Shown one piece after another: positions 1 through 64,000 of a stretch of 64,000 nucleotides of DNA. Each line of letters begins with the position of its first letter. The stretch's first letter is position 1. A program made the position numbers and the translations under genes. Source of the stretch: Parablautia sp. Marseille-Q6255 (GTDB lineage Bacteria; Bacillota; Clostridia; Lachnospirales; Lachnospiraceae); contig NZ_CATNVD010000007.1 of the NCBI RefSeq assembly GCF_951230155.1, positions 1-64,000 on the forward strand, read 5' to 3'. The notes below the pieces were generated by a model. It did no database searches. It was not told where the DNA came from and saw only the letters and a program-made list of their open reading frames with translations.

Positions 1-70
1 ATTGAACTCATCATACAGACTCCTTATGTTTTTTCTCAGCAATTAAACAATAAGATAAATCTGTATGATT

Positions 71-103
71 GGGAAGAGGTTTCGATCTCTTCCCTTTATT
101 TTT
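71..103 (+). terminator. Intrinsic terminator of a gene off the left edge
   Basis: An 8-bp stem (GGGAAGAG at 71-78 with CTCTTCCC at 87-94) is followed by a T-rich run at 95-103, which fits a plus-strand intrinsic terminator. The plus-strand gene it would end must lie mostly left of the window. Nothing else is recognised in 1-195. Confidence 0.55.
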
Positions 104-195
104 GCCAATGATAATTATACTCTAAGAAAACAGTGGACACAGCCTCTGCCATGCCCACTTTACTGTCATTCTAATTTTCTCTCGGTACACTGCTT

Positions 196-1566
196 CTATC
201 TGTCCATTTCAAATGTTCTTTTCGGGTGTTTAGTTGCCTTTTCTTCCTGTTCTAAAGCTTTAGATCGCTCTATAATCGACTGCACCTGTTCTTTTCCCAA
301 ACAATGCTCCAGTCGTCCAAAATCTGCCGTTTTTTCCTGCAATTTATCAATCGCCTTCTCTTGCTCCATAATTCTGTTTGTTAAACGGCTAATTTTTTCT
401 TCTTGCCGTTCAGATTTAGCAGCCAACTTCTTTCCCTGTTCGGTAAGCTGAACACATTTAATCGTCAGTGCCTTGATTACTTCTTTCAGTTTCTCTACCA
501 ATGGCAAAGCCTTTTTATCTCTATATGCCTTCGCACTCATCAGTGCCCCCGGCTCTGCCAACTGCCACTTTTCTTCCTCATCATAAGCGTAAATATTCCT
601 TTCCATTGTCGCCTTAGACTGTACCATCTTCTCAATCTCTGTTTCTAATTTTTTCTGTCGCTTTTCCAGCTTCTCATTATCAGATAACAGCTTTTCCTTA
701 TCCTCCGCCAGCGTTGCAGTCTGCTCTTTCAATAAATCGCTTGCTTCTGAAAGTTCGGATATCTCCTGCCGGATTGCTTTGCTCTCCTGTTGGATCTGTT
801 CCGTTTCCTGTCCCACCACAGCCTGCTGTTCAAGAATATGATTCAGTTCTTCCTTACTATCAGAAATTACCTGTTCCAACTCCGCTACTTCCTTTGCCCG
901 TTCCTGTTTCTCAAAATCAAGTACCGACAAGTGTTTATTATGCGTTCCAAGCTGCTTCCATTCAATTCCATACCGCCCCATAATCTGGGCAATTTCCTGC
1001 TTTTCTGATTCTATCCACTGATTCCATTCCGTTGCTCCCCTCGTGCCGCCCTTAAAGCCCTGTTCTCCCAATGCTCCCTTTAAGGTAACTCTGGTATCAA
1101 GACCACGCTTGCTGTTACAAATAACCGGAACAAAATCTACATGGACATGTGGCGTTTCCTCATCCATATGCAGATGAGCAGAAAATACATGAAGATATGG
1201 ATTCCGTTTCTGAAAATCTTTCATAAATTCAATCAGAATTTCCTTTGCAAGTTGCCCTTCGCCACTTTTGGCATTCATATCGTCCTTGTTTCCAATTTGA
1301 AAAACTGCTTCATGGAATAGCTTTTCCTGCTTGCCCTGCCGGATTTTTTCATAGTAATTATCAATTTTTCTGTCATTTCGTTTCTGTTTCGCATTATACC
1401 GTTCCAGAGCTTCATCAAATAATTCATGATAGACTTCTTCAATCTCTGCATGACAAAACTCCACATTGTAAATACTACGTTCTGTATCCACATTTTTTGC
1501 ACTAAAGGCTCTTGTGTTATGATTGATAGAACCCTTTCCCATCATACCGCTAATCGTTCTCTCCAA
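196..1566 (-). CDS. mobV: MobV-family relaxase (Mob/Pre, plasmid recombination enzyme)
   Basis: This is a relaxase that would nick oriT and pilot the DNA strand during mobilization. Residues about 1-215 form the Mob_Pre domain. Its diagnostic metal-binding motif is visible at about residues 131-142 as HLHMDEETPHVH (HxDExxPHxH). Residues about 225-430 are Gln/Glu/Lys-rich with heptad character and should form a long coiled coil, as in other MobV proteins. A TTG start is chosen because AGAAAGG lies 7 bases upstream; an ATG seven codons in is possible. Hairpins just upstream (1600-1726) are a candidate oriT. The catalytic residue before the HUH-like motif was not identified by eye. Confidence 0.88.
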   Translation of the reverse strand: MERTISGMMGKGSINHNTRAFSAKNVDTERSIYNVEFCHAEIEEVYHELFDEALERYNAKQKRNDRKIDNYYEKIRQGKQEKLFHEAVFQIGNKDDMNAKSGEGQLAKEILIEFMKDFQKRNPYLHVFSAHLHMDEETPHVHVDFVPVICNSKRGLDTRVTLKGALGEQGFKGGTRGATEWNQWIESEKQEIAQIMGRYGIEWKQLGTHNKHLSVLDFEKQERAKEVAELEQVISDSKEELNHILEQQAVVGQETEQIQQESKAIRQEISELSEASDLLKEQTATLAEDKEKLLSDNEKLEKRQKKLETEIEKMVQSKATMERNIYAYDEEEKWQLAEPGALMSAKAYRDKKALPLVEKLKEVIKALTIKCVQLTEQGKKLAAKSERQEEKISRLTNRIMEQEKAIDKLQEKTADFGRLEHCLGKEQVQSIIERSKALEQEEKATKHPKRTFEMDR

Positions 1567-1599
1567 GCTTTATCCTTTCTCCCTGTTTAGGGGTAATCA

Positions 1600-1726
1600 G
1601 TGCCGGCTACGGCACATAGCTTTGTTACTTTCGTCGAAAGTAACGCAAAAGCACTTTTGACAGCCGTTCCGTCCATCAAAAGTTGCCATTGCGTCCTGCC
1701 GGAGGCTTTTTCCGTCCTACGGACGG
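1600..1726. other. oriT: Candidate oriT: cluster of inverted repeats upstream of relaxase
   Basis: Immediately upstream of the relaxase start lie GTGCCG-4-CGGCAC (1600-1615), a near-perfect 10-bp palindrome GTTACTTTCG-1-CGAAAGTAAC (1624-1644), CAAAAG-2-CTTTTG (1646-1659), a partner CTTTTGA/TCAAAAG pair (1654-1660 and 1676-1682) and CCGTCC-3-GGACGG (1712-1726). MobV systems keep oriT just upstream of mob, with inverted repeats next to nic, so position and structure fit. The nic site itself is inferred only. Confidence 0.5.
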
Positions 1727-1953
1727 GCGGCTTCCAGCCTCTTTGCTTCTGCCGCCATAGCTTTTCGGATAGCCGATAGCACATTTTCTATCGTATATTC
1801 ATCCCATCCGGCAAGCCATATCAATGTCCTTTCTTCATCAATCGTTAGCTCTACCTCTCCAAAGATTTCATTAAGATCAGCAATCCTCCGGGTTTCACTT
1901 TCATAAAAATATTTATTTACATTCCGAGTTCCCCACTCCGGCTGAATGATCAT
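1717..1953 (-). CDS. Small protein of unknown function in mobile element
   Basis: A 78-residue protein I do not recognise by family. It is acidic in its centre (ESETRRIADLNEIFGEVELT) with an amphipathic helical C-terminus. The ATG at 1953 is preferred over an upstream in-frame ATG at 1986 because AAAGG stands 9 bases before it. It lies between the relaxase and another small gene on the same strand, suggesting one mobilization operon. Its 3' end overlaps the last hairpin of the candidate oriT. No catalytic motif, signal peptide or membrane segment is visible. A regulatory or relaxosome accessory role is a guess from position only. Confidence 0.6.
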   Translation of the reverse strand: MIIQPEWGTRNVNKYFYESETRRIADLNEIFGEVELTIDEERTLIWLAGWDEYTIENVLSAIRKAMAAEAKRLEAARP

Positions 1954-2026
1954 CCAATCACACCTTTCTCTTTGTCTGCTGTCCACAGGAGCGTGACACG
2001 CCCCTGTCCATTATCATCAAGGAAAA

Positions 2027-2260
2027 CTACCATCGGAAACTGTCCTGCACTCCCCGCCTGTCCAGATATTCTTTTCTTGCCTGTTCCCGTTCTTCCTCTG
2101 TCGGTGCAGTTTTTGATTTTCCAAACAGGTCACGCATGACCATCCTGTCCAACTTTTTCTCCAATTCCTTCTTGATTTCTTCCTCGCAGCTTTCATCTTC
2201 CATCAAGTGAAAGCGAAGCAACTGCATAAATAATTCCTGTGATATTTGCACATTTCTCAT
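2027..2260 (-). CDS. Small helical protein of unknown function in mobile element
   Basis: A 77-residue, highly charged, probably all-helical protein (EEEIKKELEKKLDRMVMRD, then EEEREQARKEYLDRRG). No family is recognised. The ATG at 2260 is chosen because GGAGAGG precedes it by about 10 bases; the longer frame to 2320 would run through the repeat cluster at 2278-2361 and is less likely. It is transcribed with the RepA-like ATPase gene and lies about 100 bases downstream of it. Such small acidic/basic helical proteins are common beside relaxases, but no function is assigned here. Confidence 0.6.
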   Translation of the reverse strand: MRNVQISQELFMQLLRFHLMEDESCEEEIKKELEKKLDRMVMRDLFGKSKTAPTEEEREQARKEYLDRRGVQDSFRW

Positions 2261-2277
2261 CGTATCCCATCCTCTCC

Positions 2278-2361
2278 GTGACGGTATGTGACAGTTGTGA
2301 CAGTTATTTCGATACTGCACTCGCTGTCAAAAATACCGTCACAACCGTCCCCAACTGTCAC
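2278..2361. repeat. Iteron-like cluster of GTGACRGTT repeats
   Basis: GTGACGGT (2278-2285) is followed by two tandem perfect copies of GTGACAGTT (2288-2296 and 2297-2305). After a 29-base gap come inverted copies ACCGTCAC (2335-2342) and AACTGTCAC (2353-2361). Both sequence variants therefore appear in both orientations. The last copy covers the stop codon of the ATPase gene. The arrangement resembles a replication-origin iteron set or a protein-binding operator next to the RepA-like ATPase gene. Confidence 0.6.
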
Positions 2362-3500
2362 GCTGTTTCCGTATCGCCTTTCCAAAACCGTATTTTTCTT
2401 CCATCGTGAGTGCGGTTGCTCTTATAATAAATGCCATACTCTGCATACAATCGCCCTGAAAGAACATTCAGTTTTCTTGTAATAACATGGGGCTGAATTT
2501 CTACCTTTATCAGCGAAACCAGTTCCGTTGCTGAGCCTTCCCAAAAGAATTTATCCTTCATAACAAGTTCGTCAATCTCATCCAGTAAAGGCTCTGGCGG
2601 TTCCTTCCACAGTTCAGTTTCTGCCCTTTGCAGTTCCCACAATAACGTTTCTGTGTTGCGGATAAGGTATAGCTTTTGGTCTTGCTGATCTCTGCCCGAT
2701 ACTTCCAAAGTTGCGGCATTGCCTGTCCGTTTTTCTTTCTGAAGGAGAAACGCCCCATCCGCTGCACCGAGCAGTCCGCTTGTTCCCGAAATCATATCAA
2801 ACTTATCATCCGCCGTCTGTTTCCTTGTGTGGTGTACGAGCAGGATACAAAGACCGTGGGCGTCTGCAAAACTTTTCAGCCTTGCCATAATCTGATAATC
2901 GTTTGCATAGCTGTAATTATCTCCACCGACTTCCCGTACCTTTTGGAGCGTATCAATGATAATCAGCCTTGTGTCTGCGTGTTCCGCTACAAACCTTACA
3001 AGCTGTTCATCCAACCCTTTCCCAAGCTGGCTGGCAGAAACAGCGAAGTATAGGTTCTCTGCACTCTCTGTCCCAAACATCCGATACAGACGCTCCTGTA
3101 AACGGCGATAATCATCCTCAAGGGCGAGATACAGTACCGTTCCTTTTCGGGTAGTATAATTCCAAAGCGGTGTGCCTGTGCTGACATGATAGGCAAGCTG
3201 TGCCATCAGAAAACTCTTTCCCAGTTTGGGAGAACCTGCAAAAATATAAGTGCCGGGGTAGAGCAAACCGTCGATTAACGGCGGCTTGCTCTGGTACTGG
3301 GTGTCAAACAATTCATTCATGGAAACTGTTTTGAGATAGGAGGGGTCTAAACTCAACTGCATTTCTCTCTGCATTTCCTCAAAACTCTTGATATTTTCCT
3401 CATACTCGGATATACTATTTTCAGCGTTTTTATGAATTGGCTGCCTTCCATCTGCGGCAACAGATGGGTTAAGGGCAGTCTTTTCTTTTTTATTCTCCAT
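2358..3500 (-). CDS. RepA-like AAA family ATPase (RecA-fold)
   Basis: A RecA-fold ATPase of the RepA/AAA_25 type found on plasmids and mobilizable elements, where relatives act as replicative helicases or replication initiators. Walker A is GSPKLGKSF at about residues 89-97 and Walker B is LIIIDTL at about 179-185. A C-terminal segment of about 100 residues follows, with a possible winged-helix (ATELVSLIKVEIQPHVITRKL). The ATG at 3500 is preferred to the ATG at 3506 because GGAG lies 9 bases upstream of the former and only 3 from the latter. It overlaps the end of the RHH gene by 11 bases, so the two are likely translationally coupled. The repeat cluster at its 3' end could be its DNA target. 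Confidence 0.8.
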   Translation of the reverse strand: MENKKEKTALNPSVAADGRQPIHKNAENSISEYEENIKSFEEMQREMQLSLDPSYLKTVSMNELFDTQYQSKPPLIDGLLYPGTYIFAGSPKLGKSFLMAQLAYHVSTGTPLWNYTTRKGTVLYLALEDDYRRLQERLYRMFGTESAENLYFAVSASQLGKGLDEQLVRFVAEHADTRLIIIDTLQKVREVGGDNYSYANDYQIMARLKSFADAHGLCILLVHHTRKQTADDKFDMISGTSGLLGAADGAFLLQKEKRTGNAATLEVSGRDQQDQKLYLIRNTETLLWELQRAETELWKEPPEPLLDEIDELVMKDKFFWEGSATELVSLIKVEIQPHVITRKLNVLSGRLYAEYGIYYKSNRTHDGRKIRFWKGDTETA

Positions 3501-3825
3501 TCTCATCCTCTCCTTTCAGACCGCCAAGAATAATGGCGATTAGTTCAATTACATTCAACAGTTCCTCATCCACGCTGTTCCCTGCTTCAATCCGCTTTAA
3601 CTCTGTAAGGACAGCGGCAAGTTCCAGTTTGAGTGCCTTATACACTCTCGGATTTCCCTGTACCACCACATCCTGATTCAGACAGCGGCGGTAACAGTAT
3701 TCCTGTTTGGGCAGCCCCGATAAGGCAACCGCCTTGTTGATGCGTTCATTTTCTTCGGGCGATACCCGAAATCCTACTGTGATGTTTCTCCATCGGTTTT
3801 TGTTATCCCTGTTCTTAGCTGACAT
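3490..3825 (-). CDS. Ribbon-helix-helix mobilization protein (MobC-like)
   Basis: A 111-residue basic protein. Its N-terminal part (NITVGFRVSPEENERINKAV, then LSGLPKQEYC) has the ribbon-helix-helix layout of plasmid relaxosome accessory proteins of the MobC kind, which bind oriT and help the relaxase. The C-terminal half is helical and Leu-rich. The ATG at 3825 has GGAG 9 bases upstream; an upstream TTG at 3831 is too close to that site. It overlaps the integrase gene by 11 bases and the ATPase gene by 11 bases, so int-mobC-repA are probably one transcript. Whether it serves the relaxase or the ATPase cannot be told from sequence. Confidence 0.7.
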   Translation of the reverse strand: MSAKNRDNKNRWRNITVGFRVSPEENERINKAVALSGLPKQEYCYRRCLNQDVVVQGNPRVYKALKLELAAVLTELKRIEAGNSVDEELLNVIELIAIILGGLKGEDENGE

Positions 3826-4906
3826 TTGCAATCTCTCCTTTCCCTAAATCATCTAATCTATCTGCCATTTCCGTCTGTTTTGACGGGAACAGATGAGCGT
3901 ACTGGTAAGTGATGTCAATGCTTTCATGCCCCACACGGTCTGCAATCGCCACCGCCGAAAATCCCATATCAATGAGCAGACTGATGTGACTGTGCCTGAG
4001 ATCGTGAATGCGGATACGCTTTACACCTGCGGCTTCTGACCCCCTGTCCATCTCGTGATGAAGATAACTTTTGGTAACTGTAAAAATGCGGTCTTTCTTC
4101 TTCAATCCGTAGAGCATTTTCAAATACTCCTGCATTTCTTCGCAAAGGAACTTCGGCATTTTGATCATGCGGTTACTTTTCTTTGTTTTCGGTGTGGTAA
4201 TCACATCTTCTCCGTGTAGCCGCTGATAAGATTTGTTGATTCTGACCGTTTCTTTCTCAAAATCGAAATCCGCTGCGGTCAGTGCAAGCAATTCCCCTTC
4301 TCGGATACCGCACCAGTAAAGCATTTCAAAGGCATAGAATGAAACTGGCTTGTCCATCATCTCAAAAGAGAACTTCTTGTATTCTTCTTTTGTCCAGAAC
4401 AGCATTTCCTTGTGTTCTTCACTTCCCATATTTCCCACCTTTGCGGCAGGATTGGAACGCAACTCATAATAACGTACCGCATGATTAAATATGGCTGACA
4501 GTTGATTGTGCAGTGTTTTTAGATAGGTCTGTGAGTATGGCTTTTTCTTCTCATCCCGATAGGCAAGCAGTTCATTCTGCCATGTGATAATCTCCTTTGT
4601 GGAAATCTCGCTGATTCTTAACTTGCCAAAATACGGAAGTATCTTTGTGCGGATGATATGCTCCTTTGTCAGCCATGTGTTCTCCTTCAGACGGGTTTTC
4701 ACATCCCGGATATACAATTCAGTAAAAGCTTCAAAGCTCATATCAAGGTCAGACGCATTCTGCAACTGGAACATCCGCTCCCATTCCTGAGCTTCTTTCT
4801 TGGTGGCAAAACCACGTTTGCATTTCTGCTTACGCTCGCCTTTCCAGTTCACATACCTTGCCATCACATACCATGTTCCATTGTCCTCATTCTTAAATAC
4901 CGGCAT
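3815..4906 (-). CDS. int: Site-specific tyrosine integrase
   Basis: A phage-type tyrosine recombinase of 363 residues, full length for the Tn916/ICE group. Residues 1-50 resemble the N-terminal arm-binding (AP2-like) domain, about 60-150 the SAM-like core-binding domain, and about 170-350 the catalytic domain. Catalytic residues can be read: Arg202 (CGIREGE), His301 and Arg304 (HDLRHSH), His327 (GHES) and the nucleophile Tyr336 (YQYAHL). It overlaps the upstream excisionase-like gene by one base (TAATG), with AAAGGAGG upstream. It would recombine the element with attB, inferred to be the 3' end of guaA 1.6 kb away. Confidence 0.93.
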   Translation of the reverse strand: MPVFKNEDNGTWYVMARYVNWKGERKQKCKRGFATKKEAQEWERMFQLQNASDLDMSFEAFTELYIRDVKTRLKENTWLTKEHIIRTKILPYFGKLRISEISTKEIITWQNELLAYRDEKKKPYSQTYLKTLHNQLSAIFNHAVRYYELRSNPAAKVGNMGSEEHKEMLFWTKEEYKKFSFEMMDKPVSFYAFEMLYWCGIREGELLALTAADFDFEKETVRINKSYQRLHGEDVITTPKTKKSNRMIKMPKFLCEEMQEYLKMLYGLKKKDRIFTVTKSYLHHEMDRGSEAAGVKRIRIHDLRHSHISLLIDMGFSAVAIADRVGHESIDITYQYAHLFPSKQTEMADRLDDLGKGEIANVS

Positions 4907-5094
4907 TACTTTTCCTCCTTTCCTGCTCCGTAGAGCCTTTCATAAAAATACTGGCGGTTCACACGCCCTGTAATCGTAATAAAACCTTTCGCTTTCAATT
5001 CCTCATTCAACTGCCGGATTAACTTATAAGCATAAGGCTTTGATACGCTTAGTTCCTGTGCCACTTCTTCGGCACGAATAAATTTGTTTTCCAT
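4906..5094 (-). CDS. xis: Excisionase-like helix-turn-helix protein
   Basis: A 62-residue protein with a MerR/excisionase-type winged-helix pattern (RAEEVAQELSVSKPYAYKLI) and a basic C-terminus. It sits directly upstream of int and overlaps it by one base, the standard place for a recombination directionality factor. It is read from the consensus promoter at 5299-5327, leaving a leader of about 195 bases that contains short hairpins (for example CTTGCC-4-GGCAAG near 5213-5228). An alternative is a plain HTH regulator of int. Only position and fold type support excision activity. Confidence 0.7.
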   Translation of the reverse strand: MENKFIRAEEVAQELSVSKPYAYKLIRQLNEELKAKGFITITGRVNRQYFYERLYGAGKEEK

Positions 5095-5271
5095 ATCATC
5101 AGTCCTTTCATTAAAGTTTTGTTTGGCTGCCGTTCTATCCGAGTAAAGTTCCAGCAGGCATCCCCTTTTCGGTGCTGTGCTGTCCCGATATACCGTGGTA
5201 TGTCAGGTGCTCGCTTGCCTTCCGGCAAGGTCTTGGCAGTTTATGCTTTTCGGACGGTCATTCAGTTTTTC

Positions 5272-5396
5272 TAAGCTTTTTTGTTTAACTTTATTTTCAT
5301 TATACTAAGCATATTTGTTTGTGTCAAGTGGTTTCAGGAAAAATATTAAGCTTTTTTGTTTTGTATTATCTTGACTTCGCCTAAACATATCTGCTA
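5272..5396. repeat. Operator-like repeated box in divergent xis/regulator switch
   Basis: The 15-mer TAAGCTTTTTTGTTT occurs exactly at 5272-5286 and 5347-5361. A two-mismatch copy (TAAGCATATTTGTTT) lies at 5306-5320 and a degenerate copy (TAAACATATCTGCTA) at 5382-5396. The third and fourth fill the spacers of the two divergent promoters. This is the expected layout for operators bound by the adjacent XRE-type regulator. Confidence 0.6.
5299..5327 (-). promoter_or_regulatory. Perfect consensus sigma-A promoter for xis-int
   Basis: On the minus strand TTGACA (complement of 5322-5327) and TATAAT (complement of 5299-5304) are separated by exactly 17 bases. It points at xis-int and the mobilization operon. 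An operator-like box occupies the spacer, so strong expression is probably held off by a repressor. Confidence 0.8.
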
Positions 5397-5400
5397 TACT
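5371..5400 (+). promoter_or_regulatory. Promoter for XRE regulator gene
   Basis: TTGACT (5371-5376) and TATACT (5395-5400) with an 18-base spacer precede the regulator start at 5432. A degenerate copy of the repeated box lies in the spacer, suggesting autoregulation. Confidence 0.7.
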
Positions 5401-5431
5401 AATTACACTACATATACAAGGAGCGATGATT

Positions 5432-5965
5432 ATGGCGATTGGAGAGAGAATACATTTTTTCCGCATTCTGCGTGGAATGACACAAAAATATCTTGGTACG
5501 ATTGTCGGCTTTCCTGAACGAAGTGCCGATGTGCGTTTAGCACAATATGAAACAGGAACAAGAAAACCGAAAGCAGAACTTACTGCTTCATTGGCACAGG
5601 CACTTGATGTTTCCCCTCATGCCCTCGATGTACCCGACATTGACAGCTATATCGGACTGATGCACACTTTGTTTACCCTTGAAGATTTATATGGTCTGAC
5701 TATCAGCGAAGCAGACGGAGAAGTCTGTCTGAAAGTCAGCAAGAACAAAGGAAAAGACGCTCACGAACTACTAAAAATGCTCTATGCTTGGAAAGAACAG
5801 GCGGACAAGTTATCTTCCGAAGAAATCAGTAAAGAAGAATACGATAACTGGCGTTACCACTATCCAAAGTTCGATACCACTCAAGTGTGGGCGAAAGTGC
5901 CATCACAGGAACTTAGTGACGCTTTAGTGGAAATGTTCAAAGAGCAACTCAAAAATGACGATTGA
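5432..5965 (+). CDS. XRE-family transcriptional regulator
   Basis: Residues about 4-60 form a Cro/CI-type helix-turn-helix (RGMTQKYLGTIVG as the HTH core, then a recognition-type helix with RLAQYETGTRKPK). The remaining 115 residues are acidic and helical, with no recognisable peptidase or Imm domain. The ATG at 5432 is chosen over that at 5426 because AAGGAG (5418-5423) is 8 bases away. It is divergent from xis-int across a region of repeated boxes, so it is probably the element's master regulator. It is followed closely by a TfoX-like gene in the same direction. Confidence 0.8.
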   Translation: MAIGERIHFFRILRGMTQKYLGTIVGFPERSADVRLAQYETGTRKPKAELTASLAQALDVSPHALDVPDIDSYIGLMHTLFTLEDLYGLTISEADGEVCLKVSKNKGKDAHELLKMLYAWKEQADKLSSEEISKEEYDNWRYHYPKFDTTQVWAKVPSQELSDALVEMFKEQLKNDD

Positions 5966-5978
5966 AAGTAGGTGTGTT

Positions 5979-6308
5979 ATGGCTTCAAGTAAAGATTATT
6001 TGACTTTTGTATTAGAACAATTATCAGATTTAGACGGTATTTCCTATCGTGCAATGATGGGAGAATATATACTCTATTTCCGTGATAAAATCGTTGGCGG
6101 TATCTACGATGACCGCTTACTTGTAAAACCAGTGCCCTCTGCAATCTCACTTATGCCAACAGCAGCTTACGAATTACCCTATGACGGAGCAAAAGAAATG
6201 CTCTTAGTTGATGATGTTGACAACAAAGAGTTTCTCTGCAATCTGTTTCTTTCTATGTACGATGAACTTCCTACGCCAAAGAAAAAGAAAAGCACCTCCA
6301 AAAAATAA
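5979..6308 (+). CDS. TfoX N-terminal domain protein
   Basis: A 109-residue protein matching the TfoX_N fold: LSDLDGISYRAMMGEYILYF, then GGIYDDRLLVKP, then YELPYDGAKEMLLVDDVD, ending in a Lys/Ser-rich tail. In gamma-proteobacteria TfoX controls competence; stand-alone TfoX_N proteins in Firmicutes elements have no known role. The ATG at 5979 has AGGTG upstream and lies 13 bases after the regulator's stop, so the two are likely co-transcribed. An intrinsic terminator follows at 6316-6356. Confidence 0.8.
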   Translation: MASSKDYLTFVLEQLSDLDGISYRAMMGEYILYFRDKIVGGIYDDRLLVKPVPSAISLMPTAAYELPYDGAKEMLLVDDVDNKEFLCNLFLSMYDELPTPKKKKSTSKK

Positions 6309-6315
6309 CGACAAA

Positions 6316-6356
6316 AAGCCCTTAGCCATGAGTTTCATACCCACAGCTAAGGGCTT
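6316..6356 (+). terminator. Terminator after TfoX-like gene
   Basis: An 11-bp perfect stem, AAGCCCTTAGC (6316-6326) with GCTAAGGGCTT (6346-6356), surrounds a 19-base loop. The A-run before and T-rich bases after the stem could allow termination from both sides. Confidence 0.65.
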
Positions 6357-6519
6357 AGTTTATAATATGGATTTATTTGTTACACAACCGCCTGTCAATC
6401 ATTCTCTAACCATAAAACCACTGGATTACAAGAATAATGGCTCTTATGCAACTGTTATCAATTTGTTATCAAAAGACTTTTTAAAGTGCCGCAAACCCGC
6501 ATAAACACTGGATTTTTAC

Positions 6520-6545
6520 GATGCTCCACCTTATTCCCACTCGAT
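6520..6545. other. att: Candidate attachment site at guaA 3' end
   Basis: The last codons of guaA (encoding the conserved IEWE terminus, 6531-6545) border the mobile element. The core is inferred from location. The expected second copy of about 12-25 bases is not present elsewhere in the window and should lie to the left. Between the TfoX terminator and guaA (6357-6530) only AT-rich sequence is seen, with a repeated ACTGGATT near 6420 and 6506 that could be an integrase arm site. Confidence 0.4.
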
Positions 6546-7823
6546 TGTCGCGCATGGCTTCGGGCTCATGTCGTAGCACACCCGGTTGACATTCTTTACT
6601 TCTTTCAGGATACGGTCCGTGATCTTCAGAAGCACTGGCCATTCGATCTGTTCGATCGAAGCTGTCATTGCGTCAATCGTATTGACCGCGCGGATGATGA
6701 CCGGATACTCATAGCAGCGCGCATTATCCTTTACGCCAACTGACTTAAAGTCCGGAACGATTGTAAAATACTGCCATACCTTCTTATCCAGGCCGGCTTT
6801 TGCAAACTCCTCGCGCAGGATTGCGTCAGATTCACGTACTGCCTCAAGCCGATCTCTTGTGATCGCTCCAAGGCAGCGCACTCCGAGTCCCGGTCCCGGG
6901 AACGGCTGACGGTATACCATATCATGTGGAAGTCCAAGCTCTACGCCGCAGGCACGCACCTCATCTTTAAACAGCTGCTTCAGCGGCTCAACAAGATCAA
7001 ACTGCAGATCTTCTGGAAGTCCGCCTACGTTATGATGAGATTTTACCATTTTTGCCGTCTTTGTACCGCTCTCAATAATATCCGGATAAATGGTTCCCTG
7101 TCCAAGGAAATCAATTCCCTCAAGCTTTCTTGCCTCTTCTTCAAACACCCGGATAAATTCACTGCCAATAATCTTTCTCTTCTGCTCCGGATCTGCCACG
7201 TTTTCGAGCTTGCCAAGAAAACGCTCTGTTGCATCCACGTAAACAAGATTTGCATGAAGCTGATCACGGAATACCTGTACCACACTTTCTGACTCATTTT
7301 TACGCATCAGACCATGGTTGACATGGACACAGACAAGCTGGGATCCGATCGCCTTGATCAGCATAGCTGCTACAACGGAAGAATCCACGCCGCCGGACAA
7401 AGCGAGCAGCACCTTTTTATCACCAACCTGCTTACGGATCAGTTCTACCTGGTCTGCAATGAAATTCTTCATGTTCCAGTTTGCTTCTGCCTTACATTCG
7501 TCAAAAACAAATTTTTTGAGCGTCTCCTGATCCGGGAGCTTATCGTACTGTTTTTCACATCTGGATGACGGGTAATCTACTGAAATCATCGGATAACCGA
7601 GATCATACAGCTCCGGTCTTACTTCTACTGCTGCACCGTCTACCATGCGGTTTTCTCCGCCGTTTAAAATGATTCCTTTTACATTATCAAGCGCTTTCAG
7701 TTCCTCTGCTGTAATATCATGCGGATGGATCTCACTGTATACGCCGAGCTCGCGCACTGCACGTGCAGCCACGGTATTTTCGGTACTGCCCAGATCCAAA
7801 ATAACAATCATATCCTGTTTCAT
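6531..7823 (-). CDS. guaA: GMP synthase with truncated, nucleophile-less glutaminase domain
   Basis: GMP synthase converts XMP to GMP, normally with ammonia from its own glutaminase domain. The synthetase half is intact: PP-loop SGGVDSS at about 143-149, GQGTIYPDIIES, RQPFPGPGLGVRCLG and the IEWE terminus. The N-terminal half starts as a class I glutaminase (VYSEIHPHDITAEE) but the nucleophile motif GxCYG is replaced by ISVDYPSS, and the roughly 80 residues that carry the catalytic His and Glu are missing. Length is 430 against about 510-525 for the family. AGGAGAGG precedes the start. It is probably ammonia-dependent or uses a separate glutaminase. A minus-strand TATAAT lies at 7857-7862. 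Confidence 0.9.
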   Translation of the reverse strand: MKQDMIVILDLGSTENTVAARAVRELGVYSEIHPHDITAEELKALDNVKGIILNGGENRMVDGAAVEVRPELYDLGYPMISVDYPSSRCEKQYDKLPDQETLKKFVFDECKAEANWNMKNFIADQVELIRKQVGDKKVLLALSGGVDSSVVAAMLIKAIGSQLVCVHVNHGLMRKNESESVVQVFRDQLHANLVYVDATERFLGKLENVADPEQKRKIIGSEFIRVFEEEARKLEGIDFLGQGTIYPDIIESGTKTAKMVKSHHNVGGLPEDLQFDLVEPLKQLFKDEVRACGVELGLPHDMVYRQPFPGPGLGVRCLGAITRDRLEAVRESDAILREEFAKAGLDKKVWQYFTIVPDFKSVGVKDNARCYEYPVIIRAVNTIDAMTASIEQIEWPVLLKITDRILKEVKNVNRVCYDMSPKPCATIEWE

Positions 7824-7990
7824 GACAAACCTCTCCTTTAACTTTTTTCTTTCTTCATTATAACGCCTGTCTCTCCAAAAATCATCAAATTTTTTTCAAT
7901 TTTCTGGCAATTATAGACAGTTTATTTGTTTCTATTCTCTATTATTTCTGTTTTATTTTTTAATATTATATAAATTTCAGAATTATTTTC

Positions 7991-8019
7991 TTGACATTCA
8001 TTAAAATCAGAGCTATTAT
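7991..8019 (+). promoter_or_regulatory. Promoter for small membrane protein
   Basis: TTGACA (7991-7996), a 17-base spacer and TATTAT (8014-8019) precede the gene at 8066. Confidence 0.65.
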
Positions 8020-8065
8020 GAAAATAACCTAAAATACATATCACAGTTAAAGGAGGTCGGAGATT

Positions 8066-8404
8066 ATGTTAAAACTGTTACTTCATATCTTTATTCTCAC
8101 AGGCGTCCTCCTCATTGTTTTCGTTGCGGCCGGATATTTCCGTTCCCGCACCGATTACCGGACAGGATGGCTTCACAGAATCGGCAGCTTTCTTTTGTAT
8201 GGATACGTCAAAGTCTGCAGCGCCATCGAGTACGGTCTGGAGTATCTGAAAAGAAAAACGGTTTCCGTATTCCGCATGTACCATCCTGCAGATGGTCCCC
8301 TCTCCGGAACTGTCCAAAAGGATATGCGGCTGCATTCCCTTGGCAGCAGCTGTTGCCAGAGTACCAGACAGTTTGAATTAGGTGTCCGGAATAGATATTC
8401 ATAA
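8066..8404 (+). CDS. Small membrane protein of unknown function
   Basis: A 112-residue protein. Residues about 4-24 (LLLHIFILTGVLLIVFVAAG) form one transmembrane segment; the rest is basic and probably cytoplasmic. No family is recognised. It is supported as a real gene by AAAGGAGG 9 bases before the ATG, a near-consensus promoter at 7991-8019 and a strong terminator just after it. It stands alone on the plus strand between guaA and cyuA. The last 30 residues read less like conserved protein, so the reading could be extended or degraded there. Confidence 0.6.
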   Translation: MLKLLLHIFILTGVLLIVFVAAGYFRSRTDYRTGWLHRIGSFLLYGYVKVCSAIEYGLEYLKRKTVSVFRMYHPADGPLSGTVQKDMRLHSLGSSCCQSTRQFELGVRNRYS

Positions 8405-8432
8405 ATTTTTAATCGTGATATCAAAAAGCGAC

Positions 8433-8483
8433 GAGCTCCCTGCATATGGATCATCTGATCATCCATTGCAGGGAGCTCTTTTA
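8433..8483 (+). terminator. Strong terminator between convergent genes
   Basis: A 12-bp perfect stem, GAGCTCCCTGCA (8433-8444) with TGCAGGGAGCTC (8467-8478), is followed by TTTTAT. The loop pairs further. It ends the plus-strand gene and can also serve cyuA on the minus strand, where the other side reads CGCTTTTTGAT. Confidence 0.8.
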
Positions 8484-8506
8484 TCTGCTTTTTCATTCTG
8501 CCGTCA

Positions 8507-9784
8507 TCATTCTTCTGTCATCATTTTTATGATCTCGCGGTTTGTCTCGCGCATTCCTTCTTTTCCAAGGCGGCCTACATTGCTGATCGTCTGCTCAATC
8601 CCCTTTGTCACGATCCCGTCTCCGCTGTAAAACTGCTGTCCTCTTAAATACATATTGTATCCTAATATTCCGGCATCCACGGAGGAAGCAATCTTCGCCG
8701 CACAGGAAGCCTTTGCTCCGTCGCATACAATACCTGAGACAATAGCGAGCGCATTTACAACCGTATGTACTACTTCCTCGTAGCCTCCGCCGCACAGATA
8801 TGCGATCCCGGCTCCTGCCGCTGCGCCTGCACTGACTGCTCCGCAATATGCCGACAGACGTCCGATCCCTGTTTTCTCATGGATCGCAATAAGATTTGAC
8901 AGGGCCAGTGCCCGGAGGGTTGTATCCTCATCTGCCTGCAGTTCTTTTGCATATTCCAGTACCGGCACGGAACAGGTAATACCCTGATTCCCGCTTCCTG
9001 CGTTAATGATCACCGGAAGCTCACAGCCATTCATCCTCGCATCAGATCCCGCCGCTGCCCTTGCCTTCGCACGGTTGCGCACATCACTCCCATACGTATC
9101 AAGGAGCACGCTTCCTATATTTGCCCCATAATCACCGCGCAGTCCCTCATCTGCAATCGCTGTATTATAGTCAATCTGCCGCTGCAGCACTTCCCGTATT
9201 TCCTGTGTGTCTACAGAACGAATAAAATCCCAGATCCCCTCCACATCAAGCAGGGAGCGATCGGTCAGCCCCTCTTCCCGCTCTGCCTGCACAGGCCGCT
9301 CAAAAAGCGTTTTATGATCTTTCTCTATCAGGACGATATTGGTATGATAGTTGGCGATCCGCACGACTGCGTAAGAATCGCCTCTGCTTACTGTTACAAT
9401 AATATCGAAAATAATACCGTGATCAATATGCTCTACCTCTATTTTGGTGTTTTTTAAAAACGCATCAATCTGCTGCGTCTGCTCCGGCGTTACGTGCGCA
9501 ATGACCTCCAGCTCATTTTCTGCTTTTCCTGCGATGATCCCGGCCGCTGCCGCTGCCGGGATCCCCTTTAAATGATTCGTATGCGGCACGATCACACTTT
9601 TTACATTTTTAATAATGCTCCCGCTCACCCCAATATGCACGCAGTCCGGTATCGCTCCAAGCGTCTCCCGGGCCTTCGCTGCAGCATAGGCAAGCGCGAT
9701 CGGCTCGGTGCATCCCATAGCAGGCACCAGCTCTTCCTCCAGTATCCTGATATAGGCCGTATATCTTTTATCCGATCTGTCCAT
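8507..9784 (-). CDS. cyuA: L-cysteine desulfidase / UPF0597 (YhaM) family
   Basis: A full-length (425 residues) member of the iron-sulfur-dependent serine dehydratase alpha-like superfamily, CyuA/YhaM branch. Characterised relatives break down cysteine to pyruvate, ammonia and sulfide. Conserved features are VPAMGCTEPIALAYAAAK near residue 25, NAGSGNQGITCSVPV near 275, and YCGAVSAG plus IVCDGAKASCAAK further on, giving the Cys ligands expected for a [4Fe-4S] cluster. The start has GGAGAACGAG just upstream. It appears monocistronic, with a terminator downstream and glgD's hairpin upstream. Substrate (cysteine versus serine or another amino acid) is inferred from the family. Confidence 0.85.
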   Translation of the reverse strand: MDRSDKRYTAYIRILEEELVPAMGCTEPIALAYAAAKARETLGAIPDCVHIGVSGSIIKNVKSVIVPHTNHLKGIPAAAAAGIIAGKAENELEVIAHVTPEQTQQIDAFLKNTKIEVEHIDHGIIFDIIVTVSRGDSYAVVRIANYHTNIVLIEKDHKTLFERPVQAEREEGLTDRSLLDVEGIWDFIRSVDTQEIREVLQRQIDYNTAIADEGLRGDYGANIGSVLLDTYGSDVRNRAKARAAAGSDARMNGCELPVIINAGSGNQGITCSVPVLEYAKELQADEDTTLRALALSNLIAIHEKTGIGRLSAYCGAVSAGAAAGAGIAYLCGGGYEEVVHTVVNALAIVSGIVCDGAKASCAAKIASSVDAGILGYNMYLRGQQFYSGDGIVTKGIEQTISNVGRLGKEGMRETNREIIKMMTEE

Positions 9785-9860
9785 CTCGTTCTCCTTTGTT
9801 TTTTATTGTGCTGCATGTGCATAAGAAGCAGCTCACTCAAAATTTTTCTTCTGACGCAAA

Positions 9861-9889
9861 GAGACACGGGAATCGGATTCCTGTGCCTC
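9861..9889 (-). terminator. Hairpin after glgD, possible terminator
   Basis: A 13-bp stem with two G-U pairs (complement of 9861-9889) lies about 50 bases after the glgD stop. The U-run is short (CTCTTTGCG), so termination may be weak. Confidence 0.4.
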
Positions 9890-9940
9890 AATACGCATTT
9901 GGATCAGTCTCCTTAATGGAAAGCCCAAACAGCGGTCATC

Positions 9941-11083
9941 TTATACTGTATGATATTTTGCAATATATACCGGGAACGTATCTGTTCCTTTCATTTCTTT
10001 TCCTGCTGTCACTGTTACGTTCTTGTCTGTGATCAGATATTCGATATTGCTGCCAGCCTCTACCACAGTATCCTGCATCAAAATACAGTTCTTTACCTTA
10101 GCGCCCTTCGCTACCTTGACGCCACGGAATAAAATACTGTCCTCAACCTCGCCCTCGATCACACAGCCGTCTGCTATCATGACATTTTTTGCACTGCAGC
10201 CATTAATATATCTCGTCGGATTATCATCACGGATCTTTGTGTAGATTCTTGGGCCTGAGAAAAGCGCATCCAGATTGTAGTCATCCAGCAGCTTCATGTT
10301 CTCATCAAAATAGCTCTTAAGGCCTGTGATGCGCGCTACGTATCCGTCGTATTTATATGCCTGGACATTAAGCTTGTTGAGCTGAGTCAGAAGAACATCG
10401 CGGTTAAAATGTTCCTGGCCGCGCACAAATGCCGTATTGACCATATCGATCAGCAGCTCCCTGTCGATCAGGTAAATACCCATGGAAAAGTTCTGTACTC
10501 CGCGTGTTTTCGGATTCACATAAATTTTTGTGATCCTTCCATCTTCAATATTATATGTATAATACAAAGCCTTGCTGTTATCAGAGGTACGCAGAAAGCT
10601 TTCCGGAAGCTCCTGCTCATTATAGGCAATACTCACATCCGCGCCTGTCTCGATATGATTACGGATCATATCCTTAAAATCAAAATTCAGCGCAATGCTC
10701 GTATCAGCCATGACCACGTACTGCTCCTTTTGTTCACGCAAAAACTCAAGCAGACTTGCCAGCGCGCTGATGCGTCCTGTATAGCGTGTCGACTCCTTCT
10801 CCGAGTATGGCGGGAAAATATTCAATCCTCCGTTCTTGCGCACAAGATCCCATTCACGTCCGGAGCCAAGATGATCCATCAGGGAGTGATAGTTGCTGTT
10901 TACCATTACGGAGATATTATCTATATCACAGTTTGACATACTTGAAAGAATAAAGTCTATCATGCGGTAACGGCTCGCAAAAGGTATAGAAGCCATCAGA
11001 CGCACATTGACCAGCTCCGGGACAAGCGGATCATAATTATTCGGGAAAATTATACCGAGTGCACTCGTCTTCGCATTTACCAT
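9941..11083 (-). CDS. glgD: Glucose-1-phosphate adenylyltransferase subunit GlgD
   Basis: The second subunit of clostridial ADP-glucose pyrophosphorylase, which makes ADP-glucose for glycogen synthesis. The nucleotidyltransferase fold is present, but the N-terminal signature is altered ([21 protein letters not shown] in place of GGxGxRLxxLT), the hallmark of the GlgD-type regulatory partner. A left-handed beta-helix C-terminus follows (hexapeptide-like [20 protein letters not shown]). The start overlaps the end of glgC by 7 bases, so the two are co-translated. A hairpin at 9861-9889 follows. Confidence 0.93.
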
Positions 11084-12285
11084 TGTTCGCCACCACCTTC
11101 TACATTTTTCTCTACCATTGCATTCGGTCCGATCGTTGCATTATCGCCGATCACAACACCCGGCCCTACTGTCGCAACACCATTTTCATCACCCTCCGGC
11201 ATCGCACCGACAACGGCATTTTCTCCGATCGTGACCTTCTCCGCGATAATACAGTGCTTTACAACGGCGCCCGCCTTGATCACTGTGCCGCCCATCACCA
11301 CTGCATCCTCGATCACTGCACCTTCCTCCACTGTAACACCGGAGAAAAGGATCGAATGCTTCACCGTTCCCTTGATGCGGCAGCCATCTGTGATCATAGA
11401 ATTTTCAACGATAGCCCCTGCACTGATCTTATGCCCCGGCATTCCGCTGTTTCGGCTGTAGATCTTCCAGTCCTCATCAAAGAGATCAATACCGCTGTGC
11501 TCCGGATCAAGAACCTCCATGTTTGCCTCCCAGAGCGAAGAGATCGTCCCTACATCCTTCCAGTAACCGCTGAAATGGTACGCATACATCTTGCGCCCAT
11601 CGCGCAGCAGATTCGGAATGATATTGTTTCCAAAATCATTTTCTGAATCCGGATCTGCCTCGTCCTCTGTCAGGTACTTCTTCAGGATATCCCAATTAAA
11701 AATATAAATACCCATGGATGCCAGATTCGACTTCGGCGTCTTTGGCTTTTCCTGGAACTCGGTGATCTTATCATTCTCATCAGCAACCATCAGTCCGAAA
11801 CGTGACGCCTCTGACCACGGCACCTCCATAACAGCTACACTGAACTCTGCCCCCTTTTCCTTATGGAACTTGAGGAAGTCACTGTAATCCTGTTTGCAGA
11901 TCTGGTCACCGGAAAGAATAATGACATATTCCGGATCATAGCGCTCAATAAATGCGAGGTTCTGATAGATCGCGTTTGCTGTTCCCTTATACCAGTCAGA
12001 GCCAGAGGCCTGCTGATACGGCGGCAGGACATGAACACCTCCATGGAGACGGTCCAGATCCCACGGCTGTCCGTTTCCGATATATTCATTCAGCACAAAC
12101 GGCTGATACTGTGTGAGGATCCCTACGGTATCGATGCCGGAATTCACGCAGTTGGAAAGCGGAAAATCAATAATACGGTATTTCCCGCCAAATGGAACTG
12201 CAGGTTTTGCAAGCTTCCGGGTCAGAGCATACAGACGTGAGCCCTGTCCGCCGGCAAGAAGCATTGCAATCATCTCTTTAGCCAT
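11077..12285 (-). CDS. glgC: Glucose-1-phosphate adenylyltransferase catalytic subunit
   Basis: ADP-glucose pyrophosphorylase catalytic subunit. The nucleotide-binding signature [20 protein letters not shown] is intact near the N-terminus, then [19 protein letters not shown], and the catalytic-site stretches GTANAIYQN and [11 protein letters not shown]. The beta-helix C-terminus has clear hexapeptide repeats ([26 protein letters not shown]). The ATG at 12285 has GGAGG 8 bases upstream; an earlier ATG at 12306 has none. A minus-strand TATACT lies upstream of the gene. With glgD it forms a two-gene operon for glycogen synthesis; no glycogen synthase is nearby. Confidence 0.95.
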
Positions 12286-12377
12286 AAATACTTCCTCCCT
12301 GTACAAAAGTGTTTATAGCTAAAGTATACACTATATTTTTAAAAAGTGGTAGTTTTTTTGTGCATTTTTCGAAAAAT

Positions 12378-13481
12378 TTATGTAAAAAAAACTTCCAACC
12401 CCCGCTTCTGCGCTTCCTCCAGAAGCTCTTCATTTTTTTTGTTCATTGCTGCGAATGTTTTCACACAACAGACAACCTTCTGACACTGTGCAAGCACTTT
12501 TTTGGCTTCCTGCAGCGCATCCTCTCCTATCGGCTCAAATGACTGTTCTGTTATGACACGGCATGCCAGAAATTTCGCCACTGCATAGTCTACATCATTT
12601 TCATGCAGAACACCTGCAGCAAAGGGGATCCCCTGCCTTTGGAGCTTCCGGTATACCGGTATTCCTCTCCCGTTTCCTCCGATGACAAAAATCTGAGGCT
12701 CTCCCTGTGGGCGCGCCATCTCCAGGCAGCCAAAATCAGCGTTATAGCTTCCGCTTGTCATGCCATAGAGCGTATGTATATATTCGTTTGTAAAAATCTC
12801 TTCCGGTGTCCCAAACCGCTCGATCGTATCTCCGTGTACGCAGACTACGATATCTGAAATCTTCTGCGCCAGATCAAGCTCATGCAAAGACATGATCACT
12901 GCCAGATTCTTTTCCAGCACCATATTTTTCAGAATGCCAAGCAGCTCCAGCTTATGACGGATATCCAGAAAAGACGTTGGCTCATCCAAAACGATCACCT
13001 CCGGCTCCTGGCAGATCGCCCTTGCAAGGAGCACCCGCTGGCGCTGTCCGTCACTGATCGCTGTAAAATCTTTATCCTTCAGCTCCAGGGCATGCACCAG
13101 CTCCATTGCGCTGTACACCTTCTGCCGGTCTGTATCGCTTAAGATGCCCAGCCTTCCCGTATAGGGATAGCGTCCTGTCGAAACAATATCCTCACACGTC
13201 ATAAGCTCTGTGTGCATCCGTCCCGTCATTACAACAGCCAGCTTTTTTGCCACCTCTTTTCCTGACATGTGATGCATCAGCTCACGATCCAGGTAAACTG
13301 CTCCCCCGATGAGGGAAAGCTGCTTGGTGATACTTTTTAATATGGTTGACTTGCCTGCTCCATTTGGCCCGATCAGTGTCAGGATCTGGCCGCGCTTTAA
13401 ACGGATCTCAATATCCCGGATCAGCGGTTTTCCGTCATATCCTACCGTCATTTTATCTGTATATACGAAATAATCGTTCAT
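12378..13481 (-). CDS. btuD: Corrinoid/iron-type ABC importer ATPase with C-terminal extension
   Basis: ATPase of a FecCDE/BtuCDF-type importer. Walker A is GPNGAGKST near residue 40, the signature is altered to ISDGQRQR (usually LSGGQ), Walker B is VIVLDEPTSFLD and the H-loop is MSLHELD. Residues about 260-367 form an extra domain (IFVIGGNGRGIPVYRKL and CQKVVCCVKTFAAMNKKN) not found in standard BtuD or FepC; it has Rossmann-like alternation and could sense a ligand. The ATG at 13481 follows GAGGCAGG; a GTG at 13487 is possible. It is the last gene of a cobalamin-riboswitch unit, so a corrinoid substrate is likely. Confidence 0.85.
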   Translation of the reverse strand: MNDYFVYTDKMTVGYDGKPLIRDIEIRLKRGQILTLIGPNGAGKSTILKSITKQLSLIGGAVYLDRELMHHMSGKEVAKKLAVVMTGRMHTELMTCEDIVSTGRYPYTGRLGILSDTDRQKVYSAMELVHALELKDKDFTAISDGQRQRVLLARAICQEPEVIVLDEPTSFLDIRHKLELLGILKNMVLEKNLAVIMSLHELDLAQKISDIVVCVHGDTIERFGTPEEIFTNEYIHTLYGMTSGSYNADFGCLEMARPQGEPQIFVIGGNGRGIPVYRKLQRQGIPFAAGVLHENDVDYAVAKFLACRVITEQSFEPIGEDALQEAKKVLAQCQKVVCCVKTFAAMNKKNEELLEEAQKRGLEVFFT

Positions 13482-13483
13482 GC

Positions 13484-14500
13484 TCACACCTGCCTCTGTC
13501 TGCGGATCATAATATAAATTACAACGGGAGCCCCGAATACTGCCGTCACAGAGCTGATACTGAGCTCAGTCGGCGCAAATACCGTCCTTGCGATCAGGTC
13601 GCAGCCCAGGCAAAACACTGCCCCGCCCAGAAAACAGGCCGGGATCACCAGGATCGGCTTCGATGTCGCAAGGAGGTTTTTTGCCAGATGCGGTACAGCG
13701 ATCCCCACAAATGAAATCGGGCCCGCAAAGGCTGTCACACATGCGGATAAGATACTCGAAAGCAGGATCAGCGCAATACGGAACAGCCGGATATTCACTC
13801 CCATATTCTGCGCATACGCTTCACCCAGCTGATAGGCGCTGATCGGCTTGGACATTAAAAAGGTGAGCACAAGTGTCACAAGGATCACAACAGACATGAT
13901 TTTCACATTTTCCCAGGACATTCCGGAAAAGCTGCCCATAGACCAGTTATGCAGATTTACGATATTGCTGTCATCTGCAAAGGTGATCACAAAATCTGTC
14001 ACTGCAGAACAGATATAGCCTATCATGATCCCGCTGATCACAAGTATTGACATGCTTTTTACCTGCTTTGAGATCAAAAGGACAAACCCCATAGAGATCA
14101 TGGAGCCTGCAAAAGCTGCAAGGATCAGCACGCCGGAGCCTGCTACCATAGATTTTTCCAGAAGGTAGATCATGACGAAAGAAACGATCAGCTTTGCTCC
14201 CGATGAAATGCCAAGTACAAACGGACCTGCGATCGGATTGCCAAAAAAGGTCTGAAGCAAAAAGCCTGACACGGAAAGCGCACCTCCCAGAATAATAACA
14301 GCAAGTATTCTCGGCATACGGATCTCCCAGACAATATTTATCGCAGTCTCCTCACCTGTGCGGCAGAAAATAATATCCAGAATTTCTTTTACAGAAAGCT
14401 CTACACTTCCTGCGTTAATATTCCATACCGTAAATAACATGAGCAAAACTGCAAGCACTGCAAAAGCAACACAGTACCTGCCATTTGACCTTTTTTCCAT
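13484..14500 (-). CDS. btuC: FecCD/BtuC-family ABC permease
   Basis: A 338-residue inner-membrane permease with about 9-10 hydrophobic segments. Family signatures include EIRMPRILAVIILGGALSVSG near residue 60-80, then GNPIAGPFVLGISSGAK, and near the C-terminus AFAGPISFVGIAVPHLAKNL. It follows the binding-protein gene after 10 bases, with AAGGAG before the ATG, and its stop overlaps the start region of the ATPase gene. It would move the ligand across the membrane. Family members carry siderophores, haem or corrinoids; the riboswitch upstream argues for corrinoid. Confidence 0.9.
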   Translation of the reverse strand: MEKRSNGRYCVAFAVLAVLLMLFTVWNINAGSVELSVKEILDIIFCRTGEETAINIVWEIRMPRILAVIILGGALSVSGFLLQTFFGNPIAGPFVLGISSGAKLIVSFVMIYLLEKSMVAGSGVLILAAFAGSMISMGFVLLISKQVKSMSILVISGIMIGYICSAVTDFVITFADDSNIVNLHNWSMGSFSGMSWENVKIMSVVILVTLVLTFLMSKPISAYQLGEAYAQNMGVNIRLFRIALILLSSILSACVTAFAGPISFVGIAVPHLAKNLLATSKPILVIPACFLGGAVFCLGCDLIARTVFAPTELSISSVTAVFGAPVVIYIMIRRQRQV

Positions 14501-14510
14501 AATCGTCTCC

Positions 14511-15662
14511 TTATTTTAACCGGTGCATATAGGTAAGCTCTGTAAGAGAAGCATCCTCACTTGTAAACATCCGATGCATATCCTCGATCATCACACCGAG
14601 CCCCGTCGTCTCCTGAAAAAGATTTTTTCCGGTGCACCAGGCATTTCCTTCCTTTACCGCCTTAAAATCTGCAAGAAGCGGGCTTTTTTCCAGAAGCTGG
14701 TCGATCGTCTCAAGCTCTCCGTCGATTGCGCTGTTGTAGATCAGATAGTCCGCGTCCTTTGCTCTCGCATAAAACTCTTCCATCTGCATATTCATTGTAG
14801 AAAGCGCATTGTCCTCTTCTCCCAGATCATCAAAAATATACCGGCCGCCTGCCAGTTCGATCATTTTAGAAACATAATCTCCACTTTTGCGTACATTTGC
14901 ATAGCCATTTGTGCTGATGTAAAAAAAAGCTGCCGTCTTGCCTGTATTTTTTTCTGAGAGGACACTCTGCAGACGGTCTGACTGTTCCTGAAATACCTTC
15001 TGTGCCTGTTCCTCTTTTCCAAGCAGGACTCCGTAAAGCTTCATCCATTCGGTACGTCCAAGGGGATGACTTTCATAGCTGGAACGCTCCACCAGAACTG
15101 GTATCCCAAACTGTTCCAGCCTCTCTTTTACCTCGGGATTGTGATAGATCATCGTGGACTCCACTGCCAGATCACACTTTTCTGAGACGATCCGTTCATA
15201 GTCAGGTGCATTATATTTTCCCGCGTATGCGATCGTCCCCTGCTCCATCGCTTTCTTTGCCTCTTCAATATACCAGCCATCCGCATCCGTACCTGACAGT
15301 GTGATACACTCCAGCCCGCCGATCGAGCAAAACAGATCCATAGCAGAGGTAGCCACCAGATAAATATGATCCAGAGGCTGCTGCAGCAGGACGATATCTT
15401 CATCCAGCTCCTTTGGTACTGCTCCATTTTCCGGAACAAGCAAAAAACGTCCTCCATCTGCAATGGATATCAGCGCATATCCGTCATTATAATAATCTAC
15501 TGCAAACTGATCTGCATACAAAAGCTCCAGACTGCCCGTCACTTCCATGTCCTTCCACAAAAGCTCTTTTGCTCCTGCCGTTGTCTCCTGCCTGATACAC
15601 AGGCAGAAGAAGATCAGAAATATCAGAACAGGCTTTTGAAGCACTCCTTTTTTTGTTTTCAT
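14511..15662 (-). CDS. ABC importer substrate-binding protein (BtuF/FepB-like)
   Basis: The N-terminus has a hydrophobic export segment (VLIFLIFFCLCI) but no clean lipobox, so anchoring is uncertain. The mature part has the two-lobe Helical-backbone binding-protein layout: VLLQQPLDHIYLVATSAMDL, GTIAYAGKYNAPDYERI, IPVLVERSSYESHPLGRTEW, and a distal lobe with ARAKDADYLIYNSAID. It overlaps the upstream surface-protein gene by 4 bases (ATGA). It delivers the ligand to the permease/ATPase pair downstream. A corrinoid ligand is inferred from the riboswitch; haem or another tetrapyrrole is the alternative. Confidence 0.82.
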   Translation of the reverse strand: MKTKKGVLQKPVLIFLIFFCLCIRQETTAGAKELLWKDMEVTGSLELLYADQFAVDYYNDGYALISIADGGRFLLVPENGAVPKELDEDIVLLQQPLDHIYLVATSAMDLFCSIGGLECITLSGTDADGWYIEEAKKAMEQGTIAYAGKYNAPDYERIVSEKCDLAVESTMIYHNPEVKERLEQFGIPVLVERSSYESHPLGRTEWMKLYGVLLGKEEQAQKVFQEQSDRLQSVLSEKNTGKTAAFFYISTNGYANVRKSGDYVSKMIELAGGRYIFDDLGEEDNALSTMNMQMEEFYARAKDADYLIYNSAIDGELETIDQLLEKSPLLADFKAVKEGNAWCTGKNLFQETTGLGVMIEDMHRMFTSEDASLTELTYMHRLK

Positions 15663-16642
15663 TTGTCCGCCTTTTCCAGTGTCGTAGAATCAAAGTACAG
15701 GGTATAATCAATTTCATGCGGCGTGCTCATTGCGACCGTATCCGCTGTCACTGCAAGCTCCCCGTCAAAGCCCGCTACCGGAATCTCAAATACAGAGTTT
15801 CCTTCTGTATTGACCGTCATATATTTTTCCCCGTCAACTACCATATAATCATAGTTCGGACTGCTCCATGTGATCACTGCGACCACCTCGCCGTCTGTTA
15901 CGGTAAGCTGCGCCGGACTCTCCACGGTAGATTTCCCGGAGCCGCCCTCCAGTGTGACCTCTGCCATATAGCTACCGTCACTGATCCCAAGCGTTTCTGC
16001 CGATGCCAGAGCAGAATCACCTTCTTTTTCTTCTGACTGGCCTTCCTGCTGCGCCCCTTCCTCTAAAACTACCGGGTCGCTCACACTGACCTTATGGTCA
16101 TACCACTTTCCCTTTTTCCCGATCAGCGCCACATCAAACTCTTCCTCCAGTACCGGCACCGGAATATCAAAGCCGTATACCGTCTCTGTATAGCCATCGC
16201 TGTATGTGACGGTATCCTCTGTCGGATCAAGCAGCTGTGCCCCCTCTTTCTGCGCATCTTCTGCCAGCCCCGGAAACAGATTCAAGATTCCTTTCGATGC
16301 AAGGCTTACGTGGATCGTCATCTGACCATCCTCCACAGTCAGTACACCGCGTCCTTCCTTTGCTTCATTCACATGGAACATCGAGCTGTCTGTATCAAAT
16401 CTGGCGCTGTAGATGCCATCCTCCAGCTGCTCCTTCGTCTCTGTCTGCATTTCCTTTTCCGTCTCAGAAGCTTCCTCCGTCTGCACCTGTTCCGCCTCAG
16501 AAGCCTCCTCCGTCTGCATCTGCTCCACTGCCTCTGTTGCTGCCTCTGTTGCTGTCTCCTGCGCATATGCTGCAGGGGCTGCAGCTGCAAGTGTCATAGC
16601 AGTACCTGCCATACATACATAAAATCTGACTGAACGTTTCAT
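15659..16642 (-). CDS. Exported protein with two NEAT-like domains
   Basis: A signal peptide spans about residues 1-28 (MAGTAMTLAAAAPAAYAQE). An acidic low-complexity linker with repeated QTEEASEAEQ follows. Two beta-rich domains then begin with parallel motifs: EDGIYSARFDTD...VLTVEDGQMTIHVSL, and SDGSYMAEVTLEGG...QLTVTDGEVVAVITW. This spacing resembles NEAT (haem-binding) domains of Gram-positive surface proteins. No sortase motif or C-terminal membrane anchor is seen. The ATG at 16642 has AGGGAG 8 bases upstream. Lying between an exported CbiK-like protein and the importer, it is probably the extracellular capture or relay component. NEAT membership rests on eye-level similarity only. Confidence 0.65.
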   Translation of the reverse strand: MKRSVRFYVCMAGTAMTLAAAAPAAYAQETATEAATEAVEQMQTEEASEAEQVQTEEASETEKEMQTETKEQLEDGIYSARFDTDSSMFHVNEAKEGRGVLTVEDGQMTIHVSLASKGILNLFPGLAEDAQKEGAQLLDPTEDTVTYSDGYTETVYGFDIPVPVLEEEFDVALIGKKGKWYDHKVSVSDPVVLEEGAQQEGQSEEKEGDSALASAETLGISDGSYMAEVTLEGGSGKSTVESPAQLTVTDGEVVAVITWSSPNYDYMVVDGEKYMTVNTEGNSVFEIPVAGFDGELAVTADTVAMSTPHEIDYTLYFDSTTLEKADK

Positions 16643-16741
16643 ATTATCTTCTCCCTTCATAAAAAGCTGCCCGGGAATCCGCATGCGGTCCGGGCAGCCA
16701 GATCTTACTTTATCTGCTGTTTACTGTGTCCAGATCTGTCC

Positions 16742-17986
16742 TCATTCTGCCATCGAATCAATAGCTGCCTGCGTATGTGCGACATAAAGCTCTTTTATCG
16801 CATCAATTCTTCCAAGTCCTGCGATCTGCGCGTCTACGCGTTCAAAATCTCCGGAGGCTTCAAACATGCTCTTCCAGGAATCAGCTTCACTGCCTGCCAT
16901 ATCATTATTTGCATGATCTCCTGCAACTACCATCAGCGGCCGCAGGATGACCTTCGTAAATCCGGCTTCCTTCACAGCCTCGATGACCGCCTCACATGCA
17001 GTATCCTCCGGCTCTCCTTCTACCGTTCCGATAAACGCATTTGTATATCCCAGCTGTGCCATCTGCGTCTGCATCTGACTGTAGCTTACCTTTGCAGTAT
17101 GAGAAGTGCCATGTCCAAGGAAAACAAAGGCTGTGCCATCCTCCTCTGCCGCCTTCATGCTGTCAAATCCGGCATCCAGAACCGCGGCATCCACAACTGC
17201 CTGTGCCACTGCTGCTTTATCCTCATTGATCACGGTTGCGTCATCGCCTACTTCTCCAAGCATCGGCTCTGCGATGACTACTGATTCAAACTGGTCTGCG
17301 TACTGATCCAGCATCTCCTTCATCTCGTCATATTCTGCACCGTGCATCAGATGTGTTGGCTGTACCACCAGATTCTTTACACCATTTGCCACCGCACGGT
17401 CAAGCGCCTGCTGCATATTGTCGATCTTTTCCCCGTCTCTTGCCTGTACGTGATTGATAATGATCTGAGCTGTAAATGCTCTTCTTACAGACCAGTCCGG
17501 GTATGCCTGCGCCAGCGCGTCTTCGATTCCCTTAATGTCCTCTACGCGGCTGTCATTATAAGATGTACCAAAGCTTACAACAAGCAGCTCATTTTCACCG
17601 ATCTCATCTGCATTGCGCGCATCATCCAAAGAAGCGTCCCCGGTATCCAGACCGAAATAATCAGGGCTCGCGTTTTCTCCCTCTACTAAGGCTTTTTCCT
17701 CCTCACTTAACGCATCCCACGCTTCCTTTGCAGCCGCACAGTCATCATCTGTCGTATCGGTGCGTTCCTGCACGTAGATTGCGTCAATCAGTTCTGCCGC
17801 CTTATCTGCTGCCGCCTGTGCGTCTGCGGTATTCTCTGATTCTGAGGCTTCCTCTGCCGCTTCTTCGAGCGATTCTGTCGCGCTTTGTGTCTGCCCCTCC
17901 TGTGCCATACCAGCCGTGCCGGTAAGCATTGCTGCGGTCGATACCGCCAGTCCGAGTACCATTCCTTTTACTACTTTGTTTTTCAT
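16742..17986 (-). CDS. cbiK: Exported CbiK-type sirohydrochlorin cobaltochelatase
   Basis: CbiK inserts cobalt into sirohydrochlorin at the start of anaerobic cobalamin synthesis. The chelatase domain starts near residue 133 (ELLVVSFGTSYNDSR). Candidate active-site positions are His212 in QPTHLMHG, Glu240 in IAEPMLG, and His292/His296 in LGHGTSH, followed by RPLMVVAGDHANNDMAG. Unlike the cytoplasmic enzyme, it begins with a signal peptide (about 1-28, ending GTAGMAQE) and an Ala/Glu-rich spacer of about 100 residues. It should therefore act outside the membrane, as reported for the periplasmic CbiK of Desulfovibrio. It is the first gene after cobalamin riboswitch 1 and heads the importer unit. 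Confidence 0.88.
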   Translation of the reverse strand: MKNKVVKGMVLGLAVSTAAMLTGTAGMAQEGQTQSATESLEEAAEEASESENTADAQAAADKAAELIDAIYVQERTDTTDDDCAAAKEAWDALSEEEKALVEGENASPDYFGLDTGDASLDDARNADEIGENELLVVSFGTSYNDSRVEDIKGIEDALAQAYPDWSVRRAFTAQIIINHVQARDGEKIDNMQQALDRAVANGVKNLVVQPTHLMHGAEYDEMKEMLDQYADQFESVVIAEPMLGEVGDDATVINEDKAAVAQAVVDAAVLDAGFDSMKAAEEDGTAFVFLGHGTSHTAKVSYSQMQTQMAQLGYTNAFIGTVEGEPEDTACEAVIEAVKEAGFTKVILRPLMVVAGDHANNDMAGSEADSWKSMFEASGDFERVDAQIAGLGRIDAIKELYVAHTQAAIDSMAE

Positions 17987-18150
17987 GTCTTTTTCCTCCT
18001 GTTTTTTTCTTCTGACTTCAGAATCGGAAAATGTGACGTCCTCACAAAAGCTTCTGCATCTTTTTACGCGTCAGGAAATAATTCTTTTTACATCCGTACG
18101 CATCCTGATCTTATGGTATAAGAAAATGAGAACTTTCCTGTAACATAATA

Positions 18151-18175
18151 AAAACCTTTTACGCATGGTAAAAGG
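18151..18175 (-). terminator. Riboswitch-linked intrinsic terminator
   Basis: An 8-bp stem (18155-18162 with 18168-18175, 5-base loop) is followed on the minus strand by TTTTTATT. It lies between cobalamin riboswitch 1 and cbiK, so it is the likely expression platform: ligand binding would favour this terminator. Confidence 0.75.
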
Positions 18176-18247
18176 TCATCAAAAAAAGTGCTAAAAGCTC
18201 CTTCACTGGTACAACCAATTACTCGTGATCTGGAACATCAAGTTCCC

Positions 18248-18430
18248 GTACCAACACCGGGCAGGTTTCCTGGCTTATAGATCATCATATACGGCGCCTT
18301 CCCAGATTTCCCCAGTGACGTTCCTGCTTTCGCAGTGCCGTATACTCCTTAAATACAGTGACGAGATCGTACAGGATTCTCACCTGTTTCCCTTTTCGGC
18401 ATATACGATATACATGCCGCACCCGCTGTT
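18248..18430 (-). ncRNA. Cobalamin riboswitch 1 (upstream of cbiK unit)
   Basis: The minus strand reads GGGAAACAGGTGAGAATCCTG, cut here, then GTCACTG, a later GGGAAGG and finally AAGCCAGGAAACCTGCC (complement of 18259-18275), which is the classical B12-box end. Order and spacing match the long cobalamin riboswitch with the P3-P6 core. A promoter lies just upstream and a terminator just downstream. It should switch off cbiK, the surface protein and the importer when cobalamin is plentiful. Confidence 0.9.
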
Positions 18431-18452
18431 TTCTTATTCTGTTGTCTTTGTT

Positions 18453-18481
18453 ATCTTATCACAGTTTTTTCTGGTTGGCAA
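18453..18481 (-). promoter_or_regulatory. Promoter of the cbiK-importer unit
   Basis: On the minus strand TTGCCA (complement of 18476-18481), a 17-base spacer and TAAGAT (complement of 18453-18458) lie between the cbiL stop and riboswitch 1. It makes the importer unit separate from the main cob operon. Confidence 0.7.
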
Positions 18482-18490
18482 GAGCGCCCC

Positions 18491-19177
18491 TCAGCCTTCT
18501 TCCCTGGCAATGATCAGAGAATAATACCCTGCATCCTCCGGTATTTCTTCCAGACTCCTGTAGACCCGCTCGTTTGCCATACCGCAGTTTTCTACCATAC
18601 ATACCTCACGCCCGCTTGCCTGAAGAAGCTGCTTGACCTGATCCATTTTTCGCCCGGACTTCATCACAACATAAGTCCCCGGCTGGTCGAGCCTGCCGTC
18701 CAGTCGATGTACGCCCGGGATTACGTGGAGCGGCTCATTCCATTCTACAAGCGGCAGATTCAGTCTGGCTGCTGCTGCACAAAACGATGTGATCCCGCTC
18801 ACAAAAGCAGTCTCGTATCCCTGATCCTCCACCCGTTTTTGCAGATATGTAAAGGTAGAGTAGACTACAGGATCTCCCAGTGTCAAAAACACTACATTTT
18901 TTCCCTGTTCCAGATACGACAGGATCCGTTTTGCACCCTTTGCATGATTCTCCTCAAGCTCTCTGCGGTCATGTGTCATAGGCATGTAGACCGGGAGCAG
19001 CTCCTTATCCGCAAGCTCCGGCACTGCCTGCACCGCAATCTGATAGGCTACCGTATCCTCTACCTGCGCTCCTGCTGCCGCAATCACCTCGTTCTCCCGG
19101 ATCATACGCACTGCCTTTAATGTCATCAGCTCCGGATCCCCGGGGCCTACGCCTACTCCATATAAAATTCCCTTCAT
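18491..19177 (-). CDS. cbiL: Cobalt-precorrin-2 C20-methyltransferase
   Basis: A SAM-dependent tetrapyrrole methylase that methylates C20 of cobalt-precorrin-2. The SAM-binding start YGVGVGPGDPELMTLKAVR and the later LTLGDPVVYSTF and SGITSFCAAAARLNLPL are typical of CbiL/CobI. Length (228) is normal. It is the last gene of the main cob operon, 39 bases after cbiC. The IS110 element upstream of cbiC could reduce its transcription. Confidence 0.93.
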   Translation of the reverse strand: MKGILYGVGVGPGDPELMTLKAVRMIRENEVIAAAGAQVEDTVAYQIAVQAVPELADKELLPVYMPMTHDRRELEENHAKGAKRILSYLEQGKNVVFLTLGDPVVYSTFTYLQKRVEDQGYETAFVSGITSFCAAAARLNLPLVEWNEPLHVIPGVHRLDGRLDQPGTYVVMKSGRKMDQVKQLLQASGREVCMVENCGMANERVYRSLEEIPEDAGYYSLIIAREEG

Positions 19178-19216
19178 CCCTGTTCTCTCCTTTTCTGTCC
19201 GGTATCTGTCCGCCTG

Positions 19217-19858
19217 TCAGTCCCGTTTGTCGTCTATCATATAAAGCAGCGCATTGCAGATGCACGCAGCAATATTGCTCCCGCCCTTGCGCCCGCGCGC
19301 TACGATATACGGCTTCCCGCTTTGCATGATCAGCTCCTTGGACTGTACTACATTGACAAATCCTACCGGAACACCGATGATCAGCGCCGGATCGATGCGC
19401 CCCTCCGCGATCAGCTCATACAGTCTTACAAGCGCCGTCGGAGCGTTTCCGATCGCAAATATCAGTTTTTTGTTCATTGCAGCAGCTTTATCCATGCATG
19501 CGGCTGCTCTCGTTGTCCCATCCCGCTTCGCAGTCATTGCCACATCCTCGTCTGACATAAAGCAGTACACCTCTGCTCCATAGCGTGCGAGCGCACGCTT
19601 ATTGATCCCTGATCTGGCCATCTGCGTATCTGTCACGATACATACACCGCTTTTTAGCGCCTGTGTCGCCTTTTCGATCGCGTTTTCTGAAAAACACAGA
19701 TTTTGTGCATAATCAAAATCAGCGCTCGTATGGATACACCGTTTCACGATGAGCTCTGTTCCGGGGACAAGCGGCGTATCTCCAAGCTCCTGCGTAATGA
19801 TCTCAAAGCTTCTTTTTTCAATCTCCATCGGTCTGACTTTTTCCAGCTCTGTCTTCAT
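19217..19858 (-). CDS. cbiC: Cobalt-precorrin-8 methylmutase
   Basis: CbiC moves a methyl group from C11 to C12 to form cobyrinate. Key motifs are PMEIEKRSFEII at the N-terminus, the catalytic His in KRCIHTSADFDYA near residue 43, VTDTQMARSGINK, and IGVPVGFVNVVQSKELI. Length (213) is typical. Its ribosome binding site (GAAGGGAG) is intact directly before the ATG, but the sequence beyond is the left end of an IS110 element that now separates it from cobQ. Expression therefore depends on read-through or on a promoter inside the insertion. Confidence 0.94.
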   Translation of the reverse strand: MKTELEKVRPMEIEKRSFEIITQELGDTPLVPGTELIVKRCIHTSADFDYAQNLCFSENAIEKATQALKSGVCIVTDTQMARSGINKRALARYGAEVYCFMSDEDVAMTAKRDGTTRAAACMDKAAAMNKKLIFAIGNAPTALVRLYELIAEGRIDPALIIGVPVGFVNVVQSKELIMQSGKPYIVARGRKGGSNIAACICNALLYMIDDKRD

Positions 19859-19948
19859 CTTTTTCTCCCTTCTACTACAATATAAATATGGTTAATATCC
19901 CTTACAGCCAGTAAGGAATTATCCATCTTGTTGCTTAAGCTGTATAAT

Positions 19949-20130
19949 GATGGAGCAATCGGTATGTCGGCTTCCTTTCTTGGACTTCGCGTCCGTTAAG
20001 TAGACTGATAACCAGCTCCTCATTCGCAGCGTTCGTTTTATGCAGGTTGAATCGCCTTAGGCGCATTCGTGTCACACCACAGTAGATTGAATAGGCAATG
20101 AGTAAAACTGGTATTTATCCATTGCATGAT
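19949..20130 (+). ncRNA. Candidate bridge RNA in IS110 left end
   Basis: IS110-group elements encode a structured bridge RNA in their left non-coding end that guides recombination. Here a TATAAT (19943-19948) is followed by hairpins including GGAC-5-GTCC (19982-19994) and GAAT-CGCC-3-GGCG-C-ATTC (20049-20068), ahead of the transposase start. An upstream CCTTAC-5-GTAAGG hairpin (19900-19916) lies near the tip. RNA limits and the guide loops are not determined. Confidence 0.5.
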
Positions 20131-20154
20131 CAATTTTTAAGGAGTGACAAATTT

Positions 20155-21366
20155 ATGAACGCAGTAGGTATCGATGTTTCTAAAGGTAAAAGCATGGTTG
20201 CTATTATGCGCCCTTTTGGCGAAATTGTTGCTACGCCTTTCGAGATCAAACACACAGCCAGTGATATTAATTCACTTATAGAACTCATCAACTCCATTGA
20301 AGGTGAATCCCGCATCGTGATGGAGCACACCGGACGTTATTATGAAGTCCTTGCCCATCAGCTTTCCCAGACAAATCTTTTCGTCAGCGCCATTAACCCA
20401 AAACTTATCAAGGATTTTGATAATGATTCCCTTCGCAAAGTCAAATCTGACAAAGCTGACGCCGTCAAAATCGCCCGATATGCACTTGACAAGTGGCAAA
20501 ATCTCAAACAGTATAGTGTTATGGATGAATTACGCAATCAGCTCAAAACCATGAACCGTCAGTTCGGCTTTTATATGAAACACAAGACGGCTATGAAGAA
20601 TAACCTCATCGGCATCCTTGATCAGACCTATCCTGGCGTCAATACCTACTTTGACAGTCCTGCACGTAGTGACGGCAGCCAGAAATGGGTTGATTTTGCA
20701 TCTACTTACTGGCATGTGGACTGTGTTCGTAAAATGTCTCTAAAAGCCTTCGTAGACCACTATCAAAAGTGGTGCAAAAGAAAGAAGTACAACTTCAGCC
20801 AATCCAAAGCTGAGGAAATCTATGGAAAAGCAAAGGAGCTTGTTCCTGTACTTCCAAAGGATGAAATAACCAAACTTATCATTAAGCAAGCGGTTGACCA
20901 ACTCAATAATGCCTCGGCAACTGTAGAAGAACTTCGCACTCTTATGAATGAAACAGCCTCTAAGCTGCCCGAATATCCCATCGTCATGCAAATGAAGGGC
21001 GTAGGTCCATCACTTGGTCCTCAACTCATGGCTGAGATCGGCGATGTTTCCCGTTTCACTCACAAAGGCGCAATTACAGCTTTCGCCGGTGTAGACCCTG
21101 GTGTAAATGAATCCGGCTCTTATGAACAAAAGAGTGTTCCAACCTCCAAACGAGGTTCCGCAGACCTCCGCAAGACACTTTTTCAGGTAATGGATGTTTT
21201 AATCAAAACCATGCCTCAGGATGATCCAGTTTATAAGTTCCTTGATAAAAAACGAGCACAAGGTAAACCTTATTACGTCTACATGACCGCCGGAGCTAAT
21301 AAATTTTTACGGATCTACTATGGTCGGGTGAAAGAATATCTTTCGTCACTTCCAGAGTCCGAATAA
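20155..21366 (+). CDS. IS110-family transposase (DEDD recombinase)
   Basis: The N-terminal RuvC-like DEDD domain shows VGIDVSKGK (first Asp), VMEHTGRYYE (Glu) and VKSDKADAVKIA (Asp residues). The C-terminal Tnp_20 domain shows MKGVGPSLGPQLMAEIGDV, AGVDPGVNESG and the catalytic-Ser stretch SKRGSADLRK. Length is about 403 residues, complete. The ATG at 20155 has AAGGAG (20139-20144) 10 bases upstream; an ATG at 20098 lies inside the structured left end and is less likely. The gene looks intact, so the element may be active. Confidence 0.92.
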   Translation: MNAVGIDVSKGKSMVAIMRPFGEIVATPFEIKHTASDINSLIELINSIEGESRIVMEHTGRYYEVLAHQLSQTNLFVSAINPKLIKDFDNDSLRKVKSDKADAVKIARYALDKWQNLKQYSVMDELRNQLKTMNRQFGFYMKHKTAMKNNLIGILDQTYPGVNTYFDSPARSDGSQKWVDFASTYWHVDCVRKMSLKAFVDHYQKWCKRKKYNFSQSKAEEIYGKAKELVPVLPKDEITKLIIKQAVDQLNNASATVEELRTLMNETASKLPEYPIVMQMKGVGPSLGPQLMAEIGDVSRFTHKGAITAFAGVDPGVNESGSYEQKSVPTSKRGSADLRKTLFQVMDVLIKTMPQDDPVYKFLDKKRAQGKPYYVYMTAGANKFLRIYYGRVKEYLSSLPESE

Positions 21367-21520
21367 TCCCACAACGCTTTCTTTCAGACCAGCACTGATG
21401 TGGTGGTCTTATTGTGATACCCATTTTTTCAACCTGTATAAAATTATCAATTTTCAGCAATTTAGCCTTGACTTTTTATTTGCAGGCTACTGTCAAAATC
21501 GCGCTCCGGGATTTCCCCGA

Positions 21521-23041
21521 TCACGCATCCTGCCTGCCTCCAAGCCCCAGTATCTCATATATCTTTTTCATATCAAGATTTTTTCTAAGCTCGTCAGCCA
21601 GAATGTCATACTGTGTCTCTTTAAATGCAGCATAGTCCATTTCTGCCAGTTGGTCCATGGAGATACCTTTTTTTTCTGCAAGTGACCGAAGCAGCGCGTT
21701 CGTCACAGTCTCACGGTCAAAAATACCGTGCACATAGGTGCCGTACACATTTTTGCAGTATCCTCCGTCTTCCTTTGCCTCTCCGCTCACGGTGTCATCC
21801 ATATACGTCACCGGATATGCCCCGTCTTTTAAGCGGCTCTCCCCCATGTGTATCTCATAGCCGGAAAATGCAGCGCCGCTCATACCGCCAAGATCGCCCG
21901 ACAGCGTCTGAAACCTTCCTTCTGCCCTCGTGCGCGTCTTGTTTTGCGTAAACTCTGTGTCCATCGGGATCAGGCCCATTCCTTTCATACTGCCGCCATC
22001 CTCCACGCCAAACGGATCATGCAGTGTATCACCCAGCATTTGATAGCCGCCGCAGATACCGAAGATCACCTTGCCTTTTGCCGCCTGCTTCAGGATAGCA
22101 GCCTCCATCCCGCTCTCCCGCAGCCATCTCAGATCGCCCATTGTATTTTTAGAGCCCGGCAGGAGGATCATATCCGGATCCTTTAATTCTGCAGGACGCT
22201 TTACATAACGCAGGGAGACGCCCGGAATGTTTTCTAGTGGATTAAAATCTGTAAAATTCGATATTCTGGGTACGCGTACAACTGCAAGGTCGATCAGCCC
22301 TGCCTCCTGCGACCGGTCAAAGCGCTCGCTCAGGCTGTCCTCATCCTCCACAGAGATATTGAGGTACGGCGCTACACCTACCACCGGGACTTTGCACAGC
22401 TCCTCCAGTGTTTCCAGTCCAGAGTCAAGCAGTGTTTTATCGCCGCGGAATTTATTAATGATCAGCCCCTTTACCAGCGGCCGCTCTGTCTCGTCCAGAA
22501 GCATGACAGTCCCATAAAGCTGTGCGAATACGCCGCCTCTGTCAATATCTCCGACGAGAAGAACCGGAGCATCCGCCATTTTTGCCATACCCATATTTAC
22601 GAAATCGTCACTTTTCAAGTTGATCTCTGCCGGACTGCCGGCTCCCTCGATCACGATAATATCATAATCCGCAGCCAGAGAATCAAAGGTCTCTTGTACA
22701 ACAGGGCGGAGCGTTTTTTTATATTTAAAATAATCTCGTGCGCTCATGGTACCGCGCACCTCTCCGTTTACGATCACCTGAGAGCCTGTATCGTTCGTCG
22801 GCTTTAAAAGAATTGGATTCATCCGGACCTCCGGCTGTATGCCGGCTGCTTCTGCCTGCATGACCTGCGCACGCCCCATCTCCAGTCCTTCTTCTGTAAT
22901 AAAAGAATTCAGCGCCATATTCTGTGATTTAAACGGAGCCACACGATAGCCATCCTGATGAAAAATCCGGCACAATCCTGCTGCCAGAAGGCTCTTTCCT
23001 GCATTTGACATCGTTCCCTGTATCATGATCGTTCTGGCCAT
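21521..23041 (-). CDS. cobQ: Cobyric acid synthase (CobQ/CbiP)
   Basis: A glutamine-dependent amidase that amidates four carboxylates of adenosylcobyrinate a,c-diamide. The N-terminal dethiobiotin-synthetase-like ATPase domain has [17 protein letters not shown] and [10 protein letters not shown]; the C-terminal class I glutaminase has the Cys nucleophile in [11 protein letters not shown] and a His in YVHGIFD. Length (506) is normal. It follows cobD after 2 bases. Downstream the IS110 element now intervenes before cbiC. Confidence 0.95.
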
Positions 23042-23043
23042 CC

Positions 23044-24102
23044 TTATCCCTCCTTCTGTATTTCCATGAAAGACTCTGTCAGAGCCTTCACCAGCAACTC
23101 ATTTTCTTCATGTGTTCTGACTGCCACCCGAAAATACCCTTTGCAAAGTCCCGGATAATTGCCGCAGTCCCGAATCAGCACGCCTCTTTTTTCACACAGG
23201 GAAAAAAGTGCTTCTGGTCCTTTGAAAAAAATATAATTTGCCTGCGGGGGATACACCGTAAGCCCCAAAGCAGTAAACTGTTCCACCATCCACTCCCGCT
23301 CCCGAAAGATGAGAGCGCGTGCACGCCGGACGTAGTCCTCCTCCTGAAGTGCGGCAAGTCCGGCTGCCTGCGCCGGCACAGAGACATTCCACGGCTGTAC
23401 CATTGCCGCCATCTGTTCAAGAAGCTCTTTATTTTCGCAAAGTCCGTATCCCAGACGCAGCCCCGCCATAGCATACCGTTTCGTAAATGCTTTCAGCAAA
23501 AACAGCCCTCTGCTTTTTTCGAGCTCTCCTTTTAAGGTATATTCAGACGGAGTCTTTACAAAATCCAGAAAACATTCATCGACAGCAAGAAAGATCCCCC
23601 GTGTTTCGCACCGCTCCAGAATACGTAAAAGCAGGCTGCGGTCTGTAAGCGCCCCTGTCGGATTATTCGGATTGCATAAAAATACAATATCCAGATCCTC
23701 CTGCAGCAGGTCTAAAAACTCCTCTCCGACCGCAAATCCGTCTTCTTCCCGCAGTCTCGCGCAGGTTATCTGACATCCGACCGATGACAGAGCCTGTCCG
23801 TATTCCGCAAAGGTAGGCGCCAGAAGCAGTGCCTTTCGCGGCTTCAGTGCCTGGCAAAGAGAAAAGATCAGCTCCGCGGCGCCATTTCCGCAGATCACCT
23901 GCTCCGGCCTGACAGCCTCGTATTCCGCAATCGCCGCACGCAGTGGCACACATCCGACTTGTGGATAATGTGCGATCTGTTCTATGCTTTTTACTGCTGC
24001 GCGCTGCACACTAAGAGGCGTACCGAGCGGGTTACAGTTTGCGGAAAAGTCAAGACAGCCCTCGTGCTCATAAATATTCCCGCCATGTATATGTTTCTCC
24101 AT
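23044..24102 (-). CDS. cobD: L-threonine-O-3-phosphate decarboxylase
   Basis: A PLP-dependent fold-type I enzyme that makes (R)-1-amino-2-propanol phosphate for the nucleotide loop. Motifs are [10 protein letters not shown] at the start, [29 protein letters not shown] and the PLP-lysine region [18 protein letters not shown]. The ATG at 24102 (AGGAG 7 bases upstream) gives the usual N-terminus; an ATG at 24156 with AAGG upstream would add 18 residues and cannot be excluded. It sits between cbiB and cobQ, its metabolic neighbours. Confidence 0.9.
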
Positions 24103-24168
24103 CTGTATTCTCCTGTGTTCTCCTATACTTATATCTCCATTGTCCTGTATACCCATCTGCTCATCCTT

Positions 24169-25131
24169 CTAGTGCAGGATCAGCAGACGTACAGCGACAA
24201 ATAAAATCACCGCCAGAACAGATACTGCATAGAGAAGCCGATCTGCCCTGCAGATGTCCTCTGCTTCAACTGCACGAAGAGGATCCCCGATCGTCGGTTT
24301 CTTATACAGCTTTCCGAAATACCATGCATCGCCTGCAAGCTGTACGCAAAGCGCACCTGCCATAACCGCCTCCGTCTGTGCGGAGTTCGGGCTCGCATGA
24401 TTGCGCCGGTCCCTCCTGTATATGCGGGCAGCCTCTTTTGCATTCAGACCGGCAAACGGCGCCGCCAGAATCATCAGCCCTGCTGACAAACGTGCCGGAA
24501 TATAATTTGCCACATCATCCAGCCTGGCTGCACATCGTCCGAAATAAAGATATTTTTCATTCTTATATCCAAGCATCGAATCCATTGTATTAATGCCCTT
24601 ATACAAAAACATCAGCGGTACGCCGCCAATCGCCATATAAAGCATGGGCGCGATCACTCCGTCTGACGTATTTTCCGCTACTGTCTCAACGGCTGCACGG
24701 ATCACGCCCTCCTTCGACAGTGCCTTCGTATCACGCCCTACGATCATGGAAACAGCATATCTTGCTTCCTCCAACGTCCCATTTTTCAGGCGGTCACAGA
24801 CCCGCATGCTTTCCTTTTTCAGTGAATTTGTTGCCAGAAGCTGATAGCACCAGAAGCTCTCCAGGACAAATCCGGCAGCGGTACTTATCCTGTATACTCC
24901 TGAAAGTACTGCAAGCGGAATGCCGCCGCACACCATACACACGATCAAAACCTCGAAAAAGCCGCCCCACAGCTCGCCTTTTTGTGATCTGGGCAAAATC
25001 CCCCGGATTCCTTTTTCAAGTGCGGCGATCAGGTTACCGATCGCACAGACGGGATGATAAAGCCGCCTCGGATCTCCAAAAATCAGATCCAGTAAAAAGC
25101 CCGCCAAAAGTGCAAATGCTGTGTATTTCAT
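24169..25131 (-). CDS. cbiB: Adenosylcobinamide-phosphate synthase
   Basis: An integral membrane enzyme that attaches aminopropanol phosphate to adenosylcobyric acid. The N-terminal LLDLIFGDPRRLYHPVCAIG is diagnostic, followed by ETVAENTSDGVIAPMLYMAIGG and KGINTMDSMLGYKN. About five hydrophobic segments are present, with a C-terminal one (AVSVLAVILFVAVRLLIL). It overlaps the end of cbiA by 4 bases, so it is co-translated with it. Confidence 0.95.
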   Translation of the reverse strand: MKYTAFALLAGFLLDLIFGDPRRLYHPVCAIGNLIAALEKGIRGILPRSQKGELWGGFFEVLIVCMVCGGIPLAVLSGVYRISTAAGFVLESFWCYQLLATNSLKKESMRVCDRLKNGTLEEARYAVSMIVGRDTKALSKEGVIRAAVETVAENTSDGVIAPMLYMAIGGVPLMFLYKGINTMDSMLGYKNEKYLYFGRCAARLDDVANYIPARLSAGLMILAAPFAGLNAKEAARIYRRDRRNHASPNSAQTEAVMAGALCVQLAGDAWYFGKLYKKPTIGDPLRAVEAEDICRADRLLYAVSVLAVILFVAVRLLILH

Positions 25132-26540
25132 ACCGATCTCCCCGCTCTCTCTTTCTTATAGCATGCACACTGCTTCAAAAACTCCCATGGCACGGCAGGA
25201 TTCCCATAATAATACAGATGCGGAAAGCCTGCAAGCAGTCTCCCGTCTGCATGCATGCACTCCCACTGCCTGTTTCCAGCAGGCTTTTTTGCAGAGAATG
25301 CCTGCCCGCAATTGGTCGAATCAAAATAGTGGAATTCATGTGCGGGGACTTCTCCATACACATCCTTTTCATGCTTTTGCAGTGTAACGTAGCCAAAACG
25401 GGACAGCCTTTCCGTCCGAAATGCCCGCCCCTTTATCACACCTGTCATTTCATGCAGGCGGCCTTCCATATCTTCCATCTCCTCATGCAGATACATAAAT
25501 CCTCCGCACTCTGCCATGCAGGGCATCCCCTGCGCTAATGCACTGCGGATACTTTCCCGCATACGGATATTTGTTTCCAGCTCCGCTGCGTGCAGCTCCG
25601 GATAGCCTCCATAGAGCAAAAGCCCGTCAATATCTTCCGGAAGAACTGTATCTGCAAGTGGAGAAAACGGGACAAGCTGCGCCCCCATCCCTCGCAGAAG
25701 CCGGAAATTATCTTTATAAAAAAAGCAAAAGGCTGCATCGCTTGCCACACCAATACGCACCTGCGCGCCGCGGTCCGGCTCCTTTTCTGCCGGTTTTTCA
25801 TGGATCCCTTCCAGAAAAATTTCCAGCGGATCTTCTGGTTTATGAAGCTCTGCCGCCTCCCTGGCAAGCGCAAGAATCCCATCTATATCCAGTGTCTCCT
25901 CCAGAATATGCGCCAGCCTGTCAAGCTTTTCACGCAGTGCGAAAATCTCCTGCGGAAGCACCAGGCCAAGATGGCGGCTGTCAAGCGCACATTCCTCTAC
26001 TCTGGGAACGTACCCCAGCACGCGCACACCTGTCCGCTCTTCCACCAGAGCCTTTATCCTGGGATACAGCATGGCAGACATCTGATTAAAGATCACACCG
26101 CGGATACGGCTGTCCTTTTCATATTCCAGAAATCCCTTTACACACGCTGCCAGAGAGCCGCTCATTCCCGCGCTGTTTACCAGAAGGATCACCGGCGTCT
26201 CGGTCACACATGCCAGATCATACGCGCTGGCAGTCTGCGTCACTCCTGCGATACCATCGTAGTACCCCATCACACCTTCGATCACTGCGAGGTCACACCC
26301 TGCCGCATTTTCTGCGAGAAGATAGCGGACGCACTCCGGTGATGTGAAAAAGGTATCCAGATTTGCAGAGCCCGTCCCTATTACCTTCTCATGAAACATC
26401 GGGTCAATATAATCCGGACCGCATTTAAACGCTGCCGTTTTTATTCTCCTGTTTTTCAGAGCCTGCAAAAGCCCGCAGGTGATCAGTGTCTTTCCGCTCC
26501 CGCTGGAGCACGCACTTAACAATACCCTTGGAAGCCTCAT
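25128..26540 (-). CDS. cbiA: Cobyrinate a,c-diamide synthase
   Basis: An ATP- and glutamine-dependent amidase for carboxylates a and c. The ATPase P-loop-like SACSSGSGKTLITCGLLQAL is at residues 8-27, then KCGPDYIDPMFH. The C-terminal glutaminase has the Cys nucleophile in MPCMAECGGFMYL and a His in EFHYFDSTNC. The ATG at 26540 has AAGGAG 8 bases upstream; an earlier in-frame ATG at 26561 is inside the preceding gene. It overlaps the cbiJET stop by 4 bases. Confidence 0.95.
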   Translation of the reverse strand: MRLPRVLLSACSSGSGKTLITCGLLQALKNRRIKTAAFKCGPDYIDPMFHEKVIGTGSANLDTFFTSPECVRYLLAENAAGCDLAVIEGVMGYYDGIAGVTQTASAYDLACVTETPVILLVNSAGMSGSLAACVKGFLEYEKDSRIRGVIFNQMSAMLYPRIKALVEERTGVRVLGYVPRVEECALDSRHLGLVLPQEIFALREKLDRLAHILEETLDIDGILALAREAAELHKPEDPLEIFLEGIHEKPAEKEPDRGAQVRIGVASDAAFCFFYKDNFRLLRGMGAQLVPFSPLADTVLPEDIDGLLLYGGYPELHAAELETNIRMRESIRSALAQGMPCMAECGGFMYLHEEMEDMEGRLHEMTGVIKGRAFRTERLSRFGYVTLQKHEKDVYGEVPAHEFHYFDSTNCGQAFSAKKPAGNRQWECMHADGRLLAGFPHLYYYGNPAVPWEFLKQCACYKKERAGRSV

Positions 26541-28507
26541 TCTTTTGTCTCCTTCTGACACGTAATGATATAAATCGGATTTTCCCCCATCATCATATGA
26601 TAGGGGCCCGCTGTTTTTGCACGTGACACACCCATCTGTACGATCTGAGGATCCTGGAAGGAAAATTCCTTTATTGCCATAAGCGCCTCGGAAAGCGTCT
26701 CAAGTGTGATACAGTTGATCACGATCCTGACCGTCTCATTCTTTTTCAGGAGCACCCCGATGATCTCCCTTAGTTTTCCAGAGGAGCCGCCGATAAACGC
26801 ATGCGTACAGGGTGGAAGGTCGTTTAGCGCCTCCGGCGCAGTACCCGATATGATCTCGACATTATCTGCGGCGAATCTCACCTTGTTTTCCTGCAAAAGG
26901 GCAAGCGCCTCCTCCTTCTTTTCCACTGCAAATACTCTGCCGCGGCGGGCACGCAGCGCCATCTCTATAGCGACCGATCCGGTCCCCGCTCCCACATCGC
27001 AGCATACCGAATCTTCTGTAAGGCACAGCTTTGCCAGTGAGACTGCCCGCACCTCTGCCTTTGTCATAGGGGCCTTGCCGCGCAGAAACTCCTCATCTGC
27101 GATACCGTGCGTTTCCGGCCGGTCACAGGCTGTCGGATGGTATGCGCAGACTACGCTCAGGCTGCTCCCCTCATATCCGGTCAGCTCCCGCGCAGGCTTC
27201 GCAAAGATCCGTTCTGTATCATAGGACAGATTCTCTCCTACATACAAAACCACATCCCCCATCCCGTACTGCGTCAGCTTTCCGGCAAGCTGCGCGACTG
27301 CATCTTTTTCTCCGAGGATCGCAAACGTTTTTTTATGGTACTTCACATATGATACAAGATTCGCTGATCTGCCGTGTGCGCTTACGAGCGCTGCGTCATC
27401 CCACGACAGGCCGATCTTTGCCATAAAGTACACGACCGATGAAATTCCGCAGATCAGCTCTGTATCATCGGGCAGCAGTCCCAGCAGCCCTTTCGCTCCG
27501 CTGAAAAATCCCACATCTCCGGAGAGTGCAACAACAACCCTCTCATATTCTGGATGCGCTTTTATGTAAGCGGCTATTCTTTCACTCAGATACTCATGGA
27601 CCACGGCGTGATGCGGCATTTTCACAGCATCTGTCATACGTTTTGCCCCGATTAAAAGCTCAGCCTGTTCAAGCGCCCTCTGGCCCTGGATCGTGAGAGT
27701 TTCCTGGCTGCCCATCCCGATCCCAAGCAGCGTCACATGCTGTATCTGCTCCAGCCCGAAGCGTTCGATCAGCATTTTTTTACATTCCGGAACAGACAGT
27801 CCGGTTTCTCTGAGCGGTCTGCCAATAATGACAGGAGTAACGCCGCAGATACGGGCTGCCTCCAGCTTTTCTTCAAAGCCTCCTGCTCTTCCTGTATTTT
27901 TGGTCACCAGATACTGGCAGGAAAACTGTCTGAGCATTGCGACATTTAATTCTGTTGAAAAAGGTCCCTGCATTCCGATCAGGTGCTTTCCCTCAAAGCC
28001 ATGTCTTCTGCATTCTTCCATCACAGAAGGCAGCGACAGCACACGCGCATACAATCTGTTCTCATAATCCGGTACGCACGTAAACGCTGCCAGCTCCTTA
28101 CTGCCCGTTGTAAGCAGCACATTTCCCTGCGTCGTCTTGAGATACTGTGCGGCAGCAGCCGTATCCTCCACGCAGACAGCATCCATCTCACAGCTGCCTT
28201 CCCTGCGCAGTACCCGTACACGGGATATGCCTGCCGCCTCACAGGCCTTTTTGATATTTTCTGTCACTTCTGCCGCGTACGGATGCGTCGCATCCAGCAC
28301 AAGCCCGGGAGCTTCTCTCTGGAACAGCTCCGTCATTTCTTCGCAGGTAAGCCGGCCCGGCCGCACCTTTAGATATTCACTTTCTGTCAGAGACCTGCTC
28401 CCATACTGTGTCGCCACACACGCCAGCACCGTCACACCGCGCTTCCCGAGAAAACGGCAAAGCTCATATCCTTCTGTCGTTCCCGCAAATACTATTACGC
28501 GATACAT
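26537..28507 (-). CDS. cbiJET: CbiJ-CbiE-CbiT trifunctional fusion
   Basis: Three enzymes are fused in 656 residues. About 1-250 is cobalt-precorrin-6A reductase CbiJ (VIVFAGTTEGYELCRFL, DATHPYAAEVTENI, TGSKELAAF). About 257-455 is CbiE, the C5-methyltransferase (VTLLGIGMGSQETLTIQG, ALSGDVGFFSGAKGL). About 470-656 is CbiT, the C15-methyltransferase and decarboxylase (MTKAEVRAVSLAKLCL, DVGAGTGSVAIEMAL, FIGGSSGKLREI). CbiE-CbiT fusion equals CobL and is common; addition of CbiJ in front is less so. The three act in consecutive steps, so fusion may channel labile intermediates. Confidence 0.93.
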   Translation of the reverse strand: MYRVIVFAGTTEGYELCRFLGKRGVTVLACVATQYGSRSLTESEYLKVRPGRLTCEEMTELFQREAPGLVLDATHPYAAEVTENIKKACEAAGISRVRVLRREGSCEMDAVCVEDTAAAAQYLKTTQGNVLLTTGSKELAAFTCVPDYENRLYARVLSLPSVMEECRRHGFEGKHLIGMQGPFSTELNVAMLRQFSCQYLVTKNTGRAGGFEEKLEAARICGVTPVIIGRPLRETGLSVPECKKMLIERFGLEQIQHVTLLGIGMGSQETLTIQGQRALEQAELLIGAKRMTDAVKMPHHAVVHEYLSERIAAYIKAHPEYERVVVALSGDVGFFSGAKGLLGLLPDDTELICGISSVVYFMAKIGLSWDDAALVSAHGRSANLVSYVKYHKKTFAILGEKDAVAQLAGKLTQYGMGDVVLYVGENLSYDTERIFAKPARELTGYEGSSLSVVCAYHPTACDRPETHGIADEEFLRGKAPMTKAEVRAVSLAKLCLTEDSVCCDVGAGTGSVAIEMALRARRGRVFAVEKKEEALALLQENKVRFAADNVEIISGTAPEALNDLPPCTHAFIGGSSGKLREIIGVLLKKNETVRIVINCITLETLSEALMAIKEFSFQDPQIVQMGVSRAKTAGPYHMMMGENPIYIITCQKETKE

Positions 28508-28511
28508 ACGC

Positions 28512-29246
28512 TCACCTTTCCATCCGGTAGCCTCTCGGCGTCACCATTTTTCCATTCTGTACCTTTGTCTGCGAGTTTCCGACAAACACAGTTGTAAACA
28601 TGTCGACCTGCGTGTCACGCAGCTCCCGAAGCGTCATAACCGAAGCGCATTCTCCCTGCCTTGCGATCTGTGATACGGTCCCGCAGACGGTGTCCGGAGA
28701 TTTGTAGCGCATCAGCAGATCACACGCCTTCTGGAGATAATCATGACGTTTTTTACTGGAAGGATTATAAATACATACAACAAAGTCTGCCTGTGCAGCC
28801 GCCAAAAGACGCGCCTCGATCTTCTCCCACGGTGTCAGCAGATCGCTCAGACTGATCAGACAAAAATCATGGATCAAAGGCGCGCCCAGCACAGCTGCTC
28901 CGCCTGTTGCCGCCGTCACTCCTGGAATGACTTCAAGCCCGATCTGCGGATAATCTTCTCCGACCTCGTACATCAGCCCTGCCATACCGTAGACTCCTGC
29001 GTCTCCGCTGCAGATCATGGATACATTTTTCCCCTTTTTTGCCTCTTCAAAAGCCAGAATGCATCGATCGACTTCCTTTCGCATTGGAGTCGTCAAAAAT
29101 TCCTTTCCGGCAAAATGCTCCTTCACCAGATCCACATAGACCGTATAGCCAATGATGACATCGCTGTTCTCAAGAGCATATACTGCCCTTCCGGTCATCT
29201 GTTCATAGGAGCCCGGTCCGATTCCCACTACGTATATCTTACTCAA
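28512..29246 (-). CDS. cbiH: Cobalt-precorrin-3 C17-methyltransferase
   Basis: A tetrapyrrole methylase that performs C17 methylation with ring contraction. The SAM motif IYVVGIGPGSYEQMTGRAV starts the protein, with SGDAGVYGMAGLMYEV, PGVTAATGGAAVLGAPL and FVVCIYNPSSKKRHDYL further on, the last being characteristic of CbiH/CobJ. It overlaps cbiG by 8 bases and ends 4 bases before cbiJET. The domain is stand-alone, not fused to CbiG. Confidence 0.94.
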   Translation of the reverse strand: MSKIYVVGIGPGSYEQMTGRAVYALENSDVIIGYTVYVDLVKEHFAGKEFLTTPMRKEVDRCILAFEEAKKGKNVSMICSGDAGVYGMAGLMYEVGEDYPQIGLEVIPGVTAATGGAAVLGAPLIHDFCLISLSDLLTPWEKIEARLLAAAQADFVVCIYNPSSKKRHDYLQKACDLLMRYKSPDTVCGTVSQIARQGECASVMTLRELRDTQVDMFTTVFVGNSQTKVQNGKMVTPRGYRMER

Positions 29247-30384
29247 AATAAGCCCTCCATTCTTTCCGGGCAGCAGCGATCGTCACGCCGCCGCCCCCTC
29301 TTTTCCTTACAAACAGCCGTCCGCCGCCGCTTGCGCATACGGCGCTGCGCTCGCACACATTATCGACTCCTGTCACCTGCTCTACAAAAGCAGACGGGGT
29401 AAACTCACCTGGTGCGCCAAGCAGCTCCTGCGGCAAAAATGTACAAAACGGCACATTCCATTCATCCGAAAGAGCCAGCAGCCCCGGTTCTTCTTTTTTT
29501 AGTTCATGACTTGCCAGAGCAAGGACCGCTTCTTTATAAAGCCCCTCCTCCGCAAGCAGCTGCTCTGCCATATCCTTTACTGCTTCTTTTTCCTTTCCCT
29601 TTCGGCAGCCCATTCCGACTGCCACTACTGGCGGCACTACCTGCACCGTAGACTCAAACGGCATACAGTTTTTATGTATCGTCACAGCAACCCCGATGCG
29701 AAGCGGCCTGTCCTGTCCAAATCCCCGCTCTTTCGAGGCTTCCGCGCCATACTCTGTCTTTGTATTTTTTACCGGATATCCGTCTCTTTTGCACAGGACC
29801 AGTCCCTCCGGGAGCGGCCCCTCCCACGGATATTCACTGTAAAAACCAGCCTGCTCTCCTGCCAGAAGCGCTGCCGAAAGCTCCTTTGCCGCTTTCATGT
29901 GAAAGATCGCACATCTGTTTTTTTTTGCAAAAACGTCGACTGCAAACCGATGGTGCAGATCTGTTGCAGTTGTAATGACGGGAACTGCTCCTAAAATATC
30001 TGCCGCTCTTTGTGTAAGTTCATTTGCTCCGCCAAGATGCCCGGACAAAAGTGAAATCACAAACCTGCCGCATTCATCCGCCACAAGCACTGCAGGGTCC
30101 TGCTTTTTTCCTGCCACAAATGGCGCGATACTGCGCACTGCGATCCCACAGGCGCCGACAAAAATAATCCCCTCCGCCTGCAAAAACTGCATCCCGGTCC
30201 ATTCCTGCGTACTCTGTGAAATGCTGTCCTGCAGATAACGGCTTTTCCCGTCCAAAAATACCTCATATCCGCATGCGCGCAGCCCCTTTGCCAGCCTCTG
30301 TCCGGTCGCCCAGCCCGTAAGGCTAAAACACAGGATCGAAAGCCGCCCGGACCTTCGCGGTGTCTGCTCCCTGTCAGCTTTCAT
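29239..30384 (-). CDS. cbiG: Cobalt-precorrin-5A hydrolase CbiG
   Basis: CbiG opens the delta-lactone of cobalt-precorrin-5A and releases acetaldehyde. The N-terminal domain has IIFVGACGIAVRSIAPF and VISLLSGHLGGANELTQ; the C-terminal domain starts at VVPPVVAVGMGCRKGKEKEA. The protein is 381 residues, as expected for the two-domain form. The stretch between (about 195-250) is Gly/Glu-rich and variable. It lies 32 bases after cbiF. Confidence 0.93.
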   Translation of the reverse strand: MKADREQTPRRSGRLSILCFSLTGWATGQRLAKGLRACGYEVFLDGKSRYLQDSISQSTQEWTGMQFLQAEGIIFVGACGIAVRSIAPFVAGKKQDPAVLVADECGRFVISLLSGHLGGANELTQRAADILGAVPVITTATDLHHRFAVDVFAKKNRCAIFHMKAAKELSAALLAGEQAGFYSEYPWEGPLPEGLVLCKRDGYPVKNTKTEYGAEASKERGFGQDRPLRIGVAVTIHKNCMPFESTVQVVPPVVAVGMGCRKGKEKEAVKDMAEQLLAEEGLYKEAVLALASHELKKEEPGLLALSDEWNVPFCTFLPQELLGAPGEFTPSAFVEQVTGVDNVCERSAVCASGGGRLFVRKRGGGGVTIAAARKEWRAYFE

Positions 30385-30416
30385 GACTCCGCCTCCTTCC
30401 GAAATGCTGCTGTATC

Positions 30417-31184
30417 CTACTGCGCCTGATCGTTCCCCTGGCGGAACATGGTGGTAAAGCCCGGATCATACAGCTTTGAGCGTTCATAATGAGCTGCCTT
30501 CACCGCATCTCCTATGAGCATCAATGCGGTCTTTGTGATCCCATGCTCTGCCGCTGTCTGAGCCAGTGTCCCTACCGTACAGATAAATTTCTTTTCGTCC
30601 GGCCAGGTCGCTTTATAGACAATCGCCGCCGGCGTATCAGAACGGTAGCCGCCCTCGATCAGACGTCTTGAAAGCTCCTCCAGCATTCCGGTACTTAAAA
30701 ATACAACCATGGTAGCGTTGTGTGCCGCAAAAGACTGAATGCTTTCCTTTGGAGGGACTGGTGTTCTGCCTTCCATCCGTGTGATAATGACACTCTGAGA
30801 GATATCCGGAAGTGTATACTCAAGATTCAGCGCGCTGGCTGCCCCGCAAAATGCACTGACTCCGGGACAGGAATCATAGCAGATCCCCTTTTCATCCAGA
30901 ATATCCATCTGCTCCCGGATCGCTCCGTAAATGCAGGGGTCTCCCGTATGCAGCCTCACTGTCATCTGTCCATTTGCTTCTGCCTGCTCCATAACGGCAA
31001 TAACCTCTTCCAGCGTCATTTTTGCGCTATTATAAATCTGACATTCGCCCTTTGCATACTCCAGAAGCTGCGGATTTACAAGAGAACCTGCATAAATAAT
31101 CACATCCGCCTCTTCCAGATATTTTTTCCCTCTCACCGTGATCAGATCCGGCGCTCCCGGTCCTGCCCCTACAAAATGTACCAT
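30417..31184 (-). CDS. cbiF: Cobalt-precorrin-4 C11-methyltransferase
   Basis: A SAM-dependent methylase for C11. Motifs VHFVGAGPGAPDLITVRG, IYAGSLVNPQLLEYAK, RLHTGDPCIYGAIREQ, and PGVSAFCGAASALNLEYT are those of CbiF/CobM. Length (255) is normal. It follows cbiD by 54 bases with AGGAG upstream of the ATG. Confidence 0.95.
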   Translation of the reverse strand: MVHFVGAGPGAPDLITVRGKKYLEEADVIIYAGSLVNPQLLEYAKGECQIYNSAKMTLEEVIAVMEQAEANGQMTVRLHTGDPCIYGAIREQMDILDEKGICYDSCPGVSAFCGAASALNLEYTLPDISQSVIITRMEGRTPVPPKESIQSFAAHNATMVVFLSTGMLEELSRRLIEGGYRSDTPAAIVYKATWPDEKKFICTVGTLAQTAAEHGITKTALMLIGDAVKAAHYERSKLYDPGFTTMFRQGNDQAQ

Positions 31185-31238
31185 ATGTACTCCTTTCCTG
31201 ACCGCCGTATATCACGGCTGATCCATCCTCTGTGATTG

Positions 31239-32504
31239 TTATAATCGCTCCTGCTCTTTCGCAGGATGTTTCTCTCCAAGAAGAACACGCAGCTTTTCTG
31301 CGTCCTCCGTCTCTCCTAAAAATCCATATTCATTGGAAAACATGACCGCTCCGAGCAGGATCTGGTCATATGAGCGATGATTTAAGTAAAATTGGATTTT
31401 CTGCATGACCTTTTGCATCGTTCCTTCCAGAATACCGTATTGGTCCAGTATCCGCAGCGCTTCGTCTGTCATCGTGCACGCCAGAAGCTCTCTTGCACAG
31501 TCAAGCGTTCCCCCTGCCCGGATCGCATTCGACGCCAGGATCTCCATCCGTGCATCCGCACTGTGGGAATGAGTATTCATGATACCCGCTGCCAGCTTAA
31601 CAAGTTTGCCGATATGCGCTACAAATAAAATCCCCTTCACGCCCATATCAACAGCCATATCAATCGTTTTCCCAAAGTAATTGCTGCATTTTAAGCTCTT
31701 TTCAAACGGAAGCGTCATATGCTCTCTCAGATACTCTGCCCCGTAATTTCCTGGTGTCACAAGCAGATAATCCTCCCCACAGGCGTGATGCTGCCCCATC
31801 TCCACACGAATACTGTCGATCAGCGCGCGTTCACTCATGGGCTCCACAATCCCTGTAGTTCCCAGGATAGAAATCCCGCCCACGATCCCCAGTCGCGGAT
31901 TAAAGGTGCGCTTTGCCCGCTCCCTGCCCTCCGGTGCATAGACCGTGATCAGGATCCGCCCCTGGTATCCATACTGCTCTGCGACAGATTGTACCTCGCG
32001 GAAAATCATCTCTCTTGGTACCCGGTTGATCGCAGCCTGCCCGATCTGCTGAGAAAGCCCCGGCTTTGTCACACGGCCGATGCCATCGCCTGCATCCAGT
32101 ATAATATTACCGCTCACAAACGCAGTATCCGCTATCTCCGGACAGGTTACGGCTTCCTGTATAGTTTGACTGTCCATGTTCTTTGACATCCCGGCTTTTT
32201 CTGATACGATCTGCGCTCTCGCATAGATCAAAATCCCGTCTGTCGTATCCGGGTCATCGCCTGCGTCCTTCCTGACCGCGCAGGAGACACTGTGCTCATC
32301 TCTCACCCGGTCGACAAGAGCAAGCCGCAAAAGGATACCCTTTGGAGTCAGAAGCTGTGTCTGCAAAACATCCGTTCCCGAAAGCAGCATCTGCACAGCG
32401 CCTTTTGCTGCAGCTGCCGCGCAGGAACCTGTCGTGTATCCAAACCGCAGCTTTTTATGATTGCGTATCACATAATAATCCTCCAGTTGCTTCTCCTGTC
32501 CCAT
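31239..32504 (-). CDS. cbiD: Cobalt-precorrin-5B C1-methyltransferase
   Basis: CbiD methylates C1 in the anaerobic pathway. The N-terminal RFGYTTGSCAAAAAKGAV is diagnostic, with GDGIGRVTKPGLSQQIGQAA, NPRLGIVGGISILGTTGIV, and AHIGKLVKLAAGIMNTHS further on. The ATG at 32504 has GGAGG 6 bases upstream; the frame extends to 32561 but lacks a better site. As the first gene of the main cob operon it lies directly behind cobalamin riboswitch 2. Confidence 0.95.
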   Translation of the reverse strand: MGQEKQLEDYYVIRNHKKLRFGYTTGSCAAAAAKGAVQMLLSGTDVLQTQLLTPKGILLRLALVDRVRDEHSVSCAVRKDAGDDPDTTDGILIYARAQIVSEKAGMSKNMDSQTIQEAVTCPEIADTAFVSGNIILDAGDGIGRVTKPGLSQQIGQAAINRVPREMIFREVQSVAEQYGYQGRILITVYAPEGRERAKRTFNPRLGIVGGISILGTTGIVEPMSERALIDSIRVEMGQHHACGEDYLLVTPGNYGAEYLREHMTLPFEKSLKCSNYFGKTIDMAVDMGVKGILFVAHIGKLVKLAAGIMNTHSHSADARMEILASNAIRAGGTLDCARELLACTMTDEALRILDQYGILEGTMQKVMQKIQFYLNHRSYDQILLGAVMFSNEYGFLGETEDAEKLRVLLGEKHPAKEQERL

Positions 32505-32674
32505 CAACTGCCTCCCTGTTTTATCCCTTACAAACCAAAACGTACTCCCGATCTGCCGCACTGCGATCCCCGGGAAGCCTTTTCTTCCACAGAACGTACA
32601 TTTCTATGCAACAAAAAGCTGCCGCAGCACACATCAAAAATCCACCGGATGCGTGTTGCAACAGCCCTGCCCCG

Positions 32675-32795
32675 CTGGAATTTCCCGGTGCCCGCAGGTC
32701 ATTCCTCTTCTGAAAGAGCATTCAGTATCTGGCTGTACAGTAACGGACTTGCGCAGGAATTTCACCCGCTTCCTGAAAATGCTCTTTCCTGTTTT
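32675..32795 (-). ncRNA. Cobalamin riboswitch 2 (upstream of cbiD operon), compact form
   Basis: The minus strand reads GGGTGAAATTCCTG, then GTCCGTTACTGT, CAGATACTG and AGGAATGACCTGCGGGC, which match the cobalamin riboswitch core. AAAGAGCATTTTCAG near 32773-32787 pairs with CTGAATGCTCTTT at 32712-32724 and closes the core. The P6-side arms are short, so this differs from riboswitch 1. No clear T-run terminator was found before cbiD, so control may be translational. Confidence 0.82.
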
Positions 32796-32805
32796 GTCTT
32801 TCGCT

Positions 32806-32834
32806 ATTATAATATTTTAGACCTCAAAAGTCAA
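32806..32834 (-). promoter_or_regulatory. Promoter of the main cob operon
   Basis: On the minus strand TTGACT (complement of 32829-32834), a 17-base spacer and TATAAT (complement of 32806-32811) lie just upstream of riboswitch 2. Confidence 0.8.
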
Positions 32835-32891
32835 ATACTCAGAAATTTAAATCGCGACAACATTTTACGACACAACCTTTGAAATCCCGCA

Positions 32892-33812
32892 TTAAAACGG
32901 CGTTCCCACCATATCGTACGGCGTTACCTGATACACGTAATAGTTCAACCAGTTCGTATACAGATTGTTTGCATGGGAGCGCCAGCGTAAAAGCGGGCGG
33001 TTCTGCGGATCATCGTCTGTATAATAGTTTTTCGGGATGTCAATTGCAAGCCCCTTGCCAAGATCCCTTTTATATTCTCCATCCAGCGTCACACGGTCAT
33101 ACTCCGGATGCCCCATAACAAAAATCCGTCGTCCACCATCCGCCATCGCAAGAAACAGCCCCACCTCATCGGATTCTGCAAGAATCGTCAGCTCCTTTAC
33201 TTTTCGGATCTCCTCAATCGGCACATCTGTGTGGCGGGAATGGGGCGCGAGAAATACATCATCAAATCCGCGAACGAGAGGAACCTTGCGGTTCAGGACA
33301 CGGTGCCAGAACAGACCGAACACTTTGTGATCCATAACTCTTTTTTTCAGTCCATAATGATGGTAAAGGCCTGCCTGTGCTGCCCAGCACAGATAGATCG
33401 TAGAGGTAACATGCTCCTGCGTCCAGTCCATGATCAGGGTCAGCTCCTCCCAGTAATCAACCTCCTCAAACTCCAGCATCTCTACCGGCGCTCCCGTGAT
33501 GATCATTCCGTCAAAGCATTTATTCTTTATGTCATCAAATTCTACATAAAATTTATTCAAGTGACTGGTGGAGGTGTTTTTGGATTCATGCGATCTGACT
33601 TTAACAAACGTCACATCCACCTGCAACGGCGTATTAGAGAGCGAGCGCAGAAGCTGCAGCTCTGTCTCCTCCTTAAGCGGCATCAGATTGAGTATCGCGA
33701 TCTGGATAGGCCGGATATCCTGATGCACCGCCCGGCTCTCATCCATTACAAATATATTTTCACGTTCCAGGATCTCCCGTGCCGGCAGATCACTTTGTAC
33801 TTTAATCGGCAT
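32892..33812 (-). CDS. metA: Homoserine O-acetyltransferase (MetA-type)
   Basis: MetA acylates homoserine in methionine synthesis. The fold is complete (306 residues) with catalytic Cys142 in IYLCWAAQAG, His in VMGHPEYD and Glu in HPEYD. Residue 111 is Glu (ITGAPVEMLEF); in characterised MetA enzymes Glu here gives acetyl-CoA use, whereas Gly (E. coli) gives succinyl-CoA. It is therefore called an acetyltransferase. It stands between ligA and the cob operon. No SAM-responsive riboswitch is seen in the 75 bases upstream. Confidence 0.92.
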   Translation of the reverse strand: MPIKVQSDLPAREILERENIFVMDESRAVHQDIRPIQIAILNLMPLKEETELQLLRSLSNTPLQVDVTFVKVRSHESKNTSTSHLNKFYVEFDDIKNKCFDGMIITGAPVEMLEFEEVDYWEELTLIMDWTQEHVTSTIYLCWAAQAGLYHHYGLKKRVMDHKVFGLFWHRVLNRKVPLVRGFDDVFLAPHSRHTDVPIEEIRKVKELTILAESDEVGLFLAMADGGRRIFVMGHPEYDRVTLDGEYKRDLGKGLAIDIPKNYYTDDDPQNRPLLRWRSHANNLYTNWLNYYVYQVTPYDMVGTPF

Positions 33813-33887
33813 ACCGTATTTTCGTCCTTTCTGCTCTTTATGCTACATTTCTGAAATGATTCCGGCAAATTTCTCTGTCCGCATCAT

Positions 33888-35852
33888 TCATTTATCTGAT
33901 CCTTCGGCCAGCGAAAGAAAATCCGCTTCCGATAAAATCGGAATTTCCAGTTCCCGTGCCTTTTTATTTTTTGAGGATGCAGAATTTACATCATTATTGA
34001 TCAGGTAATCTGTATTTCTGGAAACGGATCCCGTCACCTTTCCGCCCCGCTCTTCAATATATGCTTTTAATTCATTTCGATTTGTAAAATGCGTCACACT
34101 GCCGGTGATCACAAAGGTTTTTCCAGAAAAAATCTGTTCATATTCTGCCGCCTGTACCTGCTCAAGTTCCAGCTCGCAAAGAAGTGCATCAAGATTTTCC
34201 CGGTTGACTGCGTCTGAAAAATAGGCGCAGACGGAGGCTGCAATGACTTCTCCCAGCCCCTCTACCTCCGCAATCTCCTCCGCTGCTGCGCTGCGTATAC
34301 GGCCGAGGTCATAATCGAAATGTCTGCATAAAAGCTTCGCATTCGCCACACCAATATTCGGTATCCCCAGACTGTAGATCAGTCGCGGAAGCGTTGTATG
34401 TCTCGCCTGTCTGATACTCTGCATCAGGTTTGCATAGGATTTTTCTCCAAACCCCTCCATCTCCACAATTGCTTCTTTCTCACGATCCAGGTGAAAAATG
34501 TCCGCAAAGCTGTGTATAAACCCTCTCGCAATAAACTTTTCCAATGTCGCTTCAGAAAGCCCCTCAATGTTCATCGCGTCACGGCTTACAAACAGTGTGA
34601 ATGATTTGATTTTTTTTGCACTGCACTGCTCATTTGTACAATAAAGCGTCTGCACGCCATTCAAATCACGGATCTCTGTTTTCCCAGCGCACACCGGACA
34701 GGTTTCCGGGATTCTGACCGTGTCGCTTCCTGTCAGATTCTCAGCAATCTGCGGAATGATCATATTTGCCTTGTATACTTTGACCGTATCGCCGATCCCG
34801 AGCTTTAATGCTTTCATAATGCTCAGATTGTGGACACTTGCACGGCTGACTGTTGTCCCCTCCAGCTCCACTGGTTCAAATACTGCGATCGGGTTGATCA
34901 GCCCTGTTCGTGATGGACTCCACTCAATTTCCAGAAGCCTCGTCTCCCGGATCTCATCCTGCCATTTAAACGCAATGGAATCACGCGGAAATTTTGCTGT
35001 GCGTCCCAGAGACTGCCCATACGCAATATCATCGTACGTCACAACGAGGCCATCGGATGGAATATCATAATGCAGGATTTTTTCTGCAAAGTAATCCACT
35101 GTCTCCTCTACCTGCGCCGCAGATGCCAGACGATACTCCACCACGTCAAATCCCTGATTGGCAAGCCACTCGAACTGTTCCTTCCTTGAATTATGGAAAT
35201 CTACATTTTCTGCCTTCACCAGCGCAAATGCATAAAAGCGTACATGCCGCTTTGCCGTGATCTCATTATTGAGCTGGCGCACCGAACCACTGCACAGATT
35301 ACGCGGATTCTTATATTTTGCGTCTGCCTCTCCGATCTCGCCATTGATCTTTTCAAATTCAGAATACGTGATCACAGCCTCCCCCCGCAGGATCAGCTCG
35401 CCCTGATAGGAAATGCGAAGCGGAATATTCTGAAATACTTTTGCATTATTTGTGATGACCTCCCCGATCTCGCCATTGCCCCGGGTGACAGCCTTCTCCA
35501 GTAAACCGTTTTTATAAGTAAGCACCACGGTCAGTCCATCCAGTTTCCAGGAGATCAGCACATCATGACTGTCGGCAAAGCTTACAAGCTCAGACCGTTC
35601 TTTGGTCTTACCCAGAGAAAGCATCGGCGCATCATGCCGCTCCTTTGGCAGGCTTTCCAGCGCCTTATATCCCACCGTAACAGTCGGACTGCCAGCCAGT
35701 ACAACACCGCTCTCTTCTTCCAGACGCTGCAGTTCATCATACAGGGCATCATACTCATAATTGCTCATGATCTCCCTGTCCTCCTGATAATATGCTTTTG
35801 AAGCTTCTGCCAGCTTTTGTGACAGCTCTCTCATTCTCTCTATCTGATTCAT
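33888..35852 (-). CDS. ligA: NAD-dependent DNA ligase LigA
   Basis: It seals DNA nicks using NAD. The adenylation lysine is Lys103 in SWKLDGLTVV. A four-Cys zinc finger (CPVC...CTNEQC) lies near residues 375-405, then helix-hairpin-helix repeats and a C-terminal BRCT domain (FSGKTFVITGSVTHFTNRNE). The protein is 654 residues, full length. The N-terminal Ia domain is present (YYQEDREIMSNYEYDALYDEL). It overlaps the end of the pseudouridine synthase gene by 4 bases. Confidence 0.95.
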   Translation of the reverse strand: MNQIERMRELSQKLAEASKAYYQEDREIMSNYEYDALYDELQRLEEESGVVLAGSPTVTVGYKALESLPKERHDAPMLSLGKTKERSELVSFADSHDVLISWKLDGLTVVLTYKNGLLEKAVTRGNGEIGEVITNNAKVFQNIPLRISYQGELILRGEAVITYSEFEKINGEIGEADAKYKNPRNLCSGSVRQLNNEITAKRHVRFYAFALVKAENVDFHNSRKEQFEWLANQGFDVVEYRLASAAQVEETVDYFAEKILHYDIPSDGLVVTYDDIAYGQSLGRTAKFPRDSIAFKWQDEIRETRLLEIEWSPSRTGLINPIAVFEPVELEGTTVSRASVHNLSIMKALKLGIGDTVKVYKANMIIPQIAENLTGSDTVRIPETCPVCAGKTEIRDLNGVQTLYCTNEQCSAKKIKSFTLFVSRDAMNIEGLSEATLEKFIARGFIHSFADIFHLDREKEAIVEMEGFGEKSYANLMQSIRQARHTTLPRLIYSLGIPNIGVANAKLLCRHFDYDLGRIRSAAAEEIAEVEGLGEVIAASVCAYFSDAVNRENLDALLCELELEQVQAAEYEQIFSGKTFVITGSVTHFTNRNELKAYIEERGGKVTGSVSRNTDYLINNDVNSASSKNKKARELEIPILSEADFLSLAEGSDK

Positions 35853-36622
35853 TGATTTCCTGTTTCCTTTCGTGAATGCTCCTGCAGCTGCTGCCTTAAC
35901 TGTGCCAGCTCCTTTCTCGTAATGCTGCGATACTCTCCCGGCTTCAGATTGCCAAGCTCAATATTCATGATGCGTACCCGGAGAAGCCGCGTCACCTTAT
36001 AATGGAAGGCTTCGCACATCCTCCTGATCTGGCGGTTCAGTCCCTGGGTCAGCACAATACGAAACTGCTTTTCTCCTGCCAGCTCTATGCGGCAGGGACG
36101 CGTCTTTACCCCAAGCTCTTTCAGATAAACACCCTTTCGCATCTTCTCCAGAAACTCTGCCGTGATCTTTTTATCGACCGTAACCAGATATTCTTTTTCA
36201 TGATAATTCCCTGCACGCATAATTTTATTCAGGATATTTCCATCATTTGTAAGCAAAAGAAGACCTTCTGAGTCCTTATCGAGCCTTCCCACAGAAAACA
36301 CCCGTTTCTCTGTATCCAAAAGCTCATACACCGTTTTATCTCCCCACCTCGTATCCGTTGTGCATACTGTACCGCGAGGCTTATTCATGACAAGCAGGAG
36401 CATCTCTTTCTCCCGTCTTACCTCTTTCCCCTTTACTAAAATATGCTGTTCCGGGCGGACTTTCATTCCCTGCTGTGCCTTTTCTCCATCCACGCAGACC
36501 AAGCCGCTCTCGATCAGCCGATCCGCTTCCCGTCTGGAACAGATTCCTGCCTCACTCAGATATTTATTCAGACGGATTTCCCCCGTCACCTTTTCCTTTA
36601 CAAATCCTCGATTCATACCCAT
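35849..36622 (-). CDS. rluF: RluF-type 23S rRNA pseudouridine synthase
   Basis: An S4 RNA-binding domain (IRLNKYLSEAGICSRREADR) is followed by the RsuA/RluB/E/F catalytic domain with the active-site Asp in GRLDKDSEGLLLLTNDG and QGLNRQIRRMCEAF. RluF modifies U2604 of 23S rRNA in E. coli, and the sequence is closer to RluF than to RluB by eye. The ATG at 36622 has GAGG 8 bases upstream; the open frame to a TTG at 36655 has no such site. It is co-translated with ligA (4-base overlap). Confidence 0.85.
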   Translation of the reverse strand: MGMNRGFVKEKVTGEIRLNKYLSEAGICSRREADRLIESGLVCVDGEKAQQGMKVRPEQHILVKGKEVRREKEMLLLVMNKPRGTVCTTDTRWGDKTVYELLDTEKRVFSVGRLDKDSEGLLLLTNDGNILNKIMRAGNYHEKEYLVTVDKKITAEFLEKMRKGVYLKELGVKTRPCRIELAGEKQFRIVLTQGLNRQIRRMCEAFHYKVTRLLRVRIMNIELGNLKPGEYRSITRKELAQLRQQLQEHSRKETGNQ

Positions 36623-36737
36623 ACGTTTATCCTCAACTGTCCATAATTTTCCCAATTAGTTTACCACAATCCCCTCTCCCAGACAACTGAAAATACCTTC
36701 TCAGACGCATCCTCAAATTCCGAAGAGGCTCTAAAAC

Positions 36738-36784
36738 AAAGTCTGCCGTCAGATCTCCTGAACACTTCCGGATATCTGACGGCA
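36738..36784 (-). terminator. Terminator after SH3-domain gene
   Basis: An 11-bp perfect stem, TGCCGTCAGAT (36744-36754) with ATCTGACGGCA (36774-36784), is followed on the minus strand by GACTTTGTTTT. The rest of 36656-36889 shows no gene. Confidence 0.6.
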
Positions 36785-36889
36785 ATCCTGTTTTTGATGA
36801 TCTTATTCAGTTTTTATGCAGGCGTCCTGCTTATATCCTCCAGCAGGATCAGAAACTGCACTTTACCTGTAATCTGGCTGCTTTGTCAC

Positions 36890-37831
36890 TTACTGCACTG
36901 CAGTCAGATACTGTGTCATAATATAACCCTCTACTGTATTTCCATTTGACGTATAGCTGATCTTTGACCACCCGCTGTCAAGATTCTCCAGCACCTCAAC
37001 GGACGTCCCTGCTGTCAGTACCCCATAGAGTGTCGCTTCTGCCGATGCCTCTCCACGAACATTGACCTCTGTCGTAGTCTGCATCGTCCCTGTCGTGGTA
37101 CCTGTCACAGGCTCGCCATCTGTACCATTTGCATCTGTCTGTCCCTGCTGGGCATCTCCGGAATTGTCGCTCTCCCCTGCCAGTAATGCTGCAAGCGCGT
37201 CATCCGATGCGATCACCTCATCGTACTTTTTATTTACATCCTTTAGCAGCGCCTGGACATCGTCATCCTTGCGACGCTCTTCCACCAGAGCCTTCATCTC
37301 TGCCGTCATATCCGCCCGCACGAGACTTCCCTCCGCGTTTTTTATCAGATAAAACTCTCTCAGAGACGGTACCAGCGTTTCACTGCCCGTTACCTTCGCG
37401 TCAAAGTATGCATATACAATATAGGAGCCTTCTGTCAATCCGGCCTTTGAGTATGTCATAATATTATTATACGCCTCAACCGCCGCATCCTGAGCCTCTA
37501 CCTCTGTACGTGCTGCATCGTCAAACTTCTCGCACAGCTTGCCAAGCGCATCATAGTCCTTGCTTTCCTTTGCATCATAATACTGCGTCACCCACGCAAG
37601 CACATCCTTCTGATCCTTTTGCAGAGATTCACCGTTTTGCACGCTCTTTTCTGTCTCCGCCTCCTCTGTACCTGCCTCCGTCTGTACTGTATCCGGCTTC
37701 TCTTTTGGAGAGCCAAGTCCCTTCACCAGCCGAAATGCGAAAAATGCAATTACAATAAGCAGGATGGCTGCCAGTCCCAGCAAAATGTATCGCAAATTGT
37801 CAGATAGCCACTCTCTAAAATTGTCCAACAT
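36890..37831 (-). CDS. Membrane-anchored SH3-domain protein
   Basis: Residues about 14-36 form one transmembrane segment (YILLGLAAILLIVIAFFAFR). An acidic linker follows, then a helical region of about 150 residues resembling an NTF2-like or SnoaL-like extracellular module, then a Thr/Gly-rich linker and a C-terminal bacterial SH3 domain (TEVNVRGEASAEATLYGVL, SGWSKISY). SH3b domains often bind cell wall. No enzyme domain is attached. The gene has its own promoter (37950-37978) and terminator. Function is unknown; a cell-wall sensing or anchoring role is inferred. Confidence 0.8.
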   Translation of the reverse strand: MLDNFREWLSDNLRYILLGLAAILLIVIAFFAFRLVKGLGSPKEKPDTVQTEAGTEEAETEKSVQNGESLQKDQKDVLAWVTQYYDAKESKDYDALGKLCEKFDDAARTEVEAQDAAVEAYNNIMTYSKAGLTEGSYIVYAYFDAKVTGSETLVPSLREFYLIKNAEGSLVRADMTAEMKALVEERRKDDDVQALLKDVNKKYDEVIASDDALAALLAGESDNSGDAQQGQTDANGTDGEPVTGTTTGTMQTTTEVNVRGEASAEATLYGVLTAGTSVEVLENLDSGWSKISYTSNGNTVEGYIMTQYLTAVQ

Positions 37832-37949
37832 CTGTTATCCCCCTGTTTCTGAATCTGGTTTTTCCGGTCTGCCAGGTCTAAAAACAAACCTTCGCATACT
37901 GTTCACAGATTAACACAGATTGCAATAAATGTTAAAACAATTTTAGCAT

Positions 37950-37978
37950 ATTCGTATAATTATGTAAAGATTATGTTT
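37950..37978 (-). promoter_or_regulatory. Promoter of SH3-domain gene
   Basis: On the minus strand TTTACA (complement of 37973-37978), a 17-base spacer and TAAAAT (complement of 37950-37955). The leader is about 110 bases with no recognised structure. Confidence 0.6.
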
Positions 37979-38063
37979 CTTAAAGAAATTCTAAATTTAA
38001 AACAAGAAAAAATTTTTACTAAAAGATTCCCTGAAAGTTTTTTATTCTTTCGTTCAGTAATGC

Positions 38064-38092
38064 TTTACTTTTTCAGAAAACTGTGATAAGAT
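38064..38092 (+). promoter_or_regulatory. Promoter of tRNA-Arg
   Basis: TTTACT (38064-38069), a 17-base spacer and TAAGAT (38087-38092) lie 18 bases before the tRNA. The CTGTGATAAGATAA around the -10 is identical to that of the cbiK-unit promoter. Confidence 0.6.
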
Positions 38093-38110
38093 AATTGAGC
38101 AATTCAATTT

Positions 38111-38183
38111 GCACCTGTAGCTCAGGGGATAGAGCAATGGTTTCCGGTACCATGTGTCGGGGGTTCGAATCCCTCCAGGTGTG
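38111..38183 (+). tRNA. tRNA-Arg (anticodon CCG)
   Basis: The cloverleaf can be drawn fully: acceptor GCACCTG/CAGGTGT (with a G-U first pair), D-arm GCTC/GAGC, anticodon stem ATGGT/ACCAT with loop TTCCGGT (anticodon CCG), and T-arm GGGGG/CCCTC with loop TTCGAAT. CCA is not encoded. An intrinsic terminator follows. The remnant of an integrase runs antisense into its 3' part, so it has served as an integration site. Confidence 0.92.
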
Positions 38184-38438
38184 TCGCAGAAAGCCCGTGT
38201 TTACGCGGGTTTTCTATTTTTTTATAGTCTAAAAAGGACACTACTTTGGTGTTCCACGGTGTTCCACTTTTTTGACTGCCGCCTAAAACCTCTTCTGCCT
38301 TTGTTTTTATCTTCTCATTGCTCTCGATTGGATAAGAACAATACTTGCGAGTTGTCTCTATATCACGGTGTCCCATGAAACGTTTTATTTCCTCATCTGT
38401 CATTATGTTAGATGCAAATAGTTTCGATGCACACGTTT
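38122..38438 (-). pseudogene. C-terminal fragment of a tyrosine integrase
   Basis: In frame from about 38438 the protein reads TCASKLFASNI, TDEEIKRFMGHRDIETTRKY and on, which is the last quarter of a phage-type integrase: second catalytic His in GHRD and Tyr in RKYCSY. The HxxR box and everything before it is missing. A stop codon lies just upstream. The reading frame then runs antisense through the tRNA terminator and most of tRNA-Arg before stopping at 38122, as seen when an integrase sits at its own att site. It cannot be active. Confidence 0.75.
38194..38226 (+). terminator. Terminator of tRNA-Arg
   Basis: CCCGTG (38194-38199) pairs with CGCGGG (38204-38209) around TTTA, followed by a T-rich run to about 38226. 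Confidence 0.75.
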
Positions 38439-38552
38439 AGAGTTACAGGTAGCGCACTCACCGTCCCCCATAATATTATTTGCAATTTCCATACGTTCCA
38501 TATCAACACCCTGTATTAAATTTACTACCACCGCAGACTGACCCCAACTCAT
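38403..38552 (-). pseudogene. N-terminal fragment of a Cys-rich (ECxTCxxR) family protein
   Basis: A 49-codon frame encodes NLIQGVDMERMEIANNIMGD, then GECATCNSKR, and then breaks into the integrase remnant. The start resembles a family of about 120-residue Clostridia proteins in which ECxTCxxRxYxDGSxE is followed by an HEGEH motif; everything after the first motif is absent here. Family assignment is from memory and by eye. Confidence 0.4.
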
Positions 38553-38556
38553 AGTC

Positions 38557-38778
38557 TCAAATCAAGTTCCTGTATTCCTGCCTGCTATCTAGTACAGGAT
38601 AGCTGGTTACTGTATGTGCAGTTTCATCCACTTTATAAAATATAAGGTGACGCTCTGCGAGCAATATACGGGAGCCCTGTCTCTGTAAAATACAATAATG
38701 GGGAATACTGCAGGAATATAGAAAATCTTCCAGATGCATAATAGCTGTTTCAACTGGTAATACAAAAAGGACACTGCT
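38557..38778 (-). pseudogene. RelE/ParE-family toxin fragment
   Basis: Translation from 38778 gives SSVLFVLPVETAIMHLEDF, then RILLAERHLIFYKVDE, and PVLDSRQEYRNLI before a stop. The last part matches the C-terminal core of RelE/ParE toxins (IFYKV and a final RxxY-type helix). The N-terminal third is lacking, no start codon or antitoxin gene is present, and three stop codons stand just upstream. It is probably a decayed toxin-antitoxin remnant. Confidence 0.55.
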
Positions 38779-38784
38779 TCATCA

Positions 38785-39735
38785 TCACACTTTTGGTTCC
38801 ATTTCCGCACCGCATACGAGCTCCAGATACTTTTTATTTCTGCTGTATTGATAAACAGAATCTCCCAGTATCTCTTCTTCCTTGACACAATTTCTGTTGA
38901 TCTCGATAACCATTTCTCTCAGCTCTTCTGTCTGGATCCCTTTTTGTACCGGAATGATCATACATTCATGGACACTGCTGGGCAGTACGAAAAAGTCCTG
39001 TCCCAGTCTCTGGGCTATCTCGCTTAACACACTGTCATAAATCATACTCACTGCGCCCCAGTATTTTTCCGAATTGGTCAGCACATACATGGGGGCCTCT
39101 CTCTCACTGATGACAGCAGACACAGGATGTTCCTCTTCTATACAGTCCTTAGCAGAGTCATGAGCCATAATTTCCTCGATCATATCGGTAATGCTGTAAC
39201 ATCTGTAGGGTAAAATATTCAGTGTATTAAAAAATGCCGCTTCATGGATCTGATCCGCGTCTGCCTGCCACAGTCTCAGATGGTCATTTAATACCAGAAT
39301 ACTGCCTTTTCCAAGAACAGCGTGTTCTGTCCGGCAATAGTAAACGATTGCCAGGTCATGAAACGTTCGGTGGGGGACCTGATGCAGCATGTATTTATTT
39401 TTTTCATAGTTGACAAGCTTGCAGACAAGTCGATGTTTTACACGCGTAAAATCTGTATAAAAGGAAACATCTGCTGTTCCTTTTCTGTCACACTTCTCAT
39501 ATTGTTCCAGAATATATTCTGCCACTGCATCTATACTTGCTCCACTGCAATATTGCTTATAGCAGATCTCCAGTCCGATAGCCGGAGAAACATTCGTTCC
39601 AGGGGAAAACAGCGTGATCTGATGAGCCGGATTTTTGTTATTTTTTAATGTTTCGGAAATGGTCACTCTTGCTGCCTTTCCGGCTTTTTCCTGTACCTTT
39701 TTTTCAATCTGAACTAAAAATTCTCTGTATTCCAA
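38785..39735 (-). CDS. DUF5688 family protein
   Basis: A 316-residue soluble protein of the DUF5688 family, widespread in Lachnospiraceae, often in several copies. Recognisable parts are YKQYCSGASIDAVAEYIL, KLVNYEKNKYMLHQVPHR, FHDLAIVYYC, and the late FFVLPSSVHECMIIP. No signal peptide or membrane segment is seen and no enzymatic motif is known. GGTGG and a TTTTTT-rich leader precede the ATG. Function is unknown. Confidence 0.8.
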   Translation of the reverse strand: MEYREFLVQIEKKVQEKAGKAARVTISETLKNNKNPAHQITLFSPGTNVSPAIGLEICYKQYCSGASIDAVAEYILEQYEKCDRKGTADVSFYTDFTRVKHRLVCKLVNYEKNKYMLHQVPHRTFHDLAIVYYCRTEHAVLGKGSILVLNDHLRLWQADADQIHEAAFFNTLNILPYRCYSITDMIEEIMAHDSAKDCIEEEHPVSAVISEREAPMYVLTNSEKYWGAVSMIYDSVLSEIAQRLGQDFFVLPSSVHECMIIPVQKGIQTEELREMVIEINRNCVKEEEILGDSVYQYSRNKKYLELVCGAEMEPKV

Positions 39736-39866
39736 TAAAAAACCACCTTTCTAAGATATGATAACTGATATTGCCAGACGGATTTGTGTGCGGACCCGCA
39801 CAGGATGCGTAAAACGCCAGATATTTGTCTCTTATTATATTTTATATTTTCACTTTTTGCAAGTGC

Positions 39867-39931
39867 TTTTTTAAAAAATTTAAGGCTGCTTCTGAAATAT
39901 ATGCTTCAACAGCACAATTCCTGAAACAGCC
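39867..39931 (-). terminator. Terminator of efp
   Basis: A 9-bp stem with one G-U pair (39884-39892 with 39923-39931) is followed on the minus strand by TTAAATTTTTT. The rest of 39736-40078 shows no gene. Confidence 0.6.
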
Positions 39932-40078
39932 TTTTCTTTTCCTGTTATTGAAACAAATGCATACTTTGCACAGTCCCGCGTTTTACACGAAGCTCACAGA
40001 GCACACGTTTGCCTCGCCGGATGCATCCTTTATAGCAGGGAAATCCTTTATGCATCCACGGACAGATCCCAAAACCGA

Positions 40079-40636
40079 TCAGACTCTGGAGAGGTACTCT
40101 CCTGTTCTTGTATCGATCTTAAGCTTGTCCCCAGTCTCAACAAACAGCGGTACGTATACAACCGCGCCTGTCTCTACTGTAGCCGGCTTTGTTGCGCCTG
40201 TAGCTGTATCGCCCTTAAATCCCGGCTCTGTATCTGTTACCTCAAGCTCTACGAACAGAGGAGCCTCTACTGCAAATACATTTCCATTATAAGAGCAAAC
40301 CTTTACCATTTCATTTTCTTTTACGAATTTAAGCGCATCTCCGATCGTCTCCTGATTCAGTGCGATCTGATCATACGTCTCTGTGTTCATAAAATGGAAC
40401 AGATCTCCATCTGAATACAGATACTGCATCTCCACACGGTCAATACGAGCTGCCGGGAACTTCTCTGTCGGGCGGAAAGTCTTCTCAATCACGCCTCCGT
40501 TGATGATATTTTTGAGCTTTGTTCGTACGAATGCCGCACCCTTTCCCGGTTTTACATGCTGAAACTCAATGATCTGCACAACAATTCCGTCAATCTCCAA
40601 AGTAATGCCGTTTCTAAAATCGCCTGCTGAAATCAT
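40079..40636 (-). CDS. efp: Elongation factor P
   Basis: EF-P rescues ribosomes stalled on polyproline. All three OB-type domains are present in 185 residues. The tip Lys32 lies in [12 protein letters not shown], the site modified in other bacteria; the Pro before Gly-Lys does not match the yeast or E. coli loop exactly, and no modifying enzyme is in the window. The C-terminus [17 protein letters not shown] is diagnostic. AAGGAGG precedes the ATG. Confidence 0.96.
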
Positions 40637-40698
40637 GTGTGTTATTCCTCCTTATATTTATCCAAACAGGATTTTATCGAATCTCATTATCTGTAATA

Positions 40699-40727
40699 TT
40701 CTATCGTATCTGCACACATTTTTCAAC
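40699..40727 (-). promoter_or_regulatory. Promoter of efp
   Basis: On the minus strand TTGAAA (complement of 40722-40727), a 17-base spacer and TAGAAT (complement of 40699-40704). Confidence 0.65.
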
Positions 40728-40869
40728 TGTTTTTTTAGGAAGCTTGACACCGCCGCATTCCTTCCATAAAATAGCAGTATCAGAAACAGAAAGAAGCTGT
40801 ATTCTATCTGTAAAATATACGCTTTGATCTATATTCTATGAAAATTTCCAGAAAATGGAGGATTATTGT

Positions 40870-42264
40870 ATGCTTATTAAAAACGGAACGATTCTTTCTC
40901 CTGCCACGCAGGAAGAGCTTCACGCTGATATCCGGATAAAAGAAGGTCTCATCTGCGAGATCGGTGATCTCAGCCCTGTCGATGGAGAAGAACTTCTCGA
41001 TGCCAGCGACTGCATGATCGCCCCGGGACTCGTTGACGTGCATGTCCATTTCCGTGATCCCGGACAGACATGGAAAGAGGACCTGCATACCGGCGCATGC
41101 GCAGCAGCAGCAGGCGGTTTTACCACAGTTGTATGCATGGCAAACACAAAACCCGTCATTGACTCTGCGCAGCTTTTGACTGACCTGTGCAAACGCGCAG
41201 AGAATGAGCCTGTCCGTATCCGTTTTGCCGCTGCGATCACGAATGGCTTAAAGGGTGAGTCTCTTACGGATTTTGATGCGCTTTTTGCCGCAGGAGCCTG
41301 TGGTTTTACAGATGACGGCGTCCCGCTCCTCAACGAGAAGCTGGCTGAGGATGCAATGCGCCACGCAAAACGACTGCATCTGCCGCTTTCTTTTCACGAA
41401 GAGGATCCTGCATTTATTGAAAAAAGCGGCACAAACCGTACTGCTCCGGCAATCGCTGAAGACATCATGGTGGCCCGCGACTGTATGCTCGCCCTCCACA
41501 CCGGCGCTCTGGTAAATATCCAGCACATCAGCTCCGCTGCTTCTGTTGCCCTTGTGCGCCTGGCAAAGTCCCTCGGCGCTCCTGTATGGGCAGAAGCGAC
41601 ACCGCACCATTTCACCCTGACCGAGGACGCCGTCGATGTCCACGGCACCTATGCAAAGATGAACCCGCCGCTTCGCACAGCCAAAGATCGGGCTGCGATC
41701 ATCGAAGGGCTGCGCGATGGAACGATCGATATGATCGCTACTGATCATGCACCGCACAGCACACAGGAAAAGCACCAGTCTGACTTTTTCTCCTGTCCAA
41801 GCGGTATTATCGGTCTGGAAACAGCTCTGGCACTGGGCATCACAAATCTGGTGCGTCCAGGCCACTTAAGCATGATGCAGCTGATGGAAAAAATGTCTGT
41901 CAATCCGGCAAAGCTTTATTCCTTTAACGCGTGCGCCGCGCAGGATACCTCGCTCTATGCACAGGATACTGCCTGCGGAAGTCCAACAGATGATTTGCAC
42001 TCTCCTCTGGTGTCTGCACACAGCGATCATCTGAAACACTCCTTGGACGGTCACAGGGCTGCATCAGATGCTTTACGACTGCCCTATGGTACGATCACGG
42101 TTGGAAGTGCCGCCGATCTCGTTATTTTTCATCCAAATGAAACGTTTGTAGCAGGAAATTATCATTCTAAATCTGAAAATACGCCGTTTACCGGCGAGAC
42201 GCTGTACGGAAAAATCCGGGCTACGATCTGCCGGGGCAAGGTCACGTACCGCCCTGCCCCATAA
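40870..42264 (+). CDS. pyrC: Dihydroorotase
   Basis: It closes carbamoyl-aspartate to dihydroorotate in pyrimidine synthesis. The zinc-binding HVHFRDPG is near residue 57, GGFTTVVCMANTKP follows, and the metal Asp lies in IATDHAPHS. The ATG at 40870 has GGAGG 8 bases upstream. It is 464 residues, longer than the usual 425. The excess is a Ser/His/Asp-rich insertion of about 45 residues after NPAKLYSFN (between about 358 and 405), before the closing strand TITVGSAADLVIF. It is monocistronic and divergent from efp. Confidence 0.95.
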   Translation: MLIKNGTILSPATQEELHADIRIKEGLICEIGDLSPVDGEELLDASDCMIAPGLVDVHVHFRDPGQTWKEDLHTGACAAAAGGFTTVVCMANTKPVIDSAQLLTDLCKRAENEPVRIRFAAAITNGLKGESLTDFDALFAAGACGFTDDGVPLLNEKLAEDAMRHAKRLHLPLSFHEEDPAFIEKSGTNRTAPAIAEDIMVARDCMLALHTGALVNIQHISSAASVALVRLAKSLGAPVWAEATPHHFTLTEDAVDVHGTYAKMNPPLRTAKDRAAIIEGLRDGTIDMIATDHAPHSTQEKHQSDFFSCPSGIIGLETALALGITNLVRPGHLSMMQLMEKMSVNPAKLYSFNACAAQDTSLYAQDTACGSPTDDLHSPLVSAHSDHLKHSLDGHRAASDALRLPYGTITVGSAADLVIFHPNETFVAGNYHSKSENTPFTGETLYGKIRATICRGKVTYRPAP

Positions 42265-42298
42265 TACAGCAAAGCAGCATGCGGACCGGGGACAGCAG

Positions 42299-44938
42299 TT
42301 ATCCCTCTGTCTCCCGCAGCCGCTCCACCACACTCTCCTTTGCGGCTCTCTGGTAGGCTATGATCGGAGCGATGACCGCGATCACCGCAAAGAATGGCAG
42401 CATGATCAAAAACGCCAGTGCATTATACCGGTACTCAAAAAACAGGATCACCTGATTCAGCGCATGCAAAACAGCATAGGAAATCGCACTTCCAAACAGG
42501 ATGCTGATAATACCGGAGAGCAGCACATAATACAGCCCCTCCTCCATGAGCATGCGCTTGATCTGCTGCTGCGTCATCCCGATGCTGCTTAAAATCGCAA
42601 GCTCTCTCTTTCTGGAAATAATCCCTGTCAGAATAGAATTGATAAAGTTCAGTACACCGATCACTGCAATCACAAGGCCAAGTGCCAGTCCGATCCCCTG
42701 GATCACATTCGTCATATCACGAAACTCTTCGATAAGCGATTCCTTTGTCATGTATCCCATGTATGGATTTATATTTTCCGTATAATCTTTCACTGTTTCG
42801 ATAAATGCAGGAAGCGCTTCCTCCTCCAGCGTATAGGATACCGCAAAGCAGTAACCGTCCTGTCTTGCTCCTGCCAGTTCAGATTTTGGAAGAATGATCT
42901 GCACACCGTTCACGGAATAACGGTGTTCATCCATACTGGATGGAGCCTCTGCTGTCACCGCCATGACCTCATATTCTTTCTCTATGACCTTCTCTGGTGT
43001 CACGCCGCTGATCTCCCCCGACTCTGTGCGTTCTTCGATCCACCCGGTATCCGGTGCGGGCATACGCAGCGTAACGGTATCTCCCGGTTCATAGAGTATG
43101 CAGTCCTGCGTATCATCTCCAATCACAGGTGAAACGAGAATATAACCGCCCTTTTGAAATTTTTCTATATCCAGTTTTCCTTTTAGCACGGTGAGATTCT
43201 CCAGCAGCTCATCATCATAGGCATACACATCTGTCGAAAGCTCACGGGTAGATATGCTCTGTTCGAGATGGCTGATCTCATAATCATCTCTCATGTCCAG
43301 CCTGCCCTGATCGTAATAGTCCTGATACCTTGCGACCGCCATATCGCTCATTACAATATCTTTCGCATATACAGGCGACCACATTTCATTGCGTGTCAGA
43401 ATCCCCGGCTGCTCATCCAGCAGTGCAAGCATTTCCTCATCTACAACAAAATCAACAAGTCCGTTCTGAGCTGTTGCTGTATAGTTAATACTTCCGACCG
43501 TCACATCTCCGACAAGACGGCTTTTTAAATAATTGTCAATCCGGAAGCTTCCGACTGCAGTCAGGACAATACACAGAATCGATACGCTCAATGACAGGGA
43601 CAGGACAACAAAGATGGTCTTCTTTTTGTTCCTGCCAAGGTTGGAAAGCGCCATGCGATGTACGCGCGCGCCTGTTTCTGATTTCTTTGTTTTTTTCCGC
43701 TTCATATTTTTCTCACTGTAGCGCACTGCTTCTATCGGAGAAACGCTGCCTGCAATCTTGCCCGGTCTGTGACAGCTGATCAGTACGGTAAGCAGGGAAA
43801 ACGCAGCGCCAAACACCAGAATCCACAGATCAAAATGCAGCCTGATCTCCATGCCGTTGTGCTCCACCATTGACATCATAAACGGAAACAGACCACAGCT
43901 TGCAAAATATCCTGCAAAAAGTCCAAGCGGGATGCCAAATACCGAAAGTACAAGAGCCTGCCTGCGTATCAAACGCCGAAGCTGTTTTTTGGTCGCTCCT
44001 ATGGTCTTTAGCAGACCGTAAAAACGGATGTCTCCTATAACTGAGATCTGAAAAATATTATAAATGATCAGATAGCCCGTCACCAGAATAACAAGCAAGG
44101 CAGCGCCAAGAAGCACCACCGCCATAGGATCCATAGCCTCCATGCGGCTGCTCATATACGCCCAGTTTACGCCGTATGTAAGCTCCCGGTCCGGATCATA
44201 GCCTGCATCCTTTATAACAGAACGAACCGTTTCTTCAATGTTTCTATCTGTTTCAAAATAGAGCCCCACACTGTACAGACCCACAGATTTGTCTTCCGGG
44301 TGATTTTCTCCCCATGCAAGAAAATCCTCATCTGTCCGCCCGTCTCTTAATTTCTCCCAGAAGGCACTGGAGATGTAAAGCTGCGACGCATGGCTGACCC
44401 GATCTCCCTGATACCATCCGCTCACGGTAAAGGTCTTTTCCACCGTTTCTCCCTGGAACCGGAAAACAGCCGGAAACTGAACGCCCACCTCATGCGGCAG
44501 TTTCAGCTCATCCAGGACAATCGTATCCACCACAATCTCATTCTCTTTTTGCGGCAGCTTCCCTTCTTCCAGTTCAATAAAACAATTTGTAAGCTCCTCC
44601 TCGCCCTGCGGATAACGAAGCTCCGCACTGCGTTTTAAAATATTATCTAAAACGGCAATAAACTGGTTCCACGTATAGCTGACCACACGAGGATCTTTTC
44701 CCACCTTCTCCATCTGTTCCCGTGTCGCATTTTTTAGCCCTGCATGAAATTTGCCACCGACCTCACGCATCGTCTGTTCCTGCGCGACCTGTGTCATCCC
44801 GATCCCCATTGACGCAAGCGCGGTAAAAAGCATACAGGTAAGCGCGATCGCCATTACTGCAAAGGTATTGCGCATCCGGTTGCTTTTCAGACTTCTTTCC
44901 GAAAGCCGCCGGATCGCTTTTTGATTATTGTTTTTCAT
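42299..44938 (-). CDS. MacB/FtsX-type ABC transporter permease
   Basis: An 880-residue permease with two FtsX cores. The N-terminal TM is near 25-45 (TFAVMAIALTCMLFTALASMG), a large extracellular domain follows, then three TMs near 255-385, a cytoplasmic link rich in Lys (RKKTKKSETG), a fifth TM and second extracellular domain, and three C-terminal TMs (LGLVIAVIGVLNFINSILTG and on). The ATG at 44938 has GGAGG 7 bases upstream and overlaps nothing essential of the ATPase gene. With the ATPase it should export or sense an antimicrobial peptide or lipid. Confidence 0.9.
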   Translation of the reverse strand: MKNNNQKAIRRLSERSLKSNRMRNTFAVMAIALTCMLFTALASMGIGMTQVAQEQTMREVGGKFHAGLKNATREQMEKVGKDPRVVSYTWNQFIAVLDNILKRSAELRYPQGEEELTNCFIELEEGKLPQKENEIVVDTIVLDELKLPHEVGVQFPAVFRFQGETVEKTFTVSGWYQGDRVSHASQLYISSAFWEKLRDGRTDEDFLAWGENHPEDKSVGLYSVGLYFETDRNIEETVRSVIKDAGYDPDRELTYGVNWAYMSSRMEAMDPMAVVLLGAALLVILVTGYLIIYNIFQISVIGDIRFYGLLKTIGATKKQLRRLIRRQALVLSVFGIPLGLFAGYFASCGLFPFMMSMVEHNGMEIRLHFDLWILVFGAAFSLLTVLISCHRPGKIAGSVSPIEAVRYSEKNMKRKKTKKSETGARVHRMALSNLGRNKKKTIFVVLSLSLSVSILCIVLTAVGSFRIDNYLKSRLVGDVTVGSINYTATAQNGLVDFVVDEEMLALLDEQPGILTRNEMWSPVYAKDIVMSDMAVARYQDYYDQGRLDMRDDYEISHLEQSISTRELSTDVYAYDDELLENLTVLKGKLDIEKFQKGGYILVSPVIGDDTQDCILYEPGDTVTLRMPAPDTGWIEERTESGEISGVTPEKVIEKEYEVMAVTAEAPSSMDEHRYSVNGVQIILPKSELAGARQDGYCFAVSYTLEEEALPAFIETVKDYTENINPYMGYMTKESLIEEFRDMTNVIQGIGLALGLVIAVIGVLNFINSILTGIISRKRELAILSSIGMTQQQIKRMLMEEGLYYVLLSGIISILFGSAISYAVLHALNQVILFFEYRYNALAFLIMLPFFAVIAVIAPIIAYQRAAKESVVERLRETEG

Positions 44939-44942
44939 CGCC

Positions 44943-45608
44943 CTACCTCCAGATCTTTCCGTCTTCAATACGGACAATACGGCTGCATAACTGTGCAAGC
45001 ATCTCATTATGTGTGATCATAAGAATCGTCTGTCCAAACTGTTCTCCCGTAACTTTTAAAAGCCCCATCACCTCCTGCGAGTTGCGTGAATCAAGATTGC
45101 CGGTCGGCTCATCAGCCAGTACGATCGCCGGCTTTGCCGCAAGTGCCCGTGCGATCGCCACTCTTTGCTGCTGCCCCCCTGACAGCTGGTTTGGCATGGC
45201 AAATCTCCGTTCATATATGCCAAGCGATTCCATCACCTCGCGTACAAACGACTTATCTGGTTTTTCTCCGTCCAGCTCGATCGGAAGCACAATATTTTCA
45301 TACGCATTCAGTACCGGAACCAGATTATAGCTTTGGAAAATAAACCCGATATTTCTGCGCCGAAAAATAGTAAGTTCCGTTTCTTTCAGATTAAAAATAT
45401 CCTTTCCATCTACGATCACTTTTCCCTGTGTCGGATAATCAAGCCCGCCAAGCATATGCAAAAGCGTTGACTTTCCGCTCCCACTCGTACCTACGACTGC
45501 TACAAACTCCCCTTCTTCTACGGATAAATCTACTCCATCTAATGCTTTTACGAGACTGCTTCCGCTTCCATAGTATTTTTTCAGTCCTTCTGTTTTCAGG
45601 ATCTCCAT
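44943..45608 (-). CDS. MacB/LolD-type ABC transporter ATPase
   Basis: A 221-residue ATPase. Walker A is GTSGSGKST, the Q-loop lies in GFIFQSYNLVPVLNAYENIV, the signature is LSGGQQQR, and Walker B is VLADEPTGNLDSRN. This is the peptide/lipoprotein exporter subclass. It follows a kinase gene and a promoter with phased repeats, and runs into the permease gene. AAGGGG stands 7 bases before the ATG. Confidence 0.93.
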   Translation of the reverse strand: MEILKTEGLKKYYGSGSSLVKALDGVDLSVEEGEFVAVVGTSGSGKSTLLHMLGGLDYPTQGKVIVDGKDIFNLKETELTIFRRRNIGFIFQSYNLVPVLNAYENIVLPIELDGEKPDKSFVREVMESLGIYERRFAMPNQLSGGQQQRVAIARALAAKPAIVLADEPTGNLDSRNSQEVMGLLKVTGEQFGQTILMITHNEMLAQLCSRIVRIEDGKIWR

Positions 45609-45665
45609 ATCTTATCCCCTTTCTTTCTGGAAAATATTCCCTGAACTATAGTTCTTATATTTGAG

Positions 45666-45722
45666 ATTATACACAGTCATTCTGACAATACCCTGACAAT
45701 CCACCAAAAAAATCCTGACAAT
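45666..45722 (-). promoter_or_regulatory. ABC-exporter promoter with helically phased CTGACAAT repeats
   Basis: A minus-strand TATAAT (complement of 45666-45671) has no good -35. Instead CTGACAAT (plus-strand reading) occurs at 45682-45689, 45693-45700 and 45715-45722, spaced 11 and 22 bases. Direct repeats of 11-base period abutting a -10 are what OmpR/PhoB-type response regulators bind. The promoter is probably activated by the regulator of the neighbouring kinase. Confidence 0.6.
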
Positions 45723-45733
45723 CTTGTCAGGAT
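45705..45733 (-). terminator. Terminator of sensor-kinase gene
   Basis: ATCCTGACAA (45712-45721) pairs with TTGTCAGGAT (45724-45733), giving on the minus strand a hairpin followed by TTTTTTT. It overlaps the end of the kinase gene and includes the third CTGACAAT copy. Confidence 0.7.
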
Positions 45734-46671
45734 TCTCCCGGGGGCGCTCCATTTAATAAAAACACTGAAAAGCAGCTCCCTCCTTCTGGATTTTGCGTGC
45801 AGGTAATATACCCCTTCTCCCGGGTCAGGATCACCTGCGCCAGATACAGCCCGAGTCCGCTGCCTGGCTCCTGTTCTACGGCCTTTCCACGAAAAAAGCG
45901 CTGGAAAATTTTTGTACACTCATCCTTTGGCACTCCCGGCCCCTCATCGCAGAAATCGATTTTTGTATATAGCTCCATTGGACATATTCTGATCCGTACC
46001 ACACTTCCCACAGGACTGTACTTGACTGCATTTTCCAATACATTTGTAAAGACCTCTGCCGTCCATTTTACATTATGATAAAGCTTTCTGTCATCAAACA
46101 GCTCTGTCTCAATATAGATATTTCGTGCCTGTGCCTGCGCATAGACTGCACTGACGCTCTTTGCAAGCGTCTTCCGGATACTGTGCATACCGGCTTCAAA
46201 CGATACGATCCCATTTTCCAGTCTTGACGACTTCACCAGCGCTGATATAAGCCATTGCATCTTGGCTGCCTGCTGTGCAATGTGCACAGAAAACTGTTCC
46301 TGCTCTGATTTCGTAAGCGCTTTTCCCTGCAGTAATTCTGCATCCATCAGAACATTTGCCAGCGGCGTTTTAAGCTGATGAGACAGATCAGAAAGCAGCC
46401 CTGCCAGATGTTCTCTGTCGTTTTTTGCCTGCTCCTGTGCCTGCCTGGACTGACGCAGTATCCTGCGAAGCTGCGCTTCCAGCTTCGATTCCCTTGTCTC
46501 TGCCAGAAGCTCCTGTCCCGGTTCCCCGTTCTGATAATGGCGCAGCATCCGCTCCATCCTCCGCAGCAGCATAAAATAATACAAAAAAGCAGTCAGCCCT
46601 GCCAGAATGCAAAAAACTGCAGCAGCAAACAGCATGATCTGCCAGAAAACCGAAAAAGATTGTTCTGTCAT
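45727..46671 (-). CDS. Sensor histidine kinase
   Basis: One transmembrane segment near residues 10-34 is followed by a short linker with a coiled coil, the DHp domain with the phosphorylated His in LSDLSHQLKTPLANV, and a catalytic domain with NVLENAVKYSP, CDEGPGVP, FQRFFRG and GSGLGLYLAQ. The small sensing part is typical of kinases paired with MacB/Bce-type exporters. No response-regulator gene adjoins it. The ATG at 46671 follows GGGAG; an ATG at 46704 lacks a ribosome binding site. Confidence 0.88.
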   Translation of the reverse strand: MTEQSFSVFWQIMLFAAAVFCILAGLTAFLYYFMLLRRMERMLRHYQNGEPGQELLAETRESKLEAQLRRILRQSRQAQEQAKNDREHLAGLLSDLSHQLKTPLANVLMDAELLQGKALTKSEQEQFSVHIAQQAAKMQWLISALVKSSRLENGIVSFEAGMHSIRKTLAKSVSAVYAQAQARNIYIETELFDDRKLYHNVKWTAEVFTNVLENAVKYSPVGSVVRIRICPMELYTKIDFCDEGPGVPKDECTKIFQRFFRGKAVEQEPGSGLGLYLAQVILTREKGYITCTQNPEGGSCFSVFLLNGAPPGES

Positions 46672-46844
46672 ACGCTCTCCCACATCCAGCGCCCATTCAT
46701 CCATGACGCTGTTTCTATTACACCACTGTTGATTTTATCATATCATTTCTGACTTTTCTACATTCATTCTGCTTTTATGAAAACAGGAGCAACGATTGTC
46801 CCTTCCTCAGAGTTTTCACAGATCAGCCGCTGGATCTCTGCATA

Positions 46845-46890
46845 AAGAACAGAGCCCGGAAACCACTGTATGGTTCCGGGCCCTGTTCTT
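46845..46890 (-). terminator. Terminator of large surface-protein gene
   Basis: A hairpin of about 19 bp with one bulge (46845-46864 with 46872-46890) follows the stop at 46928. It ends in TTCTTTATG on the minus strand and TTCTTTTCG on the plus. The rest of 46672-46927 shows no gene and no regulator gene. Confidence 0.7.
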
Positions 46891-46927
46891 TTCGTCTATT
46901 ACAGAAGACAGCTTATGCTTTTAAAGA

Positions 46928-49900
46928 TTATTTCCTTCTTCTTTTGATAAATACCACCAGAAGTGCGATAAAGATCAGGCAGGAAACTCCTGCTATTACG
47001 GCAATCGCGATAACTGGCGTGTTATCCCCGGTCGCTACGCCTGCAGCCTTTGGAACAACACGGAATGTCACAGACTTCGTATCTGTTGTCCCGTCTGATA
47101 CCCAATTGCTTCCATCATATACCTGCTTATTAAATGTCACCTTCAGTGTATATTCACCGGAAGCCTTGATCGCCATTGTGGTCGTATAAGGAGATGCCTT
47201 CCAGCTTCCTGTCACATTGCCGATCTGGTAGCCGGACGGACAGTAACGGTAATCACCCGGGTTCGGATTGGAATTATCCATCCCTGCTCCGGAAGCGGTA
47301 AACTTGATCGCGTCTCCTGTGTAGTATTCTCCGCCTGACTTAATATCAAGGATCGCATTATTATCTGCAGACGGTCCGTCCTGGTACGTTGCCTTAACTG
47401 CCACATCACTTCCCGGCATCGTAAATGTTGTCTGCCATCTCGATGCATCTTCGAAGGTAACATTGCCACTGACTGCTACCCATTCCTTGAATTCTTTTCC
47501 GCCTGCCGGATAATCGGAGCTGACCTTCGCCTTATCTCCCATTTTATAGAATTCATAATCGCTGTAGCCATTTGTCACATCAAGACGATACTCTTTGTTT
47601 TTGTAATGCGCTTTCACTGTCACCTCTGCGGTCGGCATCGTAAAGGTAGTTATCTCACTGTAAGCATCCTTCAAGGTAACATTTCCCGATTTTACTTCCC
47701 AGTAATCAAACTCTTTTCCTTCCGGTGCATCATCAGCTGTGATCGTTACCGTAGTACTGCTCACTGCCAGGGTATAATCTGCAGTACCGTTCTTTACATG
47801 GATCTTGTATTCGATTCCTTCATACTGCGCCTGAAAATTCAAAGCCTGTGATACCGTCACGGTCACAGAAGAGCTGTTTGCGTCAATACCAAGCGCAGCC
47901 GGATCTACTGCATTGCCGGAAGCATCTGTGATCTTCCAGCCCGCAAATGCCTGACCGGCCGGATTTGGATTCGCCGTGACCGTCACCTGCGTCCCCTGAT
48001 CCACTGTCACATCTGTGGAGGAGCCATTGATCGTTCCGTTCGCCACTGTTACACGATGGGTTGGGATAACAGTTTCATAAACTGCTGTCAGATCAACTTT
48101 GCTTGCCGGCATCACGAAGCTCGTCTCTGCCTGAGAAGCATCTGCAAAAGCAACCGCTCCGCCTGTCGACTGGATCACGCCGGACCAGCCGGTAAATTTC
48201 GTGCCGTCCGCTGCTGCATTTGCCTTTACCGAAACCGTATCACCTTCTGCATATACTCCCGAAGTCTGTCCGTCTGCAAGCACTCCGTCTTTAACAGAAA
48301 CGCTGTACACGGATACAAAGTTTGCTGTAATCGTCACTGCGCTCTCCGGCATTGTAAATGTTGTCTCCGGATTTGTGCTGTCTGCAAACGCGATCTGTGC
48401 GCCGCTGGCATCCGTACCGGACCAGCCGGTAAATTTTGTGCCATCTGCTACCGACGCCTTCACAGCCACTGTTTCACCCTTTGCGTAAGCTGTTTTTCCA
48501 GATCCGTCATTGAGCGTACCGCCTGTTACTGTTACTGTATAAGTCAAAGGCGCCTGAGATTCTGACTGATCAGATGTAGTGTCAGACTGCGGTGCTTCTG
48601 TCTCCTGAACCGCTTCATAATGTGCTGTCAGACTGACCTCTCCTTCCGGCATCGTAAAGGTGACAGAAGATGCTTTCAGATCCGGCAGCTCTACGTTCAG
48701 AGAATCTACAGACCAGGAGTCAAATACCAGCCCCTCTGCCGTGCGGTCATTGGCACTCACGCTCACCTGTGTGCCTGCCTCATAGGTGCCTGCACCGGAA
48801 CCATCCATAACCGTCACGCCATACACTGCCGGTTCTGCCTGCTCTGACTCTGTCGGTGCCTGTGTTTCCGGCTGCTCTGACTCTGTCGGTGCCTGTGTTT
48901 CCGGCTGCTCTGACTCTGTCGGTACCTGTGTTTCCGGCTGCTCTGACTCTGTCGGCGCCTGTGTTTCCGGCTGTTCTGACTCTGCCGGCGCCTGTGTTTC
49001 CGGCTCTGCATAATTTGCGGTAAGCGTCACGTCTCCCTGCGGCATCGTAAAACCGGCCTGTGCTGCCACCGGATTATCAAGTGCTACCTCTGCCGGCTCG
49101 ATCGTCCAGCCTGTGAACTCCAGCCCCTCTGCCGTGCGGTCATTGGCAGTTGCCACTACCCATGCGCCAGCCTCATAGCTGCCCGTCTGCATGCCATCCG
49201 CCAGAACACCGTCTGCGACAGTTACCGTGTACATCTGAGGTGCTTCCGGTGTCTGCGGCTCTGTCTGTACCTGTTCATAATTTGCCGTAAGCGTCATGTC
49301 ACTCTCCGGCATCATAAATGTCATCTGCGCTGCTGACAGATCCATATCTGCCACCGCTGCTTCTGCCGGCTCCACCGTCCAGCCTGTAAACTCCAGTCCT
49401 TCTGCTGTACGGTCTGCTGCACTCACATTTACCTGTGCGCCCGCCTCGTAGCTGCCTGTGCCCTCGCCCTGAGCCACGGTCACATTATATACTGCCGGTG
49501 TCTCCGGCTGTGCTTCCTGATACGTTGCCTTTACTGTTACTTTCTTTTCCGGCATCGTAATCGTAGTCTCCGGACTGGAGGCATCCTCAAATACAACATC
49601 GCCCGGCTCTGCCGTCCATCCTGCAAATGCCATGCCCTCTGCCGGATCATCTGCTTTGATCTTTACCGTATCCCCTGCCGGATAGAATGCGATATCCTTT
49701 GACTCTCCTTCTGCGATCTCGCCTTCCTGAAATACATAATGATTCGACGTATCATCCTTTTTTCCGGATTTTCCGTTTTCTGTGACAAGAACATAGCCTG
49801 CCGGAGAAAGTGTGATCGCCGTTCCATCCTCCGTCATCCCGGCGCGAAATACCTGAGCCTCATCGGTATTCGTCCATGTTCCCGGAGTATCGAGTGCCAC

Positions 49901-50083
49901 CTCTGCCCCGTCCATCATCACCGGAAGCGCTGCATTGATCAGCTTATCTCCCGGAAAAAGTATCTCATCTGCAGCTCCTGCAGATACATCATATGACACA
50001 GCGGCCATCGCCTGTGCCGCTGGCAGACATACCATCATGCATGCCAGCAAGAGTCCAAAAAATCTTTTTTGTATTTTTCTCAT
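46928..50083 (-). CDS. Large cell-surface protein with about ten InlB-like B-repeats
   Basis: A 1051-residue exported protein. The signal peptide is about 1-27 (LLACMMVCLPAAQAMA). After a 110-residue head come about ten units of 65-75 residues built on VTV.DG, YEAGAQVNVSA, EGLEFTGW, and FTMPESDMTLTANY, the Listeria-Bacteroides (InlB B) repeat pattern of adhesins. A Pro/Glu/Thr linker of 11-residue repeats lies in the middle. The C-terminus has GVATGDNTP, a hydrophobic segment (IAIAVIAGVSCLIFIALLVV) and KRRRK, resembling a degenerate sortase signal but without LPxTG. The ATG at 50083 has AAGGGG upstream. Probably an adhesin. Confidence 0.85.
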   Translation of the reverse strand: MRKIQKRFFGLLLACMMVCLPAAQAMAAVSYDVSAGAADEILFPGDKLINAALPVMMDGAEVALDTPGTWTNTDEAQVFRAGMTEDGTAITLSPAGYVLVTENGKSGKKDDTSNHYVFQEGEIAEGESKDIAFYPAGDTVKIKADDPAEGMAFAGWTAEPGDVVFEDASSPETTITMPEKKVTVKATYQEAQPETPAVYNVTVAQGEGTGSYEAGAQVNVSAADRTAEGLEFTGWTVEPAEAAVADMDLSAAQMTFMMPESDMTLTANYEQVQTEPQTPEAPQMYTVTVADGVLADGMQTGSYEAGAWVVATANDRTAEGLEFTGWTIEPAEVALDNPVAAQAGFTMPQGDVTLTANYAEPETQAPAESEQPETQAPTESEQPETQVPTESEQPETQAPTESEQPETQAPTESEQAEPAVYGVTVMDGSGAGTYEAGTQVSVSANDRTAEGLVFDSWSVDSLNVELPDLKASSVTFTMPEGEVSLTAHYEAVQETEAPQSDTTSDQSESQAPLTYTVTVTGGTLNDGSGKTAYAKGETVAVKASVADGTKFTGWSGTDASGAQIAFADSTNPETTFTMPESAVTITANFVSVYSVSVKDGVLADGQTSGVYAEGDTVSVKANAAADGTKFTGWSGVIQSTGGAVAFADASQAETSFVMPASKVDLTAVYETVIPTHRVTVANGTINGSSTDVTVDQGTQVTVTANPNPAGQAFAGWKITDASGNAVDPAALGIDANSSSVTVTVSQALNFQAQYEGIEYKIHVKNGTADYTLAVSSTTVTITADDAPEGKEFDYWEVKSGNVTLKDAYSEITTFTMPTAEVTVKAHYKNKEYRLDVTNGYSDYEFYKMGDKAKVSSDYPAGGKEFKEWVAVSGNVTFEDASRWQTTFTMPGSDVAVKATYQDGPSADNNAILDIKSGGEYYTGDAIKFTASGAGMDNSNPNPGDYRYCPSGYQIGNVTGSWKASPYTTTMAIKASGEYTLKVTFNKQVYDGSNWVSDGTTDTKSVTFRVVPKAAGVATGDNTPVIAIAVIAGVSCLIFIALLVVFIKRRRK
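48841..49005. repeat. Five 33-bp tandem repeats encoding ESEQPETQAPT units
   Basis: Five consecutive 33-base units (starts 48841, 48874, 48907, 48940, 48973) differ at only a few positions, the first two being identical. They encode a Pro-rich linker of 11-residue repeats between the B-repeats. Copy number is likely to vary between strains. Confidence 0.9.
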
Positions 50084-50142
50084 ATAGACCCCTTCCTCTC
50101 GTCTGTCTTGATAATACAACCTTCTTTCTTTTGGTTACTGTG

Positions 50143-50170
50143 ATTATAACACAGCTTCCGCTAAAAGCAA
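50143..50170 (-). promoter_or_regulatory. Promoter of surface-protein gene
   Basis: On the minus strand TTGCTT (complement of 50165-50170), a 16-base spacer and TATAAT (complement of 50143-50148). Confidence 0.7.
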
Positions 50171-50307
50171 ATAAGGGTTTTCCGATTACTTTTCTTAAGA
50201 CTTTTCTAAGACACATTTTCAAATTTCCAAAGAATGCCTGCAATACAAAAGTCTGTCGTTCTGTATGTCTGTGAAAGGTACGTCGTGTCTGAAAGTATCG
50301 TGATGCA

Positions 50308-50355
50308 AGCAGAGCCTCATACGATGCGTTCTGCTGCGTCGTATGAGGCTCTGCT
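50308..50355. repeat. Perfect 17-bp inverted repeat beside rnpB
   Basis: AGCAGAGCCTCATACGA (50308-50324) is exactly complementary to 50339-50355 with a 14-base loop. No T-run follows on either side, so it is not a classical terminator, although it lies just after RNase P RNA and could act as one or protect its 3' end. The remaining 50171-50307 shows no gene. Confidence 0.7.
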
Positions 50356-50374
50356 GATGGAAATCTCAGTTTTA

Positions 50375-50725
50375 GAGTAAGCAGGACGATAAGCCGGGTT
50401 ATGTCGTGAATGGCCATCTATCCAGACCTGCCGTTGCCGGCAGGTTCCAGCGACCTACCTGAAGCTGACGGGCCGCCATATGCTTCGTTGCGGTCTTGCT
50501 TCGGATGGGGTTTACATATGCCCCTCCCGTTACCGGGAGGGCGGTAGTCTCTTACACTGCCCTTCCACCCTTACCGGTTGAAAAACCGGCGGTTCATTTC
50601 TGTTGCACTATCCTTGGAGTCGCCTCCACCGGACGTTATCCGGCATCCCTGCCCTGTGAAGCCCGGACTTTCCTCGTCTGACACCTTTCGGCATTGCCAG
50701 CCGCGGCCATTTATCCTACTTACTC
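50375..50725 (-). ncRNA. rnpB: RNase P RNA (A-type)
   Basis: The catalytic RNA that matures tRNA 5' ends. The minus strand has GAGGAAAGTCCGGGC, later GTGCAACAGAAA, then GGTAAGGGTGGAA and the closing ACATAACCCGGCTTATCG. The first 12 bases (GAGTAAGTAGGA) pair with the last 12 (TCCTGCTTACTC) to form P1, fixing the ends to within a few bases. Hairpins TGCCGG/CCGGCA-type and CCTCCCGG/CCGGGAGG are helices of the specificity and catalytic domains. Confidence 0.93.
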
Positions 50726-50824
50726 AGCGGTTTTCTCCGCCAAACGCTGCTATCTTACCATATATGCTGTCTTTTTGCAATCAGCAATTATAAAATTACG
50801 CAACCGCTGCGCCTTCTGCTCAAA

Positions 50825-51178
50825 TCAGCTGCTGCGCCCCCACTCCTTTTCCTTAAATCCTACCAGCACGGTATCCTCTCCGACAAGAATCGGACGCTTT
50901 ACAAGCATACCGTCCGTGGCAAGAAGGCACAGCTGCTCCTCCTGCGTCATTTCCGGCAATCTTTCTTTGAGCTTCAGCTCCTTATAGAGCACACCGCTCG
51001 TATTGAAAAAGCGTTTCAGCTCCAGACCGCTCCTTTTATACCAGTCTGCAAGCTCCTCCCGGGAGGGATTGTCAAGCTTTATATCGCGCAGCTCGTAGGC
51101 AACTCCACGCTCGTCCAGCCATTTCTGTGCTTTTTTGCAGGTACTGCACTTTGGATAGCAGATAAATGTATATTTCAT
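50825..51178 (-). CDS. ArsC/Spx-family thioredoxin-fold protein
   Basis: A 117-residue thioredoxin-fold protein with CSTC (CxxC) at residues 11-14 (YPKCSTCKKAQKWLDERG), then RDIKLDNPSREELADWYKRS and KRPILVGEDTVLVGF. This is the YusI/ArsC-related group. The Arg residues that bind arsenate in classical ArsC are not clearly present, and no ars genes are near, so arsenate reduction is not assumed. It follows the nucleoside-kinase gene by 43 bases. Confidence 0.82.
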   Translation of the reverse strand: MKYTFICYPKCSTCKKAQKWLDERGVAYELRDIKLDNPSREELADWYKRSGLELKRFFNTSGVLYKELKLKERLPEMTQEEQLCLLATDGMLVKRPILVGEDTVLVGFKEKEWGRSS

Positions 51179-51221
51179 TGTGATCTCCTTTCTCTTACAT
51201 CCGGTTCATCCGATGCTGTGT

Positions 51222-52892
51222 TTACAGGTCAAAGCAGCCGCCGCCGATGAACTCCCGGATCAGCGAATTGTTCGGTATCTCATCGCCCGGGATCGGCAGA
51301 AAGTAATCAAGGAATTTCAGAAGCCGCTTTGCCTCCTCATACTCCGGCTGATCCGGTGTGACGGAAAACAGCAGCGGCTCTGCGTACTGCTTCAGTACTG
51401 CCAGCTCATAGATGAGCGCAGAGTTGAACATGATGTCTGCTTCTTCCTGATACGGAAAAATATTATTATCTTCGCCCCGGCGTACAGACGGCCACATCTC
51501 AATCGTCCTTCTCGCATCCGCTCCGCGGGTCCGCGCATCGCGCACGATCCGGCGCAGCAGGCGCCCGTCTGTCGTAGGGATGCGGTTATGCTCGTCAATA
51601 TTGAGCTGTGTCAGCGCACTGACATAGATCTTGAATTTGTTCTCCCGAGGCAGGCGGTGTGTCAGCCTGTCATTGAGGCAGTGGATCCCCTCGATCACCA
51701 GGATATCCTCCGGTCCCAGGGTTTTGAAGTTCCCTTTATATTCGCGCTTGCCTGTTTTGAAATTAAATGTCGGCAGCTCAACTGTCTTTCCTGCCAGCAG
51801 ATCCAGCATATCCTGATTGAGCTGTTGTGTATCGATCGCGTCAATATGTTCAAAATCCAGTTTCCCGTCTGCATCGCGCGGCGTTCTCTCCCGGTCTACG
51901 AAATAATCATCCGCAGCGATCGGGTGCGGTTTCAGACCATATACGGCAAGCTGTGTCGTCAGTCTGTGTGAAAATGTCGTTTTCCCGGAGGAAGAAGGGC
52001 CTGCGATCAGCACGATCTTTTTTTCCGGCATGGATGCGATCTGTGCCGCCATCTCTGCGATCTTCTTCTCATGAAATGCCTCCTGGATCATGATAAGATC
52101 CTTTACATTGTGGTTCACAATATAATGATTCAGCGCGCCGACCGTAGGAATGCCGAGCTTTGCGCCCCATTCCATTGATTCCTTCTGTACCTGAAAGATC
52201 TTCATATCCGGCTTGAATCCGGGCAGCCGCTCCGGATCCTCCCGTGTCGGAAGGCTCAGTACAAAGCCCTCATCAAAAAGTCTCAGATCAAAATATTTTA
52301 AATAAGAGGTGTCCGGAAGCATATAACCGTAAAAATAGTCTTCAAAGCCTGCCAGATTATACAGATTTACCTTGGATGCCCGGCGATAGCGGAACAGCTC
52401 TTCCTTATCATACATCCGGTATTTTCCAAATTTCTTACAGGCCTCATATGTGTTTTCAGACGTCTTTACGATCGGATGCACTTCTCGCACCATCTGTTCC
52501 ATGTACGCCTTCACCTCATCCAGAAACTCCTGTGTAAGCGCTGTTTTCCCCTTCATAGTGCAGTAATACCCGTCGCTTACGCTAAAATGTATGCAGACAC
52601 GATCGATATTGCTGTTATCCCCCACAACATGGTACATTGCTTTTAGCATCAGCATGATCAGACTGCGCAGGTACGTGCTGTGGCCTGCCTTGCTTTCTAC
52701 GGTCAGAAATTCTATCCGCTGTGCATCCGCCGCCTTTTTACTCAGCTCGCGCAGACGTCCGTCCGCCCTTACCAGTACGATCGGATAACGCTCCTGGTCC
52801 TGATGCTTTTTTGCGATATCAAGATACCTTGTCCCCTGTTCATACGTCTCCTGCACTCCGTTTATTTCTACTGTGATATTCTTTCCGCTCAT
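51222..52892 (-). CDS. udk: TGS-domain nucleoside (uridine) kinase
   Basis: A 556-residue protein. Residues about 1-60 form a TGS-like domain, about 60-230 resemble the second additional domain of threonyl-tRNA synthetase, and about 275-500 form a P-loop nucleoside kinase with Walker A GPSSSGKTTFSHRL and IEGIHCLNDRLTH. This architecture is a known Firmicute family annotated as uridine kinase. The ATG at 52892 has AAGGAGG 7 bases upstream. It overlaps no neighbour and follows nif3 after 29 bases. The role of the tRNA-synthetase-like part is unknown. Confidence 0.85.
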   Translation of the reverse strand: MSGKNITVEINGVQETYEQGTRYLDIAKKHQDQERYPIVLVRADGRLRELSKKAADAQRIEFLTVESKAGHSTYLRSLIMLMLKAMYHVVGDNSNIDRVCIHFSVSDGYYCTMKGKTALTQEFLDEVKAYMEQMVREVHPIVKTSENTYEACKKFGKYRMYDKEELFRYRRASKVNLYNLAGFEDYFYGYMLPDTSYLKYFDLRLFDEGFVLSLPTREDPERLPGFKPDMKIFQVQKESMEWGAKLGIPTVGALNHYIVNHNVKDLIMIQEAFHEKKIAEMAAQIASMPEKKIVLIAGPSSSGKTTFSHRLTTQLAVYGLKPHPIAADDYFVDRERTPRDADGKLDFEHIDAIDTQQLNQDMLDLLAGKTVELPTFNFKTGKREYKGNFKTLGPEDILVIEGIHCLNDRLTHRLPRENKFKIYVSALTQLNIDEHNRIPTTDGRLLRRIVRDARTRGADARRTIEMWPSVRRGEDNNIFPYQEEADIMFNSALIYELAVLKQYAEPLLFSVTPDQPEYEEAKRLLKFLDYFLPIPGDEIPNNSLIREFIGGGCFDL

Positions 52893-52921
52893 CTGGTCTC
52901 CTCCTTCTGCCTCTTTTTGCG

Positions 52922-53707
52922 TCACAGGACAATAAATGGCGAACCTGCCTCGACTGCCTCCACCTCAATTCCCGGAAAGCACTCCCTTAAATACTCTGCT
53001 GCCTGACGGATAAATATATGCTCTATGCCATAGTGCCCCGCATCGATCACGAGCAGGCCCTGGTCAACCGCATCCAGACCGTCGTGGTGTCCGATATCTC
53101 CGGTCACCAGTACCTGTGCCCCGGAAAGGAGCGCCGGAGTGATCATACTTTTCCCGGATCCGGGCGACACCGCGAGTTTCTCCACGGCTGCTTCCTGACT
53201 GCCAAACAGCCTGACATTATCAAGGCCAAATGCCTCCTTCACATACGCGCAGCACTCCCGCGCACTCATCGGATGCGGCAGTCTCCCGACGCTTCCGATC
53301 CCGCACGCAGTCCCGTCCTCCAATCTTCCAGTCACTTCAAGCACCTGCGCATCCGCAAGCTTTAATGCGTCCTTTGCCAGCTCTGCCATTTTCGCCACAT
53401 CATAATTTGTATGCATCGCGTAATGAGCAATCCCATATTCTGCCATTGCAAGCACTTTTCTGCCGTGGTAATCCTCATCGTTTATCTTTTTCACACCAGA
53501 CATAAAAAGAGGATGATGAGTCACAAGAAGCTGCACGCCTTTGCGGATGCACAAAGCAATCACCTCATCCGTCGCGTCAAGCGCAACCGCGATCCTCCGC
53601 ACCTCCCTGTCCATGCGCCCAACCTGCAGCCCCGGATTGTCCCAGTCCATTGCAAGCTGAGGCGGATATGCCTTTTCCAGTCTGTCTGTAATCTCTCTTA
53701 CCTTCAT
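52922..53707 (-). CDS. Nif3-like dinuclear metal-centre protein
   Basis: A 261-residue NIF3/YqfO-family protein (often labelled GTP cyclohydrolase I type 2). Metal ligands are expected from LVTHHPLFM, the central HTNYDVA, and TGDIGHHDGLDA and DAGHYGIEH near the C-terminus. The YqfO-specific insertion of some Bacilli is absent, giving the short form. The ATG at 53707 has GGAGG 7 bases upstream. It is co-transcribed with trmK and rpoD, as in many Firmicutes. Biochemical function is unsettled. Confidence 0.87.
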   Translation of the reverse strand: MKVREITDRLEKAYPPQLAMDWDNPGLQVGRMDREVRRIAVALDATDEVIALCIRKGVQLLVTHHPLFMSGVKKINDEDYHGRKVLAMAEYGIAHYAMHTNYDVAKMAELAKDALKLADAQVLEVTGRLEDGTACGIGSVGRLPHPMSARECCAYVKEAFGLDNVRLFGSQEAAVEKLAVSPGSGKSMITPALLSGAQVLVTGDIGHHDGLDAVDQGLLVIDAGHYGIEHIFIRQAAEYLRECFPGIEVEAVEAGSPFIVL

Positions 53708-53764
53708 CTCTTCTCCTCCGTACTGCACAGGATCCTCTGACACGGGATGTTCCTGCCCGCTCCC

Positions 53765-54469
53765 TTAAAATCCTCCAAGCGCAGTTTCTATCATCTGTAT
53801 CTCCTCTGTCACCTCATCGCGGCGCTTTGCAGCTGCCTCTGCGCGCTGCCCCTCCAGCGCAGAAAGGATCCGTTTTCCCAGTATAAGCTCATGTCTTAGA
53901 AACGCTTCCAGTACCGGATCGCGGCGCTGCAAAAGCAGCCTGCCATACTTTTTTTCCACCTGTGACAGAGGCTTTTCGTCCTCTGCACTATCTATTTTTC
54001 TGATCGCACGCATCATGGGATAATATTTTCCGTCCTCCCGGATCATCTCCTCACGCACGATCTCCCATCCATGTTCTTCTGTCCAGGAACGGACCGCCGC
54101 AATCTCTGACTGCGGCTGCAGGATCAGCTCTGTATGTACGCTCAGCTTTCCTTCTCCCTGAGTCAGGATACGCACAGTGAGCGGACCGCCCATGCCTGCG
54201 ATCACGACACAGTCTGCCTCCTGCGGTTCAAGCGCCTCCAGCCCATCCGACAATCTGGTGTCAATGAGCCGATCCAGCGCATGCTGTAAAATATGCTCCC
54301 TGGCACGCTGCAGCGGTCCTTCATTCACATCCATTGCGATCGCCCGCTCTGCTTTTTTATTTTCTATCAGATAGATCGGTATGTATGCGTGGTCAGTCCC
54401 TATATCTGCCACGACACCGCCCCGGGTCACCATATCAGCGACCATTTCCAGCCTCTTTGAAATCTGCAT
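53765..54469 (-). CDS. trmK: tRNA (adenine-22 N1)-methyltransferase TrmK
   Basis: TrmK methylates A22 in tRNA. SAM-binding GGVVADIGTDHAYIPIYLI is near residue 18-36, IAMDVNEGPLQRARE follows, and VVIAGMGGPLTVRIL is the family's catalytic-loop signature. The C-terminal 70 residues form the helical coiled-coil domain seen in TrmK. It lies 14 bases after rpoD, a common order in Firmicutes. Confidence 0.92.
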   Translation of the reverse strand: MQISKRLEMVADMVTRGGVVADIGTDHAYIPIYLIENKKAERAIAMDVNEGPLQRAREHILQHALDRLIDTRLSDGLEALEPQEADCVVIAGMGGPLTVRILTQGEGKLSVHTELILQPQSEIAAVRSWTEEHGWEIVREEMIREDGKYYPMMRAIRKIDSAEDEKPLSQVEKKYGRLLLQRRDPVLEAFLRHELILGKRILSALEGQRAEAAAKRRDEVTEEIQMIETALGGF

Positions 54470-54483
54470 AACCTTGCTTCCTC

Positions 54484-55581
54484 CTAATCCAGATAATCCC
54501 GCAGCTTCCGGCTCCTGCTCGGATGACGCATCTTGCGCAGCGCTTTCGCCTCGATCTGCCGGATCCTCTCGCGCGTCACATGAAACTCCCGGCCGACCTC
54601 CTCGAGCGTACGCGCATGCCCGTCCTCCAGTCCGAATCGCAGGCAGATCACACGCTGCTCCCGCTCCGTAAGCGTCGCAAGCACCTGTGTAAGCTGCTCC
54701 TGCAGGACTGTAAAGGCAGCCGCTTCCGCGGGTATGGGCATATTCTCATCTCTGATAAAATCACTTAAGTTCGAATCATCCTCCTCACCCACCGGAGTCT
54801 CCAGGGAAACCGGCTCCATGGAAATCTTAAGGATCTCTTCTACCTTGCGCGCAGGCATGTCCAGTCTTGCGGCAATCTCCTGCGGCGCAGGCTCCCTGCC
54901 GAGCTCCTGCAGCAGCGTCCGGGATGTGCGCACAACACGGTTCATTGTCTCTACCATGTGCACCGGAAGCCGGATCGTCCTTGCCTGATCCGCAAGCGCT
55001 CTCGTGATCGCCTGCCGGATCCACCACGTCGCATAGGTACTGAACTTAAATCCTTTTTGATAGTCAAATTTCTCCACCGCCCGGATCAGTCCGAGATTTC
55101 CCTCCTGGATCAGATCCAGAAGCTGCATGCCCCGTCCCACATACCGCTTTGCGATGCTGACGACCAGACGGAGATTCGCCTCCGCCAGACGCGCCCTTGC
55201 CGCTTCATCTCCACGGCTCATACGTTCTGCCAGACGCAGCTCTTCTCCTGCATCCAGAAGCGGGATCTGTCCAATCTCTTTTAAATACATGCGCACCGCG
55301 TCATCCACCAGAATGCTGTCCGCAGCCCCTGCCGTGTCCGGTGCGCTTTCTGCCCCATCTGCTGTGTCTGTGCTGGCAGACAGCAGCTCCTCCTGATCCG
55401 GAACCAGCACGACCCCTTTTTCTTCGAGCCATTCCAGTATCTTCTCATACTCCTGCACATCCATTGACTGGCACGCAAAGGCCTCCTGAACCTTTCCATA
55501 TTCCAGTACATTTTTTCCCTCCTCTGCCTGCGTCAGAAGCAGCTCGAGCTTTTTCCAAATGTCAATTTTCTGTGCACCCAT
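54484..55581 (-). CDS. rpoD: RNA polymerase primary sigma factor
   Basis: The housekeeping sigma-A. Region 1.1 is short; region 1.2 starts at [17 protein letters not shown]; region 2 has [20 protein letters not shown] and [17 protein letters not shown]; region 3 has [13 protein letters not shown]; region 4 has [16 protein letters not shown] and the [23 protein letters not shown]. Length (365) is typical of Firmicutes. It follows dnaG by 45 bases, the classic macromolecular-synthesis operon order. Confidence 0.96.
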
Positions 55582-55626
55582 GTCTGTCCCTACCTTTCCC
55601 GGCTTTGCATTATAAGTCTGTCCCGG

Positions 55627-57387
55627 TTAGAGGGAAATATGCAGCCCGCCAAGCTCCTGAAGCCTTTTTTTTGCATCTACCAGCTTTTGAAGCCCGGCAA
55701 TATCGGTCGGATCAAGCTGCGCGGTTCGCTGTTCGATCCCGTATTTCATGACCTTTTTTATCGTCTCGGCAATTGCCTTTTCCTGTTCCTTCGGACTCTC
55801 TACAGGCACCTCTGTGTTAAACAGCTGCGCTACGGTCCTTTGCTGCTGCGGGTCCGTAAACCGGCTGGTGATCCTCGCCGGATTCAATTCACCGCGCTGC
55901 AGCTGCTCATAAAGCATAGAAGCAACCTTGCGGTACAACTCATCCGAGAAATCCTCCGGGTGAACGTACTGGGAAACTGTAACAAACAGCTTCGGATATT
56001 CTGTCAGCCAGGTCAATAGCAGTCTCTGGGATTTTTTGATGCCATCCTCTTTCTCCGGCCGTTCCTGCCTGCGCACCGGCGTCTTTCGCACCGGAACGCC
56101 CTGCATCAGCACATTCATGACCATTCTGCGCATTCCCTCAAAGGAAACCCCAAACCTTCCTGTCACTGCCTCAATATAATTCTCCCGCTCGATCTCCAGT
56201 TCAAAGTCTGCGATCTTCGCTGCCACTGCCTGAAAAAACCGCGTCTTTGCATCGGGATCCTTCATATCATACGACCGCTGCATCACAGACAGCTCAAACA
56301 AAAAGCTGTTTTCCGCCCGGTCGATCCGCTCCTGGAACGCATCTGTGCCAAGCGCCTGAATAAACTCGTCCGGATCCTTATACGGCTCCATGTGGAGCAC
56401 CCGCGTCGAAATCCCTGCTGCTTTTAAAAGAGGGATCGCGCGCAGAGCAGCCCGCACACCGGCATCATCACTGTCGTACGTCAAAATCACCTCTTCGGTA
56501 TAGCGCTTCAGGAGAGAGGCGTGCTGACTCGTAAGCGCTGTGCCAAGCGATGCCACTGCGTTCGTAAATCCCGCCTGATGCATGGAGATCACATCCATAT
56601 ATCCTTCACATACGAGTATGTACGGCTTCTTCGCTGTTCTCGCAAAATTCAGGCCATAGAGGTTGCGGCTTTTATCAAAGATAACCGTTTCCGGAGAGTT
56701 AAGATATTTGGGCTTTGCATCTCCCATCACACGTCCGCCAAAGCCGATCACCTTGTTGTTGACATCCATGATCGGAAACATGACCCTGTTCCAGAATTTA
56801 TCGTACATCCCGTTTTTTTCGTTGACCTGCATCAGGCCGGATTCCTTGAGCAGCTGATCGGATATTCCCTTTTTTTTCAGGTAACGATACAGCGCGTCAC
56901 TGTACTGTCCCGCGTAGCCAAGGCCAAACTTCTGCATCGTCTCTTCACTTAGCTGTCTGCCCTTTAAATACTGCATACCGCGCGCGCCCTGCGGGGAGCG
57001 CAGCACATAGTAATAATATTTTGCAGCCATGCGGTTTATGTCAAGCACTGCGCTCTTTAGATCGCGCTGTTTTTTTGCCTCTTCTGAATATTCCTGCTCC
57101 GGAAGCGCCACTCCTGCCCGGTCTGCGAGCATTTTTAAAGCCTCCGGAAACGTATAATTTTCGTATTCCATAATAAAGGTAAATACATTGCCCCCTGCCC
57201 CGCAGCCGAAGCAATAATACATCTGCTTGCCGGGACTTACGGAAAACGATGGGGATTTTTCATTATGGAACGGACACAGCCCAAAATAGGAGCTGCCCTT
57301 TCGCTGCAGCTTTACATAGCCTGATATTACATCTACAATATCATTTCTCGCCCGTACTTCTTCTACTACATCATCCGAATAAAACAT
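55627..57387 (-). CDS. dnaG: DNA primase DnaG
   Basis: It makes RNA primers for replication. The CHC2 zinc finger is near 37-65 (LCPFHNEKSPSFSVSPGKQ, CFGCGAGG), and the TOPRIM domain carries LVCEGYMDVISMHQAGF and the metal Asp cluster LTYDSDDAGVRA. The C-terminal helicase-binding domain follows from about 440. Length is 586. It lies 6 bases after dgt and before rpoD. Confidence 0.95.
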   Translation of the reverse strand: MFYSDDVVEEVRARNDIVDVISGYVKLQRKGSSYFGLCPFHNEKSPSFSVSPGKQMYYCFGCGAGGNVFTFIMEYENYTFPEALKMLADRAGVALPEQEYSEEAKKQRDLKSAVLDINRMAAKYYYYVLRSPQGARGMQYLKGRQLSEETMQKFGLGYAGQYSDALYRYLKKKGISDQLLKESGLMQVNEKNGMYDKFWNRVMFPIMDVNNKVIGFGGRVMGDAKPKYLNSPETVIFDKSRNLYGLNFARTAKKPYILVCEGYMDVISMHQAGFTNAVASLGTALTSQHASLLKRYTEEVILTYDSDDAGVRAALRAIPLLKAAGISTRVLHMEPYKDPDEFIQALGTDAFQERIDRAENSFLFELSVMQRSYDMKDPDAKTRFFQAVAAKIADFELEIERENYIEAVTGRFGVSFEGMRRMVMNVLMQGVPVRKTPVRRQERPEKEDGIKKSQRLLLTWLTEYPKLFVTVSQYVHPEDFSDELYRKVASMLYEQLQRGELNPARITSRFTDPQQQRTVAQLFNTEVPVESPKEQEKAIAETIKKVMKYGIEQRTAQLDPTDIAGLQKLVDAKKRLQELGGLHISL

Positions 57388-57393
57388 GTTCTG

Positions 57394-58401
57394 TCACCCC
57401 TGCCATGATTTTGGAACAAACAACTCTTTATATACATGTATGGAATACAGGTCTGTCATCCCTGCAATATAATCACAGACAACCCGCTCTCTGGGTTCTC
57501 CCTTCTCCCGCATCAGGTACTGATACTCATCCGGCATCTGCTCCGGATAGTCATTGTAATAGCGATACAGCTCCTGTATCATCCTGACTGCCTTTTCTTC
57601 CTCCCGCTTCGCCGCGGGATTATTGTAGACATGCTGGAACATAAATGCCCGCAGATATTTCATCGCAGCCTCCATCATATCTGACATTGCGATCGTATTT
57701 CTGCCCTCGCTGTGGCGCACGACATCATGGATCAAAGTATTAAGCCGTTCTCCGGTCGTATCTCCCATCATCATCCGGCTCTCCTCCGGGATATCCTCCT
57801 CTTTCAGGATCCCGGCGCGCAACGCGTCATCAATGTCGTGATTGATATACGCGATCTTATCACAGTAGCGCACGATCTGTCCCTCCAGCGTGTGCGGCGT
57901 CCCGGATGTCCTGTGATTGCGTATACCGTCACGCACCTCCCAGGTCAGGTTAAGACCTTCCCCTTTTTTTTCCAGAAGCTCCACAATCCGGACACTCTGC
58001 TCAAAATGGGCAAACCCGAACGGACAGACGGCATTGAGCGCGCGCTCCCCGGCATGTCCAAACGGCGTGTGGCCAAGATCATGCCCAAGAGCGATCGCAT
58101 CTGCCAGATCTTCATTTAGCCTGAGCGCTTTTGCGATCGTACGGGCCAGCTGGGCAACTTCCAGCGTGTGCGTCAGCCTCGTCCGATAATGATCTCCCTC
58201 CGGTATCAGAAATACCTGGGTCTTTTGTTTCAGCCTCCGAAAGGACTTGCTGTGCAGGATCCGATCCCGGTCGCGCTGATAGACCGTGCGGATATCGCAC
58301 GGCTCCTCTTCCCTGTCACGCCCCCGCGAATTTCTGCTGAACGAAGCGTAGGGACTGAATACTGCAAATTCCTGTTCTTCTGTCCTCTCCCGTATCGTCA
58401 T
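57394..58401 (-). CDS. dgt: dGTP triphosphohydrolase-like protein
   Basis: An HD-superfamily dNTPase. Catalytic residues lie in HYRTRLTHTLEVAQLAR (first His), then DAIALGHDLGHTPFGHAGE (HD pair and second site His), and a later metal Asp in RYCDKIAYINHDIDDAL. The ATG at 58401 has GGAGG 6 bases upstream. It heads the dgt-dnaG-rpoD operon, an arrangement common in Clostridia. Substrate preference among dNTPs is unproven. Confidence 0.92.
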   Translation of the reverse strand: MTIRERTEEQEFAVFSPYASFSRNSRGRDREEEPCDIRTVYQRDRDRILHSKSFRRLKQKTQVFLIPEGDHYRTRLTHTLEVAQLARTIAKALRLNEDLADAIALGHDLGHTPFGHAGERALNAVCPFGFAHFEQSVRIVELLEKKGEGLNLTWEVRDGIRNHRTSGTPHTLEGQIVRYCDKIAYINHDIDDALRAGILKEEDIPEESRMMMGDTTGERLNTLIHDVVRHSEGRNTIAMSDMMEAAMKYLRAFMFQHVYNNPAAKREEEKAVRMIQELYRYYNDYPEQMPDEYQYLMREKGEPRERVVCDYIAGMTDLYSIHVYKELFVPKSWQG

Positions 58402-58555
58402 ATTTCTCCTCCACCGATACATCTATTATTATATTCGGATCTTCATGAAAAGTTGCTGCTGTATCATCAGAAAAAATCCTGCAAAGTAAAATTCAGTAAT
58501 ATTCTATCAAATTTTTACCATCTGACAGCTAATATTGCTTATTATACACAGGATT

Positions 58556-60856
58556 TCACGGTAAAACAATAGGTTTTCTGAAAGTATCGGCAAGAAACGT
58601 CCTGCCGTTTGACCGGATCATGACTGCCCCTCCCTGCGGAGTCTGTAAAATCCTGCTGCCTGCATCCTCCAGCCGCTTGAGCGTCTCCCGGGACGGATGC
58701 CCATACCGGTTGACCTCTGCGCAGGAGATCACTGCGACCTGCGGCTGCACCTGCTCCAGAAATTCATCGGATGACGCTCCAGCCGATCCGTGATGCCCGA
58801 CCTTCAATACGTCTGCGCGAAGCTTTGTCCCGGACTGTGCCAGTCTTTTCTCAGCCTCCTTTTCAAGATCTCCCGTAAAGAGCATCCGAAACCTGCCATA
58901 CGTAAGCATCAGCACCATGGAATCCTCATTGCTCTCCCCGCACAGCTTTTCTGCGTCCGGAGCCAGGCAGGAGATTTCCCACAGCCTGCCATCCTTCGCC
59001 GTGATCCGATCTCCCGCTTCCATAGAAAGTACTTCTATCTCTTTTTCATTTGCCAGCTCCTTTAGCCTGGCAAAATCTTCGCGATCCGCAGACGGCGGGA
59101 GCACCAGATGCTTCACCGTAATTCCGTGGACATTTTTTCCTCCCGGTCCGCACTCATAAGATTCCAGGAATTCTTCCGCTCCGTTTATATGATCCTGATC
59201 CGCATGTGAGAGAAATATGTAATCAAGCGTGGCAGCGCCGTAATATTTTACACTCTGGCTGATCACATACTCCCACACCTTTTTCTTTGATGTGCTCCCC
59301 GCATCGATCAGGCAATTCGTCCCCTGCGGCAGCCGCACCAGAGCACAGTCTCCCTGCCCGACATCCAGGGAGAGCACCTGCAGCTCCCGCTGCGGACGTA
59401 CTCCCATCAGCAGGACACACAGCACTGTGGTGACTATGCAAAGTACCGGGCCCGTCAGTTTTTGCAGCCTCTGTGCGTTCTCTTCCGCCTTCTTTCGTTT
59501 CCTTCCTGCACATTTTTTTTGAAAAAGGCCCCATTGAAGTGTCGCGATAAGCACGACGTAATACAGTACTATCCTCCACAGCGCCGGACGTCCCGCCACC
59601 CACAAAGCATTCGGAAGCCTTTGCTGAATGCGGCACAGCCATTCAAACAGAGCCAGCAGATAATGTACCGGCGCTGCCAGAAAGGTTCCTGCCGCAATAC
59701 TTACAAGCCCCGTCACAGAAGCGGCAAGTCCCGATATCATTAGTATCGTCATCAGAGGGATCACAGCCAGGTTCAAAAGGATACTCCACGGCGCGCTCTG
59801 ATAAAAGAAATACAGTGTGCATGGCAGAGTCCCCAGCCACACAGCGCAGCCTGACAGCACTGCATTTCCCGCCCTGCTGCGTACACCGCACAGCTCCTGC
59901 ACTGCGGGTGCCAGTGCAGCAACCGAAAGGACTGCGCAAAAGGAAAGCCAGAAAGGGGACTGTCCTGCATTCCTGTGATCCTGGCATACAATGACAGCCG
60001 CTGCCAGCGCCACAGCTGTCATCGTGTCATTTTTCCTTCCACTGATCTGCGCTCCTGCCCACACAAAAAACATAAAGACAGCGCGCATTGCAGAAATTCC
60101 AAATCCTGTCATCAGACCGTAGAGAAAGACAGCCGCTCCCGCCAGGACTGCCGATGGCACATAGCTGCAGCGCAGACGGCGCAAAAAGCGAAACAGCCCC
60201 ATTCCCACGAGGGAAACGTGCAGTCCCGACACGGCAAAAATATGCGCGATCCCGCCTTCCTGATACAGCGTTTTCCACTCCCGCTGCATCAGGCCCTTCT
60301 CTCCCAGGCTGATCGCAGCCATCGTTCCCGCCGGTTTTTCTCCCAGTACTCTGCCATAAGAATCCGTCAGCTCCCTGCGCAGCTGTGCGAGCATCCTGCT
60401 CACAGAAATGTTTCCTTTCTGCCGGTCGAGAATCTCTGGTTCCCACAGGGTTCCTATGACATCATCGGACAGATAATAGGACTGCGCGTCAAATTCACCT
60501 GGGTTGCCTGCTGCTTCATGCTCTGCGAATTCTCCTTTTACGGTCAGGCGGTCTCCCGGCAGCAGATCCGTTTGTTCTGTTGTAATTGTGATTTTATATT
60601 CTGATGATAAAGAAAGAACAGATTTGTCTTTTTTTTGGATAGATAATTGATTTACAGACAGGCGTAAGCCTGCAGATACCATATCGCATGTTTTTACAGT
60701 GCCCTGTACGATTACCTGCGTATCTCCAGCCAGAGCTTTCGATACTGCGCATTTTGTCAAAAACGGCGGGGAATCCTCTGTCCGTTTCCCCGCCGTGCCC
60801 GATACTGCCATCCAGATCACTGATACCATGCACAAAATTGCCAGTGGTCTTTTCAA
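58556..60856 (-). CDS. comEC: ComEC/Rec2 DNA-uptake channel protein
   Basis: The membrane channel for transforming DNA. An N-terminal DUF4131/OB-like part is followed by the competence domain with many TM segments (GGIAHIFAVSGLHVSLVGMG, GFGISAMRAVFMFFVWAG), and a C-terminal metallo-beta-lactamase domain from about 500 (SLDVGQGDCALVRLPQGT, FLSHADQDHINGAE, LKVGHHGSAGASSDEFLE). A TTG start at 60856 is chosen: it is 5 bases past the GerM-gene stop with AAAGGAG 7 bases upstream. An ATG at 60892 lies inside that gene. Both are translationally coupled. Other com genes are not in the window. Confidence 0.9.
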   Translation of the reverse strand: MKRPLAILCMVSVIWMAVSGTAGKRTEDSPPFLTKCAVSKALAGDTQVIVQGTVKTCDMVSAGLRLSVNQLSIQKKDKSVLSLSSEYKITITTEQTDLLPGDRLTVKGEFAEHEAAGNPGEFDAQSYYLSDDVIGTLWEPEILDRQKGNISVSRMLAQLRRELTDSYGRVLGEKPAGTMAAISLGEKGLMQREWKTLYQEGGIAHIFAVSGLHVSLVGMGLFRFLRRLRCSYVPSAVLAGAAVFLYGLMTGFGISAMRAVFMFFVWAGAQISGRKNDTMTAVALAAAVIVCQDHRNAGQSPFWLSFCAVLSVAALAPAVQELCGVRSRAGNAVLSGCAVWLGTLPCTLYFFYQSAPWSILLNLAVIPLMTILMISGLAASVTGLVSIAAGTFLAAPVHYLLALFEWLCRIQQRLPNALWVAGRPALWRIVLYYVVLIATLQWGLFQKKCAGRKRKKAEENAQRLQKLTGPVLCIVTTVLCVLLMGVRPQRELQVLSLDVGQGDCALVRLPQGTNCLIDAGSTSKKKVWEYVISQSVKYYGAATLDYIFLSHADQDHINGAEEFLESYECGPGGKNVHGITVKHLVLPPSADREDFARLKELANEKEIEVLSMEAGDRITAKDGRLWEISCLAPDAEKLCGESNEDSMVLMLTYGRFRMLFTGDLEKEAEKRLAQSGTKLRADVLKVGHHGSAGASSDEFLEQVQPQVAVISCAEVNRYGHPSRETLKRLEDAGSRILQTPQGGAVMIRSNGRTFLADTFRKPIVLP

Positions 60857-60860
60857 TGCC

Positions 60861-61814
60861 TCACTCCTTTTTGTGCTCCGTCTCGATCTCATTTACCTCG
60901 ATGTAGGAACGGTCCGCCACAAATACCTGGTCCAGATCGATCTTGCCGCGGAATTTTGCATCCGCATCCCCGGCGATCTGTATCCTCACGCCTTCGATCT
61001 TATCGCTCGTCTCACAGATAGAGTTTACGACTGCGTACAATACTGTCTCAGGATCCGGCGGATTCTCCGACGGAGCCTTGTTCGCCGCATCATTTAGTGT
61101 GATCGTGCAGATATTCTTCTGCGTATAAATATTTTCAATTTTTACATCACTCGTAAAAAGAGGTCTGAGACCGGACTCCTCCGGTCCGGCGATCAGCTGC
61201 TCCACGATCACCCGCTCCAGCACCATATTGCTCGAATAATGCAGCCTGCGCACTTCCTTTACAAGCTGATCTTTCTCCTTATCTGCGAAATAAAGCATCA
61301 GCTTCGTATACTGGTAGGAATTGATGCCGCCCTCCTTCGTATCAATAAAGGTGTTCGCATCCATCGCCGGGACAGGCTTGCCCTGTGCATCGACCAGCTG
61401 CTGCTGATCTACGGTGATCATGATCTTCGTCACTCCCGGGATCTGGCTTACTGTCTTTACGACTGCCGCACGCAGGAGCACTTCTTCTGTATTGCTCAGA
61501 TCATAATATTCTCCGGAAAAATCAATCCTCAGCGCATCAATCCCCCGCTCAAAGCCATTGATCTTCACTTTGTCCGGGAGCGCACTCCTGTACCCTGACG
61601 GAGGCTTGGAAAGCTGCCCCAGCAGTTCCTCCATCATCTCTTCAAATGTCTGAGCACCTGGAGTGTATGCTTCTTCCATCAGGCGTGTGCCGGCATCATT
61701 AACATAATATACCTTATATCCGCCTTCCTCCTTCTGTCCCTTTGTACATCCTGCCGACAGCATCAGCACGGCGGCAAGCGCTGCCAGAAGGAGAAGCTTT
61801 GTTCTTTTTTTCAC
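60861..61814 (-). CDS. Lipoprotein with two GerM domains
   Basis: A GTG start at 61814 follows AGGAGG by 6 bases and gives an ideal lipoprotein signal (KKRTKLLLLAALAAVLMLSAGC, cut here; lipobox LSAGC). The ATG at 61832 is too close to its upstream site. Two GerMN modules follow: about 40-150 (YYVNDAGTRLMEEAY, ALRIDFSGEYY) and about 175-300 (LMLYFADKEKDQLVKEVRR, VERVIVEQLIAGP, TITLNDA). GerM-domain lipoproteins are known near WalRK-type systems and in sporulation, at the cell surface. It is 4 bases from comEC and 21 from the kinase gene. Confidence 0.9.
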   Translation of the reverse strand: MKKRTKLLLLAALAAVLMLSAGCTKGQKEEGGYKVYYVNDAGTRLMEEAYTPGAQTFEEMMEELLGQLSKPPSGYRSALPDKVKINGFERGIDALRIDFSGEYYDLSNTEEVLLRAAVVKTVSQIPGVTKIMITVDQQQLVDAQGKPVPAMDANTFIDTKEGGINSYQYTKLMLYFADKEKDQLVKEVRRLHYSSNMVLERVIVEQLIAGPEESGLRPLFTSDVKIENIYTQKNICTITLNDAANKAPSENPPDPETVLYAVVNSICETSDKIEGVRIQIAGDADAKFRGKIDLDQVFVADRSYIEVNEIETEHKKE

Positions 61815-61835
61815 CAAATGCCTCCTGTCCATCTC

Positions 61836-63362
61836 CTACGGAACGTATTTCAGCGGGATGCGCACGGTGAATGTCGTGCCTTCTCCCTCTTTACTGTATA
61901 CCTTGATCGCGCCGTGATGCATCAGCACCGCGCTTCTCGTGATCGCAAGCCCGAGCCCTGTCCCGCCGATCTCCCGTGAATGGGATTTATCAACGCGATA
62001 AAAGCGCTCAAAAATATGCTCCTGATCTTCTTCCGGTATTCCCATGCCGGAGTCTTCTACTCTGACATAAAAATATTTGCTGTCAACATTCAGAGATACA
62101 TGCACCCATCCATCCTCGCGGTTATACTTAATCCCGTTTTCTATCAGGTTGGAAAGTGCAAGCGTCAGCTTTGTCTCATCTACCTCTGCCATGATCGGCT
62201 TAAAGCTCTCCAGCACAAGGTCTATGTCCTGCTTCGCAGCGATCGGACGCAGCCGCTTCAGGATCAGCTCGATCAGCTGGTTGATATTTGTCTCTTCTAT
62301 ATGGATATCAGAAGACTTCTTGTCCATTTTTACAAGGGACAGCAGATCAGAAATGATCTTATTCTCACGGTCGATCTCCTGTGCAATGTCTCCCATAAAC
62401 TCTTTATAAAGCTCTACCGGCACATCCTCCTGCGCAAGCAGGGAGTCTGCAAGCACCTTCATGGAAGTGATCGGCGTCTTCAGCTCATGCGAGACGTTTG
62501 AAACGAACTCCTGTCTGGAGTCCTCCTGCTGCTTCATGCGCTTAAGCATGCGGTTGTATGCCTCTGCCAGAAGCTTCGTCTCCGTATAATCAGGGATGGA
62601 TATCTCCTGCTCCAGCACGCCCCCGCGCACCTCTTCCAGAGACTGTGTGATCCTGTCAAAAGGCTTGGTCAGGACTCTCGCCACGTAATAAGCCGCTGCG
62701 AGGATCATCACCATCATCACGATCTGCAGAATCAAAACGGTATTGTCAAGCGCTTCCTTGCCGGCATTGATATCCTCTGTCGAGACGCTGACGATCATAA
62801 TACCGTCTGTCTGCTTTGTTTCTGAATTTTTGACCGGCATCGTCAGCTCCAGAAAACGGCTCTCCTCGTTGTAATTCGTAATAGAATCCGTGCCAAGAAA
62901 GCACTGCAGCACTTCCTCGGAAATGATCGCTTTTCCTTCGTCTATTTTGTAGGTGTCCCGGACGATCCAGAAATTGCTGTCAACGATGATCACCCGTCCA
63001 TTGTAAATATTCGCAAGCTGCGTCACCTGCTTGTCCACCTGCTTCGCAGAGGATACATCCTGGATATATCCGGAGCTTCCAAGCTGTGAGACAAGCTGCT
63101 GGCACTGATTCTGGATCAGCGTCGATTTCTGGTTCACAGACTGCGCCACATAATTTTTCAGGATAACGGTCTTCATCACCATGATCGGGATCAGTCCGAC
63201 CAGAAGGACGATCACAAAAATACGCGTGCGGAGACTTTTCAGATACTTTGATGCCTTCTCCTTAATGCTGGAAATAATAACCCACTCCCCACTTCGTATG
63301 TACGTATTTTGGTTCACTCGGATTTGCCTCGATCTTTTCGCGCAGACGCCGGATATGTACAT
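61836..63362 (-). CDS. walK: WalK-like sensor histidine kinase
   Basis: TM1 is at about residues 48-70 of the long frame, then a PAS-like/Cache extracellular region, TM2 (VLILQIVMMVMILAAAYYVA), HAMP (VLTKPFDRITQSLEEVRGG), DHp with the His in VSNVSHELKTPITSMKVLA, and a catalytic domain (NLIENGIKYN, EDSGMGIPEEDQEHIFERF, GTGLGLAI). The start is unclear: the ATG at 63362 overlaps walR by 101 bases without a good ribosome binding site, while AAGGAGAAGG just after the walR stop has no ATG, GTG or TTG in frame behind it, only a CTG. No cytoplasmic PAS domain is seen. Confidence 0.85.
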   Translation of the reverse strand: MYISGVCAKRSRQIRVNQNTYIRSGEWVIISSIKEKASKYLKSLRTRIFVIVLLVGLIPIMVMKTVILKNYVAQSVNQKSTLIQNQCQQLVSQLGSSGYIQDVSSAKQVDKQVTQLANIYNGRVIIVDSNFWIVRDTYKIDEGKAIISEEVLQCFLGTDSITNYNEESRFLELTMPVKNSETKQTDGIMIVSVSTEDINAGKEALDNTVLILQIVMMVMILAAAYYVARVLTKPFDRITQSLEEVRGGVLEQEISIPDYTETKLLAEAYNRMLKRMKQQEDSRQEFVSNVSHELKTPITSMKVLADSLLAQEDVPVELYKEFMGDIAQEIDRENKIISDLLSLVKMDKKSSDIHIEETNINQLIELILKRLRPIAAKQDIDLVLESFKPIMAEVDETKLTLALSNLIENGIKYNREDGWVHVSLNVDSKYFYVRVEDSGMGIPEEDQEHIFERFYRVDKSHSREIGGTGLGLAITRSAVLMHHGAIKVYSKEGEGTTFTVRIPLKYVP

Positions 63363-63951
63363 CTACGGTCCGCACGTCCCCCGGATACTCATATCCCCAC
63401 ACGATATTCAGCAGGTTTTCCCTGCTGTATACTTTATTCGGGTTAAATACAAGCAGCTCCAGCACGTCAAATTCCTTCGCCGTCAGATTGACTTCCTTTC
63501 CTGCGATGCTCACACGTCTGCCTTCGCAGTCCAGCGCCAGATCTCCCACCTCAACGATCTTTCCCTTCGGCTCTGCCACAGCTTTCTGCGAGGTCCTGCG
63601 GATGATGGCTTTCAGCCGCGCCTTGACTTCAAGGATGTTAAACGGTTTTGTAATATAATCATCCGCGCCGTATTCCAGTCCGAGGATCTTGTCCATATCG
63701 TCTCCCTTTGCCGTGAGCATTACGATCGGCACATCCGAAAACTCTCTTACCTCGCGACAGACCTCAAGTCCGTCCATCTTCGGAAGCATCAGATCAAGCA
63801 GGATAATGTCATAGGACTTTTCCCGCGCCATGCGCACAGCCTCTTCTCCGTCATACGCACAGTCTACTTCCATATCATCCTGCTCCAGACTGAAGCGAAT
63901 CCCTTTTACGATCAGCTTTTCATCATCTACTACCAGAACCTTCTTTGCCAT
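63262..63951 (-). CDS. walR: WalR/PhoB-like response regulator
   Basis: An OmpR/PhoB-family regulator of 229 residues. The receiver has Asp9/Asp10, the phosphoacceptor Asp53 (ILLDLMLP), Thr in MLTAKGDD, and Lys in ITKPFN. The winged helix has KEVNLTAKEFDVLELL and DVRTVDVHIRRLREKI. AAAAGGAG precedes the ATG. With the downstream kinase it is likely the essential cell-wall homeostasis pair, but it could be another PhoB-type system. Confidence 0.9.
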   Translation of the reverse strand: MAKKVLVVDDEKLIVKGIRFSLEQDDMEVDCAYDGEEAVRMAREKSYDIILLDLMLPKMDGLEVCREVREFSDVPIVMLTAKGDDMDKILGLEYGADDYITKPFNILEVKARLKAIIRRTSQKAVAEPKGKIVEVGDLALDCEGRRVSIAGKEVNLTAKEFDVLELLVFNPNKVYSRENLLNIVWGYEYPGDVRTVDVHIRRLREKIEANPSEPKYVHTKWGVGYYFQH

Positions 63952-63973
63952 GATTCCACTCCTTTTATCTTAT

Positions 63974-63986
63974 ACCGTAATACGGT
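63974..63986. promoter_or_regulatory. Palindrome upstream of walR
   Basis: ACCGTA-A-TACGGT is a perfect 6-bp palindrome with one centre base, 23 bases before the walR start. It could be an operator or part of the leader. The promoter itself is not identified before the window ends. Confidence 0.35.
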
Positions 63987-64000
63987 CTTCTATTTTCGAA

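What the first reader, a model, noticed from the sequence alone, without database searches (positions are those of the whole stretch)
15659..17986. Exported cobaltochelatase-like CbiK paired with a NEAT-like surface protein and importer under a cobalamin riboswitch
The CbiK has a signal peptide and an Ala/Glu-rich spacer of about 100 residues before an apparently intact chelatase domain. The next gene encodes an exported protein with two NEAT-like domains, followed by a full FecCD/BtuC-type importer. A metal-inserting or tetrapyrrole-handling enzyme outside the cell feeding an importer would be an unusual extracellular tetrapyrrole salvage system. Periplasmic CbiK is known in Desulfovibrio, but a Gram-positive operon with a NEAT-like partner is not familiar to me.
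Basis: partly seen in the sequence, partly recalled or inferred. Interest (0 to 1): 0.7.

Follow-up and report, generated by a model that had tools for sequence, protein, structure and literature searches.

The report
Exported cobalt chelatase with tetrapyrrole importer
Many gut Lachnospiraceae and some relatives carry a vitamin-B12-regulated operon in which an exported cobalt-inserting enzyme, a haem-carrier-like surface protein and an importer appear to work together, probably to feed an early B12 precursor from outside into B12 synthesis; no function has yet been measured.

Summary
Downstream of a cobalamin riboswitch (18441-18243, 86 bits) the minus strand encodes an exported CbiK with an intact active site, a protein whose two domains both take the NEAT fold, and a complete SBP/FecCD/ATPase importer, directly after a full corrin-ring operon. 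It is not a local oddity: in 59 of 65 named loci with enough flank the five genes stand in this order, and 72 of 80 loci have the riboswitch. CbiK-NEAT, NEAT-SBP and ATPase-CbiD fusions tie the parts together. Of 61 NEAT-positive genomes 60 have CbiD, against 26 of 83 others. Most telling, 17 relatives have CbiD but neither HemB nor HemC; in 13 of them the only CbiK found is NEAT-linked (an export signal in all 12 inspected). Best reading: an extracellular chelate-and-import system that supplies a cobalt-loaded early tetrapyrrole, such as cobalt-sirohydrochlorin, to corrin synthesis. It resembles P. gingivalis Iht/FetB and Desulfovibrio CbiKP; the NEAT relay in a Gram-positive is the new element. 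Ligand and activity are inferred. The window's own organism also makes tetrapyrroles and has a cytoplasmic CbiK, so here the system is an addition.

The parts
18243..18441 (-). cobalamin riboswitch aptamer RF00174, 256 nt upstream of the exported CbiK start
   Evidence: cmscan 86.2 bits, cut-off 31.5
16742..17986 (-). exported CbiK (414 aa): signal peptide, acidic linker, conserved segment, chelatase domain
   Evidence: PF06180 236 bits; nearest solved 1qgo, FetB 9b86, 2xvx; signal peptide
17903..17986 (-). signal peptide of CbiK (about residues 1-28)
   Evidence: heuristic: hydrophobic core 2.13, 3 K/R
17636..17821 (-). conserved segment between linker and chelatase (about residues 56-117)
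   Evidence: conservation in an alignment of 94 exported CbiKs
16754..17590 (-). CbiK chelatase domain (residues 133-411) with conserved His/Glu residues
   Evidence: alignment to 1qgo; residues invariant
15659..16684 (-). exported protein with two NEAT-fold domains
16064..16423 (-). NEAT domain 1 (about residues 88-207)
15674..15991 (-). NEAT domain 2 (residues 232-337)
14511..15662 (-). substrate-binding protein, Peripla_BP_2
   Evidence: PF01497 113 bits
13484..14500 (-). FecCD/BtuC-type permease
   Evidence: PF01032 273 bits; best NCBIfam BtuC, below cut-off
12378..13487 (-). ABC ATPase with C-terminal extension
   Evidence: ABC_tran 97 bits; best NCBIfam corrinoid ATPase PRK09536 over residues 12-353, below cut-off
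18491..19177 (-). cbiL, C20 methyltransferase
   Evidence: TIGR01467 205 bits, above cut-off
19217..19858 (-). cbiC
   Evidence: PF02570 273 bits
21521..32561 (-). corrin operon cbiD, cbiF, cbiG, cbiH, cbiJ-ET, cbiA, cbiB, cobD, cobQ
   Evidence: NCBIfam

Best explanation
A cobalamin-riboswitch-controlled chelate-and-import system for an early B12 precursor. When cellular B12 is low the operon is expressed (inferred from the riboswitch). CbiK is exported and, in many relatives, probably lipid-anchored; outside the membrane it inserts cobalt into a scavenged metal-free tetrapyrrole, most likely sirohydrochlorin. The two-NEAT protein takes the cobalt-tetrapyrrole and hands it to the SBP, and the FecCD/ATPase importer brings it in, where CbiL and the rest of the corrin pathway finish B12. 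Shown by sequence: gene order, riboswitch, export signals, intact active site, NEAT folds (predicted), fusions, near-restriction to corrin-ring makers. Inferred: that the enzyme is active outside, that the ligand is (cobalt-)sirohydrochlorin, the order of hand-over, and the direction of regulation.
For: Synteny in 59 of 65 named loci with enough flank; riboswitch in 72 of 80 loci, median 224 nt before the CbiK start. Fusions in the 80 loci: CbiK-NEAT 8, NEAT-SBP 5, ATPase-CbiD 2; more in unnamed relatives. Export: hydrophobic core at least 1.78 in 117 of 117 long-N CbiKs, 77 with a lipobox; at most 1.65 in the 24 scorable of 27 short ones. Equivalents of His145, His207 and Glu89 in 119 of 119 rows (2 of these are CbiO-CbiK fusions). 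60 of 61 NEAT-positive genomes have CbiD, 26 of 83 others; outside the window's genus 18 of 19 against 22 of 78. 17 genomes have CbiD but neither HemB nor HemC: 15 NEAT-positive, and in 13 the only CbiK found lies beside NEAT, against 4 of 69 with HemB or HemC (counted by hand; Fisher 5e-9, not corrected for kinship). In the window's family the CbiX-model matches all lie on CbiK loci, compared by eye. In the window cbiL directly precedes the unit.
Against: No biochemistry. The window's organism has HemB, HemC and a cytoplasmic CbiK beside hemA, so it should not need the system to make B12. CbiK is far below the NCBIfam cobaltochelatase equivalog cut-off (194.5 against 400). The nearest exported solved relative, FetB, is described as acting on protoporphyrin IX with Mn (review passages). 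A corrinoid-type ATPase and permease would fit import of finished corrinoids as well. 45 of 69 corrin makers with HemB or HemC are NEAT-positive too, so the enrichment of NEAT alone in hem-negative genomes is not significant (p 0.08). 8 of the 13 sole-CbiK hem-negative genomes are in one genus, all are draft assemblies, and the CbiK of G009 is a fragment. Four of the 13 (G005, G022, G041, G043) have a strong Met8/SirC-type match, a possible cytoplasmic chelatase. cbiL was found in only one hem-negative genome that has the system (G005), in partial stretches.
Confidence: 0.5

Rival explanations
1. A cobamide/cobinamide importer: the CbiK relative and NEAT protein only bind finished corrinoids at the surface and pass them to a BtuFCD-type importer; chelation plays no part.
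For: Cobalamin riboswitch; permease and ATPase closest to BtuC and the corrinoid ATPase models, though below cut-offs.
Against: Catalytic residues not lost in any of 119 rows; NEAT almost confined to genomes that make the corrin ring (60 of 61), whereas a salvage importer should be common in non-producers; only the NEAT-linked CbiK kept in 13 of 17 hem-negative corrin makers. The intended control with the other riboswitch-linked SBP was uninformative (2 of 144).
Confidence: 0.25
2. Haem or porphyrin use: CbiK removes or swaps the metal of haem outside, and NEAT and importer take up iron-porphyrin or porphyrin.
For: NEAT folds match haem-bound NEATs; the FetB/IhtB relative is treated as haem-related.
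Against: Cobalamin riboswitch in 72 of 80 loci; 45 of 80 loci carry another cob gene within the fetched flanks; near-restriction to corrin makers.
Confidence: 0.1
3. Cobalt acquisition: CbiK and NEAT serve as extracellular cobalt-binding receptors, and the importer carries cobalt bound to a small carrier.
For: Cobaltochelatases bind cobalt; riboswitch control fits cobalt import; cytoplasmic-type CbiK is in one frame with a CbiO-like ATPase in L073 and L189.
Against: NEAT domains and FecCD importers handle tetrapyrroles and siderophores rather than free ions (general knowledge); does not explain the hem-negative pattern.
Confidence: 0.1

Closest known systems
Porphyromonas gingivalis Iht system (IhtB = FetB, PDB 9b86)
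   Same: Exported CbiK relative with an SBP, permease and ATPase of the same system (PMC10913741 passages); chelatase motifs intact in the alignment. P. gingivalis lacks the steps to precorrin-2 (PMC6461909 passage), like the hem-negative relatives here.
   Different: Gram-negative with a TonB receptor IhtA; no NEAT protein in the passages read; interpreted there as haem/iron or Mn-porphyrin. That IhtB and FetB are one protein is recalled.
Desulfovibrio CbiKP (PDB 2xvx)
   Same: Periplasmic CbiK; a cobalamin riboswitch is reported near cbiKP in O. alaskensis G20 (PMC11124144 passage).
   Different: No NEAT protein mentioned in the passages seen; Gram-negative periplasm.
Isd/NEAT haem relay of Gram-positives
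   Same: NEAT-fold surface carriers passing a tetrapyrrole to a membrane importer (review passage; folds).
   Different: Cobalamin riboswitch; a chelatase in the relay; window protein below the Pfam NEAT cut-off.
BtuCDF corrinoid importer
   Same: Riboswitch; BtuC and a corrinoid ATPase are the best models.
   Different: Below their cut-offs; extra chelatase and NEAT protein.

Membership tests
CbiK chelatase (PF06180) | Pfam score over cut-off | tested here: met
   236.2 against 26.2 bits
CbiK chelatase (PF06180) | catalytic His145, His207, Glu89 equivalents | tested here: met
   the two His from PMC4063343 passages, Glu89 recalled
biosynthetic sirohydrochlorin cobaltochelatase (NF047852) | equivalog cut-off | tested here: not met
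   194.5 against 400
biosynthetic sirohydrochlorin cobaltochelatase (NF047852) | cobalt insertion activity | not testable with these tools
   needs an enzyme assay
exported CbiK of Iht/CbiKP kind | signal peptide | tested here: met
   heuristic scan
exported CbiK of Iht/CbiKP kind | linked SBP, permease and ATPase | tested here: met
P. gingivalis Iht system | TonB-dependent receptor | tested here: not met
   none among the genes annotated between 12378 and 32561; not expected in a Gram-positive
NEAT domain (PF05031) | Pfam score over cut-off for the window protein | tested here: not met
   22.5 against 32.8; 56 of 67 alignment members at E up to 0.01
NEAT domain (PF05031) | NEAT fold | tested here: met
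NEAT domain (PF05031) | axial tyrosine of the YxxxY motif (recalled) | tested here: inconclusive
   domain 2 has an invariant HxxxY (H323, Y327, 67 of 67); no residue-level superposition available
BtuCDF | NCBIfam equivalog cut-offs | tested here: not met
   BtuC 215.9 against 334, ATPase 212.1 against 537
cobalamin riboswitch RF00174 | gathering score | tested here: met
   86.2 against 31.5
tetrapyrrole precursor salvager (Shelton et al.) | corrin pathway without early tetrapyrrole genes | tested here: not met
   window genome has HemB and HemC; 17 of 144 genomes searched have CbiD without either

The most novel reading that the evidence does not exclude
The tetrapyrrole works as a cobaltophore in a two-way cycle: some relatives export metal-free sirohydrochlorin through an ABC-2 exporter encoded with cbiL, an ATPase, in some a cytoplasmic-type CbiK, and a further NEAT protein; the surface CbiK loads it with cobalt outside, and the NEAT/SBP/FecCD importer brings it back. 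The exporter module stands next to or within the importer unit in L077, L091, L114 and L126 and its permease occurs in 12 of 144 genomes, all NEAT-positive (partly by the exporter's own NEAT protein). The window's genome has no such permease at E 1e-20, so here only the import half could operate.
Probability: 0.12. Interest if true: 0.92.

Novelty: new variant of a known kind. Interest (0 to 1): 0.72.

Why it matters
Bacteria that build the corrin ring but cannot make tetrapyrroles were predicted to take up a precursor (PMC6461909, passages), and no importer was named in the passages I read. This operon is a candidate that can be tested directly, is common in gut Lachnospiraceae such as Blautia, and would mean that a biosynthetic metal insertion takes place outside the cell. 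It also gives NEAT domains a role tied to B12 rather than iron and offers a new reading of the P. gingivalis Iht system.

Tried and rejected
Plain BtuF-like control: the other riboswitch-linked SBP of this genome (L059) occurs in 2 of 144 genomes at E 1e-20, so it could not serve as a contrast. A first impression that hem-negative operons lack cbiL was dropped: my ORF caller had missed cbiL in G005 (L195), found by stop-to-stop frames; its status in the other hem-negative genomes with the system stays open, and 528 kb (overlaps included) of the 3.2 Mb of G050 gave no clear cbiL (best 40.7 bits, a CbiF-CbiG protein). The idea that an extra His common in exported CbiKs (90 of 119 against 2 of 27 rows) is the CbiKP haem ligand was dropped, as CbiKP has Pro at that column. 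Sequence search of the NEAT alignment against the PDB gave 0 matches; only the fold search placed it. Met8/SirC-type enzymes in 17 genomes whose only CbiK is NEAT-linked (13 without and 4 with HemB or HemC; G000 searched besides): strong matches in 8 of 17, so cytoplasmic insertion by such an enzyme is not excluded. Counts from the greedy ORF caller were replaced by those. Literature: none of searches showed me a CbiK-NEAT or NEAT-cobalamin system; two searches returned 0 papers, but searches listed only part of their hits (37: 20 of 587). Most subscription papers are not held.

Papers: PMC13402209, PMC13227078, PMC11124144, PMC4063343, PMC6461909, PMC7689651 and PMC10913741 were seen as passages found by terms; the others only in search listings; Phonok 2026 was not held and is cited through the review. 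The roles of CbiK Glu89 and of the NEAT axial Tyr are recalled.
Full report
What is there. The minus strand of the window carries cbiD, cbiF, cbiG, cbiH, a cbiJ-ET fusion, cbiA, cbiB, cobD and cobQ (32561-21521), with an IS110 transposase on the other strand (20098-21366), then cbiC and cbiL (19858-18491), a cobalamin riboswitch (18441-18243), an exported CbiK (17986-16742), a two-NEAT protein (16684-15659), an SBP, a FecCD permease and an ABC ATPase down to 12378. CbiL acts on the compound that CbiK makes (general pathway knowledge), so the unit begins at that step.

Export and active site. In a heuristic scan (best start codon, hydrophobic core, lipobox) 117 CbiK frames with a long N terminus all had a core of at least 1.78 on the Kyte-Doolittle scale, 77 with a lipobox; of 27 frames with a short N terminus 24 could be scored and none exceeded 1.65. 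The scan chose implausible upstream starts in L096, L173 and L186, where a plausible signal peptide lies further down, with a lipobox in L096 and L186. Two more long frames, L073 and L189, are fusions of a CbiO-like ATPase with a cytoplasmic-type CbiK and were left out of the 117; L116 and L146 are cut at the contig end and fell among the 27. The equivalents of His145, His207 and Glu89 of Salmonella CbiK are kept in all 119 long and all 27 short rows. On a quick tree of 146 rows the export label needs 5 changes against 25 in shuffles, with those four rows mislabelled, and 120 of the rows, nearly all exported, form one starred group. Between signal peptide and chelatase lies a conserved segment (94 sequences).

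Conservation. The NEAT protein matched 61 of 144 genomes, the window's own included (some matches, such as G054 and G076, are weak). A cbiK lies directly upstream in 73 of 76 loci with room; of 65 with room on both sides 59 have all five genes in order; the six others are L077, L097, L111, L114, L119 and L141. A riboswitch model built from 26 riboswitches (at least two of them, L038 and L041, are also among the 80 loci as L076 and L093) found 74 sites in 72 of 80 loci, all on the coding strand, median 224 nt before the CbiK start over 73 frames measured, with two unexamined outliers, L095 and L140. Of the eight loci without a site five (L103, L104, L112, L116, L146) begin inside or within about 250 nt of cbiK; L088, L114 and L148 remain.

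Link to corrin synthesis. 60 of 61 NEAT-positive genomes have CbiD against 26 of 83 others (Fisher 2e-18), and outside the window's genus 18 of 19 against 22 of 78 (9e-8); these tests ignore kinship. 17 genomes have CbiD but no HemB and no HemC: G005, 9, 16, 22, 27, 28, 41, 43, 44, 50, 55, 69, 80, 86, 105, 130, 138. Fifteen are NEAT-positive, although G027 matches only by the exporter-linked type and G086 mainly by the large repeat type. In 13 the only CbiK found is beside the NEAT gene; I inspected 12 of these and all have an export signal (the G009 gene is a fragment and was not fetched). Among 69 CbiD genomes with HemB or HemC this holds for 4: G003, 48, 75 and 83 (Fisher 5e-9). G050, one of the 13, is rated 100% complete but is a draft of about 70 contigs. 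Of these 13 plus 4 genomes, a strong Met8/SirC-type match is missing in nine, all hem-negative (G009, 16, 28, 44, 50, 55, 69, 80, 105), and present in G005, 22, 41, 43 and in the four hem-positive ones. In G005 cbiL lies near cbiD. If these strains make B12, the simplest route is that cobalt is inserted by the exported CbiK and the product imported.

The export side. A second unit, cbiL, ATPase, ABC-2 permease, in some a cytoplasmic-type CbiK, and a NEAT-like protein, was seen through its permease in 12 of 144 genomes; in 11 a NEAT match lies on the same contig, so their being NEAT-positive is partly due to this unit itself. It adjoins or interleaves with the import unit in L077, L091, L114 and L126. 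This suggests, but does not show, a cycle of export, loading and re-import. The window's genome has no such permease at E 1e-20.

Placement. The Iht system of P. gingivalis consists of a TonB receptor, the CbiK-like lipoprotein IhtB, an SBP, a permease and an ATPase, thought to take iron from haem, and IhtB production is said not to be under PgFur control; a review describes FetB as making Mn-protoporphyrin. Shelton and co-workers defined tetrapyrrole precursor salvagers, mostly Firmicutes, and noted that P. gingivalis lacks the steps to precorrin-2. A cobalamin riboswitch near cbiKP is reported in Oleidesulfovibrio. The present operon is the Gram-positive counterpart with a NEAT relay added. 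What it works like is better supported than any single substrate: in my judgement about 0.85 that it handles a tetrapyrrole in the service of B12 synthesis or uptake, about 0.5 for the cobalt-sirohydrochlorin model.

Noticed in passing
window 20098-21366 (+): IS110 family transposase between cobQ and cbiC on the opposite strand.
   Followed up: no
G000:C7:137998-138126 (L059): A further cobalamin riboswitch precedes a second SBP/FecCD/ATPase importer; its SBP occurs in only 2 of 144 genomes searched.
   Followed up: partly
G000:C23:34487-34667 (L057) and G000:C17:76793-76994 (L058): Cobalamin riboswitches upstream of an SBP_bac_5 transporter and of a run beginning with a lactate-dehydrogenase-like gene and an Fe-S/flavin reductase-like gene.
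   Followed up: no
L067 7738-10974, L068 3306-11075, L069 7023-11810: Large surface proteins of 952-1595 aa with repeated NEAT-like domains and a partial SBP, or Big_2 repeats, under cobalamin riboswitches and followed by SBP/FecCD/ATPase.
   Followed up: partly
L073 and L189: Cytoplasmic-type CbiK in one frame with a CbiO-like ABC ATPase, suggesting cobalt import coupled to insertion.
   Followed up: no
L042 12832-14784, L128, L134: Importer ATPase fused to the corrin enzyme CbiD.
   Followed up: partly
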